DNA from: Anastrepha obliqua | Lineage: Eukaryota > Arthropoda > Insecta > Diptera > Tephritidae | Length of the DNA stretch: 64,000 nucleotides | Reading direction: 5' to 3' | NCBI RefSeq assembly: GCF_027943255.1 | Contig: NC_072895.1 | Coordinates: 46,474,001 to 46,538,000 of the forward strand | Part shown: positions 1 through 64,000 of the stretch, piece after piece | Position numbering within the stretch: the stretch's first letter is position 1 | Layout of the letters: the number at the start of each line of letters is the position of its first letter | Translations under genes and position numbers: made by a program | The notes under the pieces: model-generated | Databases searched by the model: none | Told to the model about the DNA's origin: nothing | Seen by the model: the letters and a program-made list of their open reading frames with translations, nothing else

Positions 1-2440
1 CAAAGTAGCTTCTCCGTATGACACAGTCAATTCGCGATACTTTTTAAACACACCTCGTATACGCTGAACCACTGCTATGGCTACTTAGAATTTTCTATCG
101 TCAGCGCAAATATTTTCAATCGAAACAGAACTGACGAGTGCAGAATATCGGTATATAAGTAGATATGTATGCAGCAGAATTTATTTTTCAGTTACTTCCA
201 CATTCCAATGTTCATTGCTGTACTGTATATGTTAAACAGTAAGCCGGATCGATTGTGGTTTTACTGCATACTTATACTATGAGATAGAAATTATTTTTAT
301 CCAAAATGACAAATATTTTAGTAGTTTTTTTAAATTAAAAATAAGTATAATTGCAGGAAAAGTTGGGTATGAACTGGCCTTGTATTTTTTGAAGATGACA
401 AAACTTTTTTTTCGGAAAATAAACACAGAAGTATATTTTCGTCCGAACTTCCTTTGTTTGAGTTATAAATATTTATGGTATAAGCGATTCACAAATTAAT
501 ACCTAAAGATTTAATAAGGATAAAAAATTGAAAATGATCTTTTGCAAGCTGAAAGAAAAAAGCAAACTATCCACAAGCTCAAACTTTTAGTCTAACATGG
601 ATATTTTTCATTATGTAGATCCTCCTAAAATAATTTCATTTGCTTCGGAAATTCCGTTTACACAGGTGGCTTGTACGATATTTTCAATTTAATGGTATGC
701 CAAATAAAATAGTATACGGTAAATAAATAAAAAAAAAAAACTCAGTACAACAAAATTAGAATTTCCTATTCGAACTGACAAGCGAGTGCACTTGCCATAA
801 CGACGATTTCTTCTCTTATCCAACCGCAAAACTTTTTGATATAGTATTATAGTATATACACCGAATATTTTGAAAATTCCCGTAAGAAACCAATATGTAC
901 AAACAAATTTTGTAAAAAAAATTTTTAAACTTTCATCAAAACTTTAAAATTTTTAACCAGTATTTTTATTTCTATTATGAAATATCGTTGATTTTTGAAC
1001 ATTTTTTTATGGCGGAACTCACTTTTCCTTCCGTATAAAAAAAATTGGGAAGAGAGAGGAAGGAGAGGCGTGACACCTCAGTAAAAAAAAATGCTAAAAA
1101 CCAAAGGTTTTTCCCGGCAACTTGAAACTTGCACCTTGTTGGTGCAAAGTTGAAAGTTTTTATCAAACTTTTAATTTTTTTTTGCTACAACAATAATAGT
1201 ATATTTATAACTTATAAAGGAGTATATATGAGGAGAAATCGTAGGGGCACGAATGGGTAAAATATGTACGTCCCAAATATTTTTATTGTGAAACTTTTCA
1301 AAGAAATCGACTTACAAACACTTCTTACTCGTAAGGAAAATATTTATCAGACCAAAAGTTGAAAAGCCACTGTAAAACAAAAAAACTGACACCAGCTGGA
1401 CTATCAGAGTTATTTGGACACTTTTTTTTTTCAAAAATGCTGTTGAACAGTATTATTATTGCTTATGAGAAAAAAAACCGAAACACGTAATTTTTTATAA
1501 AGTTTGGAACGTTTGACTCAAACGAATTTTGTTGTGGTCTTGTCTTAAACCAACTGAAATTCTCCTTTAGAAATCTATGCGTGTATACTTGCTCATAAAC
1601 GCTATGCAGCAGTTGTATTCAATTATTTATAGTATTTCATGAGCTTTTGTTGGCATTGTTTTCGCAACGATTTTCGAAGAATCAATTCACGTCGATATGT
1701 ATTTTTATAATTAACGTTTGCTATTCAAACCTCAAACGGAATTTTGTGTAAGCATTCAACGAGTGATTCATATGCGGGTATTTTGTCAACAGAAGCGTTT
1801 GGGAAATTAAGAATATTTTTTTTTGGGAATTGTGATATACAGAATATGTCACTTTTTTGATTGTACGACTGATCGATTTGATGCTAGCGCTACTCAGTTG
1901 AAGTTTTTTAAAAGAATCGTATGTGATAAAAGATTAAAACAAAGCGAAAAAAATGTACTTTTTTAAAACTTAAAATCGCAGTTTGTGAAAAAGTGATAAC
2001 TACATCCACATCTGCTACCATCTCACCTGCATCGCTTTACAAGGCATTAACAGATATTGGTAAGCCACTTCGAAAATTCATTCGTGGCCGCAAGTCAATG
2101 CAAGCTGCGCATTTAATGTTTCCTGAAATTATTTCCGATTTGAAAGAGAAAGCCTGTGCATATCAAACGTAAAAAGTTGGGGAAAAGCGATTGCAAAACA
2201 GATGCTAAGGTATCAGTTAAAAAAAAGGAACATTTTAGCTAAATCCAAAACCAAACTAAATTATTTTGGAAATCTAAGATGTTGATTAGAGAATAATTTG
2301 TGAGGAACACCGAAGAAATTGAACCGAAACCATTCCATTCATTGCTATTCATGCAATTATATATGCCTACTATGTCGGGTGTTTTTTTAAGAGCTTGTGA
2401 ACTTAAAATGATAATACGAAACAAAAATTGTTGGAACGAT
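1..2440. other. AT-rich DNA without a recognisable gene
   Basis: No coding region is supported here. Short open frames occur but lack codon bias, domain motifs or splice context. One stretch near 1985-2170 reads openly on the plus strand (it includes ISPASLYKALTDIGKPL) and could be a decayed exon or transposase piece, but I do not recognise it. Around 1120-1165 there is a motif (an AACTTGAAACTTGCACCTTG-like phrase) that recurs loosely near 45950, so an old dispersed repeat is possible. Confidence 0.5.
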
Positions 2441-2449
2441 TTTTTTTAA

Positions 2450-2755
2450 TATGATCTGGTAGATAATTTCATGGTATTAATTTCTAGCATAAGTCCGCAG
2501 CGTCTTACATGGTTCATATAAATCTGGCCGTATGGGGTCAATGGCGGCTTGAATATTGCAATAAATGGTTCGTTGAGTGCGATATATGGCAAGTTGCGCC
2601 ATCATGTAGGAACCAAATGTCGTCGATATTTAGCTGATTAATTTTTGGGCACAAAAATTCAGTCATCATCGCGCGAAAGCGCTCGCCATTCACCGTAATG
2701 GCAACTTCTTACTCATTTCCATAGAAATAAGGACCAATGATGCCGCCAGTGCATG
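2450..2755 (-). pseudogene. DD41D (rosa-type) Tc1/mariner transposase fragment
   Basis: Read on the minus strand this encodes GGIIGPYF, then VAITVNGERFRAMMTEFLCP, then DIWFLHDGATCH. That is the block between the first and second catalytic Asp of the same transposase type found complete at 6707-7789 (VTVNGERYRAMINEFF and QQDGATAH). The second catalytic Asp (HDGATCH) is present. The start, the third Asp and the termini are not recognisable, and a stop interrupts the piece. It is a dead fragment ending against the LINE remnant on its right. Confidence 0.7.
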
Positions 2756-2799
2756 AACTTCGCGAACAGATTTATTTAATATATTTAATTTATTAAAGT

Positions 2800-3828
2800 A
2801 AATTGACCTCTGGAGGCAATCTTTCAAGGGAAATGGTAGCATTTTCGGGCAGTTAACACTGTATTTCTCCGAACTTCGGACAGATCTCTCTATCCGTAAA
2901 CTAAAGTTTGAGGGTCGTGCTAGGGCAATCTTTCTAAATAGGCGGGATTGGACCGATTGATTGGGGAAAATCTGCACCGAAGCTTGCACCTCTGTCTTCA
3001 CTGACGGTTCCAAGATGGAATCGGGAGTCGAAGCAGGGGTTTTCTCTAAATCAGCCAATTAATCTATCTCCTTTAAACTGCCGAATACTGCGACTGTTTT
3101 TCAAGCGGAAGACTTTGCGATCCTGCAGGCATGCTAAATGCTCAAGGAACGTGGGAGCGAGGAAGATATTAACATTTTCTCCGATAGTCAAGCCGCAATT
3201 AAGGCTCTGACGGCGCCATGGTGCGGAACGAAATTAATAAACTCCTGTAAGGAGGAGATCAAATCTCTTGAATGTGCAGATAACATTTCTCTGATCTGGG
3301 TTCCAGGACATAGAAACATAGAGGGAAATGAAATTGCTGAAGAACTTGCCAGGAAAGGGACTGAATTGGCCTTAGAGACCTCCTACCCGGTCATCGGTAT
3401 CCCCCTGACACTTATTAAAGGGGAACTGCACAAATTATTTCTCAGGAAAGCGCAGAAAAGATGGAACTCCATTTCTTCATGTGCTATTTCGAAAACCCTT
3501 TGACCCCAGTACAATATACGAAGGACTCAGAAAGTCCTTTGGACTCCTCGCCATTCAATTTCCAAGCTCGTAGCTGTACTTAGCAGTCACTACACAATCG
3601 GCACACGCGGAAAGCCTAGGATTACCCTGCTTTCTCCGACAGCCAGGGACAATACACCAATCTAAATCCAATCAATCTCCTCCATTACGTCAACAGCTCT
3701 GGCTGTCTGCAGATATCTGCCTATTGGAGGTCTCATAATGGTATCAAAACGGCGCTGTAATGCTACTTGAGGAGTGCCAGACCGGCACGTCAACCATTTC
3801 ACCTACCTACCTTCCTGGCTAAATTTCC
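2800..3828 (+). pseudogene. LINE (I/LOA-type) 3' fragment with RNase H domain
   Basis: The plus strand encodes a retrotransposon RNase H domain: FTDGSKMESGV near 3000 (first catalytic Asp), LPNTATVFQAE (Glu) near 3080, IFSDSQAAIKAL near 3175 (Asp), and LIWVPGHRNIEGNEIAEELA near 3290-3350. A stop lies at about 3059 and another near 3135, so it is broken. The frame then continues to a stop near 3503, followed by degraded C-terminal sequence. A CACCTACCTACC tail near 3805-3825 marks the 3' end. RNase H placed after the reverse transcriptase is known in I and LOA clade LINEs. The reverse transcriptase itself is missing, so this is a 5'-truncated copy. Confidence 0.8.
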
Positions 3829-3879
3829 ATAACTTGGAAATATTGTTGTGATGTTAAACGACTCACGATGAATTGCTAA

Positions 3880-4800
3880 ACCTTAGGTTTGGTTAGGTAA
3901 AGTGGTCGACAAATATAGGCCAGTTAGAGGCCGCCTCTTGTGACACCACCTGAACTAGGCTATCCCTACTCTACTTAATTCTCTCTAAATTATTGTCTGA
4001 TTCTTAGAAAGCTGGCTATGCCATCTATTTTGAGATCCGCAACATCCGCAATGTTATCCAGAAAAGCAATATCGATCAAGCTTAATCATCTTCTAAACAG
4101 AGCCATGCACCCGCATAGAAGGTGTTCACTGTCTCTTCCTCTTCTACGAGTATATCCTGACAGCTTCTACAACAGGCATTAGAAGGTGTACCTAATGTAC
4201 TAGCATGTCTTCGTATTAGATAGTACCCAGATAGAATACCTACTATGATTGTCAGATCCTTCCTACTTAATTTAAGTAGACTCTTAGGGCGACCTATGCT
4301 TCATTCAGGCCAAGTTTGTCTACTGATAGCGCAGGTGTTTAACTGTTTTCAGTTGGTATTTGCAAGAGTAATACACTCTCTGTCTATTACAAGTTTACAT
4401 GTTGCCAAGGGCTTGGGCATGTCGACCGTATCCTGACTAATTTGGAGCGATGAGCCCAATCTAGCTAACTCATCTGCTTTACGTAACCTCCTGGCACTCA
4501 CAGTAGATTAATAAAAAAAAATACTCAGAGCTGTCTGACTATCGGAGTATATAAAGATTTCTCTAACTGTGGCCACGCTTTTATTGAACACTAAAGGCTT
4601 TTTGAGGTTGACAAGATTTCGGCTTGGAACACGCTGCAATTATCAGGCAAGCGAAAGCATATATTGGTGTCTATAGTTTCCGAGTATACACCATCTCCCA
4701 CTTGACCATTGAGTTTTGAGCCATTAGTCTATATACTGGCGCCAATTTCATTATTTATTACACCATTTTCCTAGTTCTCTCTAGATGGAAATGGATTGTA
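3880..4800 (-). pseudogene. LINE (I/LOA-type) 3' fragment with RNase H and C-terminal zinc motif
   Basis: Minus-strand reading gives TNGSKLNGQVGDGVYSE near 4720, FRLPDNCSVFQAE, a DSQTAL block near 4540, RKADELARLGSSL near 4470, PKPLATCKLVIDRECI, ISRQTWPE, then CCRSCQDILVEEEETV near 4150. This is the usual order of the RNase H core and the terminal Cys-rich domain of I/LOA-type LINEs. The first catalytic Asp (normally TDGS) reads TNGS, and several stops and frameshifts are present, so it is inactive. The 3' tail is the CTAACCAAACCTAA complement near 3882-3897. It faces the neighbouring LINE tail only about 55 bp away. Confidence 0.78.
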
Positions 4801-5228
4801 TAAGGTCTGTCAAGGTATGTATTCACCGAATCACAAAAGTCAGTGATGATAAACCTTACTGAACAGAAATGTCAACACAGTTTGACATTCTCAACTGTCA
4901 AACCATAATTATCGATATCGGTAGTTCCCATGAAGCTAAAAAAATACCCAAAACATGCCCCCATTACGAATCTGAATAATATCAAACTGATATAGTTTCA
5001 ATTGCATGACCTTTCCTGTTTTTTGTAATTTTAGTCAATTAAATCAACATTTTATCAGTACTGCTAATTTTTAATTTAATTTATATTATATGCCGTGCAA
5101 TTTATCAAATTCCTTTTGGAAATTTTCAAACACATATTTTCGCTAGGGCTCACAATTTTTATGAAATGAAATTTAAATAAGCCTAGTCAGTTTCTACTAA
5201 ACTGAAAATTCAATTTATCTTGCTGCTT
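4801..5228. other. Short gene-free spacer
   Basis: AT-rich sequence with no open frame, terminal repeat or RNA gene that I can support. A TTATCGATATCGG palindromic phrase near 4910 is unremarkable. Confidence 0.4.
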
Positions 5229-5492
5229 TCGGCCGCCGTAGCCGGTTCGAATATCGGCGAAACACTAAAATTAAGAAAAACATTTTTCTAATAGCGGTCG
5301 CCCTTCGGCAGGCAATGGCAAACCGCTGAGTGTATTTCTGCCATGAAAAAGCTCCTCATAAAAAATATCTGCCGTTCGGGGCCGGCTTAAAACTGTAGGT
5401 CCCTCCATTTAAGGAACAACATCAAGACGCATGCCTTAAATAGGAGGAAGAGCTCGGCCAAACACCCAAAAAGGGTGTATATATATATATAA
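5229..5492 (+). repeat. tRNA-derived SINE copy 1 (head deleted)
   Basis: This copy begins GGCCGCCGTAGCCGG and ends with the family-specific GAGCTCGGCCAAACACCC block and a (TA)n tail near 5480. The fuller copy at 28371-28680 shows that the family has A- and B-box-like blocks. Here the A-box side joins directly to the B-box side (GTAGCC then GGTTCGAAT), so the tRNA-like head has lost the part between the boxes and is probably not transcribed. Body phrases shared with the other copies include AGCGGTCGCCC, GGCAATGGCAAA and ATCTGCCGTTCGG. Confidence 0.8.
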
Positions 5493-6582
5493 TACACACA
5501 ACTTTAAAAGTGGTTTTCGCTAAAGTTATGGAGCTAGAAAAAAAATACTACGGAAAAATATAAAAAAAATTACAAAAAAGAAAAAAAAAATCAACACATT
5601 CCTCTAATTATTATCTTTCGGCACAAGTAAATCAATATTCCTGATAACAAAAGACCAAATAAATCAAAATATTATTAATATTCAAGAGCGAAAAAACACC
5701 GAGCAATAATTATTACTGTTGACGTAAGAGATGTAACAATTCTAAATTTATTGTTACATATTTCAATTTTTTTTAATTTTTACTGGTAACGCTTATAAAA
5801 AAGGTACAGATCCATACGTACATATGACATCAGCATATATATATTACTCTAAATGAGTATTCGATATCCCTATTTCAAGCTTTAGACACCATCTTTCCAG
5901 TTTGAAACTTGCGCAGGAAAAGTTGCTTATGTCAATTGGCTAATTTCATTCACATTGTTGTGAAATAAATGGATATTCTATAAGTATTCTTGTATGTATA
6001 TATAACACCATATGGAAATAGCCAACTTGCTTTGATATCCAGGAAAAAATGCATATGCACTAACAACTATTGACCTTGTACAGTGACGCCGCATACTCAG
6101 CTTTTCACTTTCTTGTCAAATTAATTGCTTAAAGGACTTTAAGCTTCAAAGTATTACATTCTCAAAAAATATTTTCTAATACTTGAACTCACTTTATGAT
6201 AGTAATATTGAAATCAAACGAAAAAGGATATACTCAGCTATAATTTTTTTTTGTTTTGCTTTTTGCCAGGACAAATATATACTTTTTATAGTGCGCTTTG
6301 CCTATATATTATATCAGAAATATAGGTAGAAGTTGAATTAATTTTGTCACAAGAAGACCGATTTAGAAAAGTAAGCAAATTTATTTGGGAAATAGCTGGA
6401 TTATTCTCTTTTATTTTGGAGTCAATATTAACATCATTGAGTATGAGTATAAGTATTTAAAAGTAATAATTGAAAATGTAATATAGTAGACTGAAATTTA
6501 AAATGATGAGAAAATGAAAGACTGAGTATGCAGCATTTTTATATAAGATCAATAATCTCACGTGCATATGAATTTTTTCTTA
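5493..6582. other. Gene-free AT-rich stretch
   Basis: I see no protein-coding signal, terminal repeat or structured RNA here. The sequence is AT-rich with short A and T runs and ends at the TA target site of the DD41D transposon. Confidence 0.4.
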
Positions 6583-6584
6583 TA

Positions 6585-7903
6585 ACAGGTGGAGCTAAAG
6601 TAATCCTCCTATCAGAAAATGCTATACATTTTGCGATTGGCCCCTAATGTCAGTTCTGTTTTGACATTTGTGTAGTAAACACATGCGAAATACACGCTAA
6701 TAAACAATGTTACGCTACACTGCTCCAGAACGCGAAATATTGCTGACTATTTATTTGACCAATAATCGGTCGGTGACTTTGGCACAAGGTGAATTTCGTC
6801 GCAGATTTCCTCGCCGTCCAACGCTTACTGGTGAAACACTGCGACGTTTAGCCGCTCGCCTCGAAGAGACTGGCACAACACGAGATGCTGCCAGGCGTAG
6901 CAGACCCCGGAGTAGCCGTTCTGCAGAGAATATTGTTGCTGTAGCCGAGGATGTCATGGAAGCGCCGTCGACATCGACCAGACGACGTGCCACGCAAATG
7001 GGTATCAGTCGACGGTCTTTACAGCGAATTTTGGTACAAGATTTGAAGATGTTTCCGTACAAAGTCCAGACGGTGCATCAGCTGTTAGCTGCTGACCGCC
7101 AATCGCGTCTAACATACGCTTAAGCCATCCTTAATCACCACCAAGAGGAAAATGATTTTTCATCAAAAATAATCATGAGTGATGAGGCCCATTTCCATCT
7201 TAGCGGGTACGTAAATAAACAAAATTTACGCTTCTGGGGCACTGAAAATCCGCGTGTAACCCACGAAGAGCCATTACACCCGCTCAGCACTGTGTGGTGT
7301 GCTGTTTTCGCTGGAGGAGTCATCGGACCTTTTTTCTTCGAAGATGTCGCCAGCCAAACGGTTACTGTGAATGGTGAGCGCTACAGAGCAATGATCAACG
7401 AGTTCTTTTTGCCGCAACTTGATGAATTGCGATTGGAAAACATGTGGTTCCAACAGGACGGTGCAACGGCACACACTGCACGTGCCACAACCGATATGAT
7501 GAAGGATGCATTTCCCGGGCGCCTAATCTCCCGTTTTGGCGATTTGCACTGGCCGGCAAGACCGCCGGATTTGAAGGCTCCAGACTTCTTTTTGTGGGGC
7601 TTTTTGAAGTCACGGGCTTATGTGAACAAGCCTCAGACTCTTGCAGCTCTTCAAGACAATATCCGTAAAGAATGTGAGGACCTATAGCCGGAAGTTTTGG
7701 CCAAAGTGATGGAAAATGCCATAAAAAGGGCTCAAATGGCAATCAACTGTGGCGGCGGCCATTTACATGACATCATATTCTCGACTTGATATAAAAAAAA
7801 ATTAAAAGATGAAATAAAAATAATCCACAAGAAGAATCAAAGTTTTTCATTTTTTTTAAATTAGAGCCAAAAAACATCGGAAGGTTACTTTTGCGCCACC
7901 TGT
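6585..7903 (+). mobile_element. DD41D (rosa-type) Tc1/mariner transposon, nearly complete
   Basis: The 1319-bp element is bounded by terminal inverted repeats: ACAGGTGGAGCTAAAGTAAT on the left and the complement of GGTTACTTTTGCGCCACCTGT on the right. TA dinucleotides flank both ends (6583-6584 and 7904-7905), the target duplication of this superfamily. It contains one transposase frame that runs 6707-7789 if two stops are read through. Spacing of the catalytic residues (41 residues between the second and third Asp) places it with DD41D elements such as rosa, first known from the fruit fly Ceratitis rosa. Confidence 0.88.
6707..7789 (+). pseudogene. DD41D transposase with two in-frame stops
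   Basis: A 360-codon frame in constant phase encodes a cut-and-paste transposase. The N-terminal half (codons 1-138) carries the helix-turn-helix DNA-binding region, including RRPTLTGETLRRLAARLEE and GISRRSLQRIL. The catalytic half shows MSDEAHFHLSGY (first Asp), VTVNGERYRAMINEFF, MWFQQDGATAHT (second Asp) and WPARPPDLKAPDFFLWG (third Asp, 41 residues after the second). Only two lesions are visible: TAA at 7121-7123 and TAG at 7685-7687. By comparison with the family both look like CAA and CAG codons changed by C-to-T transitions. ATG at 6707 is preceded by AAACA, a good fly context. The encoded protein is inactive but recently so. Confidence 0.85.
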
Positions 7904-8049
7904 TACAACATAACCTGTCTCACCGTGTAATATTTGATGGTGCTCACACTCGCCAACTTAAACATATGTATGCCCGTATCAGCTGAAACGATGAAACTAA
8001 TTAGAACTCCTTGTAAATGAATTCTCACCACCGTTCCGTTCCGTAGTAT

Positions 8050-8476
8050 CGAAATCCACGTCGAAGTGGAAGAAAAATAACCAAAGAACTAAAAATATCG
8101 CAAGACAGCATTCGACGCATATTGAAAAATGAGCTCAAGGTCAAGTCTTACAAGTTCCAAAAAGTACACGACCTTTCACCCCAGCAAAAAAAAAGTTCGG
8201 TGCGAAAAAGCAGAGGAGTTGTTGCACTTGCACGAACGTGGCGAATTTCCTAACAAAATACCTCAAGATCATATTCATGTAGCATGCAACTCTTTTTTTG
8301 ACCCTTTGAAGGCTATAGTCAAGGCAAAAGGTGGTCATATCGAGCTAAAGTGAATATATTTTAAAATTGTAATCATTTTTGAACAATTTTGTCATTGAAA
8401 TCAATAAAAAATAATTTCACACAAAAAAGTTATGGTGTTTTGAATAGGTAACACTTCATATCGTTCACCCTGTAGA
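8050..8476 (+). pseudogene. Tc1/mariner-superfamily transposase, catalytic core deleted
   Basis: The plus strand reads KISQDSIRRILKNELKVKSYKFQKVHDLSPQQKK, the second DNA-binding helix-turn-helix of a Tc1/mariner relative, then after a frameshift at an A9 run (about 8185) EKAEELLHLHERGEFPN. It jumps directly to QDHIHVACNSFFDPLKAIVKAKGGH, the normal C-terminus, with a stop at 8351-8353. The entire DDE core between these blocks is missing, so this is an internal-deletion derivative. The right end, CTTCATATCGTTCACCCTGTA near 8456-8476, resembles a terminal repeat. I could not find a matching left end before 8050. Confidence 0.7.
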
Positions 8477-8984
8477 TCGTCAACCGTGACGACTCTATTC
8501 TTTGCGTTCGAGCGCTAGGGAAGGTATACTTACGTTGTATTCAAATAATAATTTTTTCGAAACAAAAATAGTAGGAAAATTCGCCCCAAAATTCATTTTG
8601 TTTTTAAGTATTTTATTCCGCGAATTTTTTTCCCCCATTTTTTTTTTAATTCATATAGAAATTATGACATTAATAAATAAAAAAATGTTTGCTTTTTTGT
8701 ATTCAGATCACTGACGCCGATGCTACAATGCTCGCCGATTGAGAAGCCCCGCTGCGACGTTCCTGGAAGAATTGAGTGTACATCCGCCATTTTTAATGAT
8801 TTTAAATTTTTTATTATTTTAATGTATGACATTTTTTATTATTTTAATGTATAAATAAACTGTATGCCAATTTTGAAAAAAAAATATTGACTTCTTCATT
8901 TTAAATAATTTTAATGAAAATCAAGGAAAATGTGGCCGTTTACACGTATCTGTCCCTTAAAGTACCAATGACGACTTTTATGAT
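8477..8984. other. Gene-free stretch
   Basis: AT-rich sequence; a short imperfect duplication (ATTTTTTATTATTTTAATGT, twice near 8798-8850) is the only structure I notice. Confidence 0.35.
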
Positions 8985-9120
8985 AACTGTTCCCACGGCA
9001 CTCGGTTATAAGCTTCTTGAGCGACCCGGATTTATATCCGACTAGGGACTGTCACTCTAGCAGCATTCTCAGTAAATGTATGGGGAAAGTTTATGTTGTT
9101 ACAACAACAACAACAACAAC
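8985..9120 (+). repeat. Probable LINE-like 3' end with (CAA)n tail
   Basis: The block runs from CCCACGGCACTCGG through CTCTAGCAGCATTCTCAG to a terminal TTACAACAACAACAACAAC. A GC-richer, non-coding segment closed by a simple-repeat tail is typical of the 3' end of a truncated non-LTR retrotransposon. No protein motif remains, so the family cannot be named. Confidence 0.4.
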
Positions 9121-11092
9121 TTTTATGGCAACCCTATATAATTGTATATTGCTTCGAATGGAGTCTATTTTGAAGGCTACAAAATACATTTTGATGATTA
9201 AACAATTATTTTGCGTTTTGTTGAACAATTCCCGATACTTTTTCGACTCAATGTATATATGTGAGATAAAAAAAAAACGTCGACGGTAAGCTACTTTTTA
9301 GGCATTTGAGAGCCCTAATTTTTTCCCCTATACCTATGAATTTGTTTCTAAAACTATGCCACTTTAAAGCTCTACAACAGACAATCAGCTGACGCTGACA
9401 GAGAGCATTATCTTTAATTTTACTAATTTTTTATTAAATTGCGCTAGGTTATGGTAAGAATTTTTCGCAAACATGTGTTTTTAACGCCCGTTCATTTCAC
9501 ACCCACATAACATCAAGTCTTTGGAATTTTGTGCTTTTGCATTTTTTTTCGATTTTTATCTTTGTTTCGTAATATTTAAGTATCATTTGGAAACAGCTGC
9601 AAAAGTTTGTTGCTATTATACTTTTACTGTGGGTGGCTGATAGTGATTACTAGTTATCGCTTAATGCCGTTTACGTGACAAAAGAGCAATAAAAGTGACA
9701 AATCAGACAAAGTGTATTAGGGTATCGTTATATGGTACGTGGAAGCAAGGCAGGTAATAATGGAATATGCATATGTGTGCGTATAGAAACAGAAATTGTA
9801 TGTAACAATTATTGTGGCACAGTTGTAAGCTTAAATACAAATGCACAATTACAAAAGCAATCAGTTACGATAAAGAAGCATACTTAGAAATAAACAGGAC
9901 CTTTCAAGTTAGAGGTTCTTTCGTAAATTCAATTCAAACATATTTTGAAAAAAAAATTCATTATTTCCTTTTTGGCATTTATTGGTAGGGGGTATATGAC
10001 AAATTAATGATAAATTTGAGGTGAAATTTTGAAAGACATTTAGTCATAATTGGGGCCTTACGTCGGTAATTTCGTGCGAATGTTACTTTTTGAATGTTAC
10101 ACTTTCGATTATTTTTGGTTTATTCATGTAAATTCTAGCTTTGAAATGAGCTTGCATATAATGTAATAAAAATGTTAAATCAGACATTCGTGGCGGTAAA
10201 ATTCGAGAAAAATATCATGAAATTAAATTTCCGTAAATTTCGTTCACAAATACTGATTGTTTTGTTAGATGCATTGCATTTCGTACCATCTTGTTGAAAT
10301 CACATATCGTCACAATTCTATTCTAAATACTATTGGAGATATCTCGATAACGTTTGTCTTATCGGTAAGCGCATTTTCACCTGGATTTAATCTTCTTGAT
10401 GCATTTCCATACGTTGTCGTCATTTGCAATTGAACGGCCGACACGGACATGCATTGTGGTTGCTGTGTTTTTAATCGAGTTAGTCGACTCAAATTAATGG
10501 ATTCACTTTATTATTTCGAGTTCTTTCGCATAGTTATATTAACGAAGTGTATCCACATTTTTTTCTAGGTTGCGAAACTTCACAGATCCATAAGCTTCAT
10601 GTTGGTTTTAATTATCTTTAACTCATTTTAGAAGAATGCTGATTTTTTATTTCAACGAGCAGCCGAAAGCCTCCGATGCTAGCGCTGCACTACTTTCAGT
10701 TTGTATAATAATTTTATTGTTATGTAAACCTTTATAAAATAAAATAAAAATAAAATATTTCAACGAGATATCACTAACTGTAACAGCTGTCAAATCGAAG
10801 CATTGCTAAAAACGAAACTAGAGCTTGAAAGCCTCTGTACTATAATTGATATCACGCATAAATCAAATTAAATGTGTCTGTTCGTGATTTGTGATTTAGA
10901 ATTAACTTTAGAGTACCATTCGAGTTTTGAAGGACAAAAATCAGTAAATCAGTATATTTTTTTCGTTACGTTTGTTTGATTATGAAGGGTGAAACTAGCA
11001 TGCAGCAGATCAAAATAGGCGATTAGTTAAATAGTTAAAGAGTACTTATAATAGGGTTGCCGCGTGATTTTTTTTAATAAATTGTTAAATAT
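9121..11092. other. Gene-free stretch
   Basis: No coding region or element boundary is supported in this nearly 2-kb stretch. A phrase near 9733 (ATGGTACGTGG...GCAG followed by GTAATAA) could be a tiny first exon, but nothing corroborates it. Confidence 0.4.
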
Positions 11093-11096
11093 TTAA

Positions 11097-11960
11097 GGTA
11101 GTAGCCCGGTGTGACGGGTTCAAAAAATCGATTTTTTTTTACATTTTTCGGAAGAAAACCATCTTAAAATTATACTATGAAGTTTTCAGACAGAAATTTT
11201 AATTATTTTCAAAGTTATAGCTAAAATAAGAGAGTGCGCCTTAGTGTGTATGAAAGCGTGAGACACGCCAGCAGCAGCTACTCTGACCGTCCCCTCTTCT
11301 GTTGTCGAAACTTTAAACTCGTTTTTCTCAAAACCATGTTTTCGAAATTTCGAGGAATCACTGACTCAAAACTATTCAACCGATTTGTCTAAAAATTTAA
11401 CCCGTTATTCTAGACACACATATCTAGATCCGTGACCTTTAAAACATTTAATTTTTTAATAATAAACTATTTAATTTAAACAATTTGTGAAGAAAAAAAT
11501 TAGATTTTGAGAACTTTTTTCACAAGTCCGCCAGTTTGTTTTTGTTTTTTTATTTTTATGTATATTTTAGGTTCGGGACCTAAAATAAAGTCTACAGAAT
11601 AATAATCTTTTCGAATTTTTTATTTCAGATGACTTTGGAAGGCTGTGTGTTTCCCCGAACCAACTCATCTTTTTTTTTAGGACTCCACTTTGACGTCAAA
11701 AATTTTAAACAAATTAATATAAAATTAACTTTAAAATTTTTTTTTTATATTGCTCCAAACGCCAATAAAAACATGTAAAAACTTTAAAACGATCGCATTT
11801 TATTTTCTTTTTAAAAAAGATTCATGAAAAAACGTCGAAATTTCGGTCGTTACTAATATTAAATTTAATAACTTGAAAATATTAAAAAGTAAATTTCAAA
11901 TTATAAATCGTCATTTAAAAAAGGTTGGCACCCAACTTATGTATGAAATTTCGTTTGTTT
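11097..11960 (+). repeat. TTAA-type DNA transposon remnant (Kolobok-like end)
   Basis: The left end is TTAA followed by GGTAGTAGCCCGGTGTGACG and then TTCAAAAAATCGATTTTTT. TTAA plus a G-rich end and an AAAAATCGATTTTT phrase also bounds the 726-bp element at 61968-62693 and appears at 28719. Internal sequence such as CTTTAAACTCGTTTTTCTC and TTTTTTATTTCAGATGAC recurs in altered form around 31440-32090, so it is a dispersed family. No transposase frame and no clear right terminus are visible. The assignment to Kolobok rather than piggyBac is tentative. Confidence 0.45.
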
Positions 11961-12216
11961 GTTTGTGGAAAAATAGTTAAAAAGTATAAGAATATTTTAT
12001 TATAATATCTATTAAAAAAGAAACAAATTATGTTCGAAGAACCTCCAAAAAATGTATATTAACAAAATACTAGTAATTAACACTAAGTGGAGCTCAGGCC
12101 GGAATTTAAATAAAACACACTTTGTTATATGCATTTAATCAGTCTGTATTCAGGATGTTACTGCTATGCCGGTCGACTTGAGATGAATATAATGTACATG
12201 AAGTATTAAATGTGTA

Positions 12217-12715
12217 AACTAACGCGAGAGTTAAATACCATCGTAAGGAATTTAATTTAAAGGTTTATCGGGAAATAATATTGGACCAGGATTCCCAAAT
12301 ATTTTAAGATTAAAACAAGACGCGAAAGTGAAATATCATCGTATGGATTTAAATCTAAATATTTATTAGAAAGTAGTATCAAAACAGGGTTGCCAAATAT
12401 TTTTTAAACTAAGAAAAGGCGCCTAATTTCACCTTATATCATCGCAAAAAAATAAATTTAAAGATTTAGTACTATTAGAACAGGGTTGCCAAATATTTTT
12501 ATTTTAGGAAAAGACGCGTAGAGGAAATATCATCGTATGAAATTAAATCTAAATGTCTATTAAAAAGTAGTATTAAAACAGGGTTGCCAAATATTTTTTT
12601 AGTTTAAGAAAAGACGCCTAGGTGAAACATAATCGCATGAAAACAAAGAAGGTTTATAAGGTTTATAAGAGAATAGTATTAGAATAGGGTTGCCAAATAT
12701 GCTTAGTTTAAAAAC
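12217..12715 (+). repeat. Degenerate tandem array, about 95-105 bp unit, five copies
   Basis: Five successive units each contain a GACGC or GGCGC start, an ATATCATCGTATG-like centre, an AAATCTAAAT stretch, and an end reading ACAGGGTTGCCAAATATTTTT. The end phrase occurs near 12385, 12480, 12580 and 12685, with a more diverged version near 12285. Units differ by substitutions and small indels, so the array is old. Single copies of GGGTTGCC also occur near 11045, 14010 and 14427. Confidence 0.75.
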
Positions 12716-12749
12716 GCATAAGTATGTTATTACTATAAAAGTATAGAAA

Positions 12750-13988
12750 ATAATAATGTGGATGGCAATTGAAAATTATTTAAACTGCTATAGCTATGCT
12801 TTAGTAGGAAACACAAAACACCTGGAGGGCAACCACTTAGAGTAACAGAAAGGGTAAAATATCTAGGACTTGTACTAGATAGGAAGCTAAATTGGGGGCT
12901 CACAGTCGCAGACAGAGCACGCAAAGCTATGGCCCCAATGTACTTATTGGAAAAAGTGGCGATTAGAACCCAGAATGATACATTGGCTCTACACAGCAGT
13001 GATGCACTTGAGACGGGGGTGTACATAAAAAAACTTGACAAGTTTCAAAGACTAGCATCTGTTCTGATAACCGGTGCCATGTCAACCACAGCATCGAAAG
13101 CACTATATGTGATATTAAATTTCCTTCTTGTAGACCTGCAGGCAAAGTACAGGGTGAGCGGAGGTGTATATTCCGAACATCTGGGGATCTCCTTCAGTTT
13201 TCGGCTCCCCGACTACTGTAGTGTCTTTCAGGCAGAACTGATGACAATAATAAAAGCCGCGACACTGATACAGTGTGATGCGATATCCGGAAATGTTATC
13301 TACATTTTCACTGATAGCCAAGCGACGATAAAATCCCTCACAAAACAGTCGACAACCTCCAAGGTAGCCATGAAATGCCGCACATCTCTTAACGACAGGG
13401 CTGAGTCGTTTCACTTAAAGTTAACATGGGTTCCTGGCCATCGCGACATTGAGCGTAACTGTAGAGTCGATAAACTAGCGAAACTCGGCTCCAAATTGAC
13501 CGATGAGTACATATTTGCATTCTTTTGCAAGCATGTAAGCTGCTTATCTTTGAGGAAATTGTAAGAACAGCGAAGTATAGATGGTGCAACGAAACCAGAT
13601 GCAGAATCGCCCGGCAACTGTGTCCAACTCTCAATGCTAAACGCACAGAATTTCTGCTAAGACGAGATAAGCACAGTCTTAGCACACGGATTTCTGTCAT
13701 AACGGGGCACTGTCTAATAGGTAGACACGCCCAAAGGATGGGTGTAGAAGTTGTCTAGATGAGGACGAGGAAGAGACAATCTCGCACCTACTGTGCCACT
13801 GTCCTGCTCTATCCAGACGCATGTTTACTATTCTGGGTAAACAATTTTTGAATGAATTGGAAGATCTCAGTTCTATAGAAATCAAAGAAATTCTAAAATT
13901 TTTGAAAAGCACACATTGGTTTTAGGAGAGACAGGGACAAGCCTGAGTGTGTCCTACAGGACAACCGCTTCAACCTAACCTAACCTAG
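12750..13988 (+). pseudogene. LINE (I/LOA-type) 3' half: RT end, RNase H and zinc motif
   Basis: The plus strand begins in the last part of a reverse transcriptase domain (SRKHKTPGGQPLRVTERVKY, then LGLVLDRKLNW near 12865), continues through the thumb and linker (KKLDKFQRLASVLITGAMS near 13035), then RNase H: FRLPDYCSVFQAE near 13200, IFTDSQATIKSL near 13310, LTWVPGHRDIERNCRVDKLA near 13425. It ends after a frameshift at about 13560 with ISVITGHCLIGRHAQRMG and HLLCHCPALSRR. A CAACCTAACCTAACC tail closes it near 13988. The first RNase H Asp (TDGS) is absent: sequence jumps from DLQAK to GGVYSE, an internal deletion. The copy is 5'-truncated and inactive. Confidence 0.82.
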
Positions 13989-15334
13989 CTATGGTTTGCG
14001 CGGGTATAGGGTTGCCAATCACTTATCAGACTTCAAAATTAGTTATTGAATTTATAAAAATGCCGCTTTAAAAAACCATTAAACGTTATGCCAAATTTCA
14101 CGTCTACCCTTTTCTCGCTTAATATAAAAGATGTTGTTTTTGTTGCTTGTAATATGAACTTGTTTCTCTTAAGACACTTGTGTAAACTGTGCATGTAAAA
14201 CTATTTTCTCTAAAATACAATAAAAAATAAAAGCAAAATTATTGTGCGTTTATAATTATGCAACGGGGTGTAGGTATACTAAATATAGATTAAATACGAT
14301 TATAGCAGAAACAAATTAATTTTTTATGTTGTGCTTTTAAAATATTTTATTAATAATATTATTAGAGTTCCCCCAATGGCACACGAGAGAACTCACAAAT
14401 ATGTTTGGTTAGCAAAAAATTGAATAGGGTTGCCATATAACTTGTGTTATTAAATATATCTATCTATACTCGTATATTTAAATAGCAATACAAACTTGGC
14501 GTCAACTGCAATATACGTAATCTGATAAGATAACAGAAATACGATTTAGCATTGCACAGATCCCCTAATTTTGTTTGGTGCCAGATTAGCACCTTGTTGA
14601 ATTCATTGATTAGGAGACGCTAAATTATTGTCAAACTAAATTCTAGTTCTTACACTAGACTGTCTAATCACTAGCACACACTTTCACAGCACGTCTACAA
14701 CTATATCGTATTGAAACCCCCTGTTCATATATGTCTACTGGAAATGCAATAAAATACATCCATAAAAGCCACGCTTGCAATTCTCTTTATTTTTTGTTTG
14801 TCATTCTGGTCCTATATAGATGGTGATCCATATGTATGTGTGTATGACAAAATGCAATTAAAATTGATAATGAAGTAAAAATATTAAATATGTAGGTAAT
14901 TGATATATGAATGTATGTAGTAAAAAATTAGCCGGCTTTTTAAAGGCGGAAGCATATTAGTAACACTGTGTGCACGAAAAATGTGTACGGTGTGAGAATA
15001 ACCAGGCTTGAATAAGATGAGTGTTACAAAGTGCTATAGTAGAGGTTTAAGACAAAACTTTTTATTTTCTTCTTATACTAAAATTTTGTTTTTGTAAGGT
15101 AAAGTATCAGCAACAACTATTGCCTAAAAATTGTTTAGATATTTTACTTACCAATGCAATGTGGAAACTATATGTAAGGGCAGGCGCTAGGCGTCGGTAA
15201 TGTGCATACAAATTCTATATATTGTATTATTCACTTTAAAATTAAATGAATGAAATCAAGCAGTGTGCTCATGTGTATGTTTGTACATATGTCCAATAAT
15301 GAGAGTTGCTCTACTCAAAAATTTTACACTTGGC
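13989..15334. other. Gene-free stretch before the RTE insertion
   Basis: AT-rich DNA; no coding potential, repeat boundary or RNA gene that I can support. Confidence 0.4.
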
Positions 15335-15555
15335 GGTAAAAGGATCTTTACCATGACAGTATACGAGTATTCTAGTGTTTCCATTTGTTTGTCGCATTGT
15401 GTGCAATGGGTTTTCCACCTTTCCTTTCACCCTATTTCATAATTCATTTTCTTTTATTTTTGTGTTTTAATATTAGTTTTACTTTTATTATATATTTGCT
15501 TTTCTCATATTTTTTATTTTATTTCAATTTACTTAATTTGATTTTTTTATTGTTG
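15335..15555 (+). repeat. 221-bp direct repeat, left copy (putative target-site duplication)
   Basis: The segment from GGTAAAAGGATCTTTACC to TTTTTTTATTGTTG recurs in the same orientation at 18413-18633 and appears identical by eye. The two copies lie exactly at the two edges of the RTE-like LINE. The open frames that cross both copies translate to the same protein for as long as the repeat lasts. Confidence 0.85.
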
Positions 15556-18412
15556 ACATCACTGCCATCCAAGAGATGCGATGGACGGGGCAAGGTAAGA
15601 AAACCATAGGACCTTGCGACGTCTACTACAGCTGCCATGTAAAGGAGCGCAAATTCGGTGTCGGATTTGTTGTGGGAGAGAGACTTCGTCGCCAAGTACT
15701 GTCGTTCACTCCGGTGGACGAGCGTCTCGCAACAATCCGCATCAAAGCCCGTTTTTTCAACATATCGCTAATTTGCGCCCACGCCCCGACGGAAGAGAAG
15801 GACGATGCGACCAAAGATTCCTTCTATGAGCGCCTGGAACGTTCCTATGAGCGCTGCCCCCGCCACGACATAATAGTCGTGCTTGGCGACTTCAACGCCA
15901 GGGTGGGCAAGGAGGGAATTTTTGGTCCCACAGTCGGAAAATTCAGCCTGCACAACGAAACATCCGGTAACGGACAGAGGCTGATCGACTTCGCCGGGGC
16001 CCGAAACATGGTAGTCTGCAGCACCAGATTCCAGCATAAAAAGATACACCAAGCTACCTGGCTGTCTCCTGATCGAAAAACGCGAAACCAGATCGATCAT
16101 GTTGTGATAGATGGAAGACACGCTTCTAGTGTATTAGATGTACGCACGATCCGAGGACCCAACATCGACTCGGATCATTACCTTGTTGCAGCCAAGCTGC
16201 GCACCCGCCTCTGTGCAGCAAAAAACGTACATCTACCTACGCAAAGAATGTTCGACATCGAAAAGCTGCAATCACAACAGACAGCCAGAAGATTCGCCAC
16301 TCGACTCTCACTCCTGCTCTCCGAAAGCACTGCCCAACAAATCGGCATGCGCGAGCAATGGAGCAACATTTCTCGTTCCCTACGTACCGCCGCCGAAGAA
16401 GAAATCGGATTCCGGCGAGCCCGAAAAAACAATTGGTACGACGAGGAATGTCATGCTGCCGCAGAAAGAAAAGATGCCGCTTATAGAGCCACGCTGCGAT
16501 CGGGCGCAACGCGAGCCATGTGGGATCGCTACAGAGAGCTGAAAAAGGAAGAGAGACGTATTATCCGAAAGAAGAAACGAGAGGCCGAAATACGTGAGTG
16601 CGAAGAGCTTGAGATGCTGGCCAACAGGAACAACGCCCGAAAATTCTACCAGAAAGTTCGGCGGCTTACAGAAGGTTTCAAGACCGGGGCGTTTTCCTGT
16701 AAGAACAAAGACGGCGAACTGGTGACTGACGTACAGAGCAATCTTAGATTATGGAGGGAACACTTCTCGAACCTATTAAACAGTGACAACTGCGCATGTC
16801 ACCGAGAAAGTGAAGATCCCGATACCCCAATCGTTGACGACGGAATTGTCGTTCCGCTACCCGACCATGACGAGGTGAGAATAGCAATATCACGGCTAAA
16901 GAACAACAAAGCCGCGGGCGCCGACGGACTGCCGGCTGAGCTATTCAAACATGGCGGCGAGGAGCTGGTAAGGTGCATGCATCAGCTCCTATGCATAATA
17001 TGGTCGGATGAAAGCATGCCTGCCGATTGGAATTTAAGTGTGCTCTGCCCAATCCATAAGAAGGGTGATCCTGCAATTTGTGCCAATTACCGCGGGATTA
17101 GTCTTCTAAATATCGCCTATAAGGTTCTAGCGAGCGTATTGTGTGAAAGGCTGAAGCCCACCGTCAACCAACTGATTGGACCTTATCAGTGTGGCTTCAG
17201 ACCTGGAAAGTCCACCATCGACCAAATATTCTCAATACGCCAAATCTTGGAAAAGACCCATGAAAGGAGAATCGACACACACCATCTTTTCGTCGACTTC
17301 AAAGCTGCATTCGACAGTACGGAAAGGAGTTACCTGTATGCCGCGATGTCTGAATTTGGTATCCCCGCAAAACTAATACGGCTATGCAAGATGACGTTGC
17401 TCAACACCAGCAGCGCCGTCAGAATTGGGAAGGACCTCTCCGAGCCGTTTGATACCAAACGAGGTTTCAGACAGGGTGACTCGCTGTCGTGTGACTTCTT
17501 TAACCTGATGTTGGAGAGCATTGTACGAGCCGCAGAACTTAATCGCTCAGGCACAATATTTTATAAGAGCGTACAATTATTGGCGTATGCCGATGATATT
17601 GACATCATTGGCATTAACAACCGCGCTGTTAGTTCTGCCTTCTCCAAACTGGATAAAGAGGCAAAGCGAATGGGTCTGGTGGTGAACGAGGACAAAACGA
17701 AGTACCTCCTGTCTTCAAACAAACAGTCGGCGCACTCGCGTATCGGCACCCACGTCACTGTTGACAGTTATAATTTTGAGGTTGTAAAGGACTTCGTCTA
17801 TTTAGGAACCAGCATTAACACCGATAACAATGTCAGCCTTGAAATCCAACGTAGAATCTCTCTTGCCAACAAGTGCTACTTTGGACTAAGTAGGCAACTG
17901 AGCAGTAAAGTCCTCTCTCGACGAACAAAACTAACACTCTACAAGACTCTCATCATGCCCGTCCTAACGTATGGCGCAGAAGCTTGGACGATGACAACAT
18001 CCGATGAAGCGACGCTTGGAGTGTTCGAGAGAAAGATTCTGCGTAAGATTTTTGGACCTTTGCACGTTGGCAACGGCGAATATCGCAGACTATGGAACGA
18101 TGAGCTGTATGAGCTTTACGACGACATAGACATAGCGCAGCGAATAAAGATCCAGCGGCTACGTTGGCTGGGTCATGTCGTCCGAATGGATACAAACGCT
18201 CCGGCTTTGAAAGTATTCGATGCGGTACCAGCTGGTGGTAGCAGAGGAAGAGGGCGGCCTCCTCTGCGTTGGAAAGATCAGGTGGAGAAGGACTTGGCTT
18301 CACTTGGTGTGTCCAACTGGCGCCGGTTAGCACGAGAAAGAAACGACTGGCGCGCTTTGTTAAACTCGGCCAAAATCGCGTAAGCGGTTATAGCGCCAAT
18401 TAAGAAGAAGAA
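15556..18412 (+). mobile_element. RTE-like non-LTR retrotransposon, 5'-truncated, recent
   Basis: The 2857-bp insertion starts abruptly inside the endonuclease domain at the codons for DITAIQEMRW and ends 29 bp after the stop codon in ATTAAGAAGAAGAA, a short tandem tail as in RTE-clade elements. It is flanked by 221-bp direct repeats. The missing part is the element's 5' end with the first endonuclease motif, as expected from incomplete reverse transcription. Two further copies of the family are in this window (46383-47482 minus, 59565-59948 plus). Confidence 0.88.
15576..18383 (+). CDS. RTE-like endonuclease/reverse transcriptase, N-terminally truncated
   Basis: One uninterrupted 935-codon frame. 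It is open back to 15556, giving DITAIQEMRWTG, the endonuclease motif with a catalytic Glu, so the ATG at 15576 is internal rather than the true start. The apurinic-type endonuclease follows (VVLGDFNARVG near residue 107, NQIDHVVIDGR near 172, NIDSDHYLVAA near 197 with the catalytic His). Residues 260-420 form a charged linker. The reverse transcriptase covers about 430-730: NNKAAGADGLPAELF, NYRGISLLNIAYKVL, FVDFKAAFDST, GFRQGDSLSCDFF and the catalytic LLAYADDIDIIG. The C-terminus includes LRWLGHVVRMD and GRGRPPLRWKDQ. The role is target-primed reverse transcription in the nucleus. No stops or frameshifts were seen, but lacking the endonuclease N-terminus it is unlikely to be mobile. Confidence 0.88.
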   Translation: MRWTGQGKKTIGPCDVYYSCHVKERKFGVGFVVGERLRRQVLSFTPVDERLATIRIKARFFNISLICAHAPTEEKDDATKDSFYERLERSYERCPRHDIIVVLGDFNARVGKEGIFGPTVGKFSLHNETSGNGQRLIDFAGARNMVVCSTRFQHKKIHQATWLSPDRKTRNQIDHVVIDGRHASSVLDVRTIRGPNIDSDHYLVAAKLRTRLCAAKNVHLPTQRMFDIEKLQSQQTARRFATRLSLLLSESTAQQIGMREQWSNISRSLRTAAEEEIGFRRARKNNWYDEECHAAAERKDAAYRATLRSGATRAMWDRYRELKKEERRIIRKKKREAEIRECEELEMLANRNNARKFYQKVRRLTEGFKTGAFSCKNKDGELVTDVQSNLRLWREHFSNLLNSDNCACHRESEDPDTPIVDDGIVVPLPDHDEVRIAISRLKNNKAAGADGLPAELFKHGGEELVRCMHQLLCIIWSDESMPADWNLSVLCPIHKKGDPAICANYRGISLLNIAYKVLASVLCERLKPTVNQLIGPYQCGFRPGKSTIDQIFSIRQILEKTHERRIDTHHLFVDFKAAFDSTERSYLYAAMSEFGIPAKLIRLCKMTLLNTSSAVRIGKDLSEPFDTKRGFRQGDSLSCDFFNLMLESIVRAAELNRSGTIFYKSVQLLAYADDIDIIGINNRAVSSAFSKLDKEAKRMGLVVNEDKTKYLLSSNKQSAHSRIGTHVTVDSYNFEVVKDFVYLGTSINTDNNVSLEIQRRISLANKCYFGLSRQLSSKVLSRRTKLTLYKTLIMPVLTYGAEAWTMTTSDEATLGVFERKILRKIFGPLHVGNGEYRRLWNDELYELYDDIDIAQRIKIQRLRWLGHVVRMDTNAPALKVFDAVPAGGSRGRGRPPLRWKDQVEKDLASLGVSNWRRLARERNDWRALLNSAKIA

Positions 18413-18633
18413 GGTAAAAGGATCTTTACCATGACAGTATACGAGTATTCTAGTGTTTCCATTTGTTTGTCGCATTGTGTGCAATGGGTTTTCCACCTTT
18501 CCTTTCACCCTATTTCATAATTCATTTTCTTTTATTTTTGTGTTTTAATATTAGTTTTACTTTTATTATATATTTGCTTTTCTCATATTTTTTATTTTAT
18601 TTCAATTTACTTAATTTGATTTTTTTATTGTTG
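18413..18633 (+). repeat. 221-bp direct repeat, right copy
   Basis: Second copy of 15335-15555 at an offset of exactly 3078 bp. After it the genomic T-rich sequence continues (CTTTTATTTTTATT), whereas after the left copy the LINE begins (ACATCACTGCC). This is the arrangement expected of a target-site duplication. Confidence 0.85.
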
Positions 18634-19085
18634 CTTTTATTTTTATTTTATATAATATAATTTGGTTTAATTCTACTTTTTTTATTTAATTTTAATTTAT
18701 CTTAATACATTTTTGTTCTTTTTGTTTTATTTTACTAATTTTTTTATTTTTTAAAATAAATATTTTTAAACTTTGTGGAACAACATCTAGACGCACGCCA
18801 ATAAATAGGAGGAGGAGCTCGGCCAAACACCCAAAATGGTGTACGCACCAATTATATATATATATATTTTTAAAATTAATGAAAAAAAAACTATTTTTAT
18901 TTTCTTACATTTGACTAAATTTTTTTCATTTTCTATTTTTTTTATTACTTTTTTTTTTTATTTGTTTTTTTTTTTTATTGTTTATATTTTTTTATTCTAT
19001 TGTTTTTAGTTTTGTTTTACTTTATTTTGTTTGTATTTAATATTATTTAATTCAACTTTTTTATTTTATTAAATGTTTGTTGTTT
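18634..19085 (+). repeat. T-rich low-complexity DNA with a SINE tail fragment
   Basis: Strongly strand-asymmetric TTTTATTTT sequence. Embedded at about 18775-18872 is the 3' third of the tRNA-derived SINE: TGTGGAACAACATC, GAGGAGCTCGGCCAAACACCC and a (TA)n tail. The same T-rich sequence type continues at 20297-21150 and 21720-22070. Confidence 0.7.
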
Positions 19086-19104
19086 AATTTCAATATTATG
19101 CTTT

Positions 19105-20137
19105 GCGCCACTTATCGCCAAGCTTTCCAGGAACTAAATCTTCTTGAGAACGTTGCATATTGGGACACTGCACATTGAAGACATATGTTTAACAATCGCT
19201 AACAAGGCACTGGTGCAACTGGGAATGCCTGCTTCAAACCGACCTGCAAGCAACCTTTTCGATCGTGAATTGCAACGAGAAACACACTATGATTCTGACA
19301 AACTGGGGACATTCGTTAGAACAAATCTTCCGCAGTTGATTCCAGAACAACGCATTGCGTTTGACAGAATTATGAGTGCAATCACAGATCAAAGCGGTGG
19401 ACTGCTTTTATACATAGATGCGCCCGGTGGTACAGGCAAGACTTTTCTTCTTTCACTAATTTTGGCAAGCATGCGATCACAAAATAATATTGCACTGGCT
19501 ATTGCATCATCTGGAATTGCGGCAACTCTTTTGGATTTTTAGATGGGGGCCGAAGAAGGTGAAGACGTACTGTTGCCACGTATCCCAATGATCGCGTCTG
19601 ATATGCCATTTGAATTCAAACGTTTACAGCTCCCAGTGCGACTCGCTTTCGCAACGACTATTAACACTTTATCGACCGGTTGTGGTTGAGGCTGCCACTC
19701 AGTAAGTATTTTGGTAGTTATTTGAGCGTCTAAGCAAAACTCTTCATCTGCACTTTCTTTATCCATTAGAAACGGTAAAAAACTATTATAATTGATAAAA
19801 AAATTGGAGAGGAAAGCTGCAAATAATTAACGACGTTGGCGCTGCGTAGTTATAAAAAGAGCAACCCACTGACAAAAACCGTCGATAACCAAAAGCCGAT
19901 TAATAGGCTACCGGTCAATAAGCGCTAGCAATCGAAAAGCCTATAACCGGTCGATAAAGTGTTAACAAAGCACGAGGACAATCGTTCCAAGTGCTTGGAT
20001 TAATTTTGGAGAATCCATGCTTCTCACATGGACAACTCTATGTGGCTTGCTCACGTGTCGGAAAACCTTCTGATTTATTCGTCTACGCACCAGATGGAAA
20101 AACAAGAAAAATTGTGTATCCCACAGCACTGCAATAA
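19105..20137 (+). pseudogene. Helitron PIF1-like helicase, deleted and interrupted
   Basis: Three helicase pieces are legible. The first runs from about 19170 to the stop at 19540: LTIANKALVQLGMPASNRPA, LIPEQRIAFDRIM, then the Walker A loop DAPGGTGKTFLLSLILASM and IASSGIAATLL. The next block of the family (Walker B and following motifs) is missing. The second piece, 19543-19661, gives DVLLPRIPMIASDMPF and LQLPVRLAFATTIN. The third, after the MITE, gives ARGQSFQVLGLIL, GQLYVACSRVGKP and a stop at 20135-20137. Reading across the MITE with one TTAA removed restores the phase, so the helicase was still in frame at that point when the MITE landed. Helicase activity in rolling-circle transposition is family knowledge. 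Confidence 0.78.
19665..19961. mobile_element. TTAA-flanked MITE nested in the Helitron
   Basis: The 297-bp insert has inverted ends CACTTTATCGACCGGTTGTG and the complement of ATAACCGGTCGATAAAGTG. TTAA lies on each side (19661-19664 and 19962-19965), whereas the uninterrupted helicase needs only one. TTAA duplication is the signature of piggyBac-type and a few other superfamilies, but the termini do not start with the usual CCC. On the minus strand a short frame starts at an ATG near 19766 (MDKESADEEFCLDAQ) and runs out through the terminal repeat. It could be the 5' end of the parent transposase gene. Confidence 0.72.
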
Positions 20138-20296
20138 ACATCGAATTGAAACTAAACTTTCTAATGTCACAATTTTTTCGAAATAAACAATGGTTTAGAA
20201 AGAATTGAATATTTGTGTACTAATTTTTCTTTAAAGTTATTTTCCTTAAATTTATTTTAGTTGTTGGTGTAGCAACGCGCGCCGGGCACAGCTAAT

Positions 20297-21150
20297 TTAT
20301 TTAAAAAAATAATAATTTTTTCATTGAGTTTTATTACTCTATTTTTATTATTTAATACTTTTTAATTTCCAGTCTTTTATATTTTGTATTCTATTTTTTT
20401 TAATTTTTATTTACGTATTTTTTTATTTTATTCCAATTTATTTTGCTTTTATTTTTACTTTATATTACTTTACTTAAATTTTTATTTTATTTTATTAAAG
20501 TTTTGTTGTTTTTGTTTTTTTTTTATATAATTTCTTTTATTTTCTTAATATTTTAATATTAAAATTTTTTTTTTGAATATCTAACATTTAAAATATATAC
20601 TTTTTAAATTAAAATGTGTATATACTTTTCTATTTTATTTATTTATACAATTTTTTTATTTTTTGAAATTGTTTTATTACTTTATTTTTATTATTTAATC
20701 CTTTTTTAATTTTCAGTTTTTTGTATATTTTTATCTTTTTTTTATTTAAATTTTTTTATTTCAATTTATTTTGCTTTGTTTCTATTTTTATTTTATACAA
20801 TTTAATACAATTTCTTGTTTTTTTTTATTAAATTTTTTTTTGATTTTGTTTTATTGTATTTAGTTTCTTTTATTTTGTTAAATATTAAATATTCAAAACA
20901 TTTTTTATTTAAATAACTGAAATATCTTTTAAATATTTAACACAAAAATACTTTTTAACTTAATAAATATTATTAATTTTTTTTAATTTGATTAATTTTT
21001 TTATTTTGTTTTTATTACTATCTATTTATTTTTTTAATATCAATTTTGTTTGTGTTTTCATTTTGCTCTATTTTATTTTTGCTTTTATTTTATTGCTTAA
21101 TTAAATTAAATTTTATTTTTTTAAATGTTTTTTTTTTATTTCTTTTAATT
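20297..21150 (+). repeat. T-rich low-complexity DNA
   Basis: Long TTTTATTTTATT-like sequence with very few G or C bases on the plus strand and no internal period that stays constant. No gene is supported. Confidence 0.7.
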
Positions 21151-21159
21151 TTTTAATAT

Positions 21160-21690
21160 TTGATAGCAGCAAAATTTGCCACCAAGTCGCCGTTACACAC
21201 AATTTACAGCTTTAACAAGGTCGACCTAAAAAACGCAACCAACAAAGCAAATCGACAACAAATGTTAAAACGATGGCAAAACATAAACCATTATTATAAA
21301 TGCTTTCATCCAAGCTTCATCCCTCTAATCTTCCCAGCAACAACCACAACCCGTTTTCGGCTTGGACATACACGCCTGACCCACAGCAACCTCTTTCAAA
21401 ACAGCAACCCACAAAACCACGTTTGTCAATTCGGCAACGAAGGGATACTTTCTATCAAACACACAAATTGTGAAGCATTACATTCAATAAGGCAACCAAG
21501 TCACACAATAGAAGAACTCCTGTCCGAAGTAAACGCAGAAAACATTACAAGATTTATACACTTTATTCACAAAATAATTTGTACTTTGAAATATAAAATG
21601 TAAATATTTATGATACGTAAAGCTGATGGCCTAGTCGCTAATGCTTTTAAAATCATTGTGATTGTAATTCATTACTTCTCCAATTTTGAA
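21160..21690 (+). pseudogene. Jockey-type LINE C-terminal fragment
   Basis: A 147-codon frame (to 21603) matches the extreme C-terminus of Jockey-group LINE proteins: FRLGHTRLTHSNLFQNSNP, then CQFGNEGILSIKHTNCEAL and a helical end with IEELLSEVNAENITRFIHFI. The usual Cys-Cys-His-Cys knuckle is damaged (CQFG in place of CxxC), and the segment after KH appears shortened. The 3' untranslated part ends in GCTGATGGCCTAGTCGCTAATGC and an A-run near 21690. The reverse transcriptase is absent. The copy is inserted in T-rich DNA. Confidence 0.65.
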
Positions 21691-21719
21691 ATAAAAAAAA
21701 AATTTTGTTTCACTCGATT

Positions 21720-23505
21720 TAATTTTTGTTCTTATTTGAATTTTTGTGTTTAAATTTAATTCTTTTTGTTGTGGTTGTTTTTTTAATATTTAGTATTTAA
21801 AATATGTTTTGAAATAATGTTTTTTTTTTAATTTTGTCACGTTATTTCATTTGATTCAATTTTTTCTTATTTTTATTTAAATTTTATTTCACTTTTTTTA
21901 AATTTTTTAATTTAAACTTCTTCATTGTTATTTTAATTATTTATTTATTTTTTGTTTTATTCTATACTTTTTTATTGTTATTTTGTATTATTAAATTTAA
22001 TTTCTTTTATTTGGTTTTATTTTATTATTGTAATTTTGATTTCATTTCATTTTATTTGGAGTTGCTCCTTTAATTTACGGTACACGTCTTGTGGTTATAC
22101 CGAAAATGGAGGGTTCCAGGGTTAATTTTACCTTGAAACGTTTTTAAGAGAGATTTTTCCATTGCCTGTCGGTAAGCGGCAGCTGTTAGAAAAAAGTGGT
22201 AGTTCCGCACACACTTATTTTGTTTCATTTTTTCCCACTTTATTTCAAGACTTACACGCTTTGACGCTCTGGGGTATTTCGAGAATATTCGTCTCAGCAT
22301 TTTCAAATTAATATTTTTCAACAAACGGCAAACACCAATTCCGAAGGAGTGTAGTTTTTCTGATTTTCACAGTTTAGTGTTTATACATTTTTTAATAAAA
22401 CAATTTCAAGACTACACAAGCAGAAAGAATTCAACAGAACTTGTCACCGTTCAGGTATCAATAAGAAAGTGGCAAGCCATCAATTTACCGGCTTTCGTTT
22501 CGGCCTTTGACAATCTTTACGGCTGAGTTGCTTTTGGTGAGAATAATTTAACAAAAGGTAGATCACAGAGATGTGGAATGGGGGTGCCAGTGATGGGTGT
22601 TGCACGGAATGTGCGGAATTAAATGCCATAATAGCGCTAACAAATTAATCGCTGCCAAGTGCTTGAGTCAATAAAAATATATGTTTGAGATTTTGTACTC
22701 TTCATATGGTGACCATTTGTATGAATAGAATTGCAAATGTGAGAGACGCGTATTGAGCGCGCACATGGCCTGCAAAAAATATTCGCCTAGACTTATTTAA
22801 TTGAAACACAATTTTTTTAAGTAACTCTTAATACATTTTTCTTGGTTTTTGTTATTCTCAACTCTCCTTTTGTAAAAGCCTAGTGACCTTTGTAAATTTT
22901 CCGCATTTTTAAATGGAAATTGTTACATATGTACATTTTTCGGTAATGTTTTTGTTTTTTTATAAATTGTTGATTTTCAGGTTTTGTTGGCTTGGAAAAT
23001 TTTTGAAGGCTTCGTTTCGGTTAAAGGTGTGAAAACTTGTATACACGTTTCATTTTATTTATAGCCAAATTTGTAGCGTGAAAAAAATTGTATATTATGT
23101 ATAAATTTTGTATCAAGTTGTCAGTCGTAAATCTGGCATGTGTGTGTATGTATCATACATGTAACATAGACATGCTAAGGCAAAATAAAAAAAAAAGTGG
23201 CTAAAAGAGTAGTTCGTCGGTAGGTAAATAACTTGTTTAACTGAATTTAATGCTAACTGCAGAAAAAACTGCTACTAGAGTCTTTAGCATCGCCGGCGAG
23301 TTTACTAATTCAATTAATTATACTTATAAGTAGGAAATTGGCCAAATAATTGACAAAGTAGTGAGTGCGCATGTACGCATGTTAGTAGTTTTTTGACATT
23401 AAGGAATTCGGAGAAAACCATGGTATTGATTGTTTGAGTACGCCATGTAAAAAAAAAGTACATAAAAATGTCATCTAATATTTGTTGATAGAATAAAATA
23501 AAAAA
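21720..23505. other. T-rich DNA then gene-free AT-rich stretch
   Basis: From 21720 to about 22070 the T-rich low-complexity sequence continues. From 22070 to 23505 the composition is mixed, with no convincing coding region: an 84-codon minus-strand frame near 22070-22324 has no recognisable motif. Confidence 0.4.
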
Positions 23506-23511
23506 TACAGC

Positions 23512-23785
23512 GGCAGCCGTAGCCGAATATGTTGGTGCGTGACTACCATTGAGTAGTGCCGATGATAGAAAATGTTTTTTCTTATATCTGTCGCTCCTCG
23601 GCAGCCAACGACAAGGCTCGGAGTGTATTTCTGTCATGAAAAAGTTCCTCATAAAAAAAATATCTACCGTTCTAATGGCATAAAACTGTAGGCCCCTCGA
23701 TTTTCGGCACAGCATTGAGACGCGCACCACAAATAGGAGAAGCTCGGCCAAACAACCTATAAAAAGTGTAGGCGCCAATTGTAAA
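23512..23785 (+). repeat. tRNA-derived SINE copy (old)
   Basis: Starts GCGGCAGCCGTAGCCGAAT, contains GTTGGTGCGTGACTACCATT (A-box side), CTCGGCAGCC, GTGTATTTCTGTCATG and GAAGCTCGGCCAAAC, and ends GTAGGCGCCAATTG. It is clearly the family of 28371-28680, with many substitutions. The B box is not recognisable. Confidence 0.78.
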
Positions 23786-23916
23786 TAATTTTCTCGGTAG
23801 ATGACTGTAGTGATCGAAATCTCTTGAAGTATCGATCAAAAATTTAAAGTTTATGCTCGTTGTCTTTTGCTGCTTTTTCTTTGTTTCATTCAGTTGTGAG
23901 TTACAGGGTGTAAACA

Positions 23917-24130
23917 ATGGAAGTAAACGAAGAGACAATTTTGTACATTTTACAGTTGTTCTTTGATAAAAGCAAAAATGCAAGCCAGGTAGAATTCCGC
24001 TGAAATTGTGAATGGTGTTTATGGTGCTGAGACTGCAATTTTGGTTTCATTGATTCCATTCGGGCATTTTTGATGTTAAAGAAAATGTTGATAGTCCATC
24101 TGCTAGTTTCTAGGAAATAACACCGTGTCA
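23917..24130 (+). pseudogene. mariner transposase N-terminal fragment
   Basis: ATG at 23917 starts MEVNEETILYILQLFFDKSK and then NASQ, after which a one-base shift restores EIVNGVYGAETA and FDVKEN. This is the first DNA-binding helix-turn-helix of a mariner transposase. Several frameshifts and the lack of any catalytic block show it is a short relic. Confidence 0.6.
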
Positions 24131-24849
24131 TATTTCCAAAATGTTTACGAGTATTTTATTAAAAAGAGCAAAGCTAATTAATGTAAACAAAATTGCGAAT
24201 ATCAATGGATTTTTAAGTGACTCAAAAGTTTTTGCATTATCGACTTAATATCAATCTTTAACACAGTGCGACAATTTTTAATTTTATTTCTCAGACATGA
24301 AAAGTGGTTGGTTAACATTAATTTATTAGCGAAACTAAAACGGTGAGAACGGTCTTTATTAAAATTTTGAGTCTGATTAAATTACAACAAAATCTTTAAG
24401 TATATGGAAGGACGAAATTTTCAAAATGAGGTTTTAAAACTGCATTTAAAAAAAAGCAATATTCCTTGATTTCAAAACACATTTTATTAATTTTTTGACA
24501 AGCATTGTTCTAAAATATCAAATTATCTCGACTTTCTTCTTTCATTTAATATTCATATGTCCATGTCATATAAATAGTTTCATAGAATAAGGATACTTTT
24601 TTTGATGCTAGGTTCGAATTGAGATGAGATGAGATGAAGAGATCAAAAAATTTTGACTTGAGTAAAAATCTTAATTTATCGGTCAGTCCATAATTTTGTG
24701 CGTATTTTACCCATAATTTCACTTTTGTACGATTTTTGCATACAAAAAATTATTCGCCGAATATAACGGAACTATTTATATTTTCTTTGATATATTGTGC
24801 ATTCAACAAGTGATTTTAATCGCGGATAGAATCACGTGTTGTTAAAAAT

Positions 24850-25400
24850 TAAAATGGAATCTTCGAACGCGTATAAGAGGCATATTTTGATTTTTTTTTA
24901 TAAAAGTGGTAAAAATGCAACAACTGCTGCTGCAGAAATAAACACTGTTCACGGACAGGGTACCGTGAGTGTAAGGACTGCGCAAAAGTGGTTTTCAAAA
25001 CTCCTTGATGATGATGGATGAATGGCATGGAAGGGTTCACAGGCACCTGGTTCAGTTGGGAAAGATTTCAAAGCTGGAAAAATGGGTTCCGCTGAGACTT
25101 TCCGTCGCCAACCTTCAGCAGTGAGTGAATGTGTGTTCTCAGCTGCTGCAATTATTATTCCCATCAGCTATCAAACCTGAATGAGCCACTTAACAAAAAT
25201 CGACCGTCTTTAGTGAATAGACGCAAAGTTTTGTTTCACCACGACAACGCAAGACCTCATACCGCAAGGCAAACATTAAGCAAGCTGAACAAGCTCAGAT
25301 GGGAGTTAATGCCGCATCCGCCATATTTTACATTAACAGCTAATTACAAGATTATCATAAAGTACCTATTGTTGGACGTCTTGCGCGGCACTCAGCGATA
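24850..25400 (+). pseudogene. mariner transposase relic
   Basis: ATG near 24853 reads MESSNAYKRHILIFFYKSGK, then NATTAAAEINTVHG and VSVRTAQKWFSKL, the N-terminal helix-turn-helix of mariner. After a stop at about 25020 and a deletion, the second catalytic block follows: SLVNRRKVLFHHDNARPHTA near 25220-25265, with the second Asp. Then ELMPHPPYFTLTANY replaces the expected SPDLAPSDY, so the third catalytic Asp is lost. This is a dead DD34D mariner. Confidence 0.72.
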
Positions 25401-26292
25401 TCTGGCTGAAATCAGAGCACGTTCACGTCCAACTCTTCAATGCGCCACCGAAAATGTTGGTTAATATCACTCAGTGAATACGACTACATATGCGCGTGGA
25501 TTTTCCAAGCTACAAATAACGGCAATGGCAATTTTGCTTGTTAATGTAGGCTTCATGCGAAATGACATTGGAATAAAATCGCCATCATCTTTCCACTACT
25601 ACAGCCCATACAGAAAAAATGTTATCGAAGCAGATGCCCGGGGGCATTCAATTTTGAAGTTTATATTGAAGTTTATGAGCAAATAAGCGGAGGTATGGTT
25701 TGGGAAGTTCAAGCTCGGATAGGAGGAAATCTGCGCTACATCTAACGAAATAGTATATCGTAATCAACCATGTAATGAACATTCGAAGAAGAAGAACAAA
25801 AAAAAACAACAACAACTCAAAGTGAAAGCTTGTCAGATCGGAAATAACTAATTTTTAATATTTTCTAAGTATGGACCATTTTTCTGGTTACCAGTTGTGC
25901 TAGCAAACGGCCAGGGTTGATGTTGATACTCCATTGACTCGTTTTTGTGTATAGAAGAAGATTCGGCAGATTAAATGCACAGCAATTAATTAAAAGGCAG
26001 CAAAATCACAAAAAAGAAAGAATTCCATCCCAAACTGCCACAATATTTTTTTTTGTAGTTCGATCTCCAAAGTAGAGCCATCGATTTTGCTCGCACATTT
26101 TCGAATAGCACGGGCAAATGAGCAATAAATAGCCGCAAATCTGTTCGATGTTCATTACTCGAAAATTTTCGAGCGGAGCTGCAGTATATTGAGCCTTTTC
26201 CACTAGATCGAGCATATCTATTAGGTATCTCAATTTTTTTGTCAGTACCTTTTTTTTTTGAAGATTTACAAATTATTTATAAACAGCGCTAA
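25401..26292. other. Gene-free stretch left of the Transib element
   Basis: No supported gene. A plus-strand frame of 70 codons at 25474-25686 shows no motif and may belong to the decayed mariner neighbourhood. Confidence 0.35.
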
Positions 26293-26297
26293 CGTCG
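26293..26297 (+). other. Target-site duplication CGTCG, left
   Basis: CGTCG abuts the left end of the Transib-like element and is repeated at 28064-28068 next to the right end. A 5-bp GC-rich duplication is characteristic of Transib insertion. Confidence 0.8.
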
Positions 26298-26336
26298 CAC
26301 ACTGGGGATTTTTGTACTGAGATGCGGAAAAAAGTA
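26298..26336 (+). other. Transib left end: heptamer, 23-bp spacer, A-rich nonamer
   Basis: CACACTG at 26298-26304, then 23 bp (26305-26327), then AAAAAAGTA at 26328-26336. The layout matches a 23-RSS of jawed-vertebrate antigen-receptor loci; the heptamer differs from CACAGTG by one base. The vertebrate nonamer consensus is ACAAAAACC, so this nonamer is only similar in being A-rich. Confidence 0.72.
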
Positions 26337-26742
26337 TACATACCAAAAAATATTTACATTTTTACTACTAACGAAGTTGTATATATTTGTGTATGAAAGG
26401 AACATGTTTAAAAACATTATTTTTTAAAACTATTTTTAAAAAAAATTTTTTTAAAAAATTTTAAAAAATGTTTTTTAAAATTCATAAATTTTATTTTTAA
26501 AAATATATGGAAAGAACATGATTTAAAACAATGTTTAAAAACTGTTTTAAAAAAATGTTGAAAATCAATGTTTTTTCCATATAGAAATATATACTACTGC
26601 GTTATTTGTAAAAATATGAAAATTTTTATATGGACTGCCGACAAGTGAATAAATAATGAACAAATATTTATTTTTAATGATGTCATACATACACAAATTA
26701 TACACATTACATATTCATATAAAACATATTTTTTTGCAAATT

Positions 26743-27558
26743 TTATTCTTGTAAAAGCGCAATTACTTCCTTGCTTAAATCACTGTGATTTTTCTTATTG
26801 AAAGAAGGTGTCAAATGTGATATCAACGGGTCTGATGTCACCATCATTCGGTGCATGATGTCTTGATTCGTGGCAATTCTGCTACATTTTCTGGAGTGTC
26901 TGAGTCTATACTTTTTGTAGTCTTTGTTTCGACATTCCTGAGCCTCTTCAGACAATATACCCACAGGGAAAATACAATTTTCCATTATATCCTCACCGTG
27001 TATGAGAATTTTATGGAGAGTAGTTGGCATATTGTACCATTCATACAAAGTAACAAACTTTTTTGCTGTCTCCATACAAAAATCTCCAAATTTTGTTGGG
27101 TTCACTGGCTCACGTATGGTTATGGCTTCAAGAATAACAGCAAATCTTTTAATTAAATCTTCGTCCAAACCTGTTATTTCAGAAACTAAGGTTGGATTGG
27201 CAAAGAATCTTCGTGACGTGTTTCCGGAATTTGTTGTGCCGGATCCTTGCTTGACAGTATCAACCTGTATCCCAATTTTATCTTTTAGCTCTCGTTTTAT
27301 CAATTGTTTTCTGGCCTTTTTTATTGGGCGAGTATGTGAGTCGACTCGTCCTCGTTTAAATTCCATATTATAGGCTACATGCAGAAGACACTCCATCAGC
27401 TTGATACGAGCATGGAGAGGTGACATGCCGAATTTCAGTGCTTCTTCATTTACGGGCCTGGATTGAACTTCTTCAATTTTATTCATAGTGCTAATGAAAA
27501 CCATTAACAAAATTATTGCCGCAGATTTTTTTTTTTTTTTGTTGCCCTGTGTTATCAT
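26743..27558 (-). CDS. RAG1/Transib-like transposase C-terminal protein
   Basis: ATG at 27558 opens an intact 271-codon frame. After a Lys run (KKKKK, residues 7-11) come SPLHARIKLMECLLHVAYN (46-64), GTTNSGNTSRRFF (107-119), LYEWYNMPTTLHKILIHGED (171-190) and GILSEEAQECRNKDYKKYR (200-218), then HSRKCSRIATNQD. I align SEEAQECRNKDYKKYR to the RAG1 segment containing catalytic Glu962 (GNESGNKLFRRFR), which puts the Glu at residue 208. SGNTSRRF aligns to the RAG1 NGNFARR block. LHARI would align to the RAG1 LHCDI block, where the second catalytic Asp is replaced here by Arg; that column is uncertain. The first Asp region is missing, so DNA cleavage activity is not expected. The frame has no stops, unusual among neighbours, so recent deletion or retained function are both possible. 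The RAG1 match is by eye. Confidence 0.7.
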   Translation of the reverse strand: MITQGNKKKKKSAAIILLMVFISTMNKIEEVQSRPVNEEALKFGMSPLHARIKLMECLLHVAYNMEFKRGRVDSHTRPIKKARKQLIKRELKDKIGIQVDTVKQGSGTTNSGNTSRRFFANPTLVSEITGLDEDLIKRFAVILEAITIREPVNPTKFGDFCMETAKKFVTLYEWYNMPTTLHKILIHGEDIMENCIFPVGILSEEAQECRNKDYKKYRLRHSRKCSRIATNQDIMHRMMVTSDPLISHLTPSFNKKNHSDLSKEVIALLQE

Positions 27559-28035
27559 TGCCAAAAAAAAAAGGCAGTGGCGCCTGGTGGCACCTGCAAT
27601 TGATTAAAACTGAAAGAGACGTTATTAAGGAACACGTTGATACTAGTTTCTGACCGTAGGTAAATGTAGCTCAACTTACAGATCCAAGAATATGAAGGAA
27701 TATGATTTTTTTTTTTGTTTTTGTAAAATTAATTATAAATATATAATCAAATGCTTCACAGCCTTTGTTCTTCCGGCTAAAATATATAAAAATATCGTAC
27801 CTTAAATGAAAAATAAAAAATTCGAAGTCGGCTCAAGCAAAAGGAAAAAAAACCACCTTGGGCTTTGAGGTTTTTTCTTAGTCAGTTCAATACTATAAAA
27901 CAATTATACTTTTCACATATCTATAAAAAAAAACTGTAAGTCGGAATTTAGTAATTCTTTTTGATTTTATTGTTGGTTCTATTCTGGAATTTAGAAATAC
28001 CATTAAACATTGCGTAGGTGGTATGTTGGAAATTT

Positions 28036-28063
28036 GACTTTTTTCCGCAAAATCCCCACTGTG
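28036..28063 (-). other. Transib right end: heptamer, 12-bp spacer, A-rich nonamer
   Basis: Read inward on the minus strand: CACAGTG (28063-28057), a 12-bp spacer GGGATTTTGCGG (28056-28045), then AAAAAAGTC (28044-28036). This is the layout of a 12-RSS. The spacer is the left-end spacer minus an 11-bp internal block. Confidence 0.72.
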
Positions 28064-28068
28064 CGTCG
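28064..28068 (+). other. Target-site duplication CGTCG, right
   Basis: Second copy of the 5-bp CGTCG that flanks the Transib-like element. Confidence 0.8.
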
Positions 28069-28370
28069 TTGAAGAACTAAAGAAATGCTGCCAAAAAATT
28101 CGATAATTTTTGTTAAGCTGGCAGAATTGCTCAAAAGCTCGTAAATTTCATACAAACATTTGAGCAGTTGAGCAATGAACGAGTTACGACTTGCACTGCT
28201 TCACACCCGGATATCTGGAGTTGCACCATGAAAAGCAAAAAACACATTTTTTTGGTTACTAAAACTTTTTCGTCATATTTTTTTACATATTGTTTTATTT
28301 TTTTATAGACACATGATTTAGCTGATAAAAAAGGATATTATAATATATTATATAGTATATATATATATAA

Positions 28371-28680
28371 TTGGCGCGTACACCCTTTTTGGGTGTTTGG
28401 CCGAGCTCCTCCTCCTATTTGTGGTGTGCGCCTTGATGTCGTTCCACAAATGGGGGAACCTACAGTTTCAAGCCGGCTCCGAACGGCAGATATTTTTGTG
28501 AGGAGCATTTTCATGGCAGAAATGCACTCGGAGCTTTGCCATTGCCTGCCGAGGGGTGACCGCTATTAGAAAAATCTTTTTCTTAATTTTGGTGTTTTCA
28601 CCGAGATTCGAACCGACGTTCTCTCTGTGAATTCCGAATGGTAGTCGCGCACCCACCCATTCGGCTACGGCGGCCGCCAT
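28371..28680 (-). repeat. tRNA-derived SINE, most complete copy
   Basis: On the minus strand it begins GGCGGCCGCCGTAGCCGAATG. The internal RNA polymerase III promoter is legible: A-box-like TAGCCGAATGGG at 28667-28656 and B box GGTTCGAATCTC at 28615-28604. The body includes TAGCGGTCACCCCTCGGC, GGCAATGGCAAAG and ATCTGCCGTTCGGAG, and it ends GGGTGTACGCGCCAATT with a (TA)n tail. Four other copies lie at 5229, 18775, 23512 and 49862. The tRNA origin is inferred from box spacing. Confidence 0.85.
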
Positions 28681-28722
28681 TATATTATATTGCCAAATTT
28701 GATTAAAAACCACAAGACTTAA

Positions 28723-28790
28723 AGGGGTATTCCAGTGTGGAGTTTGAAAAAATCGAAATTTTTTGTTTGCATATTTTCAAAGTTAGGGAT
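28723..28790 (+). repeat. TTAA-type (Kolobok-like) terminal fragment
   Basis: TTAA at 28719-28722 is followed by AGGGGTATTCCAGTGTGGAG and TTTGAAAAAATCG, the same kind of end as at 11097 and 61968. No right end is seen, so only a terminal fragment is claimed. Confidence 0.45.
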
Positions 28791-28801
28791 TAAGGTTAGG
28801 A

Positions 28802-29112
28802 TTAAGAGGATTTTTTTTTAATTTCAATTATTTCATGAGTTACAGCCTTTGTGCCTGTGGCTACAGACTCGGCTTGGTTTGATATGTGCCGGAGCAGTGA
28901 AGAGACATAGAGCATTGCATTTTGCATATGTGAATGTTCAGAGTTTGATCGAATCAGATATAAGTGCTGCGAAAGAGTCCTTGAGCATTCTTTAGTCTGA
29001 ATAATTTGCGTAGTCAGCTGATACAATCTACTATTTTCATATACACGAAGAGCCAGCGGATTGATAGGCATATTAGCCGTAGCTGACTTGCAGCAAAAGG
29101 AAGGTTCTTCAC
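28802..29112 (-). CDS. Possible terminal exon of an unidentified gene
   Basis: The minus strand has a 3' splice site-like CATTGTACTGCAG ending at 29113, followed by an open frame to a TAA at 28802. It encodes GEEPSFCCKSATANMPINP and then a helical, Leu- and Ser-rich C-terminus (LTTQIIQTKECSRTLSQHLY, LLRHISNQAESVA). Amphipathic spacing suggests a coiled coil. I do not recognise the family. It lies downstream of the exon pair at 36957-34535 on the same strand and could be its last exon, but the phase would require another exon in between. A retroelement origin is not excluded. Confidence 0.3.
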
Positions 29113-29234
29113 CTGCAGTACAATGGGCATATGTTAAAGTATCTACGATTTTATGATCGCTTCTACTAAAGAAGTGAATAAGGAAAGGGGAACACTATGG
29201 GGGATCCGAATTTTAATGAGCAGAATTGAAGATA

Positions 29235-29476
29235 GAAAGTGGCGCAAAATTAATCAACCAGTTTTGTTATTGTTGAATTTTTTTTAATAAAAAACAAAAC
29301 AAAAAAAAATATTTTGGGCGATGGAAATCTCTATTTTCACTTTTAAGCACTCCGTTGTTTGGCTGTTTTTATACTGGAGCTGTCTGCAGTGACAATTGTC
29401 ATATATGACAGACATACGACGTCATTTGCCAAAAGTATAAATTTTCCGATAGTGTAATTAATTTTGCGCCACCTCG
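29235..29476. mobile_element. 242-bp MITE with GTGGCGCAAAATTAAT ends
   Basis: The left end AAAGTGGCGCAAAATTAATC and the complement of ATTAATTTTGCGCCACCTCG on the right form inverted repeats, with TA on each side (29233-29234, 29477-29478). No coding sequence is inside. The ends match those of the MITE at 41205-41378 and share GGTGGCGCAAAA with the DD41D element at 6585-7903. Confidence 0.72.
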
Positions 29477-29478
29477 TA

Positions 29479-30639
29479 CCAGCGTTATTGCCAACAATTG
29501 AAGCGCCTCTTCGAACGCTCAAATAGTCATTTTAGATTTAGTTTTTAATTAAGCAAATATTTTGGATTTTTCGCGTAGTGCAGTCAATTTTAGGATGTAA
29601 ATTACCTTCAAACTAAGAAACGTAATTGAAAATAACCAACGACATGAACTGTGAAAAAATGTGCTCACAATTAATTAATTAACCACGCTCAATGCAGTCA
29701 AACAGGCTCTAAATTAACTGAAATACAAACAAAAAAACTCAATTCAGAACAGAATATAGCGCCGGCTGAGCTAAGCGCACGCTCGTAGTACAAAGTGCAT
29801 CTCAACATAAATTACATACATATATACGAGCACTGAAAGTGTTAGCGTTAATGCTGGATAATTTACTAAATAGTCAATACTATAAAAAATAAAAAACTAT
29901 AAATAAAAAAAAAAAAATAAATAAATAAATAAATAAAAAAAATACCTCCACATGCACAAAATTGGTCAAAAAGTAGGCTATTTTGCCTTAAGTTGAAACG
30001 GAGCAGTTTTTGTAATGTGAAAAACGAATGCATTTAAATAAAAAAAAAATTATAAAATAAAATAGTAAATACACATAAAATAACAGCACGAAAAATTTAC
30101 TAACTCAGTCATTGCGCTGCCAAAAATGGCTATTCGGAATTGTGTCAACATGTATTCACTCACTCGTCTATATATTAGGCACAAAACTGGTCAGCCAAAC
30201 AGTTAGCCAACTATGAGTACTTGAGAGTTGGCTTGACGGATTTAAAATTTTCAAATTTTCATTTATTTCAGTACAATTCAGTATTCATACCTGTTTTGTC
30301 ACATTTACAGCGAGTATATTCTATTTCAGTTATGCTTTTTTGTTTTTGTTTTCTTGTTTTGGATAGTAAAACATTGTAGCTCGTCTGATGTTTGTATGTT
30401 ATGTGTGTCAGTCTGTGAAAACCATAACGAACTGGCTAAATATATATTGCGAAAACATCGAACGCGATTGATGAATCACCCACTCAATCAATCCAAATAT
30501 TTTAGTATCGATTCTCCTGAGTGATGGGCCAAGTCAAACGAATTGAAAGCAAACAAAAGCAGTCTGTGTTTTGGGGTAAAGATAAAGGGTTTATGATTAA
30601 ATATAATATTTATACTTTGTCACTTTTGAAAGGCAATTT
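29479..30639. other. Gene-free stretch with (AAAT)n
   Basis: No supported gene. A short A-rich simple repeat (AAATAAATAAAT) lies near 29905-29945. Confidence 0.4.
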
Positions 30640-31090
30640 CAATTGTAGGACTTTACGCATCACCATGAAAAAGTCGATGTATCCCCAACGAGTAACTGTT
30701 TTAGAGCAGCCTTTGGTCGGCGGCATCATTGGAGCATTTTCTTTTTTTGATGCGAAAATGAGCGAAAATCTGCTGTTGCCTACGTTCAGTAGCGAGCATT
30801 AACATGACACTTTAACCGAGTATAAAATGCACGACATTTGTTTTCAACAGAATGGCGTTACAATTTACACAGTCTACCCTTGAAAATCGATAATCAACCG
30901 AAACGGTGATGCCAATTTTTCATCTAGAAGTTGTAATTTCACTCTATTGGACTATCCAGAGAGTATTCAAGAGATGCAACATGAAACTGAAGTTAGCATT
31001 GATGAGATAATTGCCAAAAATCGTGAAAATGTAATGAAAAATTGGGTTGACAAAATGAGCTATTGAGCGATTCCATGTTAAGTGATCCAA
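30640..31090 (+). pseudogene. DD41D transposase relic
   Basis: The plus strand reads MYPQRVTV, GGIIGAFSFF, then DICFQQNGVTIYT where the second catalytic Asp of QQDGAT has become Asn, then IINRNGDANFSSRSCNFTLL where CDLTPLD should be, and ENVMKNWVDKMSY at the C-terminus. The order matches the C-terminal half of the DD41D element at 60047-61301 (RSCDLTPLDYYLW, ENVLKNWTDRMGW). Both later catalytic positions are altered and stops are present. Confidence 0.6.
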
Positions 31091-31439
31091 GTATTTCGGA
31101 CATTGTCGTGAAATTTTTCTGAAAATTTGTTTATTTCTAGGCTTGTGAAAATATTTGCTAAATTTTTTAAACAAAAATGTAGTATAAAAAAAAAATCTCT
31201 AAATAATTTTGAGATTCATTTAATGTTTGAAATAAAGTGAAATATCTTAAGTTCTATTTAGATTTGCAATTTTTATTATTCTTAAGTATTTTAAAATATA
31301 CGAAAAAAAATATTTAGAAAAAAAGTATAATTTTTTTGTTAAACATTTTTCCCCGCAAGCATTTTGTTTACCATTTTAAAAACCCGCTCCTTTTTTTATT
31401 TTAATAACTTAGACTATACTCAGTAATCTCTGCAACTCG

Positions 31440-32095
31440 TCTAATGGTCTAGAAATTTCAAGAAATCGATTTTTTTGTTTTTTAAATTTCGAAAGTATAT
31501 ATAATATCTTAAAAATATGCTGTGAAATTTTCAGGCGGAAATTTTCAGTATTATAGTTTCTACAGCCCATTAACTAGGTAGAGAGAAGTCCGCGCGCTCC
31601 TGTACCTCAAACTTTAAACTCATTTATCTCGAAACGATTTTTTTCGGCCTGGTGTTGTCAAAAAAAAAAACTCTATATTTTGTTCCCAACATCAATGGCT
31701 ATCGCACGTACTAGAATCATATTATTATTTCAATTATTTCGTATTTATTTGATTAAACAACCGAAAAAATCCCGATTTGTTAAATTCAAAACCGAGCCCT
31801 TTTGTCAAAGTTTTTTTTTATTCTAGTACGGGACATAGCTACAGTCTTTCTGATTAATAGTTTTTTGGTTTTTGTGTTTCAGATAAATAGAGGAGCAAAA
31901 ATGAACAACACCGTCCAGATTCAATTTTTCAATTTCAATTATTAAAATTAAAATTTTTTTTTTTTTCATTTTTGTATGGAAAGAAATTCAATAAGAAGCC
32001 TAAAAAATTTAAATATCGTTTTTTATTGTAAAAAAATTCCTGGAAATACCCCACATTTGCGAGCTTAGACCACCGGGGAAAACTGTGTACTCAGT
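31440..32095 (+). repeat. Second dispersed copy of the 11.1-11.9 kb DNA repeat
   Basis: Shared phrases with 11097-11960 include AAATTTTCAGGCGGAAATTTT, CTTTAAACTCATTTATCTCG and TACGGGACATAGCTACAGTC with a following TTTCAGAT. Both copies contain a poly-T and then a GTTTCAG or ATTTCAG phrase at a similar distance. No coding region remains. Boundaries are approximate. Confidence 0.45.
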
Positions 32096-32111
32096 ATTTT
32101 TATTCAAGTAC

Positions 32112-32550
32112 GGGAAGATTAGGTTAGGTTATGGTGGTAGTCGGTCTATAGGACCAACTCACTTAGACCTTACAGGTCCGTTGTAGTACCACTGTGTAAT
32201 CTTATTTATTTTTTGGTGTCACCATTTTGTGGCTCTTATGAAGCCCATACCAGACAGTTCCGTAAGAGAATTGCAAATGGAAAAAATATTTACCTAAAAC
32301 CTGCTCCGATTTTAGCTATGGCTGGACAATGGCAAAGGAAGTGCGCAATTGTTTCTTCCTCATCTCTACAACTTCTACAATATTCATAGGAGAATACTCC
32401 TAGTCTCAAAGAATACCTGCGTAGTAGCCAATGAAATGAAATCTATACAATCAACGACCTTCGAGATATCCTCTCTGGAAGGGCTAAGAAGTTCCTAAGT
32501 CTTCTTCGTGTTTATTTGCGGCCATAGTAACCTAGCTGCTATGCATGTGT
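32112..32550 (-). pseudogene. LINE 3' terminal fragment with zinc motif
   Basis: The minus strand encodes WLLRRYSLRLGVFSYEYCRS, then CRDEEETIAHFLCHCPAIAK, the terminal Cys/His motif of I/LOA-type LINE proteins, followed by about 200 bp of 3' untranslated sequence ending in the CCATAACCTAACCTAATC tail near 32112. Upstream RNase H and reverse transcriptase are missing. A stop near the start shows decay. Confidence 0.7.
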
Positions 32551-33000
32551 ACAGGAAATAAAATTTTTTTTAGTTATCTATATTTATATTTCAGATAATA
32601 GAATAACGGGAGGTCTTAAATTTTACACTCTTTTAGGGTATGGCGCACTTTGAAGCATTTAGTATTCTTGGCTTGAAAATGATAATATCGCAAAAAAATC
32701 TTATATTTCGTCTTCTTCCCAGAACCTTTCGGTCCGAGCACACTAAGCAGTTTTTGTTATTAGAGCTGCCAATGATGTGGAGCTTTTAGGCAGCTGCGCG
32801 TACTCGATGTGCAGAGAACGGCAAAAGAAGCCCGATTATAGTTGAAAAGATTGAACCAATGTTTAACGTATTATTTGTAAATATAACGAGACAACAACAA
32901 AAGTTGTAAAAATAATATTGTAATATAATATAGTTTTTACCGCCGTATACGCGGCATTGGGACCAGTAAGTAAAGTGCCGGCAACTATTTACATTAAAAA
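32551..33000. other. Gene-free stretch
   Basis: Mixed-composition DNA (for example CTTTCGGTCCGAGCACACTAAG near 32728) with no identified feature. Confidence 0.35.
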
Positions 33001-34330
33001 TTTGTTTTTTTGGTTTTTAGGATAAAATATACATATTTTTTAAAGAATTTCTTTCGAGAAACACCCACCCCCTCAAATTTTTTTAATGCTTTATTAATTC
33101 ACATATGGCGAAAAAAACTCTTTCCCAAAAATAAAAAAATTTTGCAGTCAAAATTTTCAAATAAAATTATCTAAAAATTTGAATTTTATCAAACAATTTT
33201 TCTTTTTCCCAAAATTAAAAAAAATTTTCTTTTTCCCTTTCCCAAAAATAAAAAAAAATTTGCAATCAAAATTTTCAAATAAAATTATCTAAAAATTTTA
33301 ATTTTATCAAAAACTTTTTTTATCTAAAATTTAAAAAAAAAATTGTTTATTATATATTTCATCCTGAAAAAGAAAAAAAACTCTGAAAATGTTAAAAAAC
33401 ATATTTGACTTGAAAAATCGTCATACCAAACATTTTAATAATGAATAAATTTCAAAATTGTACACATTTTTGAGTGTACTTTTAATTATACTTAAGCCTA
33501 TAAAAAGAAAATCAGAAAAATGATTTAAATTTTATTTTTGGTTTTTTAAATAAAAAAATTAAAAAAAATGTTTGAAAAATTTGATTTGAAAATTTTTTTA
33601 TCTAAATTTTTCTTTACATTTTTTTTAATTATATATTTTATTTCTTAGTAATTTAATTCACAAATGGCAAAAAAAAAACAAAAAAAAATTTTGCAATAAA
33701 AGTTTTTTTATCTAAAATCTTTTTATCTAAAATTCTTTTTTTTATAAAGAAAAAAAATTATGCAAGTGTTAAAAAAACATGCTTGACTTGAATAAATTTC
33801 AAAATTATACATTTTTTTTTTAATTTTTTTCCAGTTTACTTCTGATTACACTCAATCCTATAAGAAAACAATTTTCAGAAAAATTAAGATTTACATTGTT
33901 TTTTGGTTTTTAGGATAAAATATACATAAAGATTTTTTTTGAGATACACCGACCCCCTCAAATTTTTTTCTTGTTGCTTTATTAATTCACAAATGGCAAA
34001 AAAAAACTTTTTCCCAAAAATAAAAAAAAATTGAATACAAATTTTTTTTAACTAAAAATTTGAATTTTAGGTATTTTACAATTTATCGAAATTTGTTTTC
34101 ATTTTGTGTTTTAATTATATATTTGATCCTAAAAAAGAAAAAAATTATGCAAATTTAGAAAAAACATATTTGACTTGAAAAATCGCATACCAAAATTTTC
34201 AATAGTGACTAAATCTCAAAATTACTAATTTTTTTTAAATTTTTTCCAGTTTACTTCTAATTATAGTCAAGCTTACAAATAAGCCAATTTTCAGAAAAAC
34301 TTAGGACCATGACCAAAAATACTTGGATTA
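33001..34330 (+). repeat. Degenerate long tandem repeat, about three units of 360-530 bp
   Basis: Three successive blocks share a start (GGTTTTTAGGATAAAATATAC or similar, near 33017 and 33904), a middle (ACACCCACCCCCTCAAATTTT near 33060; ACACCGACCCCCTCAAATTTT near 33945; TTTAATTCACAAATGGCAAAA in all) and an end (TTTACTTCTGATTACACTCA near 33835; TTTACTTCTAATTATAGTCA near 34250; a diverged version near 33478). No coding content. The array lies inside the intron region of the minus-strand host gene or just downstream of it. Confidence 0.65.
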
Positions 34331-34534
34331 CTTGACATGGAAACGCTCATGAGGAAACCCCATAGAAAATGTTACAAATCACAAATATTAAATACGCTTT
34401 ATTCTCGTTTATAGTACTAAACGGCGAGTGAGATTTAAAGATACGTATACATACATATGTACATATGTATGTAGACTTTATATTATATGTATGTAGACTT
34501 TATATTATTACCATATTTTTTAATTAAAACTTAC

Positions 34535-34599
34535 CTCCATTGATTCATCTTCAGGTGTTAATGCAATAGATGATTTTCTTTGGCCCGATGAACCAGTGC
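34535..34599 (-). CDS. Host gene, second coding exon (65 bp)
   Basis: On the minus strand, TTTCTTTCCAAAG at 34612-34600 is a good acceptor and GAG|GTAAGTTTT at 34535 is a near-consensus donor. Joined to the exon ending at 36360 the phase is kept (one base from the first exon plus two here), giving Gly then TGSSGQRKSSIALTPEDESM and a final Glu, open throughout. The peptide is Ser- and Glu-rich and looks disordered; RKSS and TPED resemble kinase-type sites. The family is not recognised. Further exons would lie to the left and I could not identify them. Confidence 0.55.
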
Positions 34600-36359
34600 C
34601 TTTGGAAAGAAAAGAAAAAATTTCTTTAAATATTACAATGACAACAATTAGAGATGAATTAAAAAACAAAAATAGATGTGGATAATAATTATAAAAGAAT
34701 ATTAGAGTGGGTTTATTATGATTTAAAAAAGAGCTGTTCTAGTGAGGCCAGATATTGGCAATTACAACTTGACGTTCCTGTTCCCCGATTAAGCTTTGTT
34801 GTTAACTTTCATCGAAACGCTTCAATTGATGAACGGAATGTAGTAAATTTTATATAACTAAAAATCTCACGTAATCGGTTGCCTTGATTCTTTTTACTTT
34901 TTCGACTGAGAGGAGGACTCATTCCCGTCGATGCGCTTATTGTATTCGACCCAGCAGTAGCCAAATGCTCAGCATAGTATAGCCGTATTTCTTGCTGTGA
35001 CAAGCTGAAGTGTATCATAGCGCAACAACTTAATAAACTTGAATGTGAACAGCTGACTGGAGAGGGTATAGTCGCTGCTTTGCTGATGATTATACTCGTA
35101 AGCGCAATCTTCAAAACTTCATGGATTCTTGTTTTTTTGCGTATAGTTTGCGGAAAGGTTCTGTCACCAAACTATCTATGGCTATTTATACCTACCCCCT
35201 TTATCTAGTACATGTCTAATAAATCTTCAACCGACCCATACTTTGCAAAATTGTTATGAAATAGTTTGATATTGTAATAAAAGTGTATGTTTTTTTAATT
35301 TAATCTAACCTTTAATTTTTTTTTACAATTACAACATTAATTCCGTCGTTTTTCGATAGCGCTAGTCGAAATAAACCGATCTAGAATATTCTACCGTAAG
35401 TTTGAACATCTGTGAACATAACAACAACACCGCCTTAGTGAATTTGTATTCATTCATAAATTTTCGCAAGGTGAAAGTTGTCAGTTGTTGTATCAAATTT
35501 GCATAATTTGTGGGAAGTTTTGAGGTTCATCTTCTATTCGAAGAAGGCTGCGGCTAAGCCACATCAAACACACTTGCTTGCCTCATATCGCAAAAGGGTG
35601 AAGGAAGGCGTGCGTTCTTATCTCATCCTTCATACTTGCGATTATCAACTGTTCAGATTGGTGGCACATTTTCATGCTGATCAGCATTTTCGCTCTTAAG
35701 AAGAAATCAATAGCAGATCGATTCGTACAGTATATCTTCTTAAAAGAACCAATTAAAGAAGAGTGCTTCGAAAGGTAAATATTTAGTTACTTTGTTAAAA
35801 TAAAGCTTTACATTTTTGGGAGAAAAACGGAAAACCTAGTTGTATATCTAATAAATATTATATGGTAGATATATTGTTTTTTAATTACAAAGCTGTTTGT
35901 AAATAATATACTTCACTTGCCAAAACTATCGCTTCTTTGTTCTCTAAGGTTAGGGCTAAAAATTAACGTTATCTGATTGTTTAATTATTATCACTTTATG
36001 GAATGCATTCAATAATATGAAAACCATTCATCACATTCTAGTTATTTTAGTATACTTAGCTGAACGTACAAATCGGGGGCTCTTCAATATATTTATAATA
36101 CATTACCACACCCTCCCGCTCAATTTAGCAACGTATTTAAGTGAGCGCCTAAAAGCACGCAATTGAATATTGCGGTATCTCACATGCAATCACATTTCAA
36201 CACTCCTCTACTCACTTGCTCACATCTATACATACACACATAAAAGCACACTCAGCCGCAATGGTTATTATTGGTGTAGCGCTCACTAATTCTTTACACT
36301 ATTCTCACTATTTATTCAGTTCTCACAGCAATAAACATACACACACACACACACACTAC
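34600..36359 (-). other. Intron of the host gene, with a (CA)n microsatellite
   Basis: The region between the two exons carries no supported coding segment. A (CA)n run at about 36338-36356 lies right behind the donor site. A decayed stretch near 35470-35780 on the plus strand vaguely recalls a mariner N-terminus, but I do not claim it. A minus-strand frame at 34809-35114 has no motif. Confidence 0.45.
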
Positions 36360-36957
36360 CTGGCAGAATTGACGGAAAGGATGATTTAACGAAAAAACCA
36401 TGATAGCTTGTATTGAAGGATTTCTTAACTGCATACGATAAACGTTCCACCGTAGGTTTGGTTGGTGTTGTAGCTCTGGGATATGTTGGCGATGATACAC
36501 TGATTGAGTCTTCAGTTTCTACGTGAATTAACTGCGGATTCCGACGAAATCGCGAATGAAAACTAACATCGTCAAGGGTACGCCGTATGAACTCCTCATT
36601 TTTTAGTGATCCACTCGCAAGGCTCGTTGCTATGGAAGGTTTTCTGGGCGCATTAATTCTTGACATTCTACGAGTGGAAGTAGTGTAAGTCACGATTTGC
36701 AAATCGTCACAGGGATGCGCTAATTCGAGAGCGATTCTATCGTCAAGTTGCTGTTTGCAAACCAATGTTTCTGCCTCAGCGTTGGTGTTTACAGGGGCCG
36801 TTGTTTTCACAGACGACGCTTCAGCCGTTTCATTACTAGCCGTGTTATTTTCGCATCGCTTGCACTGCTGAACATTTTGGCATTTCTCTTGCACTTTTGT
36901 TGCGTGTTTACTATTTTTCAAATTTTTAGAGACAACACATTCGCTCATTATTGTCAT
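36360..36957 (-). CDS. Host gene, first coding exon (unknown protein)
   Basis: ATG at 36957 has a strong fly context (GTCAAAATGACA); a second ATG follows three codons later. The 199 codons are open up to CCAG|GTAGTG, a plausible donor at 36360/36359. The protein starts MTIMSECVVSKNLKNSKH, has a Cys-containing patch (KCQNVQQCKRCENN, about 23-36), and later STRRMSRINAPRKPSIATSL, NEEFIRRTLDDVSFHSRF and PTKPTVERLSYAVKKSF. It is basic and Ser/Thr-rich, with no signal peptide or membrane segment, so a cytoplasmic or nuclear regulatory protein is plausible. I do not recognise the gene. Codon usage and the absence of transposon motifs set it apart from its surroundings, and the next exon joins in phase. 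Confidence 0.6.
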
Positions 36958-37336
36958 TTTGACTTTTCTCCTCACATTTTCTTAAATAATTAATTCTGAT
37001 TAATTTTCGTTTGTCACATGTATCCATGATTCAATGACATGTGTATACGTATATGTTTGTTTTTCGTTTTTGATTGATGACAAATAAAACATATGGAACA
37101 AGTTAGTGGTTGCCAGTTAAACGAAAATTATATGAAATGGGATACACTTAAATGTCTAAGTAAGAAATGTGGCATTATAAAATTACGCAGGCCTACATTT
37201 TTTAGCAGTTTCCAAACATTTGTCATTATCATTCATAATTTTTATTTTTTTTTTATTTTATTATTTTTTTATTTAGACTTTCAGTAAAGATAAATGGGAC
37301 ATCGAATAAAAGGGAGAGTGCGACTATTTGCATGAG
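36958..37336. other. Upstream region of the host gene
   Basis: Likely 5' untranslated and promoter region for the minus-strand gene starting at 36957. I see no clear TATA box and no other gene. Confidence 0.35.
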
Positions 37337-38354
37337 CAAAAAGTAAGGTGAATTTGGTTGTAAAATGAAAAATCTTTATTTATTCTTGTAAATCAATTTC
37401 ATCCCCTTCAAAATAATCCCCTCTCGATGAAATACACTTGTCCCAACGATTTTTCCAATCCCCGAAACATGCCAAATAGTCCATTTCCGGTATAGCCATC
37501 AGCACCTTCTTCGATTCAGCTTTTATCTCCTCAATCGACTCGAAACGCGTTTCCCGGAGTGGTCTCTTGAGTTTTGGGAATAGCCAGAAGTCACACGGAG
37601 CCAAATCAGGCGAATACGGTGGTTGCGGAACGATATGCGTGAAATTTTTGGCGAAATGGTCACGAAGAACGAGTGCAGTGTGAGACGGTGCATTATCGTG
37701 ATGCAAAAACCAAGAGTTGTTGGCCCATAATTCTGGTCTTTTTAGACGAATTGCTTCACGTAAACGACTCATAACGCTCAAATAATATTCCTTATTAACA
37801 GTTTGGCCAGGTGGAAGGAATTCATAGTGCACCACACCACGAAAATCGGAAAAACTGTCATCATGACCTTTATTTTTGAACGACTTTGACGTGCTCTTTT
37901 CGGTCTGGCCTCGCCTTTAGCATGATATTCGCTTGATTGGTCGGTTGTTTCAGGGTCGTAAGCATAAATGCAAGTTTCATCTCCCGTATGGATGCATTTG
38001 AGCTTGTCCTGATAGTTTGAAAGCATTGTTTCACACACATCAATCAACCGTTGATTTTTGAGTACTAACTCCTTCACTTTATTGACGTGTTGGTCATCTA
38101 TTGACTTCGATGGTCGTCCGGAGCGCTCCAAGTCACGTTCTCGACCCTCTTTGAAGTCTTTGTACCACTTATAAACATTTTTCTGCGACATGGTCGAATC
38201 ACCAAATGCCTTCTGCAACATTTTAAACATTTCCGCAGCCGAAATTTCATTCCGCAAACAAAATTTGATGGCACTTGCCATTTCATGAAAAAAATAACTA
38301 GAGCGAAATTTTAATCCCGCGAAGTTTGACAAATAAATTCACCTTACTTTTTGC
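37337..38354 (-). mobile_element. mariner (DD34D) transposon, internally deleted
   Basis: Inverted ends GCAAAAAGTAAGGTGAATTT (37337 onward) and its complement AAATTCACCTTACTTTTTGC (to 38354) bracket a minus-strand mariner transposase. The interior lost one block of coding sequence. Exact outer limits and the TA duplication are unclear. Confidence 0.8.
37380..38281 (-). pseudogene. mariner transposase with internal deletion and frameshift
   Basis: ATG at 38281 begins MASAIKFCLRNEISAAEMF (first helix-turn-helix) and continues with DSTMSQKNVYKWYKDFKEGR. After VKELVLKNQRL the sequence jumps to IDVCETMLSNYQDKL; the second DNA-binding helix and linker, on the order of 50 residues, are gone. The catalytic blocks remain: IHTGDETCIYAYDPETTDQ (first Asp), SWFLHHDNAPSHTALV (second Asp), PYSPDLAPCDFWLFPKLKRP (third Asp, 34 residues on, hence DD34D). 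A frameshift near 37830 separates the halves. The C-terminus ends GDYFEGDEIDLQE. The protein cannot bind its ends normally and is inactive. Confidence 0.82.
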
Positions 38355-38479
38355 CCACAGTAGTATGTCTATTAGGGCGCCCATCGAAGAGAAATTTAGT
38401 TTCAATTGAGATGGAACATTTTAAAAATAGTCATTTCAGGTCAGAAAATTTGGTTTTGCAGATTTATCATTTGTCAGAC

Positions 38480-40460
38480 GCATAATAGAAAATAAAAAAC
38501 AATGGATACTAATAAACATAATCGTAATATGCAAAATACAAGTGTCCCATCAATATGGAAAGAAGTAAAAGTTGTCTTTATTCCTAAAGCGGAAAAAAGT
38601 TCACACACAACACCTAAGGATTTTAGGCCAATTAGCCTATTCTCTTCTTTGCTAAAAATATTAGAAAGAATAATAGAAGAGCATAGTAAGGCTAACATCA
38701 GCCCTAATAAGCTTAGTATCTCACAACATGCGTACTGTAAAGGGAAATCTACTGAGACAGCACTTAACTCACTTGTTACAGAAATCGAGAAGACAATTTA
38801 TAATAAAGAATTCACACTGGTAGCCTTCCTTGATACCGCGGGCGCGTTCAACAACATCCAACCGAATACAATAATAAAGGCACTGACGGATTTCGGGATC
38901 ACTGGCGCTCTGGTTGAGTTCATCAAAAACATGCTCTTTAGCAGATTTGTGATCGCAACCCTAGGGACCTCAAAGATCAAGAAAAAAGTTAGCAGAGGAA
39001 CAACTCAAGGCGGTGTGCTGTCCCCTCTCCTATGGGTGCTGGCATTAGACCCCTTGCTAAAGAGCCTAGTGGAGAGAGGACAACACGTCGTAGCATATAC
39101 GGACGATGTTGCAATGGTAGTAAGAGGGAAATTTCCCAATACACTTAGAGAAGTCATGCAAGATTTACTAAACACGGTTGAAAACTGGTCAAAAGCAAAT
39201 GGGCTAAGCGTCAACCCCATTAAAACTGAACTCATCCTCTTTACCAGGAAACACAAAATGCCAAATATAACTATAAGAATGGCCAGTCTTTGCATCTGCG
39301 GGGCCCTTAGGACCACACCCACAGAGGCACTAATTATTATGCTTAACTTTTTACCAATAGAGCAATTCGGTAAGCAAACAGCTGCCAAATCAGCTCTCAG
39401 ACTAAGAGAAATCGGCCTACTCAGAACGAACCAAAGAGGACACTCTTCAATTTTAGAAAAATTCCCCTGCATTCCTGGCATAACGGATTTCTGTAAGGCC
39501 AAACCATCAACTTAAATAAATCCTTTGTCAGAGTATTTCCTTTCAAAGAGGAAAGGGATAACGGGCTTATTGTTAAGAAAAAAGATTTAAACATCTACAC
39601 AGATGGCTCAAAACTGGACAACAAAGTAGGTGGAGGGGTTTACACCGATAAGCTCGGAGTAGGCCAATCATTTCGCCTACCTGACCATTGCAGTGTATTT
39701 CAGGCGGAAGTCACTGCCATAAAAGAGGGACTTACGGAAATAAAAACGAGAGTATTATCTACAAATGAAGTCTTCCTTTACTAGGACAGTCAAGCGGACT
39801 CGTCAAAAACAGTTTTAGAATGTTTTAAACTACTAAATGACGCATTTAAGTGCTACAAAGTACACCTTATCTGGGTGCCAGGCCACAGGAATATAGCAGG
39901 AAACTGCAAGGCGGATGAGCTTGCTCGAACCAGTACAACGCTCGATCTCAAACCGGATAAGGCGCTGATACCCATGCCTATAGCGACTTGTAAATTACTT
40001 ATAGACAGGGAAACCATCAAAAAGGTAAATATAAGCTGACAAAACCTCACAACATGCGAACTAAGCAGACAGACATGGCCGAACTGGAAAAGCGGTCGAT
40101 CGAAGATCTTGCTAAGGTTTAACAGAGAAGCTATAAAAAAAATTATAGGGGTATTAACTGGTCATTGTTTAATAGGCAGCCAGAAGGTTAGGACTCCCGT
40201 ACTTCGATTTCTGTAGAAGTTGTCTTAATACAGAAGAAGCGGTAACAGTCAGACACCTTTTATGTGAGTGTGAAAGCCTAGTTATGAGAAGGCTGCGCTC
40301 TCTTGATAGAGCATTTCTAACCGATGTAGCGAACATAGCCCATCTAAAATGAATGAAGCTCTGCTCGTTTATTAAAGTTATCGGATGGTTTGAAAAGGAA
40401 CACGTAGGGTAAGGATAAGCTCCAGTGGTATCACAATGGACCTGACCCTACCTACCTACC
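38480..40460 (+). pseudogene. LINE (I/LOA-type) with reverse transcriptase and RNase H, 5'-truncated
   Basis: The plus strand opens in the reverse transcriptase fingers (PSIWKEVKVVFIPKAEK, DFRPISLFSSLLKILERII near 38630), then AFLDTAGAFNNIQ near 38825 (catalytic Asp), GTTQGGVLSPLLW near 39000 and AYTDDVAMVV near 39095, where YADD reads YTDD. A deletion joins MPNITIRMAS to CICGALRTTPTEAL, removing the thumb. The RNase H follows: DLNIYTDGSKLDNKVGGGVY near 39600, FRLPDHCSVFQAE, a TAG inside LYxDSQAD, and LIWVPGHRNIAGNCKADELA near 39870. The 3' tail is CTACCTACCTACCTATGC near 40450. Several stops and frameshifts make it inactive. Confidence 0.83.
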
Positions 40461-41202
40461 TATGCAAAATACAAAACTTTGTTTTGATTTTTTTTTATAG
40501 TATTTCGTTAGAATTGGCCTAATATTATTTCTGAGAAAGTAATCCATGGTTCACAATAATAGGAGCGTGACATATTGCAAAATTGTAACTACTTATTGAC
40601 TTTTCATTTAATTTCTTACATTTTTTATAGAAATACAACAACGAGAACCATATAGACTCAACTCTGTTTTTACACGGTAGATACGTTCCTTAGAAAAGCG
40701 TGCAAAAAAATAGCGTAAAAAAATCCATGCACCACGTGAAAAAACTTGCTGTAAGTTCCACTTAAAAAAATCGTGTAAGATGAGAGAACTCTAAATATTT
40801 GCCCAAAAAACCGTACAAAAGAATTAATAATGAAATCGATTTTACATATGTAAGTATGTATAAAAAAAGCGATTCATGTTTATTACAAAAAAAAAAAAAA
40901 ACAAAAAAAAAACCAATCTGTACAGTGAAATTTTAATCCATAAGTACAAACACATAAAAATTGAAATTGAAATTAGGAATAAAAATCTATTTTGCAGCTA
41001 TTCATAGCTCCTTGATAAGAAGCGGGCATGTTTATTGCGGACTGAACCAAAATTACTATCATGAGTAGATATGTTAGACACTATGTTAGATATGTCCCCC
41101 CTTCTGTCGGGTTTTATTCAAACTATTAACAGTTCCTGTTGGGTTTTTCGTTGCAATAAAGTCTATTATTAGCGACTGTTGTTTCCTTTCTCAAGTTGTT
41201 TA
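40461..41202. other. Gene-free stretch
   Basis: AT-rich DNA; an A-run near 40888-40910 and no supported gene. Confidence 0.35.
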
Positions 41203-41204
41203 TA

Positions 41205-41378
41205 CAAGGTGGCGCAAAATCAATCATCCTATCGGAAAATTTATAATTTTTGCACCGAAACAAATAATAGGCCATGTAAAGGTCAAATAAAGATTTCCAT
41301 TGCTCAAAAATCTTTTCTTCATTCAGTAAAAAAAAATATTCTAAAACGAAATTGGATGATTAATTTTGCGCCACCTTA
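41205..41378. mobile_element. 174-bp MITE with GGTGGCGCAAAAT ends
   Basis: Left end CAAGGTGGCGCAAAATCAAT and the complement of TTAATTTTGCGCCACCTTA on the right, with TA on each side (41203-41204, 41379-41380). No coding content. A second member is at 29235-29476. Confidence 0.78.
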
Positions 41379-41380
41379 TA

Positions 41381-42935
41381 CAATACTTGTTATCCAGCTA
41401 GACGCGACCTCAAAATTACGTTGAAACTGTAATATTATATAAAGTTGGACTTGGTTAGTATGTACTTATTGCTCTTACACGAAAGTTGTTTATTCAATAA
41501 GACATCGTTTTAGGAACAATGACTTGTTTAAAAAAACATTTTTGTTTTGAGATTCGTGCAAGAACAAAAATTTCGTGTTGAACGATGTAGTAGCGAACCG
41601 TATTATTTTAAAATCGTGTAAAAAATGCCGAGTCCAAAGAGAATTGGGTGTAACTCCAAGTTTCAAACTTTGCAAACAAATTTGAAAAGTTCCACAAATC
41701 TCCTTCCAAATCTCCTTTTTTTGTTTCCCATTCAATATTGGTGTAATATTGTGCCAGTATAAAGTGGCTCGAAACTCGCGTTGATTTTTGTTGACGGTGT
41801 TATGCATTTCCTCGACATTTTGTATATAAAGAAAACGCACAATACCCCCGCAAACAAAAAAAAAAATAAAAATAACGCGATTTCTGAGCGACTTCGAGCT
41901 TACACTTAATTACATCGAAATTACCTGCGCTTTAAACTGCATACAAAAGTTCAGATGAAAAGGTTTGATATTTTCATGAAAATTTATTGGTTTTTTAATT
42001 TTTTGTAAAAAGTTTGAAATTTTAAGTGATATGGATTTCTTTGTTTTAGTATATATAAGTACTATATTTTTATAAAAAAAAAATTAAATTGCAAGTAGTT
42101 GAATATTCAAAACTTTGCAATATTTCACGCTGCTTTTATTGTGCACACAAGTGTGTGTAATCGCTGCGTTATATGCATTGCACAAAACCATAGGTGAAAA
42201 CACTCTCAACTGGTTGTCAAAAAAGTCCCACAGTTGAGATCATCTGATTCAAAAAAGCTCTTTTATTTAACACAGCTGCATTAAATGATATAATTTCATA
42301 GAAAATCGTATCAAAAAGTCTAAAAAATGTCGTACAAATTTAGATATTTCTCAGAAACAGGCAATATTGTAGCTAAGAAATATATTAAAAATATTTGTTA
42401 TTGTAAATTTCACAAGTCAAAGATATTACTTTGTGTTTTTTTTTTGTCAAAATTCTATTGTTTTAATGTTACCATAAAAATTCTAATTGAGTATAGCAAC
42501 CCCGCCAATACGCTTAAGCAAAACGATAAAGCACTCACATGACCAAACACTTGACTGCCTGTCAAACTCACACCAAGGGTGCCTGTCAAAAAATTGGAAG
42601 AAGAAGAGTATTTTTTCTTGTAATTTTGTACAATGGTTAGATGTCTGAACACCCTGATGTCGGTGTTGTCATATTGCTTCTGAAGGTTTGGACTGTTTTT
42701 TGTCATACTTCGATACAGGTCTACTGACATTTCACAGGAAAATGTCAACTTAATGTGGGATTTAAATTCACTCTGATGAACAAAATCCAGTCAGAATTTT
42801 TTTTTTTAATTTTTTTATATTCAGCTATGGTTTGGTATTCATTTTATGGTTTGAATGGACCATTAGTGGAATATTTAGAAATTTTCCATCCGAGGCCACC
42901 TGTATCATAATTCTTTCGAAGACGAAAGTAGCCTT
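41381..42935. other. Gene-free stretch
   Basis: No supported gene. A minus-strand frame at 41490-41840 and others near 42330-42750 show no motif or splice logic. Confidence 0.35.
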
Positions 42936-42939
42936 TAAC

Positions 42940-44140
42940 CTACTCAAAAAAATTATCTTCTAAATCGTGAACTCTCGTAGAATCTCTCTCGTGAAAGTCA
43001 GGAGGACCTTATCGAGACTACAACGCACTGTGGTCATCTGTTGCAGCGGAGCTTTTCCGACTACTTCAGGCCCATCATTAGATGATCTGCTTTGTCTACC
43101 CCCACTTGATGTTCTCATCCAAGTAGAGGCCTTCAAAGCCATCTGCAGGCTGAAAAACAATGAGAATTGGTATGGCCCCTGTCCGGCATTGGTTAACAGA
43201 GTAGACATGGACTTCGATCCAATGATCCTCACCATACCCCTTGACTCCATGCCATCCAGAGTCGTGTTTAACAAGAGAAACATTGTGGTGCTGCCAGAGA
43301 CTCAACTTAGGTCAAACTCAGAAAATGAGCCCGCCAAACCTTGTTCTCGCATTTTCACGGATGGCTCCAGAACCGAGCACGGACCCGGCTCTGGTGTCTA
43401 CGTCGAATCAAGCGGGAGAAAACTACACTTCGCTTTTGGAATGCATGCATCCGTGTTCGAATTAAAGGTGTATGCTCTTCAAGAAGCGAAGAACTTTGTT
43501 GTGGAAAACAGATGAAGAGGCAGATTGATATGTGTCTGTAAAGCTTCGCCCATGGCCTTAGACAGCCCTTCAACCACTTCAAGGGTAGTTGAGTACTGTA
43601 AATCCAGGTTAAAATATGTCGGCAGATATAATACTCTAATGCTAGTATGGGTCCCGGGATCACGGGGATTGCGGGTAACAAGATCTCTGACTCTTTAGCT
43701 AGTCACTCCCTTCTGCAGCCATCAAAGCCACGGTTAACAAAAGATTCGAGCAACCCACAAGCGAGCCTGGCAGGCTGAAAGAGGCTGAAGATGAACCAAA
43801 CTGATGTTACCTGTCATGTCTTACGTTCTATCGGAGTTTCTCCTGGCACTAAGCAGAAAGAACTGTAGGCAGCTGGTTGGACTGAGCATGGGCAAAGCAC
43901 TTGGAAAAGGTGGGCATCGCAGACAGTGTACTCTGTCCAGCATGTGGAGAGGAAGAGGAGACAGCGGATCACTTCCTGTGCGTCTGTCTAGCCTTCGTTT
44001 GAATTAGGTTTGAGGTCTTTGGCACTGATGTGTTAAGAAGCGACTACTTTGGCTCCCTAGTACCACCAGATCTACTCAGATTTCTTCGGAAGTCAAGATT
44101 TAATGAAAGACAAAAAGGGAACCCGAGGGCAGTACAGTGA
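42940..44140 (+). pseudogene. LINE (I/LOA-type) 3' fragment with RNase H and zinc motif
   Basis: A plus-strand frame contains ICCSGAFPTTSGPSLDDLL near 43037 (post-RT linker), then RIFTDGSRTEHGPGSGVYVE near 43350 (RNase H first Asp) and FELKVYALQEAKNF near 43460 in place of VFQAE. A stop at 43513 and frameshifts break it. Further pieces are VWVPGSRG near 43650, IAGNKISDSLASH near 43667 and LCPACGEEEETADHFLCVCL near 43935. Domain order is that of the neighbouring LINEs, but sequence divergence suggests another family. The 3' end near 44140 lacks a clear tail. Confidence 0.75.
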
Positions 44141-44739
44141 ACTTAATTGTGTCTGTGTAGTGTCAAGTACACTAGTCTATCCCGACGAAAAAAAAAAGTG
44201 GAAGTCCAGGCAATATTCCTACAAATTGTCTCACTATATATCATTTCCTCCATCTTTCACAATCAAGACTCATTGAAGATGCCAGAGCAAAACCAACAAC
44301 AGCGAAAATATTTTGTTTTTAGTTTAAAGTAATTTAAATAAAATACGAAAATTTAGAAACCAAATAAATGAAAAATCAAATCAGCTGTTCCACTGCTACT
44401 ACCTGTTCAATGTGCCTTATTCACAATTATTCGATTGATAACTTTTTTATTGTACAGGCTCATTATAAATTTCAAGTGATAGGAAAAAGAAAATCATATC
44501 TAAATAAAAATATTAATTTAAGTTTACTTATATCCATTAACTCCATGTTGCACAGATCATGTACAGCCATGGGTTTTTGTTGTTTTAGAGAATGGAAGTC
44601 TATGTACTGTACATAGCCATATTTGTGGTTCTGTATAAGTGCATGTTCAGTATGTGAGCACATAAGCTGTTGTAGTATTTGTGGTGCTTATGGGCAAAGA
44701 AGCCGCAAATTCAACAAAGCCTTTTCATTGAAATCACAG
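44141..44739. other. Gene-free stretch
   Basis: No supported gene; it ends in a polypyrimidine and CACAG acceptor-like sequence at 44720-44739. Confidence 0.3.
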
Positions 44740-44926
44740 CATAGATAATATTGAGACTACCATCACCTTTCTCCTTTCACTTGACAACAATTTATACTTG
44801 CTTGAAGTGCCCGCCCCATTCTTTTCTAGAATCACTCGACTATTTGGTAGCTGCCAAGGCCATATTGAGACTGCTATTGACGAGACTGACATTGATGATA
44901 CAGATGAAATTTCATTAAGCTTATAA
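44740..44926 (+). CDS. Possible terminal exon of an unidentified gene
   Basis: After CCTTTTCATTGAAATCACAG (acceptor-like) the plus strand stays open for 61 codons to TAA at 44924-44926. The peptide includes IDNIETTITFLLSLDNNLYL, LEVPAPFFSRITRLFGSCQG and an acidic tail with DETDIDDTDEISLSL. Its amino-acid balance looks like a real C-terminus and carries no transposon motif. No upstream exon was found, and the split codon (phase 2) cannot be verified. I do not recognise it. Confidence 0.3.
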
Positions 44927-46380
44927 TTAAATGGCAATGCCAGAAGTAAGAGAATGTGTAAGCAAATTCCTGGTGAAACAAATTTTTGGTTTGAAATTTG
45001 GATTACTGCTCAAATTGTGAACCAGCATAGATGACATGAATAATATGAAGCTTTTCGAACGAAAAATCCTACTTTGACCCATTTAGAGTGTTCCAATCGA
45101 GTCCAAATGTATGACCGACCTCCACTAACTTTGGACGGCCGATCCACCCATGCCAGTGGCACACCCCCTGGAACTGCCCTGAGGGGGTTCCGCATACAAT
45201 CATTTCAAAACATCACCATTTTTGGCCTTTACATGAGAAAAGAAACTAAAAAGTTCGACCCAAATTGGGGGACATCAGAATTCGTTTTAGAGGTATGGTT
45301 CCTTCGGCAAAGTTTCTTATTTTGATCCCTAGAATATGATTTTCACAGAGCAATGGGCGATCCCCTCAAATCGACCCGGCCTAATTTACAGCTTGGAGCG
45401 GTCATTCTTGATAAGCCGCTTCAGTGGTTTTAAGTTGCCAGTTGCTTGCACGTAAAAGAGTAAGATCCCGAACTAGTTATTGTTCTAAGTTCACCATATG
45501 CGAACTAGTTCGGTACTAGTGACTTTTTGCGTACTGTACTATATGCCATCTCGGTCAGTTGGCCAAAAGTGCTACGTAGATAATAGCAGCAGAAAAACAG
45601 AATTAATGTCTGCATACACATACATACACCCTCATACACACATAAGTGTACTATATAGTAATAAGTGAACTGCCTACCCTTGGCAATTATGCTAGGAATG
45701 AAAACAAAAAGCAGATACTGGCTGGCAATGTCGTCGAAAGACAGTTTAGATGTAGTGGAAAATAATAAAGAGCTGTCAGTTAAGCTTAGATATGAATGCC
45801 TGTTTATCCAACGAAAAATAAGTAGCATTGCAAATGCCAACAAGGCATATAAGACTCTTTAAAAACATGTTTTGAGGATTTGTTGTATGGAGAAATGTGC
45901 AATGCCGTCAAGTAGAAAAATTATAAAAAAACAAAGGGGCTCTCTAGTAACTTCAAACTTGCACTTGTTGTATTTAAATTTTATTTTATTATTTTTACTT
46001 TCTAATTCTGATTAAAAACTTTGATGAATTCGATAAAAATTTGTCCAGTTTTGCCTAAATTTTTGCATAAGCTTTAAATTGGATTATACGAATTTGTATT
46101 ATTGTCTACCTTAAGACTACCAATTAAAATGCTTCTATACTTTCACGAAAAATTTATTATTATTAAAAAGAATAAAAAATGTTATATTTTTTTCATGTGC
46201 TGTACATATGTGCCCATAATTATGAAAATGGTCTAATCCAAAAGATAAAAAAAAGCAAAGTTTATCACTCATTTCACATCCACTTTATCTTAAACTATAT
46301 GTTTTTAATGGAATTTTGAGGATATCGTCAAAAATGAACCTTTAGATAGTGAATGAAATTTGAACGTTATACGGGATTCT
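44927..46380. other. Gene-free stretch with an unclassified conserved-looking block
   Basis: From about 45040 to 45400 the DNA is GC-richer (for example CTTTGGACGGCCGATCCACC, AGCAATGGGCGATCCCC) and may be an old repeat, but neither strand gives a recognisable protein. The remainder is AT-rich without supported features. Confidence 0.35.
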
Positions 46381-46382
46381 TT

Positions 46383-47482
46383 TTCTTATTCTTAATTGGC
46401 GCTATAACCGCTTACGCGATTTTGGCCGAGTTTCTTTCTCGTGCTAACCGGCGCTAGTTGGGCACACCAAGTGAAGCCAAGTCCTTCTCCACCTGATCTT
46501 TCCAACGCAGAGGAGGCCTTCCTCTTCCTCTGCTACCACCAGCTGATACCGTATCGAATACTTTCAGAGCCGGAGTGTTTGTATCCATTCGGACGACATG
46601 ACCCAGCCAACGTAGCCGCTGGATCTTTATTCGCTGCGCTATGTCCATGTCGTCGTAAAGCTCATACAGCTCATCGTTCCATCACTTGCGATATTCGCCG
46701 TTGCCAACGTGCAAACGTCCAAAAATCTTACGCAGAATCTTTCTCTCAAATACTCCAAGCGTCGCTTCATCGGATGTTGTCCTCGTACATGTTTCTGCGC
46801 CATACGTTGGGGCGGGCATGATGAAAGCCTTGTAGAGTGTTAGTTTTGTTTGTCGAGAGAGGATTTTACTGCTTAGTTGCCTACTTAGTCCAAAGTAGCA
46901 CTTGTTGGCAAGAGAGATTTTACGCTGGATTTCAAGGCTGACATTGTTATCGGTGATAATGCTGGTTCCTAAATAAACGAAGTATTTTACAACCTCAAAA
47001 TTATAACTGTCAACAGTGATGTGGGTGCCGATAGGCGAGTGTGCCGACTGTTTATTTGATGACAGGAGGCACTTCGTTTTGTCCTCGTTCACCACCAGAC
47101 CCATTCGCTTTGCCTCTTTATCAAGTTTGGAGAAAGCAGAACTAACAGCGCGGTTGTTAAGGCCGATGATGTCAATATCATCGGCATACGCCAGTAATTG
47201 TACGCTCATATAAAAAATTGGGCCTGAGCGATTAAGTTCTGCGGCTCGTACGATGCTCTCCAACATCAGGTTAAAGAAGTCACACGACAGCGATTCAACC
47301 TGTCTGAAACCTCGTTTGGTATCAAACGGCTCGGAGAGGTCCTTCCCAATTCTGACGGCGCTGCTGGTGTTGAGCAACGTCATCTTGCATAGCCGTATTA
47401 GTTTCGTGAGGATACCAAATTCAGACATCGCGGCATACAAGTAACTTCTTTCTGTACTGTCGAATGCAGCTTTGAAATCGGT
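46383..47482 (-). pseudogene. RTE-like LINE, second copy, 5'-truncated
   Basis: Minus-strand copy of the element at 15556-18412. It begins within DFKAAFDSTERSYLYAAMSE (reverse transcriptase) and keeps the catalytic LLAYADDIDIIGLNN, YLGTSI and the C-terminal block RLRWLGHVVRMDTN with GRGRPPLRWKDQ, ending in the TTAATTGGCGCTATAACC complement near 46395. A stop or frameshift falls between the catalytic part and the C-terminal part near 46680. Residue differences from copy 1 are few (for example RRISLANK versus RKISLANK), so the family was active recently. No flanking duplication was found. Confidence 0.82.
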
Positions 47483-48139
47483 TAAGACAAATATTAGTTA
47501 ACTGGTACGAAATATTTTTCAAACCGAAATAGCTCAACCCCCCTAAATGGGAGGCAGATAAAAGACAAAAAAATGTATCCGAACTGCGACTAGTTTCAGG
47601 TTGACAAAAAAATTTGTTAATTTAAATAAATTAATTAATACTACACTAAATGGGGCTTACAATAGTCACCTGTTTTTTTCCTCCAAAAACTTGCTCAGAA
47701 TACATGATTCACACTTCTTCAATTGCTTCGTTAAAAACTTATAAAATGGTAAATTACCTACAATAACAAAAAAGAAAAAAAGATCTCCTTTATTGGTAAA
47801 CAATGTCAGCTATGAGTTTCACTATGTAGATAATGCACGAGTAAATAGACGTCCAAATCGTTACCATCACCGTACGAGTATGAGCACGCTAATATCATCT
47901 CTATGGATGTATGGGTCTACATTACACTTTTTTCCCTCTTATGCCATATACCCATATGCCCAGATAACAACATGTGCTTATCAGGCGATGTAATCTAAGC
48001 GAAAAAAATCGATAAATTATTTACTTAGATAAAAAGTGAGCGTTTTTCCAAAAAAATAACAGACTGTGAAAAATAACAGACACCATCCATTACACCAACT
48101 TCAAATAGAAACCGAAAAGTAATTGCAAAAAAAAAATAA
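47483..48139. other. Gene-free stretch
   Basis: No supported gene or repeat. Confidence 0.35.
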
Positions 48140-49265
48140 ATAGGTTAGGTTAGCTTTGGCAGCCGCATCGCACATAGAGACAACGATGACCACGAAATGG
48201 GTCCATTGTGAGCCGCGGGGCTGGGCTACATTTCCCTCTCCATATTAAACCATCTTGAGCTTTTGAGAAAGCGTAAAAGGTTGTTGATACCTAAAGTGTA
48301 TAGATTAGGTGTTGAATTGTTTCCAACTCCTCCTCATTTCTGGAGCTACGAGAGAAATCATGCGTGTAAACGCCTAATCTCTTTGCATGATTTCCTATGA
48401 GTCAATGTCCTGTGAGAGCCCCTACTAAGGTCCTGATTTGAAGTCTATTCAGTTTTATAATACTCTTGGACAGACGTAAATTTAGCCTTGGCCATGTTTG
48501 TCTAGCAATTTCACAGGCCAATCCATCTTTGATTTGCAGAACTGGTTAATACGTCCTTAATGAGAAGTTTACAAGTTGCGAGAGGTATCTCCATAAAATT
48601 ACTTATGTCTGGCATACAGGTACCTTCTCTTGCAAGTTGGTCTGCCCCACAGTTCTCTGCTATATCTCTGTGGCCTGGAACCCAGCATAAGATTATATGA
48701 TATTGTTTGGCCATCTCATTTAGAGATTGGCGACAACGTAAGACACTCCTTGATGTTGTTTGGAATGCATCCAGAGCTCTTAGGGCAGCTTGGCTGTCTC
48801 ATAGAATGCAGATATCCGTTGATAATATTCTGTTTATCTTTAACCATTTTAAGGCTTCATGAATAGCGTTTATTTCCGCTTGAAAAACACTACAGTGATC
48901 CGGTAGTTTAAAGGATCTAAAAGAAAGTTCTTCTGATCTTACACCGGTGTCCATTTTAAATCCATCCGTGTAGATCTTAACGGGTGTGTTGGGTGTTGGA
49001 TCTTCTTCAACCCATTCCAGTCTAGAAGGGATTTTCATTAGGAAATGCCTTTCGAAGCAAAGAATGGGAGTGTGATAATCACAGTCACTGGGTATATCCA
49101 TGTAGGAGTCTAAGATGGTTGAATGTCCATGTGCGACAGTCCTCGATTGTGAGCTCGCTTTGAGCCTTAAAGCGGAGCAGGCCGCTGAGTATTTAAAGAA
49201 GAGATCTAGGGGTGGCAGATGTAGTATGTTGTCCAAAGCCATGGATGGCGTGGATTTCACGACGA
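48140..49265 (-). pseudogene. LINE (I/LOA-type) 3' fragment with RNase H
   Basis: The minus strand reads ILHLPPLDLFFKYSAACSAL near 49210, then PVKIYTDGFKMDTG near 48970 (RNase H, TDGF instead of TDGS), SFKLPDHCSVFQAEINAIHE near 48880, a stop, DSQAALRALDAFQ near 48780, and IILCWVPGHRDIAENCGADQ near 48670. Then PLATCKLLIKDVL follows and the sequence decays. The 3' tail is the CTAACCTAACCTATT complement near 48140. Stops and frameshifts make it inactive. It is related to, but distinct from, the LINE at 38480-40460. Confidence 0.78.
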
Positions 49266-49861
49266 AAATATTAATAAATGAAATAAAAAAATACTCCCAC
49301 CTCTTAAAAGATAGTGTAAAGAGAATGGCGCAGCAATAAAATACTCAAAAGAAGAAGCATCAAGTGCCGCAAGTGTCAGTTGCAAGTGCAAATTTTCGCG
49401 AGCTAATTGAAAACTTAATATAGTAATAAGAAAAAAGTACGAGTACTCACTGTTGCGTCTACAGCAGAGCTTATTATGTCGCTTCAAGTACATGCCACTG
49501 TCGGTAGACAACAGCCTATTCGCCGGGGCGCGCAAGAAATAAGCGTATTTTGTAGTTGTTGTTGTCAAATGTGGGTGGATTTTCAAATGTGCGTTGCTTA
49601 TAAAATAAGTTGTTTATAAAAGTACGCCAAAAATATTTTAATCAATTGGAGGCTGCATGCCTCGCTTTTTATTTAACTTTATTTGAATGGTATTTTGCTC
49701 CATTCACCTATTTTCAATTTTTTCAGATACACATTTTCATATTCACAAACTCTTGCTGTTGTTGTTTTCTGAAGTTAGATCAGATAGTCTAGGATTAACC
49801 AGGCTTGGACATTTTAAACTACCACTAAATTGCACTATGGAAAATTAATTAAAAATTAAAT
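49266..49861. other. Gene-free stretch
   Basis: No supported gene; a minus-strand frame at 49257-49586 is not convincing. Confidence 0.35.
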
Positions 49862-49945
49862 ATATATAATTGGCTCGTACACCCTTTTTGGGTATTTGGC
49901 CGAGCTCATCCTTCTATGGCGTGCGACTTGATGTTGTTATGCAAA
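49862..49945 (-). repeat. tRNA-derived SINE, 3' fragment
   Basis: Minus-strand CGCACGCCATAGAAGGATGAG, then CTCGGCCAAATACCC and AAAGGGTGTACGAGCCAATT with the (TA)n tail. Only the last ~85 bp of the family remain. Confidence 0.72.
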
Positions 49946-50064
49946 AGGATGTCACACATTTTTAGTAGTAGTTAAAATAAGGATTTCATTATCACTAAGT
50001 TTTCAGTTTCTCAGTGTTTTAACTATCCGTGTCTTGCATTACTTATTTAGTGCACTATGACGAG

Positions 50065-50205
50065 CCCTGGGATTAACCTAACTTAACTCAACCTAAGTTG
50101 ACTTAGCTGACTTTAACTTGAACTGACTCAACTCTCCTTGACTTAACTTAAATAAAATTAACTTCATTTAACTCTGCTTAACTGAAATTAACTTAACTTG
50201 CCTGA
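50065..50205 (+). repeat. Cryptically simple TTAACT/TGACTTAACT repeat
   Basis: About 140 bp is built from variants of TTAACTTAA, TGACTTA and CAACTC (for example ACCTAACTTAACTCAACC and TTAACTGAAATTAACTTAAC). No fixed period. No gene. Confidence 0.55.
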
Positions 50206-50897
50206 GGCATGTTAGATACACAATAAAGCTATTTGAATTAATTTAATATATGAAACACAAAGCGAATGCCAAAAAGTCCCATTACGTTTCCGAAATTAAA
50301 AACGCTTTAAAAACTTGGATGTACGAGAATAATTTTTAGAGTTATGTTGAACCAAATGTAACAATCTTCGATGACATCAAAAATCAGATTTTTCCTTCGT
50401 TAACCAAATCTAAATTGATATCTGTAGCAAGCATTTGATTACGTATACGCAGTGTAGAGCAAGAAGCAGAAGCTAATAGAGAGCACTTGAAACAAGTAGC
50501 AGCCGATCAATTAAGCAATTTAACTTAGTATATGTAAGTACTTAGTATATGTAAATCTGGTAATAATGCAGGTTGCGGCCCCTTTCTTTTTAAAAATCAC
50601 TTCCCTTTGAGGCTTCCAATTCCGTATTTGTTTTAGAAGTGTAACTTTTAGGCGTCGATGGACGAGCGAGAATGGAGAGTATAATTTCAAGGCCAAGGCA
50701 ACGTTATGGGCATTTTCGTTCCGCGAGAGAAAAAAAAGATGTAACGTAGAGGAAAAGGAGAGAGAGAGCTATACCTTATATATATCTTAGATACACTTTA
50801 GGCTATTTTTCCTGAGTTTTTCCTTGTGATTGCTAATTTATAGTGAGAAATAACACTGCCTACTTTTTCGCGCTTGTTTGTTGATGCAAACTTGTAT
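50206..50897. other. Gene-free stretch
   Basis: No supported gene. A purine-rich AGGAGAGAGAGAG stretch lies near 50755. Confidence 0.35.
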
Positions 50898-51077
50898 GAA
50901 ATATATTTTTGGTGCCTACTTTTTGGCGTTATATTTCTTTGGTGCCCACTGTTTGGCACTCATTCCCGTTTTCTGGCTAATGCTTGTGAAATATATTTTT
51001 GGTGCCTACTTTTTGGCGTTATATTTCCTTGGTGCCCACTGTTTGGCGCTTATTTCCGTTTTCTGGCTAATGCTTGT
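50898..51077 (+). repeat. 90-bp tandem duplication
   Basis: Two adjacent 90-bp units (50898-50987 and 50988-51077) differ at only a few bases, for example TTTCTTTGG versus TTTCCTTGG. Each unit itself contains two related phrases, TGCCTACTTTTTGGCG and TGCCCACTGTTTGGC, about 31 bp apart, so it arose by repeated duplication. A 189-codon frame runs across it, but its Cys/Phe/Leu-rich product looks like non-coding DNA. Confidence 0.8.
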
Positions 51078-51849
51078 GCGTACTATAAACTGCTATCCAT
51101 TCTGGCGTTGTATTTATTGGTATTGCCTTGCGGTAATTTCTGCCGTTGCTGCGGTCCTGGAATCGCTGCATTTGTGCGGGTGATAAACGCTCGGAGTAGT
51201 GCGCGTTGTTGCCACGGTTTGCGTCCGGCGTTTACCTACACCGTTCAACTCTTATCCGTTTTTTGTAAAATTTGTCTATTTGTATTCTCTGCAAATGTTG
51301 TGAATTTATTTAGATATATATTCTTTCTCCCTCTCTCTCTCTCTCTCTCTCTCTCATTCTCTTTCGGGTCTCTTCCTCTTTCTTTGTCTGCCTTGAAAGT
51401 TTCACTTCTGTTATGTGTACTACGCTACACGCATTTTTTTTAAGTATAACGAAACGAAATTAAACATCGCTTTAGACTACTGTACGACAATACAAACTAT
51501 GAGCAGAAGGTATATGAGCAGACTTCTGACGCGCACAAACCCGACGATGATGAAAAATTCTACAAGAAGAGAATTAAACGAAAAACACCAACTGACATTT
51601 TATAATGTAATAATAAGAAATGTGCTTATCTTAATTATCACAGTAAATATTAAACAAAAAGTAAACTGCATATATAGAGGAATGATGGTCTCACAGTATC
51701 ATTTAACTTTCCAAATATCTGTAAAACAAATGATTTATTGTCATATAGACAGGTTTAATATTTTTTGGAAGCAAAAAATAAAAAAAACAGAACAAAAAAG
51801 TAACGTAATGGAAAGTCTGTGACACAAATTTAACTCAAACTATTTTATA
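51078..51849. other. Gene-free stretch with (CT)n
   Basis: A (CT)n microsatellite lies at about 51328-51355. No supported gene; the frame at 51415-51822 shows no motif. Confidence 0.4.
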
Positions 51850-51850
51850 A

Positions 51851-52385
51851 TAGGTCTATGAATAAGTTCGTGCGGTTTTTTTCGAAATTTGAATTTCGGA
51901 TCATTCCCATGGCTTTTAAACGTTTGGAAATGGTTGATTGATCAACTCCCAAAGTTTTTGCAACCTCTTCTTGTGTTTGAGCCGGATCTTGATCGAGCAA
52001 TTCCTCCAATTCGGTATCCATGAACTTTGGCGGCGCGGCCAAAATCACCACTTTTAAAGCGTGCAAACCACTTCTGGCATGTTCGCTCAGCTAGAGCATG
52101 CTCACCATAAACTTCCACCAAGATACGATGACTTTCGGCTGCTTTTTTCTTCATATTAAAATAATGAAGAAGAATTCCCCGCAAAAACACATTATTTGGC
52201 ACGAAATTCGACATTTTCAAGTGTGGTAAAAATATTGTTGTTTACGCTTCAAATAAAAAACTTATACTGACGTTTGTGCCTTACGACAGTAGCTCTCCAA
52301 TGAATGTTTGGAAATGTGGATCGATGGAATAATAATCAAGTTACGCCATCTGTTGTAAAACCGCACGAACTTATCCATAGACCAT
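51851..52385 (-). mobile_element. MITE derived from a mariner: only the N-terminus kept
   Basis: Ends GGTCTATGAATAAGTTCGTG (51853 onward) and the complement CACGAACTTATCCATAGACC (to about 52384) are inverted repeats of roughly 28 bp extending to CGGTTTT. On the minus strand, ATG at about 52214 starts MSNFVPNNVFLRGILLHYF and KKKAAESHRILVEVYGEHAL, then TCQKWFARFKSGDFG. After a frameshift come ELLDQDPAQTQEEVAKTLG and DQSTISKRLKAMG. These are the two helix-turn-helix motifs of a mauritiana-type mariner. The whole DDE catalytic domain is missing, and the right-hand coding sequence runs into the terminal repeat. Confidence 0.8.
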
Positions 52386-52387
52386 TA

Positions 52388-55125
52388 CTTGAAAATTTTA
52401 AATTCTTTTTTTTTTTTAGAGTATTCTCGTTTTTCGTTTTCGATAACATACTCGGAATGCTCCAAATTGTGTAAATTTGTCCAGGTTTAATTTTGAAATT
52501 CCAACAAACTTATCAAACACTTAATTTTCAACTTTGGCACTCTTATCAATACACCATATGCTAAATTTTAACACCAGCATAATTAAAAAAAAAAAACAAG
52601 CAATAATAATTGCAGCAAGTCCTGTTCCACAATCTTCAACTTTCTTTGGTTAATTTGTAGGTGCTTCATTTTTAATGCTATTTGCATCATCATAAAATAT
52701 TTAATTTTCATAAAAAAATATTTTTTTTGCACTTTAAGTAGAATAGAAGTGCTGCGGGCTGCCACCTCACGAATTGTTAGCCACGTTTTTGCGAACTGAA
52801 TGCGAAAAGTGGTTTCTACCCGTTTGCCCATTACCTGATATTGTAGTTTTGGAGACAAAAGTGAACGCGCACATTTCACAGCTGCTAGCAGAGTGTAAGA
52901 GCTGAAAAAATGCCAGGTGAAAAGAGTCGCACGGATTCTCGAAAAAGAGCAACAATATTCAAAATTAAGCAAAATAAAGGAAATATATACAAAAATAACG
53001 AAAGGCAATGTAGTGATAGTGATAATAATTATGACAAATACTAGCAGATAGCTATCGGTGCATATTAGGGCAGCTACTTCGCACACACAAGTTGAGGTGA
53101 TTATTAGTTTATACCAAAAGCCAGCTCTTTTTTAGTTTAGATCCACCTACTTTTGTTAGGAATGCCGATAACAAAAAAATCCACCATACACAGCTAAAAT
53201 ACCACAATTTGGGTTCAAAGAGTAGTGAGAGGTATTTTCGGCATTTTGCAATAAGTTTACTAAAAGCAAATGAGCTTATAAATTTTAAAATAGCAAATTT
53301 ATCTATTTGTTATCTCCTTTTTTATGGGGTTGAACTAAAGATGCAGTAGATTCTCATTAATATTTTGATGTTACTTGTAAAGTCTCATTTTATCTTTTAT
53401 TAGACGCAAAATGTCAACCAATTTTGTTGCTGTAGATGTAGAAAAAATAGCAACAGGAACGCATTTTTCTTGTCAGTCATCTCATCAATTAGGATTGCGG
53501 TAGAGAATGCCGATCACCTTCCGCAACGCGTTGCCTTTCACGGCGCCTTAAGGGGAAACTTGCCCAGATGTTAGTTATGCTCACCCCTGAGTCCCACGAG
53601 GGAACTGGTCAATTGTATAAAGCATCTATTTATAGAGAGAAGTATACAACTTCACATGCTTTTTTTGATATTTTCGGGACTGTGGTATCATAACTAAAAG
53701 TGTGATGAGTGCGTGAATTTGTGGGTGAATTGTAATTGAGAATAATCATAGGAGTATGTCGCATTTCACTCATTCTTTCAAAACACCGTACAATAGAGTA
53801 AAGAAATCGTTCGGAAGACGTATCAAATATTACAACAAATTATGTTTTTACCTCAGGGCCCAACATTTCTTTTGACCGCTCTGACTACCTCATGACTATG
53901 GCTCTATTTGATTTGAGGTATAAGAAGATTACTCTAGCCGGTGAATAACAGAGTAATTAACAGAGTGCAGCTGAGAATACAAATGCGATTTATGCTGAAC
54001 AGTTTATACTAAATGCAATTGAATTTATCCAAAAACAATTCTGAAGCCACAGCAAATCGAGACAGGTGTCTAGAGAGATTGCAAAATAGACGCAGGTTAG
54101 ACGAACTTAAGCGACGAACAGCAGATATACGATTTATTAAGTATCTTTTGCATACATTTTACGTATACTTTTCTTAGGTGTTGTTTGGCTTGTATTTTAA
54201 GGGTAATTGTCGAAAGTACGTTTTTTAAAGGAGCCGTGAAAATGAGTGCGTAAATCGACTTGCGGAAATTTTTTGCTACGACAGAGATTGGAGCAGTGGA
54301 CTAACCGCCGGAGATATAGTATGGGTAATTGACTATTATTAATTGTAAAAAAGTCAGTAGTGGGTGGAAAAAAAGTCAGTACTGGGGGAGGCAGGGACCA
54401 ATGAAAGCGGCAATTTTGACTGTATTTTCGATTACCACGGCATCAAACAATGTAAGTATAAGTTAACATACCGCAGCAGTAGGCATCAACGACAACAAAA
54501 ACTAGATTATAGAAACGCATAGCAAACAAAAAACAAAAGCGCAGCTCAGGTAACGCACAAGTAACAATGGAAGACAAAGCAGATAGTGGCGGACAAAAAT
54601 TGTAGGAGTCGCTGAACGAGCCAAAAAGAGTCACTCGGCAGTCGACGTGAGGTGTCAGCAGTTATGGAGTCAGGTATTCAAGGGCACCAATAAAATCAGT
54701 TGTATGAACTCGCTCGACCTTAACGTAAACTGTGTTTGATTTACTCACATTCCTGCCAAATATACAGTGACTGAAGATATCTAATTCGATTTATCAGGGC
54801 ACATAGCCTTAAATTCACTAAAGGCTCCCAAGGAAAACAATACTTGGCCAAATAAGCTCTCACTTGAGCACACTTTATGATTTGAGCAGGACAGCAAAAT
54901 AAAAGCTCCTGGAACCAAGCGATATCTCAGAGACAAATAAATATTCACAGAACAAACAAACAAAAAATGTATCACTGGCATTGCTCTGTGAGTGTCTAAC
55001 CATTGAAGCGACTTTTGAGAGTTCAAGATAGAATCATCTCATCATCTGTTTTCGCCAGTCAAAGTTTCAGGCCTCTTATAGCATATTTTACTTTTTAATT
55101 AAGCCTAACGAACTTTAAGCCTAGA
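52388..55125. other. Long gene-free stretch
   Basis: No supported gene in 2.7 kb. A 44-codon frame near 52911 (MPGEKSRTDSRKRATIFKIK) has an acceptable ATG context but no other support. A GC-richer block near 53500-53620 (TTCCGCAACGCGTTGCCTTT, CCCCTGAGTCCCACGAGGG) is unclassified. Confidence 0.4.
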
Positions 55126-55127
55126 TA

Positions 55128-56398
55128 TTGGGTAATCGAACAAGTCTTTTCGTATTTTGTCAATAGATGTCGTTGGAGTCATCTATCTCCAGTGCTGTCA
55201 ATCACATTGTGTCATATCATATGGTGTTAGAAAGGTGACATTTAAAGCTTCATTTAACCAAAAAAAATTAAATTCGGAGAAGTTGAAAAAAAGTTATAGC
55301 TGTTCAAAAATGAGCGAAAATAATAAAGAAATTCGCTATATCTACTTTGAAATTTTTGTATAAAAAAGGGAAGAATGCCACGCAAGCCACCAATGAAATT
55401 TGTGAAGTTTACAGAGACGATGCTGTATCAGTTCGTGTAGCACAACAATGGTTCACTCGTTTCCGTTCTAGAAATTTTGACGTGCGAGATGCACCTCGCT
55501 CCGGTCGACCTATCGTTGAAAAAGTCGATGAAATTATGGAAAAGATTGACCAGGACCGTCACATAAGCTGCCATAACATCGCCAAGGCACTAAACATTCA
55601 TCATCGAACGGTTTTGAACCATTTAAAAAAGGCTGGTTGCAAAAAGAAGCTCGATGTTTGGGTACCACATGAATTGTGTGTGAAAATTTTAATGGACCGA
55701 ATTAACATCTGCAATTCTTTGCTGAAACGAAATGAAATCGAACCATTTCTGAAGCGAATGGTAACAGGAGACGAAAAGTGGATCAAATACGACAATAATG
55801 TGCGAAAAAGAGCATGGTGCAAGGGTGGTGAAGCTCAACAAATGGTCGCAAAGCCAGGATTGACGCCTCGAAAGGTTATGCTGTGTGTTTGGTGGGATTG
55901 GAAAGGAATCATCCACTATGAGCTGCTCCAGCCTGCTCGAACGATTGATTCTACACTTTACTGTCAACAACTGATGAGATTGAATCAAGCAATCGAAAAA
56001 AAAAACGGCCAGAACTGATCAACGCTAGGCCACACACATCTTTGATGACTCGACAAAAACTGGGAGAGCTTGGCTGGGAAGTTTTGATGCATCCACCATA
56101 TAGCCCTGATCTTGCACCATCGGACTACCATTTGTTTCGGTCAATGCAGAACTCCCTTAAAGGAGTAAAGTTGTCGTCAAGAGAAGCCTGTGAAAATTAC
56201 TTGTCGCAGTTTTTCGCCGAGAAACCACAAAAGTTTTACACTGATGGAATAATGTCTCTAGAAGAAAAATGGCAAAAGGTGGTCGACCACAATGGTACAT
56301 ATGTATTTGGTTTAATAAAGTTCATTATAAATATACAATAAAAAAAAAATGACTTGAATTTTGATTAGAAATACGAAAAGGCTTTTTCGACTACCATA
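55128..56398 (+). mobile_element. mariner (DD34D) transposon, near full length
   Basis: 1271 bp between TA dinucleotides (55126-55127 and 56399-56400). Inverted ends TTGGGTAATCGAACAAG with CTTTTCGTATT, and the complement of AATACGAAAAG with CTTTTTCGACTACCATA. It contains one plus-strand transposase frame with two frameshifts and a 30-bp deletion. The length is normal for mariner. Confidence 0.87.
55310..56341 (+). pseudogene. mariner transposase lacking its second catalytic Asp
   Basis: ATG at 55310 starts MSENNKEIRYI; a one-base shift near 55343 leads to LKFLYKKGKNATQATNEICE, then VRVAQQWFTRFRSRNFDVRD and PRSGRP, the two DNA-binding motifs. The catalytic part has MVTGDEKWIKYDNNVRKRAW (first Asp) and KVMLCVWWDWKGIIHYELLQ. 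At an A10 run near 55997 the frame shifts to RPELINARPHTSLMTRQKL. In relatives about ten residues ending in HHD stand between ELI and NARPH; they are deleted here, removing the second Asp. The third Asp is present in PYSPDLAPSDYHLFRSM. The protein is therefore catalytically dead even apart from the frameshifts. Confidence 0.83.
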
Positions 56399-56400
56399 TA

Positions 56401-57892
56401 TTAATTTCTTTTTATTTATTTGTAAGCCTAATAGTTATAATTAACCATTACACTAAAATTTAACAAGAACGCTGGCTACTAAGGCTTTCAGCTCGAGATT
56501 TATAAAAACCTGCTTTAGTGATAATTTCCATTAAGTACGAAAAATTTGGTGATATGTCGGATGAAAGTAACCATCATTTTATATATTTAGTTTACCTAAT
56601 ACTTGAAATTTGAGGAAAGCGTTAATATTATCTGAGATTGACAATTTTAGATGGTCAGATGTTTTGCTGTTGCCAAAAATTGTTGTTCGCATTTGGTTTA
56701 GGAAGCCCCGATATTAACCGCCCGCTTATATTTATAGGTATTACGCAATGTTCATTACGTTCGTTAGCCATCATTGTTCAAATATCATTTCGGATCCTTT
56801 TTCTTTCTCTCCTTTTCCTGTTCAAGCGTGCCACAGCGGACATATGTATCAGAGTTCACATCCAACTACACCCTGCAGCTTGTGAGCAACCACCTAACCT
56901 AACCCAACTTTATAACTAATACGAAAGCGCATCTGTTTTACAAATATTTTCAAAATTGTAGTATACCTTTTGTGTCCCTGATATTTCTGCTGTTATTTGT
57001 GCACAAATTTGGTCGGTATGAGCAGCAATTAGCATTTGATAAGATAACATCCGCATCTAGCCGAGTCTATATGGAGTTTCAGGTGGTGGTATTTTCTCCA
57101 TGTGTAGCTTCTATCTGCTTGTTTGCTGAAATTGTACTATCTCTTCTCTTTATGCATACTAAGTATATACTTATATGCATACCTATATATTTTCACGCCT
57201 CACATCGCGTTATGCCGCATTTTTCCAATAAATGTTGGTAATTTTTTACCATAAAACTAAATTTTATATTGCACTTTATGAGACAAACAGTTTCATGAAC
57301 AAAATATTGAGTTGAAAAGGTAAATAAATGCAAAATAGAAGTTGGGGGAATGCAAATTGGGAAACAAAATAAATTAAAAAAGTAATAATAAAATTACAGT
57401 AATAATAAACAACACTAAAAAGCAGTTGTATACGTATACGTTTTTTCGGAATTATGCCCGTCGTAAAAAACGAATGCACCCTTTGTGATTATAAATTTTG
57501 ACATTTTTTAGTTTTAATTTAATTTTAACTAAATTTTAATAAAAGTTTAGTTCATCAAGGTTTCCAAGAAATCTGTTTCATATGCAAGAAAAGTACGCCA
57601 TTTTTGAGCAGCTTCAAACATGGACCTGGAATCAGCACCAAAACTCTTATTGCCTAAGAATTCTGGTTAAAAAGTGTGAAATTTTGTTGAAAATTTAGTG
57701 CATTTTGTTTTTGAAATTTGCACAAAGCTTGAAACTTGGATTTAAATGGAATTGTAGGAGAATGAGCTGTATTTTAATGAAATAATTATTGAAATAAATT
57801 ATTAGAACTTGTCAATAAATTTCACGTATGTGTCTATGGGGTGTGTGAAAACTATCGTTATCGATAACTACTAGTATGTTTTGACAGCTGAG
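56401..57892. other. Gene-free stretch
   Basis: No supported gene. A CACCTAACCTAACCCAAC phrase near 56891 looks like the 3' tail of a LINE, but only a few bases before it could belong to such an element. Confidence 0.35.
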
Positions 57893-57905
57893 AATGGCAA
57901 ACTGT
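57893..57905 (+). other. Target-site duplication, left (AATGGCAAACTGT)
   Basis: The 13-bp AATGGCAAACTGT is repeated at 59531-59543, bracketing the Jockey-like LINE. Confidence 0.72.
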
Positions 57906-59530
57906 TTAGTTCTCTTCTTAATTACCGCTCAATATCTCTTCTTTCAAATATTACAATAGTAAATTATTGGAAGATTTTTCGCTTGAAAATAATAAAACAA
58001 CATATTGAAGAGCGACATGTCTTAAAAGATGATCAATTTTGGTTCCGACCATACCATTCGCACTAACATTACTCTCTGATTTCATTTGTATTTACTAATT
58101 TAAATCGACGACAGGCGACGATCTTAGTCAGTCTAGATTTAGAAAAAGCATTCGATACTGCTTGGGTGGAAGGAATCATAATCAAAATGTACAGAAAGTT
58201 CAAATTCGAAAAAAATATTGCGTAATGTTGTATAGTTATTTAAAAGAGCGACCATTTTATGTTAATGAAGTTATATTTAATTCTATGACAAGAGACGTTA
58301 GCTCAGGTGTGACACAAGGCTTTTTGTTGGGACCAATTCTCTGCAACATCTTCTCAGCCGATTTCCCTGACCCACCATTAAGTTCCTAAATTAATAATTG
58401 CGATACTAAAGTGCTCATATACGCTTAATTATATTGGGATCTCACCCACGCATAACCAAAGCCAACGAAGCCTTAACGGCTTACTTAAATGAATTAAATA
58501 CATACTTTCACAAACGGAAGCTAAAAATAAACTTCAATGAAAGCGAAACAACTATTGTTAAAGAAATACGCAAAAACTTATATCTAAATGCTCGTAAATA
58601 TGAGTCTCAAATTAAAATCAATCGACCCAACATATAAACAAGAACAAATTAAATACTTGGGCGTAATTTTGGATAGCAAATTTACCTTTGTAAGACATGT
58701 AGATTTCATTTTGACAAAAGCAAAAAAAAAATTTCTTTAGCTATTGTAATTTATGTAGTAACAAGGCAGGGGGGCCTATCGAACTGCATTAAAATAAATA
58801 TTTACAAACAAATAATTAGACCAATAAAATCTTATGCTCATCATATATGGTTCAACATTTCGTCGAACTAAATGGAGAGACTAAGACGATTTGAACGATA
58901 TGTCTTAAGAATTTGTAGCGGTCTCAACCGCCAACCTTACAGAAGTGGTACTTTTCGGAAAAGAATTGCTAATAAAAGCTTATATGAAAAATGTAAAATA
59001 TCACGCATAGACTTTTTCTTAATGAAATCGCCAATAAGATTTGTTGATAAAATGACACTACTAGAAAATGAACTGGTAAATAAATATCTGTCAAAAGCAA
59101 AGGAAATATCACTACCTCTAACGGAAAAATATTTTTTACCAATATACTTAAAAATACTAAAAAATAATAAAATGTTACATAAAAATAGTAAAGCAAGCTA
59201 TTATCATAGGCGATACAATACTTACAACTTCAACGATGAAAACTTAGTTTATAACGTTGATCAATTTATAACCAAATAAATTATAGAAGTTTAATATAGG
59301 TTATCTCTTTTTAAGCCCTTTTTGGCAGAATATAAATAAGTTTTAAAAATTCAGCCAAAGACATACAAAATAATAATCATAGCCTATTGTGTATATCAAA
59401 AGAAAAATAAGTCTTAAACTCCTAGATAAATACAAATGTATGTTAGGTTAACGCTAAATAATCTAATTTTATCATAACTTTGTAAACTCCTGTGTTAAAA
59501 TGATTTTGGGCAGTAAATGAAATGAAATGA
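57906..59530 (+). pseudogene. Jockey-like LINE, 5'-truncated, with RT and C-terminus
   Basis: The insertion begins in NYRSISLLSNI (reverse transcriptase motif near 57922), then VSLDLEKAFDTAWVEGIIIK near 58130 (catalytic Asp) and SGVTQGFLLGPILCNIF near 58300. The YADD region near 58420 is destroyed. LTAYLNELNTYFHKRKLKIN and YLGVILDSKFTF follow. The last 135 codons (58872-59279) are open: MERLRRFERYVLRICSGLNR and a Lys/Tyr-rich C-terminus. No RNase H is present, in line with the Jockey clade. The 3' end is (AAATG)n, followed by the 13-bp duplication. Stops and frameshifts make it inactive. Confidence 0.78.
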
Positions 59531-59543
59531 AATGGCAAACTGT
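59531..59543 (+). other. Target-site duplication, right (AATGGCAAACTGT)
   Basis: Second copy of the 13-bp duplication, directly after the (AAATG)n tail. Confidence 0.72.
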
Positions 59544-59564
59544 GTTGTCTTTTCAGTTAAATAA

Positions 59565-59948
59565 GTTTGGCAAAAGCTTGGAACGAAACTAACATTCTAC
59601 AAGGCTCAAACCATGTCCGTTTTAACGTATAGCAGAAGCCTGGACGTTGACAACATCTGACGAGGCGTTCCTTGGAGTGTTTGAGAGAAAGATTTTGCGG
59701 AAAATTTTTGGACATTTGCATGTTAGCGACGGCGCGCATCGTTCATTGTTCAATAGCCGCATGAGCTTTCGCAGCGAATAAAGATCCATCGGCTTAGTTG
59801 GGCTGATAGTAGCAAAGGAAGAGGAAGGCCCCCTCTGGGTTGGAAAGATCGGATGGAGATGTACTTTGCTTCATTTGGTGTGGTTAGCACGAGAAAGAAA
59901 TGACTGGATCGCTCTGTTAAACTCGGTAAAAATTGCGTAATCGTAGCC
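59565..59948 (+). pseudogene. RTE-like LINE, degenerate 3' fragment
   Basis: Third copy of the family of 15556-18412. Nucleotide blocks such as GGAGTGTTTGAGAGAAAGAT, AAAATTTTTGGACATTTGCA, AGAGGAAGGCCCCC and TTAGCACGAGAAAGAAATGA follow the order of the C-terminal region of copy 1 (VFERKILRKIFG, GRGRPP, LARERNDW). Frame is lost in several places and two internal segments are missing, so it is the oldest of the three. Confidence 0.72.
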
Positions 59949-60046
59949 GCGGTGGACATACAAATACCGGATATTATATTCAAAAAATAAATGCCATGAA
60001 GTTATCTATCAGATTATAATAAAAATATTCATTCCAACAATATTTT

Positions 60047-61301
60047 CAGGATCCGCCATATAACTTTACGGAATTAAAAATGCTATAAAAAAGAAACTAC
60101 TCAATATTTTTCCAAACTGTTTTTTTTATTTTGAAGTACAATCCTTCCGGTTAATGATGGAAAACAACTTCATTCATATGGCACCATCCCATACGATCGG
60201 TCCAATTTTTCAACACATTTTCGATTGTATGCGGTTGTATTTCAGCTATGACATCGCGTATGTTGGACTTCAGTGCATCAATTGTTGCTGGTTTGTTGGC
60301 ATAACACTGGTCTTTGACGGCACCCCAAAGATAATAATCCAACGGTGTCAAATCGCAGCTCCGAGGCGGCCAAACGATATCAGAATTTCGACTGATAATG
60401 CGATCTTGCGCAATCAGTGCGCAAAAGATTGATCGTAGCATTCGCTGCGTGGCAAGTAGCGCCATCTTGTTGGAACCAAATGCCACCAATATCCTCCTCT
60501 TCAATTTCTCGGAACAAAAATTCGTTCAACATGGCCCGGTAACGCTCTCCATTGACGGTTACGGCCCCTCCTCGCTCATTTTCGAAGAAAAATGGACCAA
60601 TGATGCCTCTCGACCAAAACCGGCTTTTCTTCGAGTGCGTGCGGGTTTTCTGAACCCCAAATGCGGCAATTTTGCTTGTTAACATACCCGCCGAGATGGA
60701 AATGAGCTTCATCCGAAAAGATGATATTTCGGTAAAAGTCTTCATCTTCTTCAAGTCGATCCGAAGCCCATGAAGCGAAGCGAAAACGCATTGGGTGGTC
60801 GGTTTACTCCAGCTGCCGAACCAATTGGACTTTGTACGGCGTCATACCAACGTCTTTACGCAAAATTCTTCTCAATGATGTCTCCGAAATGTCCAATTGT
60901 TGAGAACGACGGTGAACTGATGTTCCTGGTGATTCACGAACACTCTCGGCCACAGCAGCAATATTTTCGGGTGTACGCACGGTTTTTGGTCGGTCACGCG
61001 TTGGTTTGTCAATAAGCAACCCAGTTTCTCTTAATTTTTTCGCAAAGTAACGCACATACGCTGCATTCGGTGCTTTTTTTCTTCCCATTGCCGTACGTAA
61101 TTTTCGTACACATTCCGCAACATTACCATGATTTTCAAAGTAATGTCGCAATATTTCCCAACGTTCTTTGAGCGTAAACACGACCATTTTCGTTCAGCGG
61201 AAGAATAAAACTAATTTTCTGTCAAATCAGATGACAGCTAAGTGTTACCATTCTTCAAATAATACCTAGTTCAAATCCGTAACGATAGATGGCGGGCCCT
61301 G
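60047..61301 (-). mobile_element. DD41D (rosa-type) transposon, second family
   Basis: 1255 bp with inverted ends CAGGATCCGCCATATAAC (left) and CAGGGCCCGCCATCTATC (right, minus strand), each followed by a TTACGGA phrase. TA follows the right end (61302-61303); the left flank reads TT, perhaps mutated. The transposase is on the minus strand. The terminal repeats differ from those of the element at 6585-7903, so the two are separate families of the same type. Confidence 0.8.
60151..61187 (-). pseudogene. DD41D transposase, one stop and two frameshifts
   Basis: ATG at 61187 starts MVVFTLKERWEILRHYFENH (first helix-turn-helix) and continues through RSQQLDISETSLRRILRKD and MTPYKVQLVRQLE to an in-frame TAA at 60806-60804. 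The same phase continues with MRFRFASWASDRLEEDEDFY and IIFSDEAHFHLGGYVNKQ (first Asp). A shift near 60620 leads to GIIGPFFFENERGGAVTVNG and IWFQQDGATCHAANATINLL (second Asp). Another near 60440 leads to VWPPRSCDLTPLDYYLWGAV (third Asp). The distance between the second and third Asp codons is 127 nt, i.e. 42 codons plus one inserted base, which fits DD41D. The C-terminus ends WCHMNEVVFHH. Confidence 0.83.
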
Positions 61302-61303
61302 TA

Positions 61304-61963
61304 TAAGTAGAGTTGAGGTGGTTTAAGGTGTGTGGTTTTAAGTTTTTCGGTCTGCTGAAAAAAATAAAACTCAAAAACCAAAAGAAATGAGCAGCTCACT
61401 AATAAATCATTATTTTAGAGCGAAAAAATAGAACTCAAAGAAATGGTTTTACTTTTTATCAAAGGATATAACAAAAACTCAGAAATTTAATGGATAATAA
61501 TTTTTAAAAACTCAAAATGGTGATGAAAAACAATTTTTTTATAAAACTCAAAAATTATAGAGAGTCTCGGTTCTAACAGAAAAAATTGTTATTCTTTCAT
61601 TTAAGAAACTGGCGGAATAGTTCGTGCCCAATGAAGGCTTCCCAAATCTACTTCAGATTTGCTTTGTCTGCTCTGCACATTCAAACATGCGTTCTGGTCA
61701 TAGTCGGTGGTGCCACTATTGACTTTTTTGCAGACGATGCAGCTATTTTAGCAGTGGATATTTTATCGCATTTGACAGCAATGCCTGTGTGATTAAAATA
61801 TCAAAGCACTACCATCACAATAGCGCTGTGAGAAGCTTTGGAATTAATTGAATTGACAGCACTACAAGCATACGTACACACATATGCATAAATGTTTACT
61901 CAAAATGCAATAGCAACTACACCAAAGCAACAGCCAAAACACAAATATAACCAGCAAAATTTG
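61304..61963. other. Gene-free stretch
   Basis: AT-rich DNA; a 68-codon plus-strand frame near 61586 has no motif. Confidence 0.35.
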
Positions 61964-61967
61964 TTAA

Positions 61968-62693
61968 GGGGGTCTTCTACCGTCGCGCCTTAATCTCGGG
62001 CCTATTTTTGGGAATTAATTACAAAGCAACCACTTGAGATAATGAAATCAGATTTTTTTTATTTAATTTGCACAAGTTTGCACTATTTAAAAATATATTT
62101 TTCAAATCGAATTCTTTGGCCCTGTGTCCTTGAACCGTCCTCGAGGTTGCCCTTGTAAAAATGTCCTAGGCGACTTTGTGGCACGCGATCGACCATTTTA
62201 CTTATCTGAAATCAAAAAAAATTTTTTTTTATCATAAAGTGTAGCGTTGGCTATGTTTTTCCAGTGGCGATTTTAAATATTTTGAAATTTGTAAAAAATG
62301 CGTGATTTTAAAAAAAAAGTTTGAAAATTTCCTCTTTTTTTTACACTTTAGAGGCCCGCAAAATTAAACTAATCAAAAATTGAAAAAAGTGGTCTGGGAA
62401 AACATAGCGAGATGTTCACTGAATAACTGGAAAAAAGATGGAATGAATTCGACAAATATTTATAGTAGATGTGTGACCAGAAAGTTGAAAAAAGTCAACT
62501 TTCGGGAAAAGGCGTTTAAAGATAAAGAAACGCTCGAAAATGCCACGCGCATGCATGTATTCTCCCCGAAATGCTCATGAAGGAACATGTTTTTCATAAA
62601 ACCCTCTTTATAGCATACTCTTAACATTAGTAGCTTTTAAAAAATCTAAAAAAAAAAATCGATTTTTTCAAACCGTGACGGTAGAAGACCCCC
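61968..62693. mobile_element. 726-bp non-autonomous TTAA transposon (Kolobok-like)
   Basis: Inverted ends GGGGGTCTTCTACCGTC on both sides, with TTAA at 61964-61967 and 62694-62697. Next to the right end the complement reads GGTTTGAAAAAATCGATTTT, a phrase shared with the end at 11097. A 66-codon plus-strand frame (62380-62580) has no known motif. TTAA duplication is used by Kolobok and piggyBac; the G-rich end and the ATCGAT phrase make me prefer Kolobok-like. Confidence 0.72.
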
Positions 62694-62697
62694 TTAA

Positions 62698-63652
62698 GGC
62701 ATTAAAATCGAAACTAAAACACACCCACATACATATACACTCAAATACATGACGTTCGTTGCAACATGCAATGCATAACTCATTCATTTGCTATATTCGC
62801 AACTGACAGCTGTCAATTGAATTGGCACCGCCAGCATTTTTATCAAATATTTACAATCGAATTGAAAAATATATTTCTATGCGTAAAATTCAAATCTGAA
62901 TGGTTCCATAGATGGTCCATTTACGTACGTTGCTTCACATCAGCAATCAGATAAGAGTTCAAAAATTTGAGAATTTGATTTGGTGCTGCATTGCGAGTAC
63001 GTATACGCCCTGTTGCACACCAATTCTGTGTGTGCGTTGTATGTGCCTGCTTCTTGTGCCATATTTTACAATCTCTTATGACTTGATTGTATGCACGATT
63101 TTCAATTGGAAATCAATTTTATTGCCACTTCAATGTGATTCGGTCGCCGTTGCTGCTGGTACTATTGCAATTGCAGGCACGAACGTCTACCCACCAAACC
63201 AATTTGTGAGCACTGCTGAGTTGAATGACTCTTGAAAATGTGCTGTGAGCAGTTTTTGATTGGGTTCCATGAATTACTGATTATTGTGGAGAGCAATTTT
63301 CTTAAAGAAAAACCAATTCGAATTTATATCACCCAAAACATGGAATAGGTTCTTGAAAATTTTTATTTGTGAGATTCTACATAAAATAGGTGCGATGACC
63401 TCACGTGCTTCATAATGTCTCTCTGTATTGTATATAAACTTCGTATCAGTAAACTAACTTACAATTGAAGCGAATCCGCGAATAACGTTTTAAAAGCCAT
63501 TTTTCGAAAACGTGTTTTTTTGCATATTTCCGTTAACATTACTCTCTTGCATCTCTAAAGCATCAAACAAGTTAAAATTTCGGACCATAAGGCAATTAAA
63601 AAGCAATTACAAGAAGTCAGTCCGTGGAAGAACGTTGTAAGTTACACGCAAA
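62698..63652. other. Upstream region of the gene at the window's right edge
   Basis: No gene is supported before 63653. TATATAAAC at 63431 and a TCAGT initiator-like phrase at 63446 occur upstream but are too close together to be a convincing promoter. Confidence 0.35.
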
Positions 63653-64000
63653 ATGGTACGATCGCAATTGTCGAAGGTAATTGATAAGTGTAACAGTGGT
63701 ACAAAAAGGAAATGTAATGTTGAAAAGTGGAGTGATAATAAAAACAAAAAGCTTAGAAATAGTGGAAATGCATATATAACCCGGAAACACAAAAGTATCC
63801 CTCAAAAAAACGCCCCAGAACAGGTAATGTGGAAGAACGTTTTAAGTGTACTTGCTGTAATTTTATTTTAATTTTTTTTATTTAGGTTTGTGATTGTCGT
63901 TGCTATTTCAATTGCGAAAAATTTAGTGTTAGTGAAATAAAGGATTATTTTGTCAAATTCTATGAAAAAATTAGAATGAACAAACAGTTTTGTATCGTCT
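63653..64000 (+). CDS. Spliced gene of a multicopy insect family, 5' part only
   Basis: Exon 1 runs from ATG at 63653 (context GCAAAATGG, good for a fly) to CAG at 63823. A 62-bp intron (63824-63885, GTAATG to TTTATTTAG) follows, and exon 2 starts at 63886 and leaves the window. Phase is kept across the intron. The protein is basic: KRKCNVEKWSDNKNKKLRNS, then GNAYITRKHKSIP, and after the splice VCDCRCYFNCEKFSVSEIKD with FVKFYEKI. A pattern W..N..K.LRNSG..Y followed by a Cys-rich CxCR.xCxxKF block is one I know from many repeated insect proteins of unknown function, often next to transposon-derived domains. It may be a transposable-element gene or a host gene; I cannot name it. No stop is seen in 290 coding bases. 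Confidence 0.6.

Follow-up and report, generated by a model that had tools for sequence, protein, structure and literature searches.

A non-autonomous Transib transposon from a family with one 12-type and one 23-type end

Features at the locus

The window, i.e., the whole 64,000-nt stretch of DNA analysed here, carries at positions 26298–28063 an element flanked on both sides by CGTCG duplications, as read from the sequence (Table 1). Its left end consists of a heptamer, a 23-bp spacer and a nonamer-like motif. On the minus strand, reading inward, the right end shows the same order with a 12-bp spacer. The coordinates, heptamers, spacer lengths, nonamers and duplication of the original prediction were all reproduced on re-reading the sequence.

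Table 1 Coordinates of the element's features in the window.
Feature	Position	Strand	Details
Target duplication, left copy CGTCG	26293..26297	.	Sequence and copy comparison
Left end, 23-type	26298..26336	+	Heptamer CACACTG 26298-26304, spacer 26305-26327
11-bp block TGTACTGAGAT	26313..26323	+	In left end, missing from right end
Left nonamer-like motif AAAAAAGTA	26328-26336	+	Part of 23-type end
Subterminal AT-rich inverted repeat	26346..26627	.	Arms 26346-26405 and 26568-26627, 80% complementary
Reading frame, C-terminal part of Transib transposase	26743..27564	-	Homologous from ~27489 down to 26746 (P0001 residues ~375-625)
Internal-deletion junction, approximate	27485..27487	.	~2 kb of L031 (its ~1193-3168) missing; limits of BLAST segments
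Right nonamer-like motif AAAAAAGTC	28036-28044	-	Part of 12-type end
Right end, 12-type	28036..28063	-	Heptamer CACAGTG 28057-28063, spacer 28045-28056
Target duplication, right copy CGTCG	28064..28068	.	Sequence and copy comparison

Both ends carry TGGGGATTTT on the outside and TGCGGAAAAAAGT further in. The second of these was shifted by 11 bp between the ends, in agreement with the prediction that the spacers differ by one 11-bp block, about one helical turn. Inside the outer 15 bp, the ends had a 12-bp run in common (13 bp counting the preceding T), with an offset of 11. By chance, a common run of at least 12 was reached once when the ends were shuffled 2000 times, and 7 times among 5000 pairs of 45-bp stretches drawn at random from the window. 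Of the RSS nonamer ACAAAAACC, as given in the available text of PMC8289069, the left motif matched 5/9 positions and the right one 6/9, while ~9% of random 9-mers from the window reach 5/9. The neighboring registers (right/left spacer) scored 5 + 5 of 9 for both 10/21 and 11/22, against 6 + 5 for 12/23. The 11-bp difference between the ends is therefore firm, whereas the absolute lengths of 12 and 23 are favored by a single base only, the register being nearly degenerate.

An origin of the 11-bp block by local duplication found no support, the best other match in the element being 8/11, on the opposite strand. A third motif common to both ends, ACATACCA, lies at 26338–26345 and 28019–28026, 40 and 37 bp in, where the offset between the ends falls to 3; it may be due to chance. 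The long AT-rich subterminal inverted repeat adjoins the 23-type end only, and in many copies element positions 49–330 matched themselves in inverted orientation at 66–72%.

Elsewhere in the window there was a LINE with an endonuclease and a reverse transcriptase (15537–18383, +), whose 947-aa frame was 98% identical to an unnamed database protein. Its best organism-named relatives, among the best 120 of 240 matches, came from two tephritid flies, Zeugodacus cucurbitae (81%, covering 83% of the query) and Bactrocera dorsalis (79%, covering 57%), which makes a tephritid host probable. Judged by eye, a second, partial frame of similar sequence lies at 46682–47497 (-), the frames 24836–25464, 37380–38338 and 55314–56341 look like broken mariner transposases, and the frames 6704–7687 and 60151–61193 like other DDE transposases. 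No relative was found for a 206-codon window frame, and the Rfam search gave no match.

The transposase and the full-length copy

Transib is a transposon superfamily related to RAG1, the enzyme that cuts antibody genes. The fragment encoded by the element matched HzTransib (6pqn) at E 1.9e-77, and the profile and fold comparisons agreed. The relationship to Transib/RAG1 on which the original prediction depended thus holds: with a homologous transposase, a fold match and a 5-bp GC-rich duplication, the element belongs to the Transib superfamily. In Pfam, RAG1 was matched at E 0.06 by the window fragment and at 2.9e-05, under the gathering score, by P0003; the other Pfam matches look like chance.

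The fragment aligned to residues 365–625 only of A0A2A4ITJ8 (P0001), an uncharacterised 625-aa protein from the moth Heliothis virescens, with 87.7% identity, so that the transposase remnant of the window copy comprises ~250 C-terminal residues. Using tblastn with six relatives, we found no further credible Transib piece in the window. The catalytic aspartates, at P0001 positions 245 and 352, were assigned from conserved columns (D in 19/19 and 18/19 rows), from counting along the HzTransib alignment, and from the numbering of the HzTransib catalytic residues as D126, D225 and E436 in the accessible part of PMC6941560. Because both aspartates fall in the deleted part, the window copy is predicted to be unable to make a working transposase, and hence to be non-autonomous.

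A full-length copy, L031 (G000:C5:2750500-2757000, minus strand), measured 3751 bp, with CGGCG on both sides. Its ends were identical to those of the window copy over 45 + 45 bp. Its frame of 624 aa had no stop, matched P0001 with 89.8% identity from end to end, and kept D245, D352 and E561, corresponding by counting on the alignment to the three catalytic residues of HzTransib. L031 is apparently intact and, from its coding capacity, the predicted autonomous member of the family. For gene content, only the longest minus-strand frame of the full-length copies was read; known Transibs carry one gene only, as stated in the available portion of PMC4411706.

The L031 transposase frame runs from the 12-type toward the 23-type end; its start codon lies 1428 bp from the former, and its stop codon 448 bp from the latter. 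The expectation that the 23-type end is the transposase-distal one therefore fails by distance. Near its N-terminus the family has a GRPxK segment, found in 17/19 relatives and as GRPRK in L031. The profile match to the RAG1 nonamer-binding domain (NBD) region was weak (E 0.27). The fold alignments start near residue 140; that no fold match was listed N-terminal of this point in P0001, over some 140 residues, does not count against an NBD.

The window copy corresponds to L031 minus ~2 kb. When 36 shorter copies were compared with L031, the BLAST limits of the missing part were 1192/3169 in 25 and 1092/3169 in one (L023). The remaining ten had 1341/3190 (five copies), 1341/3265, 1106/2768, 1035/3546, 2426/3240 and 969/2766. 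All 36 kept 23 on the left and 12 on the right. Since this holds for all deletion classes, different short forms moved, or were copied, carrying the same unlike pair of ends.

Copies in the genome

A search with the whole element in its own assembly (836 Mb, 204 contigs) yielded 540 candidate places, and 40 of these were scored. The 97 matching pieces were read as 40 distinct copies, i.e., 26 loci and 14 stretches, four of the latter replacing shorter loci. To locate the inner motif, the spacer length was allowed to vary within limits in each copy. The left spacer was 23 in 40/40 copies, and the right spacer 12 in all 37 readable right ends; in the other three (L032, L035 and L037) the right end was unrecognisable within the stretch taken. 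An earlier count on 30 loci was concordant (30/30 left, 28/28 right). The comparison with other copies that the original prediction had proposed thus came out in its favor, and the 12/23 asymmetry is a feature of the family.

Target duplications matched in 36 of the 37 copies with both ends, the exception being L019, whose left heptamer was also damaged. There were 15 different duplications, with CGNCG in 24/36, which bears out the predicted 5-bp GC-rich duplication. At the insertion sites, A was favored just before the duplication and T just after. When the 200-bp flanks of 28 copies were matched against one another, a single inter-copy match turned up (87 bp, L002/L019). Because it was the only one, and lay at unequal distances from the two elements, the 28 copies look like independent insertions. 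Divergence among these 28 aligned copies had a median of 1.2%.

The left heptamer was CACACTG, one mismatch away from CACAGTG, in 39/40 copies. Right heptamers were more varied, with CACAGTG in 22, CACACTG in 14 and CACGCTG in one. The claim that the right heptamer equals the V(D)J consensus is correct for the window copy, but across the family this is one variant of several. CACAGTG was present in L031 and 21/26 window-class copies, and in 0/10 of the other deletion forms.

Relatives outside the genome

DNA of relatives outside the own genome was sought in viral contigs (by protein, end pattern and alignment), and in genome contigs (by alignment). Nothing was confirmed, which is no surprise since these collections contain no insects. 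At the protein level, the window fragment was the sister of P0001 in a 51-row tree (support 100/88). No tephritid was found among the 11 organism-named rows of the 120 listed relatives of the transposase. Because the L031 transposase shares ~90% identity with a moth protein, while the LINE points to a tephritid host, L031 is a candidate for horizontal transfer between a moth and a probably tephritid fly.

Mobilization and the role of the asymmetry

Very probably, the window element is a young, internally deleted, non-autonomous cut-and-paste copy of a Transib family which, its apparently intact copy included, has one 12-type and one 23-type end. A full-length transposase from elsewhere in the genome would mobilise it in trans, binding each end at the heptamer and, perhaps via the N-terminal GRPRK, at the inner TGCGGAAAAAAGT that both ends share and that sits about one helical turn deeper in one of them. 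The two ends would be paired as an unlike pair, and the element excised and inserted at CGNCG with a 5-bp duplication. Directly observed for this explanation were the superfamily, the internal deletion, the end geometry across copies, the duplications and the uninterrupted full-length copy. What speaks against it is the limited likeness of the nonamer to the RSS nonamer, at only 5–6 of 9 positions, and the copies behind it come from 40 of the 540 candidate places.

The asymmetry itself could have started as a neutral accident, an 11-bp indel in one end of the founding element that was spread by amplification, to which we give somewhat less than an even chance. The transposase would then read mainly the outer heptamer and GGGGATTTT, with the inner motif and its distance irrelevant. 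Hitchhiking of this kind fits the low divergence of the copies and the lack of clear extra conservation of the ends: substitutions were 7/1260 (0.56%) in the left end, 8/1260 (0.63%) in the right end and 344/46413 (0.74%) in the body, and this comparison across the aligned copies gave no sign of selection on the ends. The copies are uninformative on selection because they are too alike. It fits also that the excerpted text of PMC8289069 describes symmetric ends with little nonamer similarity for most Transibs, among them HzTransib. Several observations argue against such an accident. The inner 12–13 bp are identical between the ends while the sequence just inside differs, and the offset is about one helical turn. 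The 45-bp ends of the 28 copies had no gaps, compared with 515 gap cells in the body, though many of these come from a few large deletions. Asymmetric 12/23 ends recur in other Transibs (PMC8355894, in the portion available), and ProtoRAG prefers asymmetric ends (PMC8289069, same excerpt).

The original prediction held the asymmetry to be functional and not a chance indel in one copy. The second half is settled by the constant spacers of the copies, while for the first half the ends were about as substituted as the body. The asymmetry is constant, occurs in every short form seen and has an identical inner motif in both ends, and it may be functional. One unlikely though not negligible reading is that the full-length transposase pairs unlike ends by itself, the GRPRK segment reading the inner motif and the one-turn offset being required for synapsis, which would amount to a 12/23-type rule in a single-protein transposon without RAG2. 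Were this true, the family would offer an immediately usable model for the origin of the 12/23 rule. In the available part of PMC7204232, invertebrate RAG-like proteins are expected to show rather little sensitivity to asymmetric ends, an analogy that speaks against such pairing by the transposase itself.

The preferred explanation, a Transib copy presumably moved in trans, also has to be weighed against a transposon of the RAG-like (RAGL) kind, encoding RAG1L and RAG2L and nearer to vertebrate RAG than to Transib. Although RAG1 was the next fold match after HzTransib, this is highly improbable: on the structural model, identity was 39–44% to HzTransib chains vs. 12–17% to RAG1 and RAG1L chains, and the profile E was 2.7e-218 for HzTransib vs. 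5.9e-13 for the best RAG1. That the 11-bp block is peculiar to the window copy has practically no chance of being right and is refuted by its presence in the left end of 40/40 copies and in the right end of 0/37.

Comparison with known systems

Under the 12/23 rule of V(D)J recombination, only unlike ends pair efficiently. Apart from RAG-based V(D)J recombination, 12/23 asymmetry in transposition is known only from some Transibs, according to the accessible sections of the review PMC8355894. Those named there, citing Kapitonov and Jurka 2005, are Transib5 from Drosophila melanogaster and Transib2, N1, N2 and N3 from Anopheles gambiae. In the available text of PMC9435367, subgroup I Transibs are all asymmetric-ended, and subgroup II includes both kinds. 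A single insect element with a 12-type end and a 23-type end, put forward in the original prediction as a would-be living model for the origin of the 12/23 rule, is thus already in print, and the element is a clean new example of the known 12/23-asymmetric insect Transibs, not a new kind of element.

HzTransib, the one Transib for which this analysis found solved structures, is described as symmetric. With its constant 12/23 ends, numerous short copies and a transposase that looks intact, this young family opens the origin of the 12/23 rule to tests using a single protein and two short end sequences.

By their descriptions in the excerpt of PMC8355894, Transib5 and the Anopheles Transib2 and N1–N3 are the closest in kind, as insect Transibs with one 12-type and one 23-type end, a heptamer and an A-rich nonamer-like motif. 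Compared with these descriptions, our family has the very same inner motif in its two ends, as well as a full-length copy. HzTransib (Helicoverpa zea; PDB 6pqn and five further entries) is unlike it in having ends described as symmetric and with little nonamer similarity, and its solved chain is without the N-terminal GRPxK segment. ProtoRAG of amphioxus differs by spacers of 27/31 bp (PMC8289069, in the text available) and, like vertebrate RAG1, by having only 12–17% identity to the family's transposase. With the V(D)J signals, the family shares the heptamer CACAGTG, exact in the right end of 22/37 copies.
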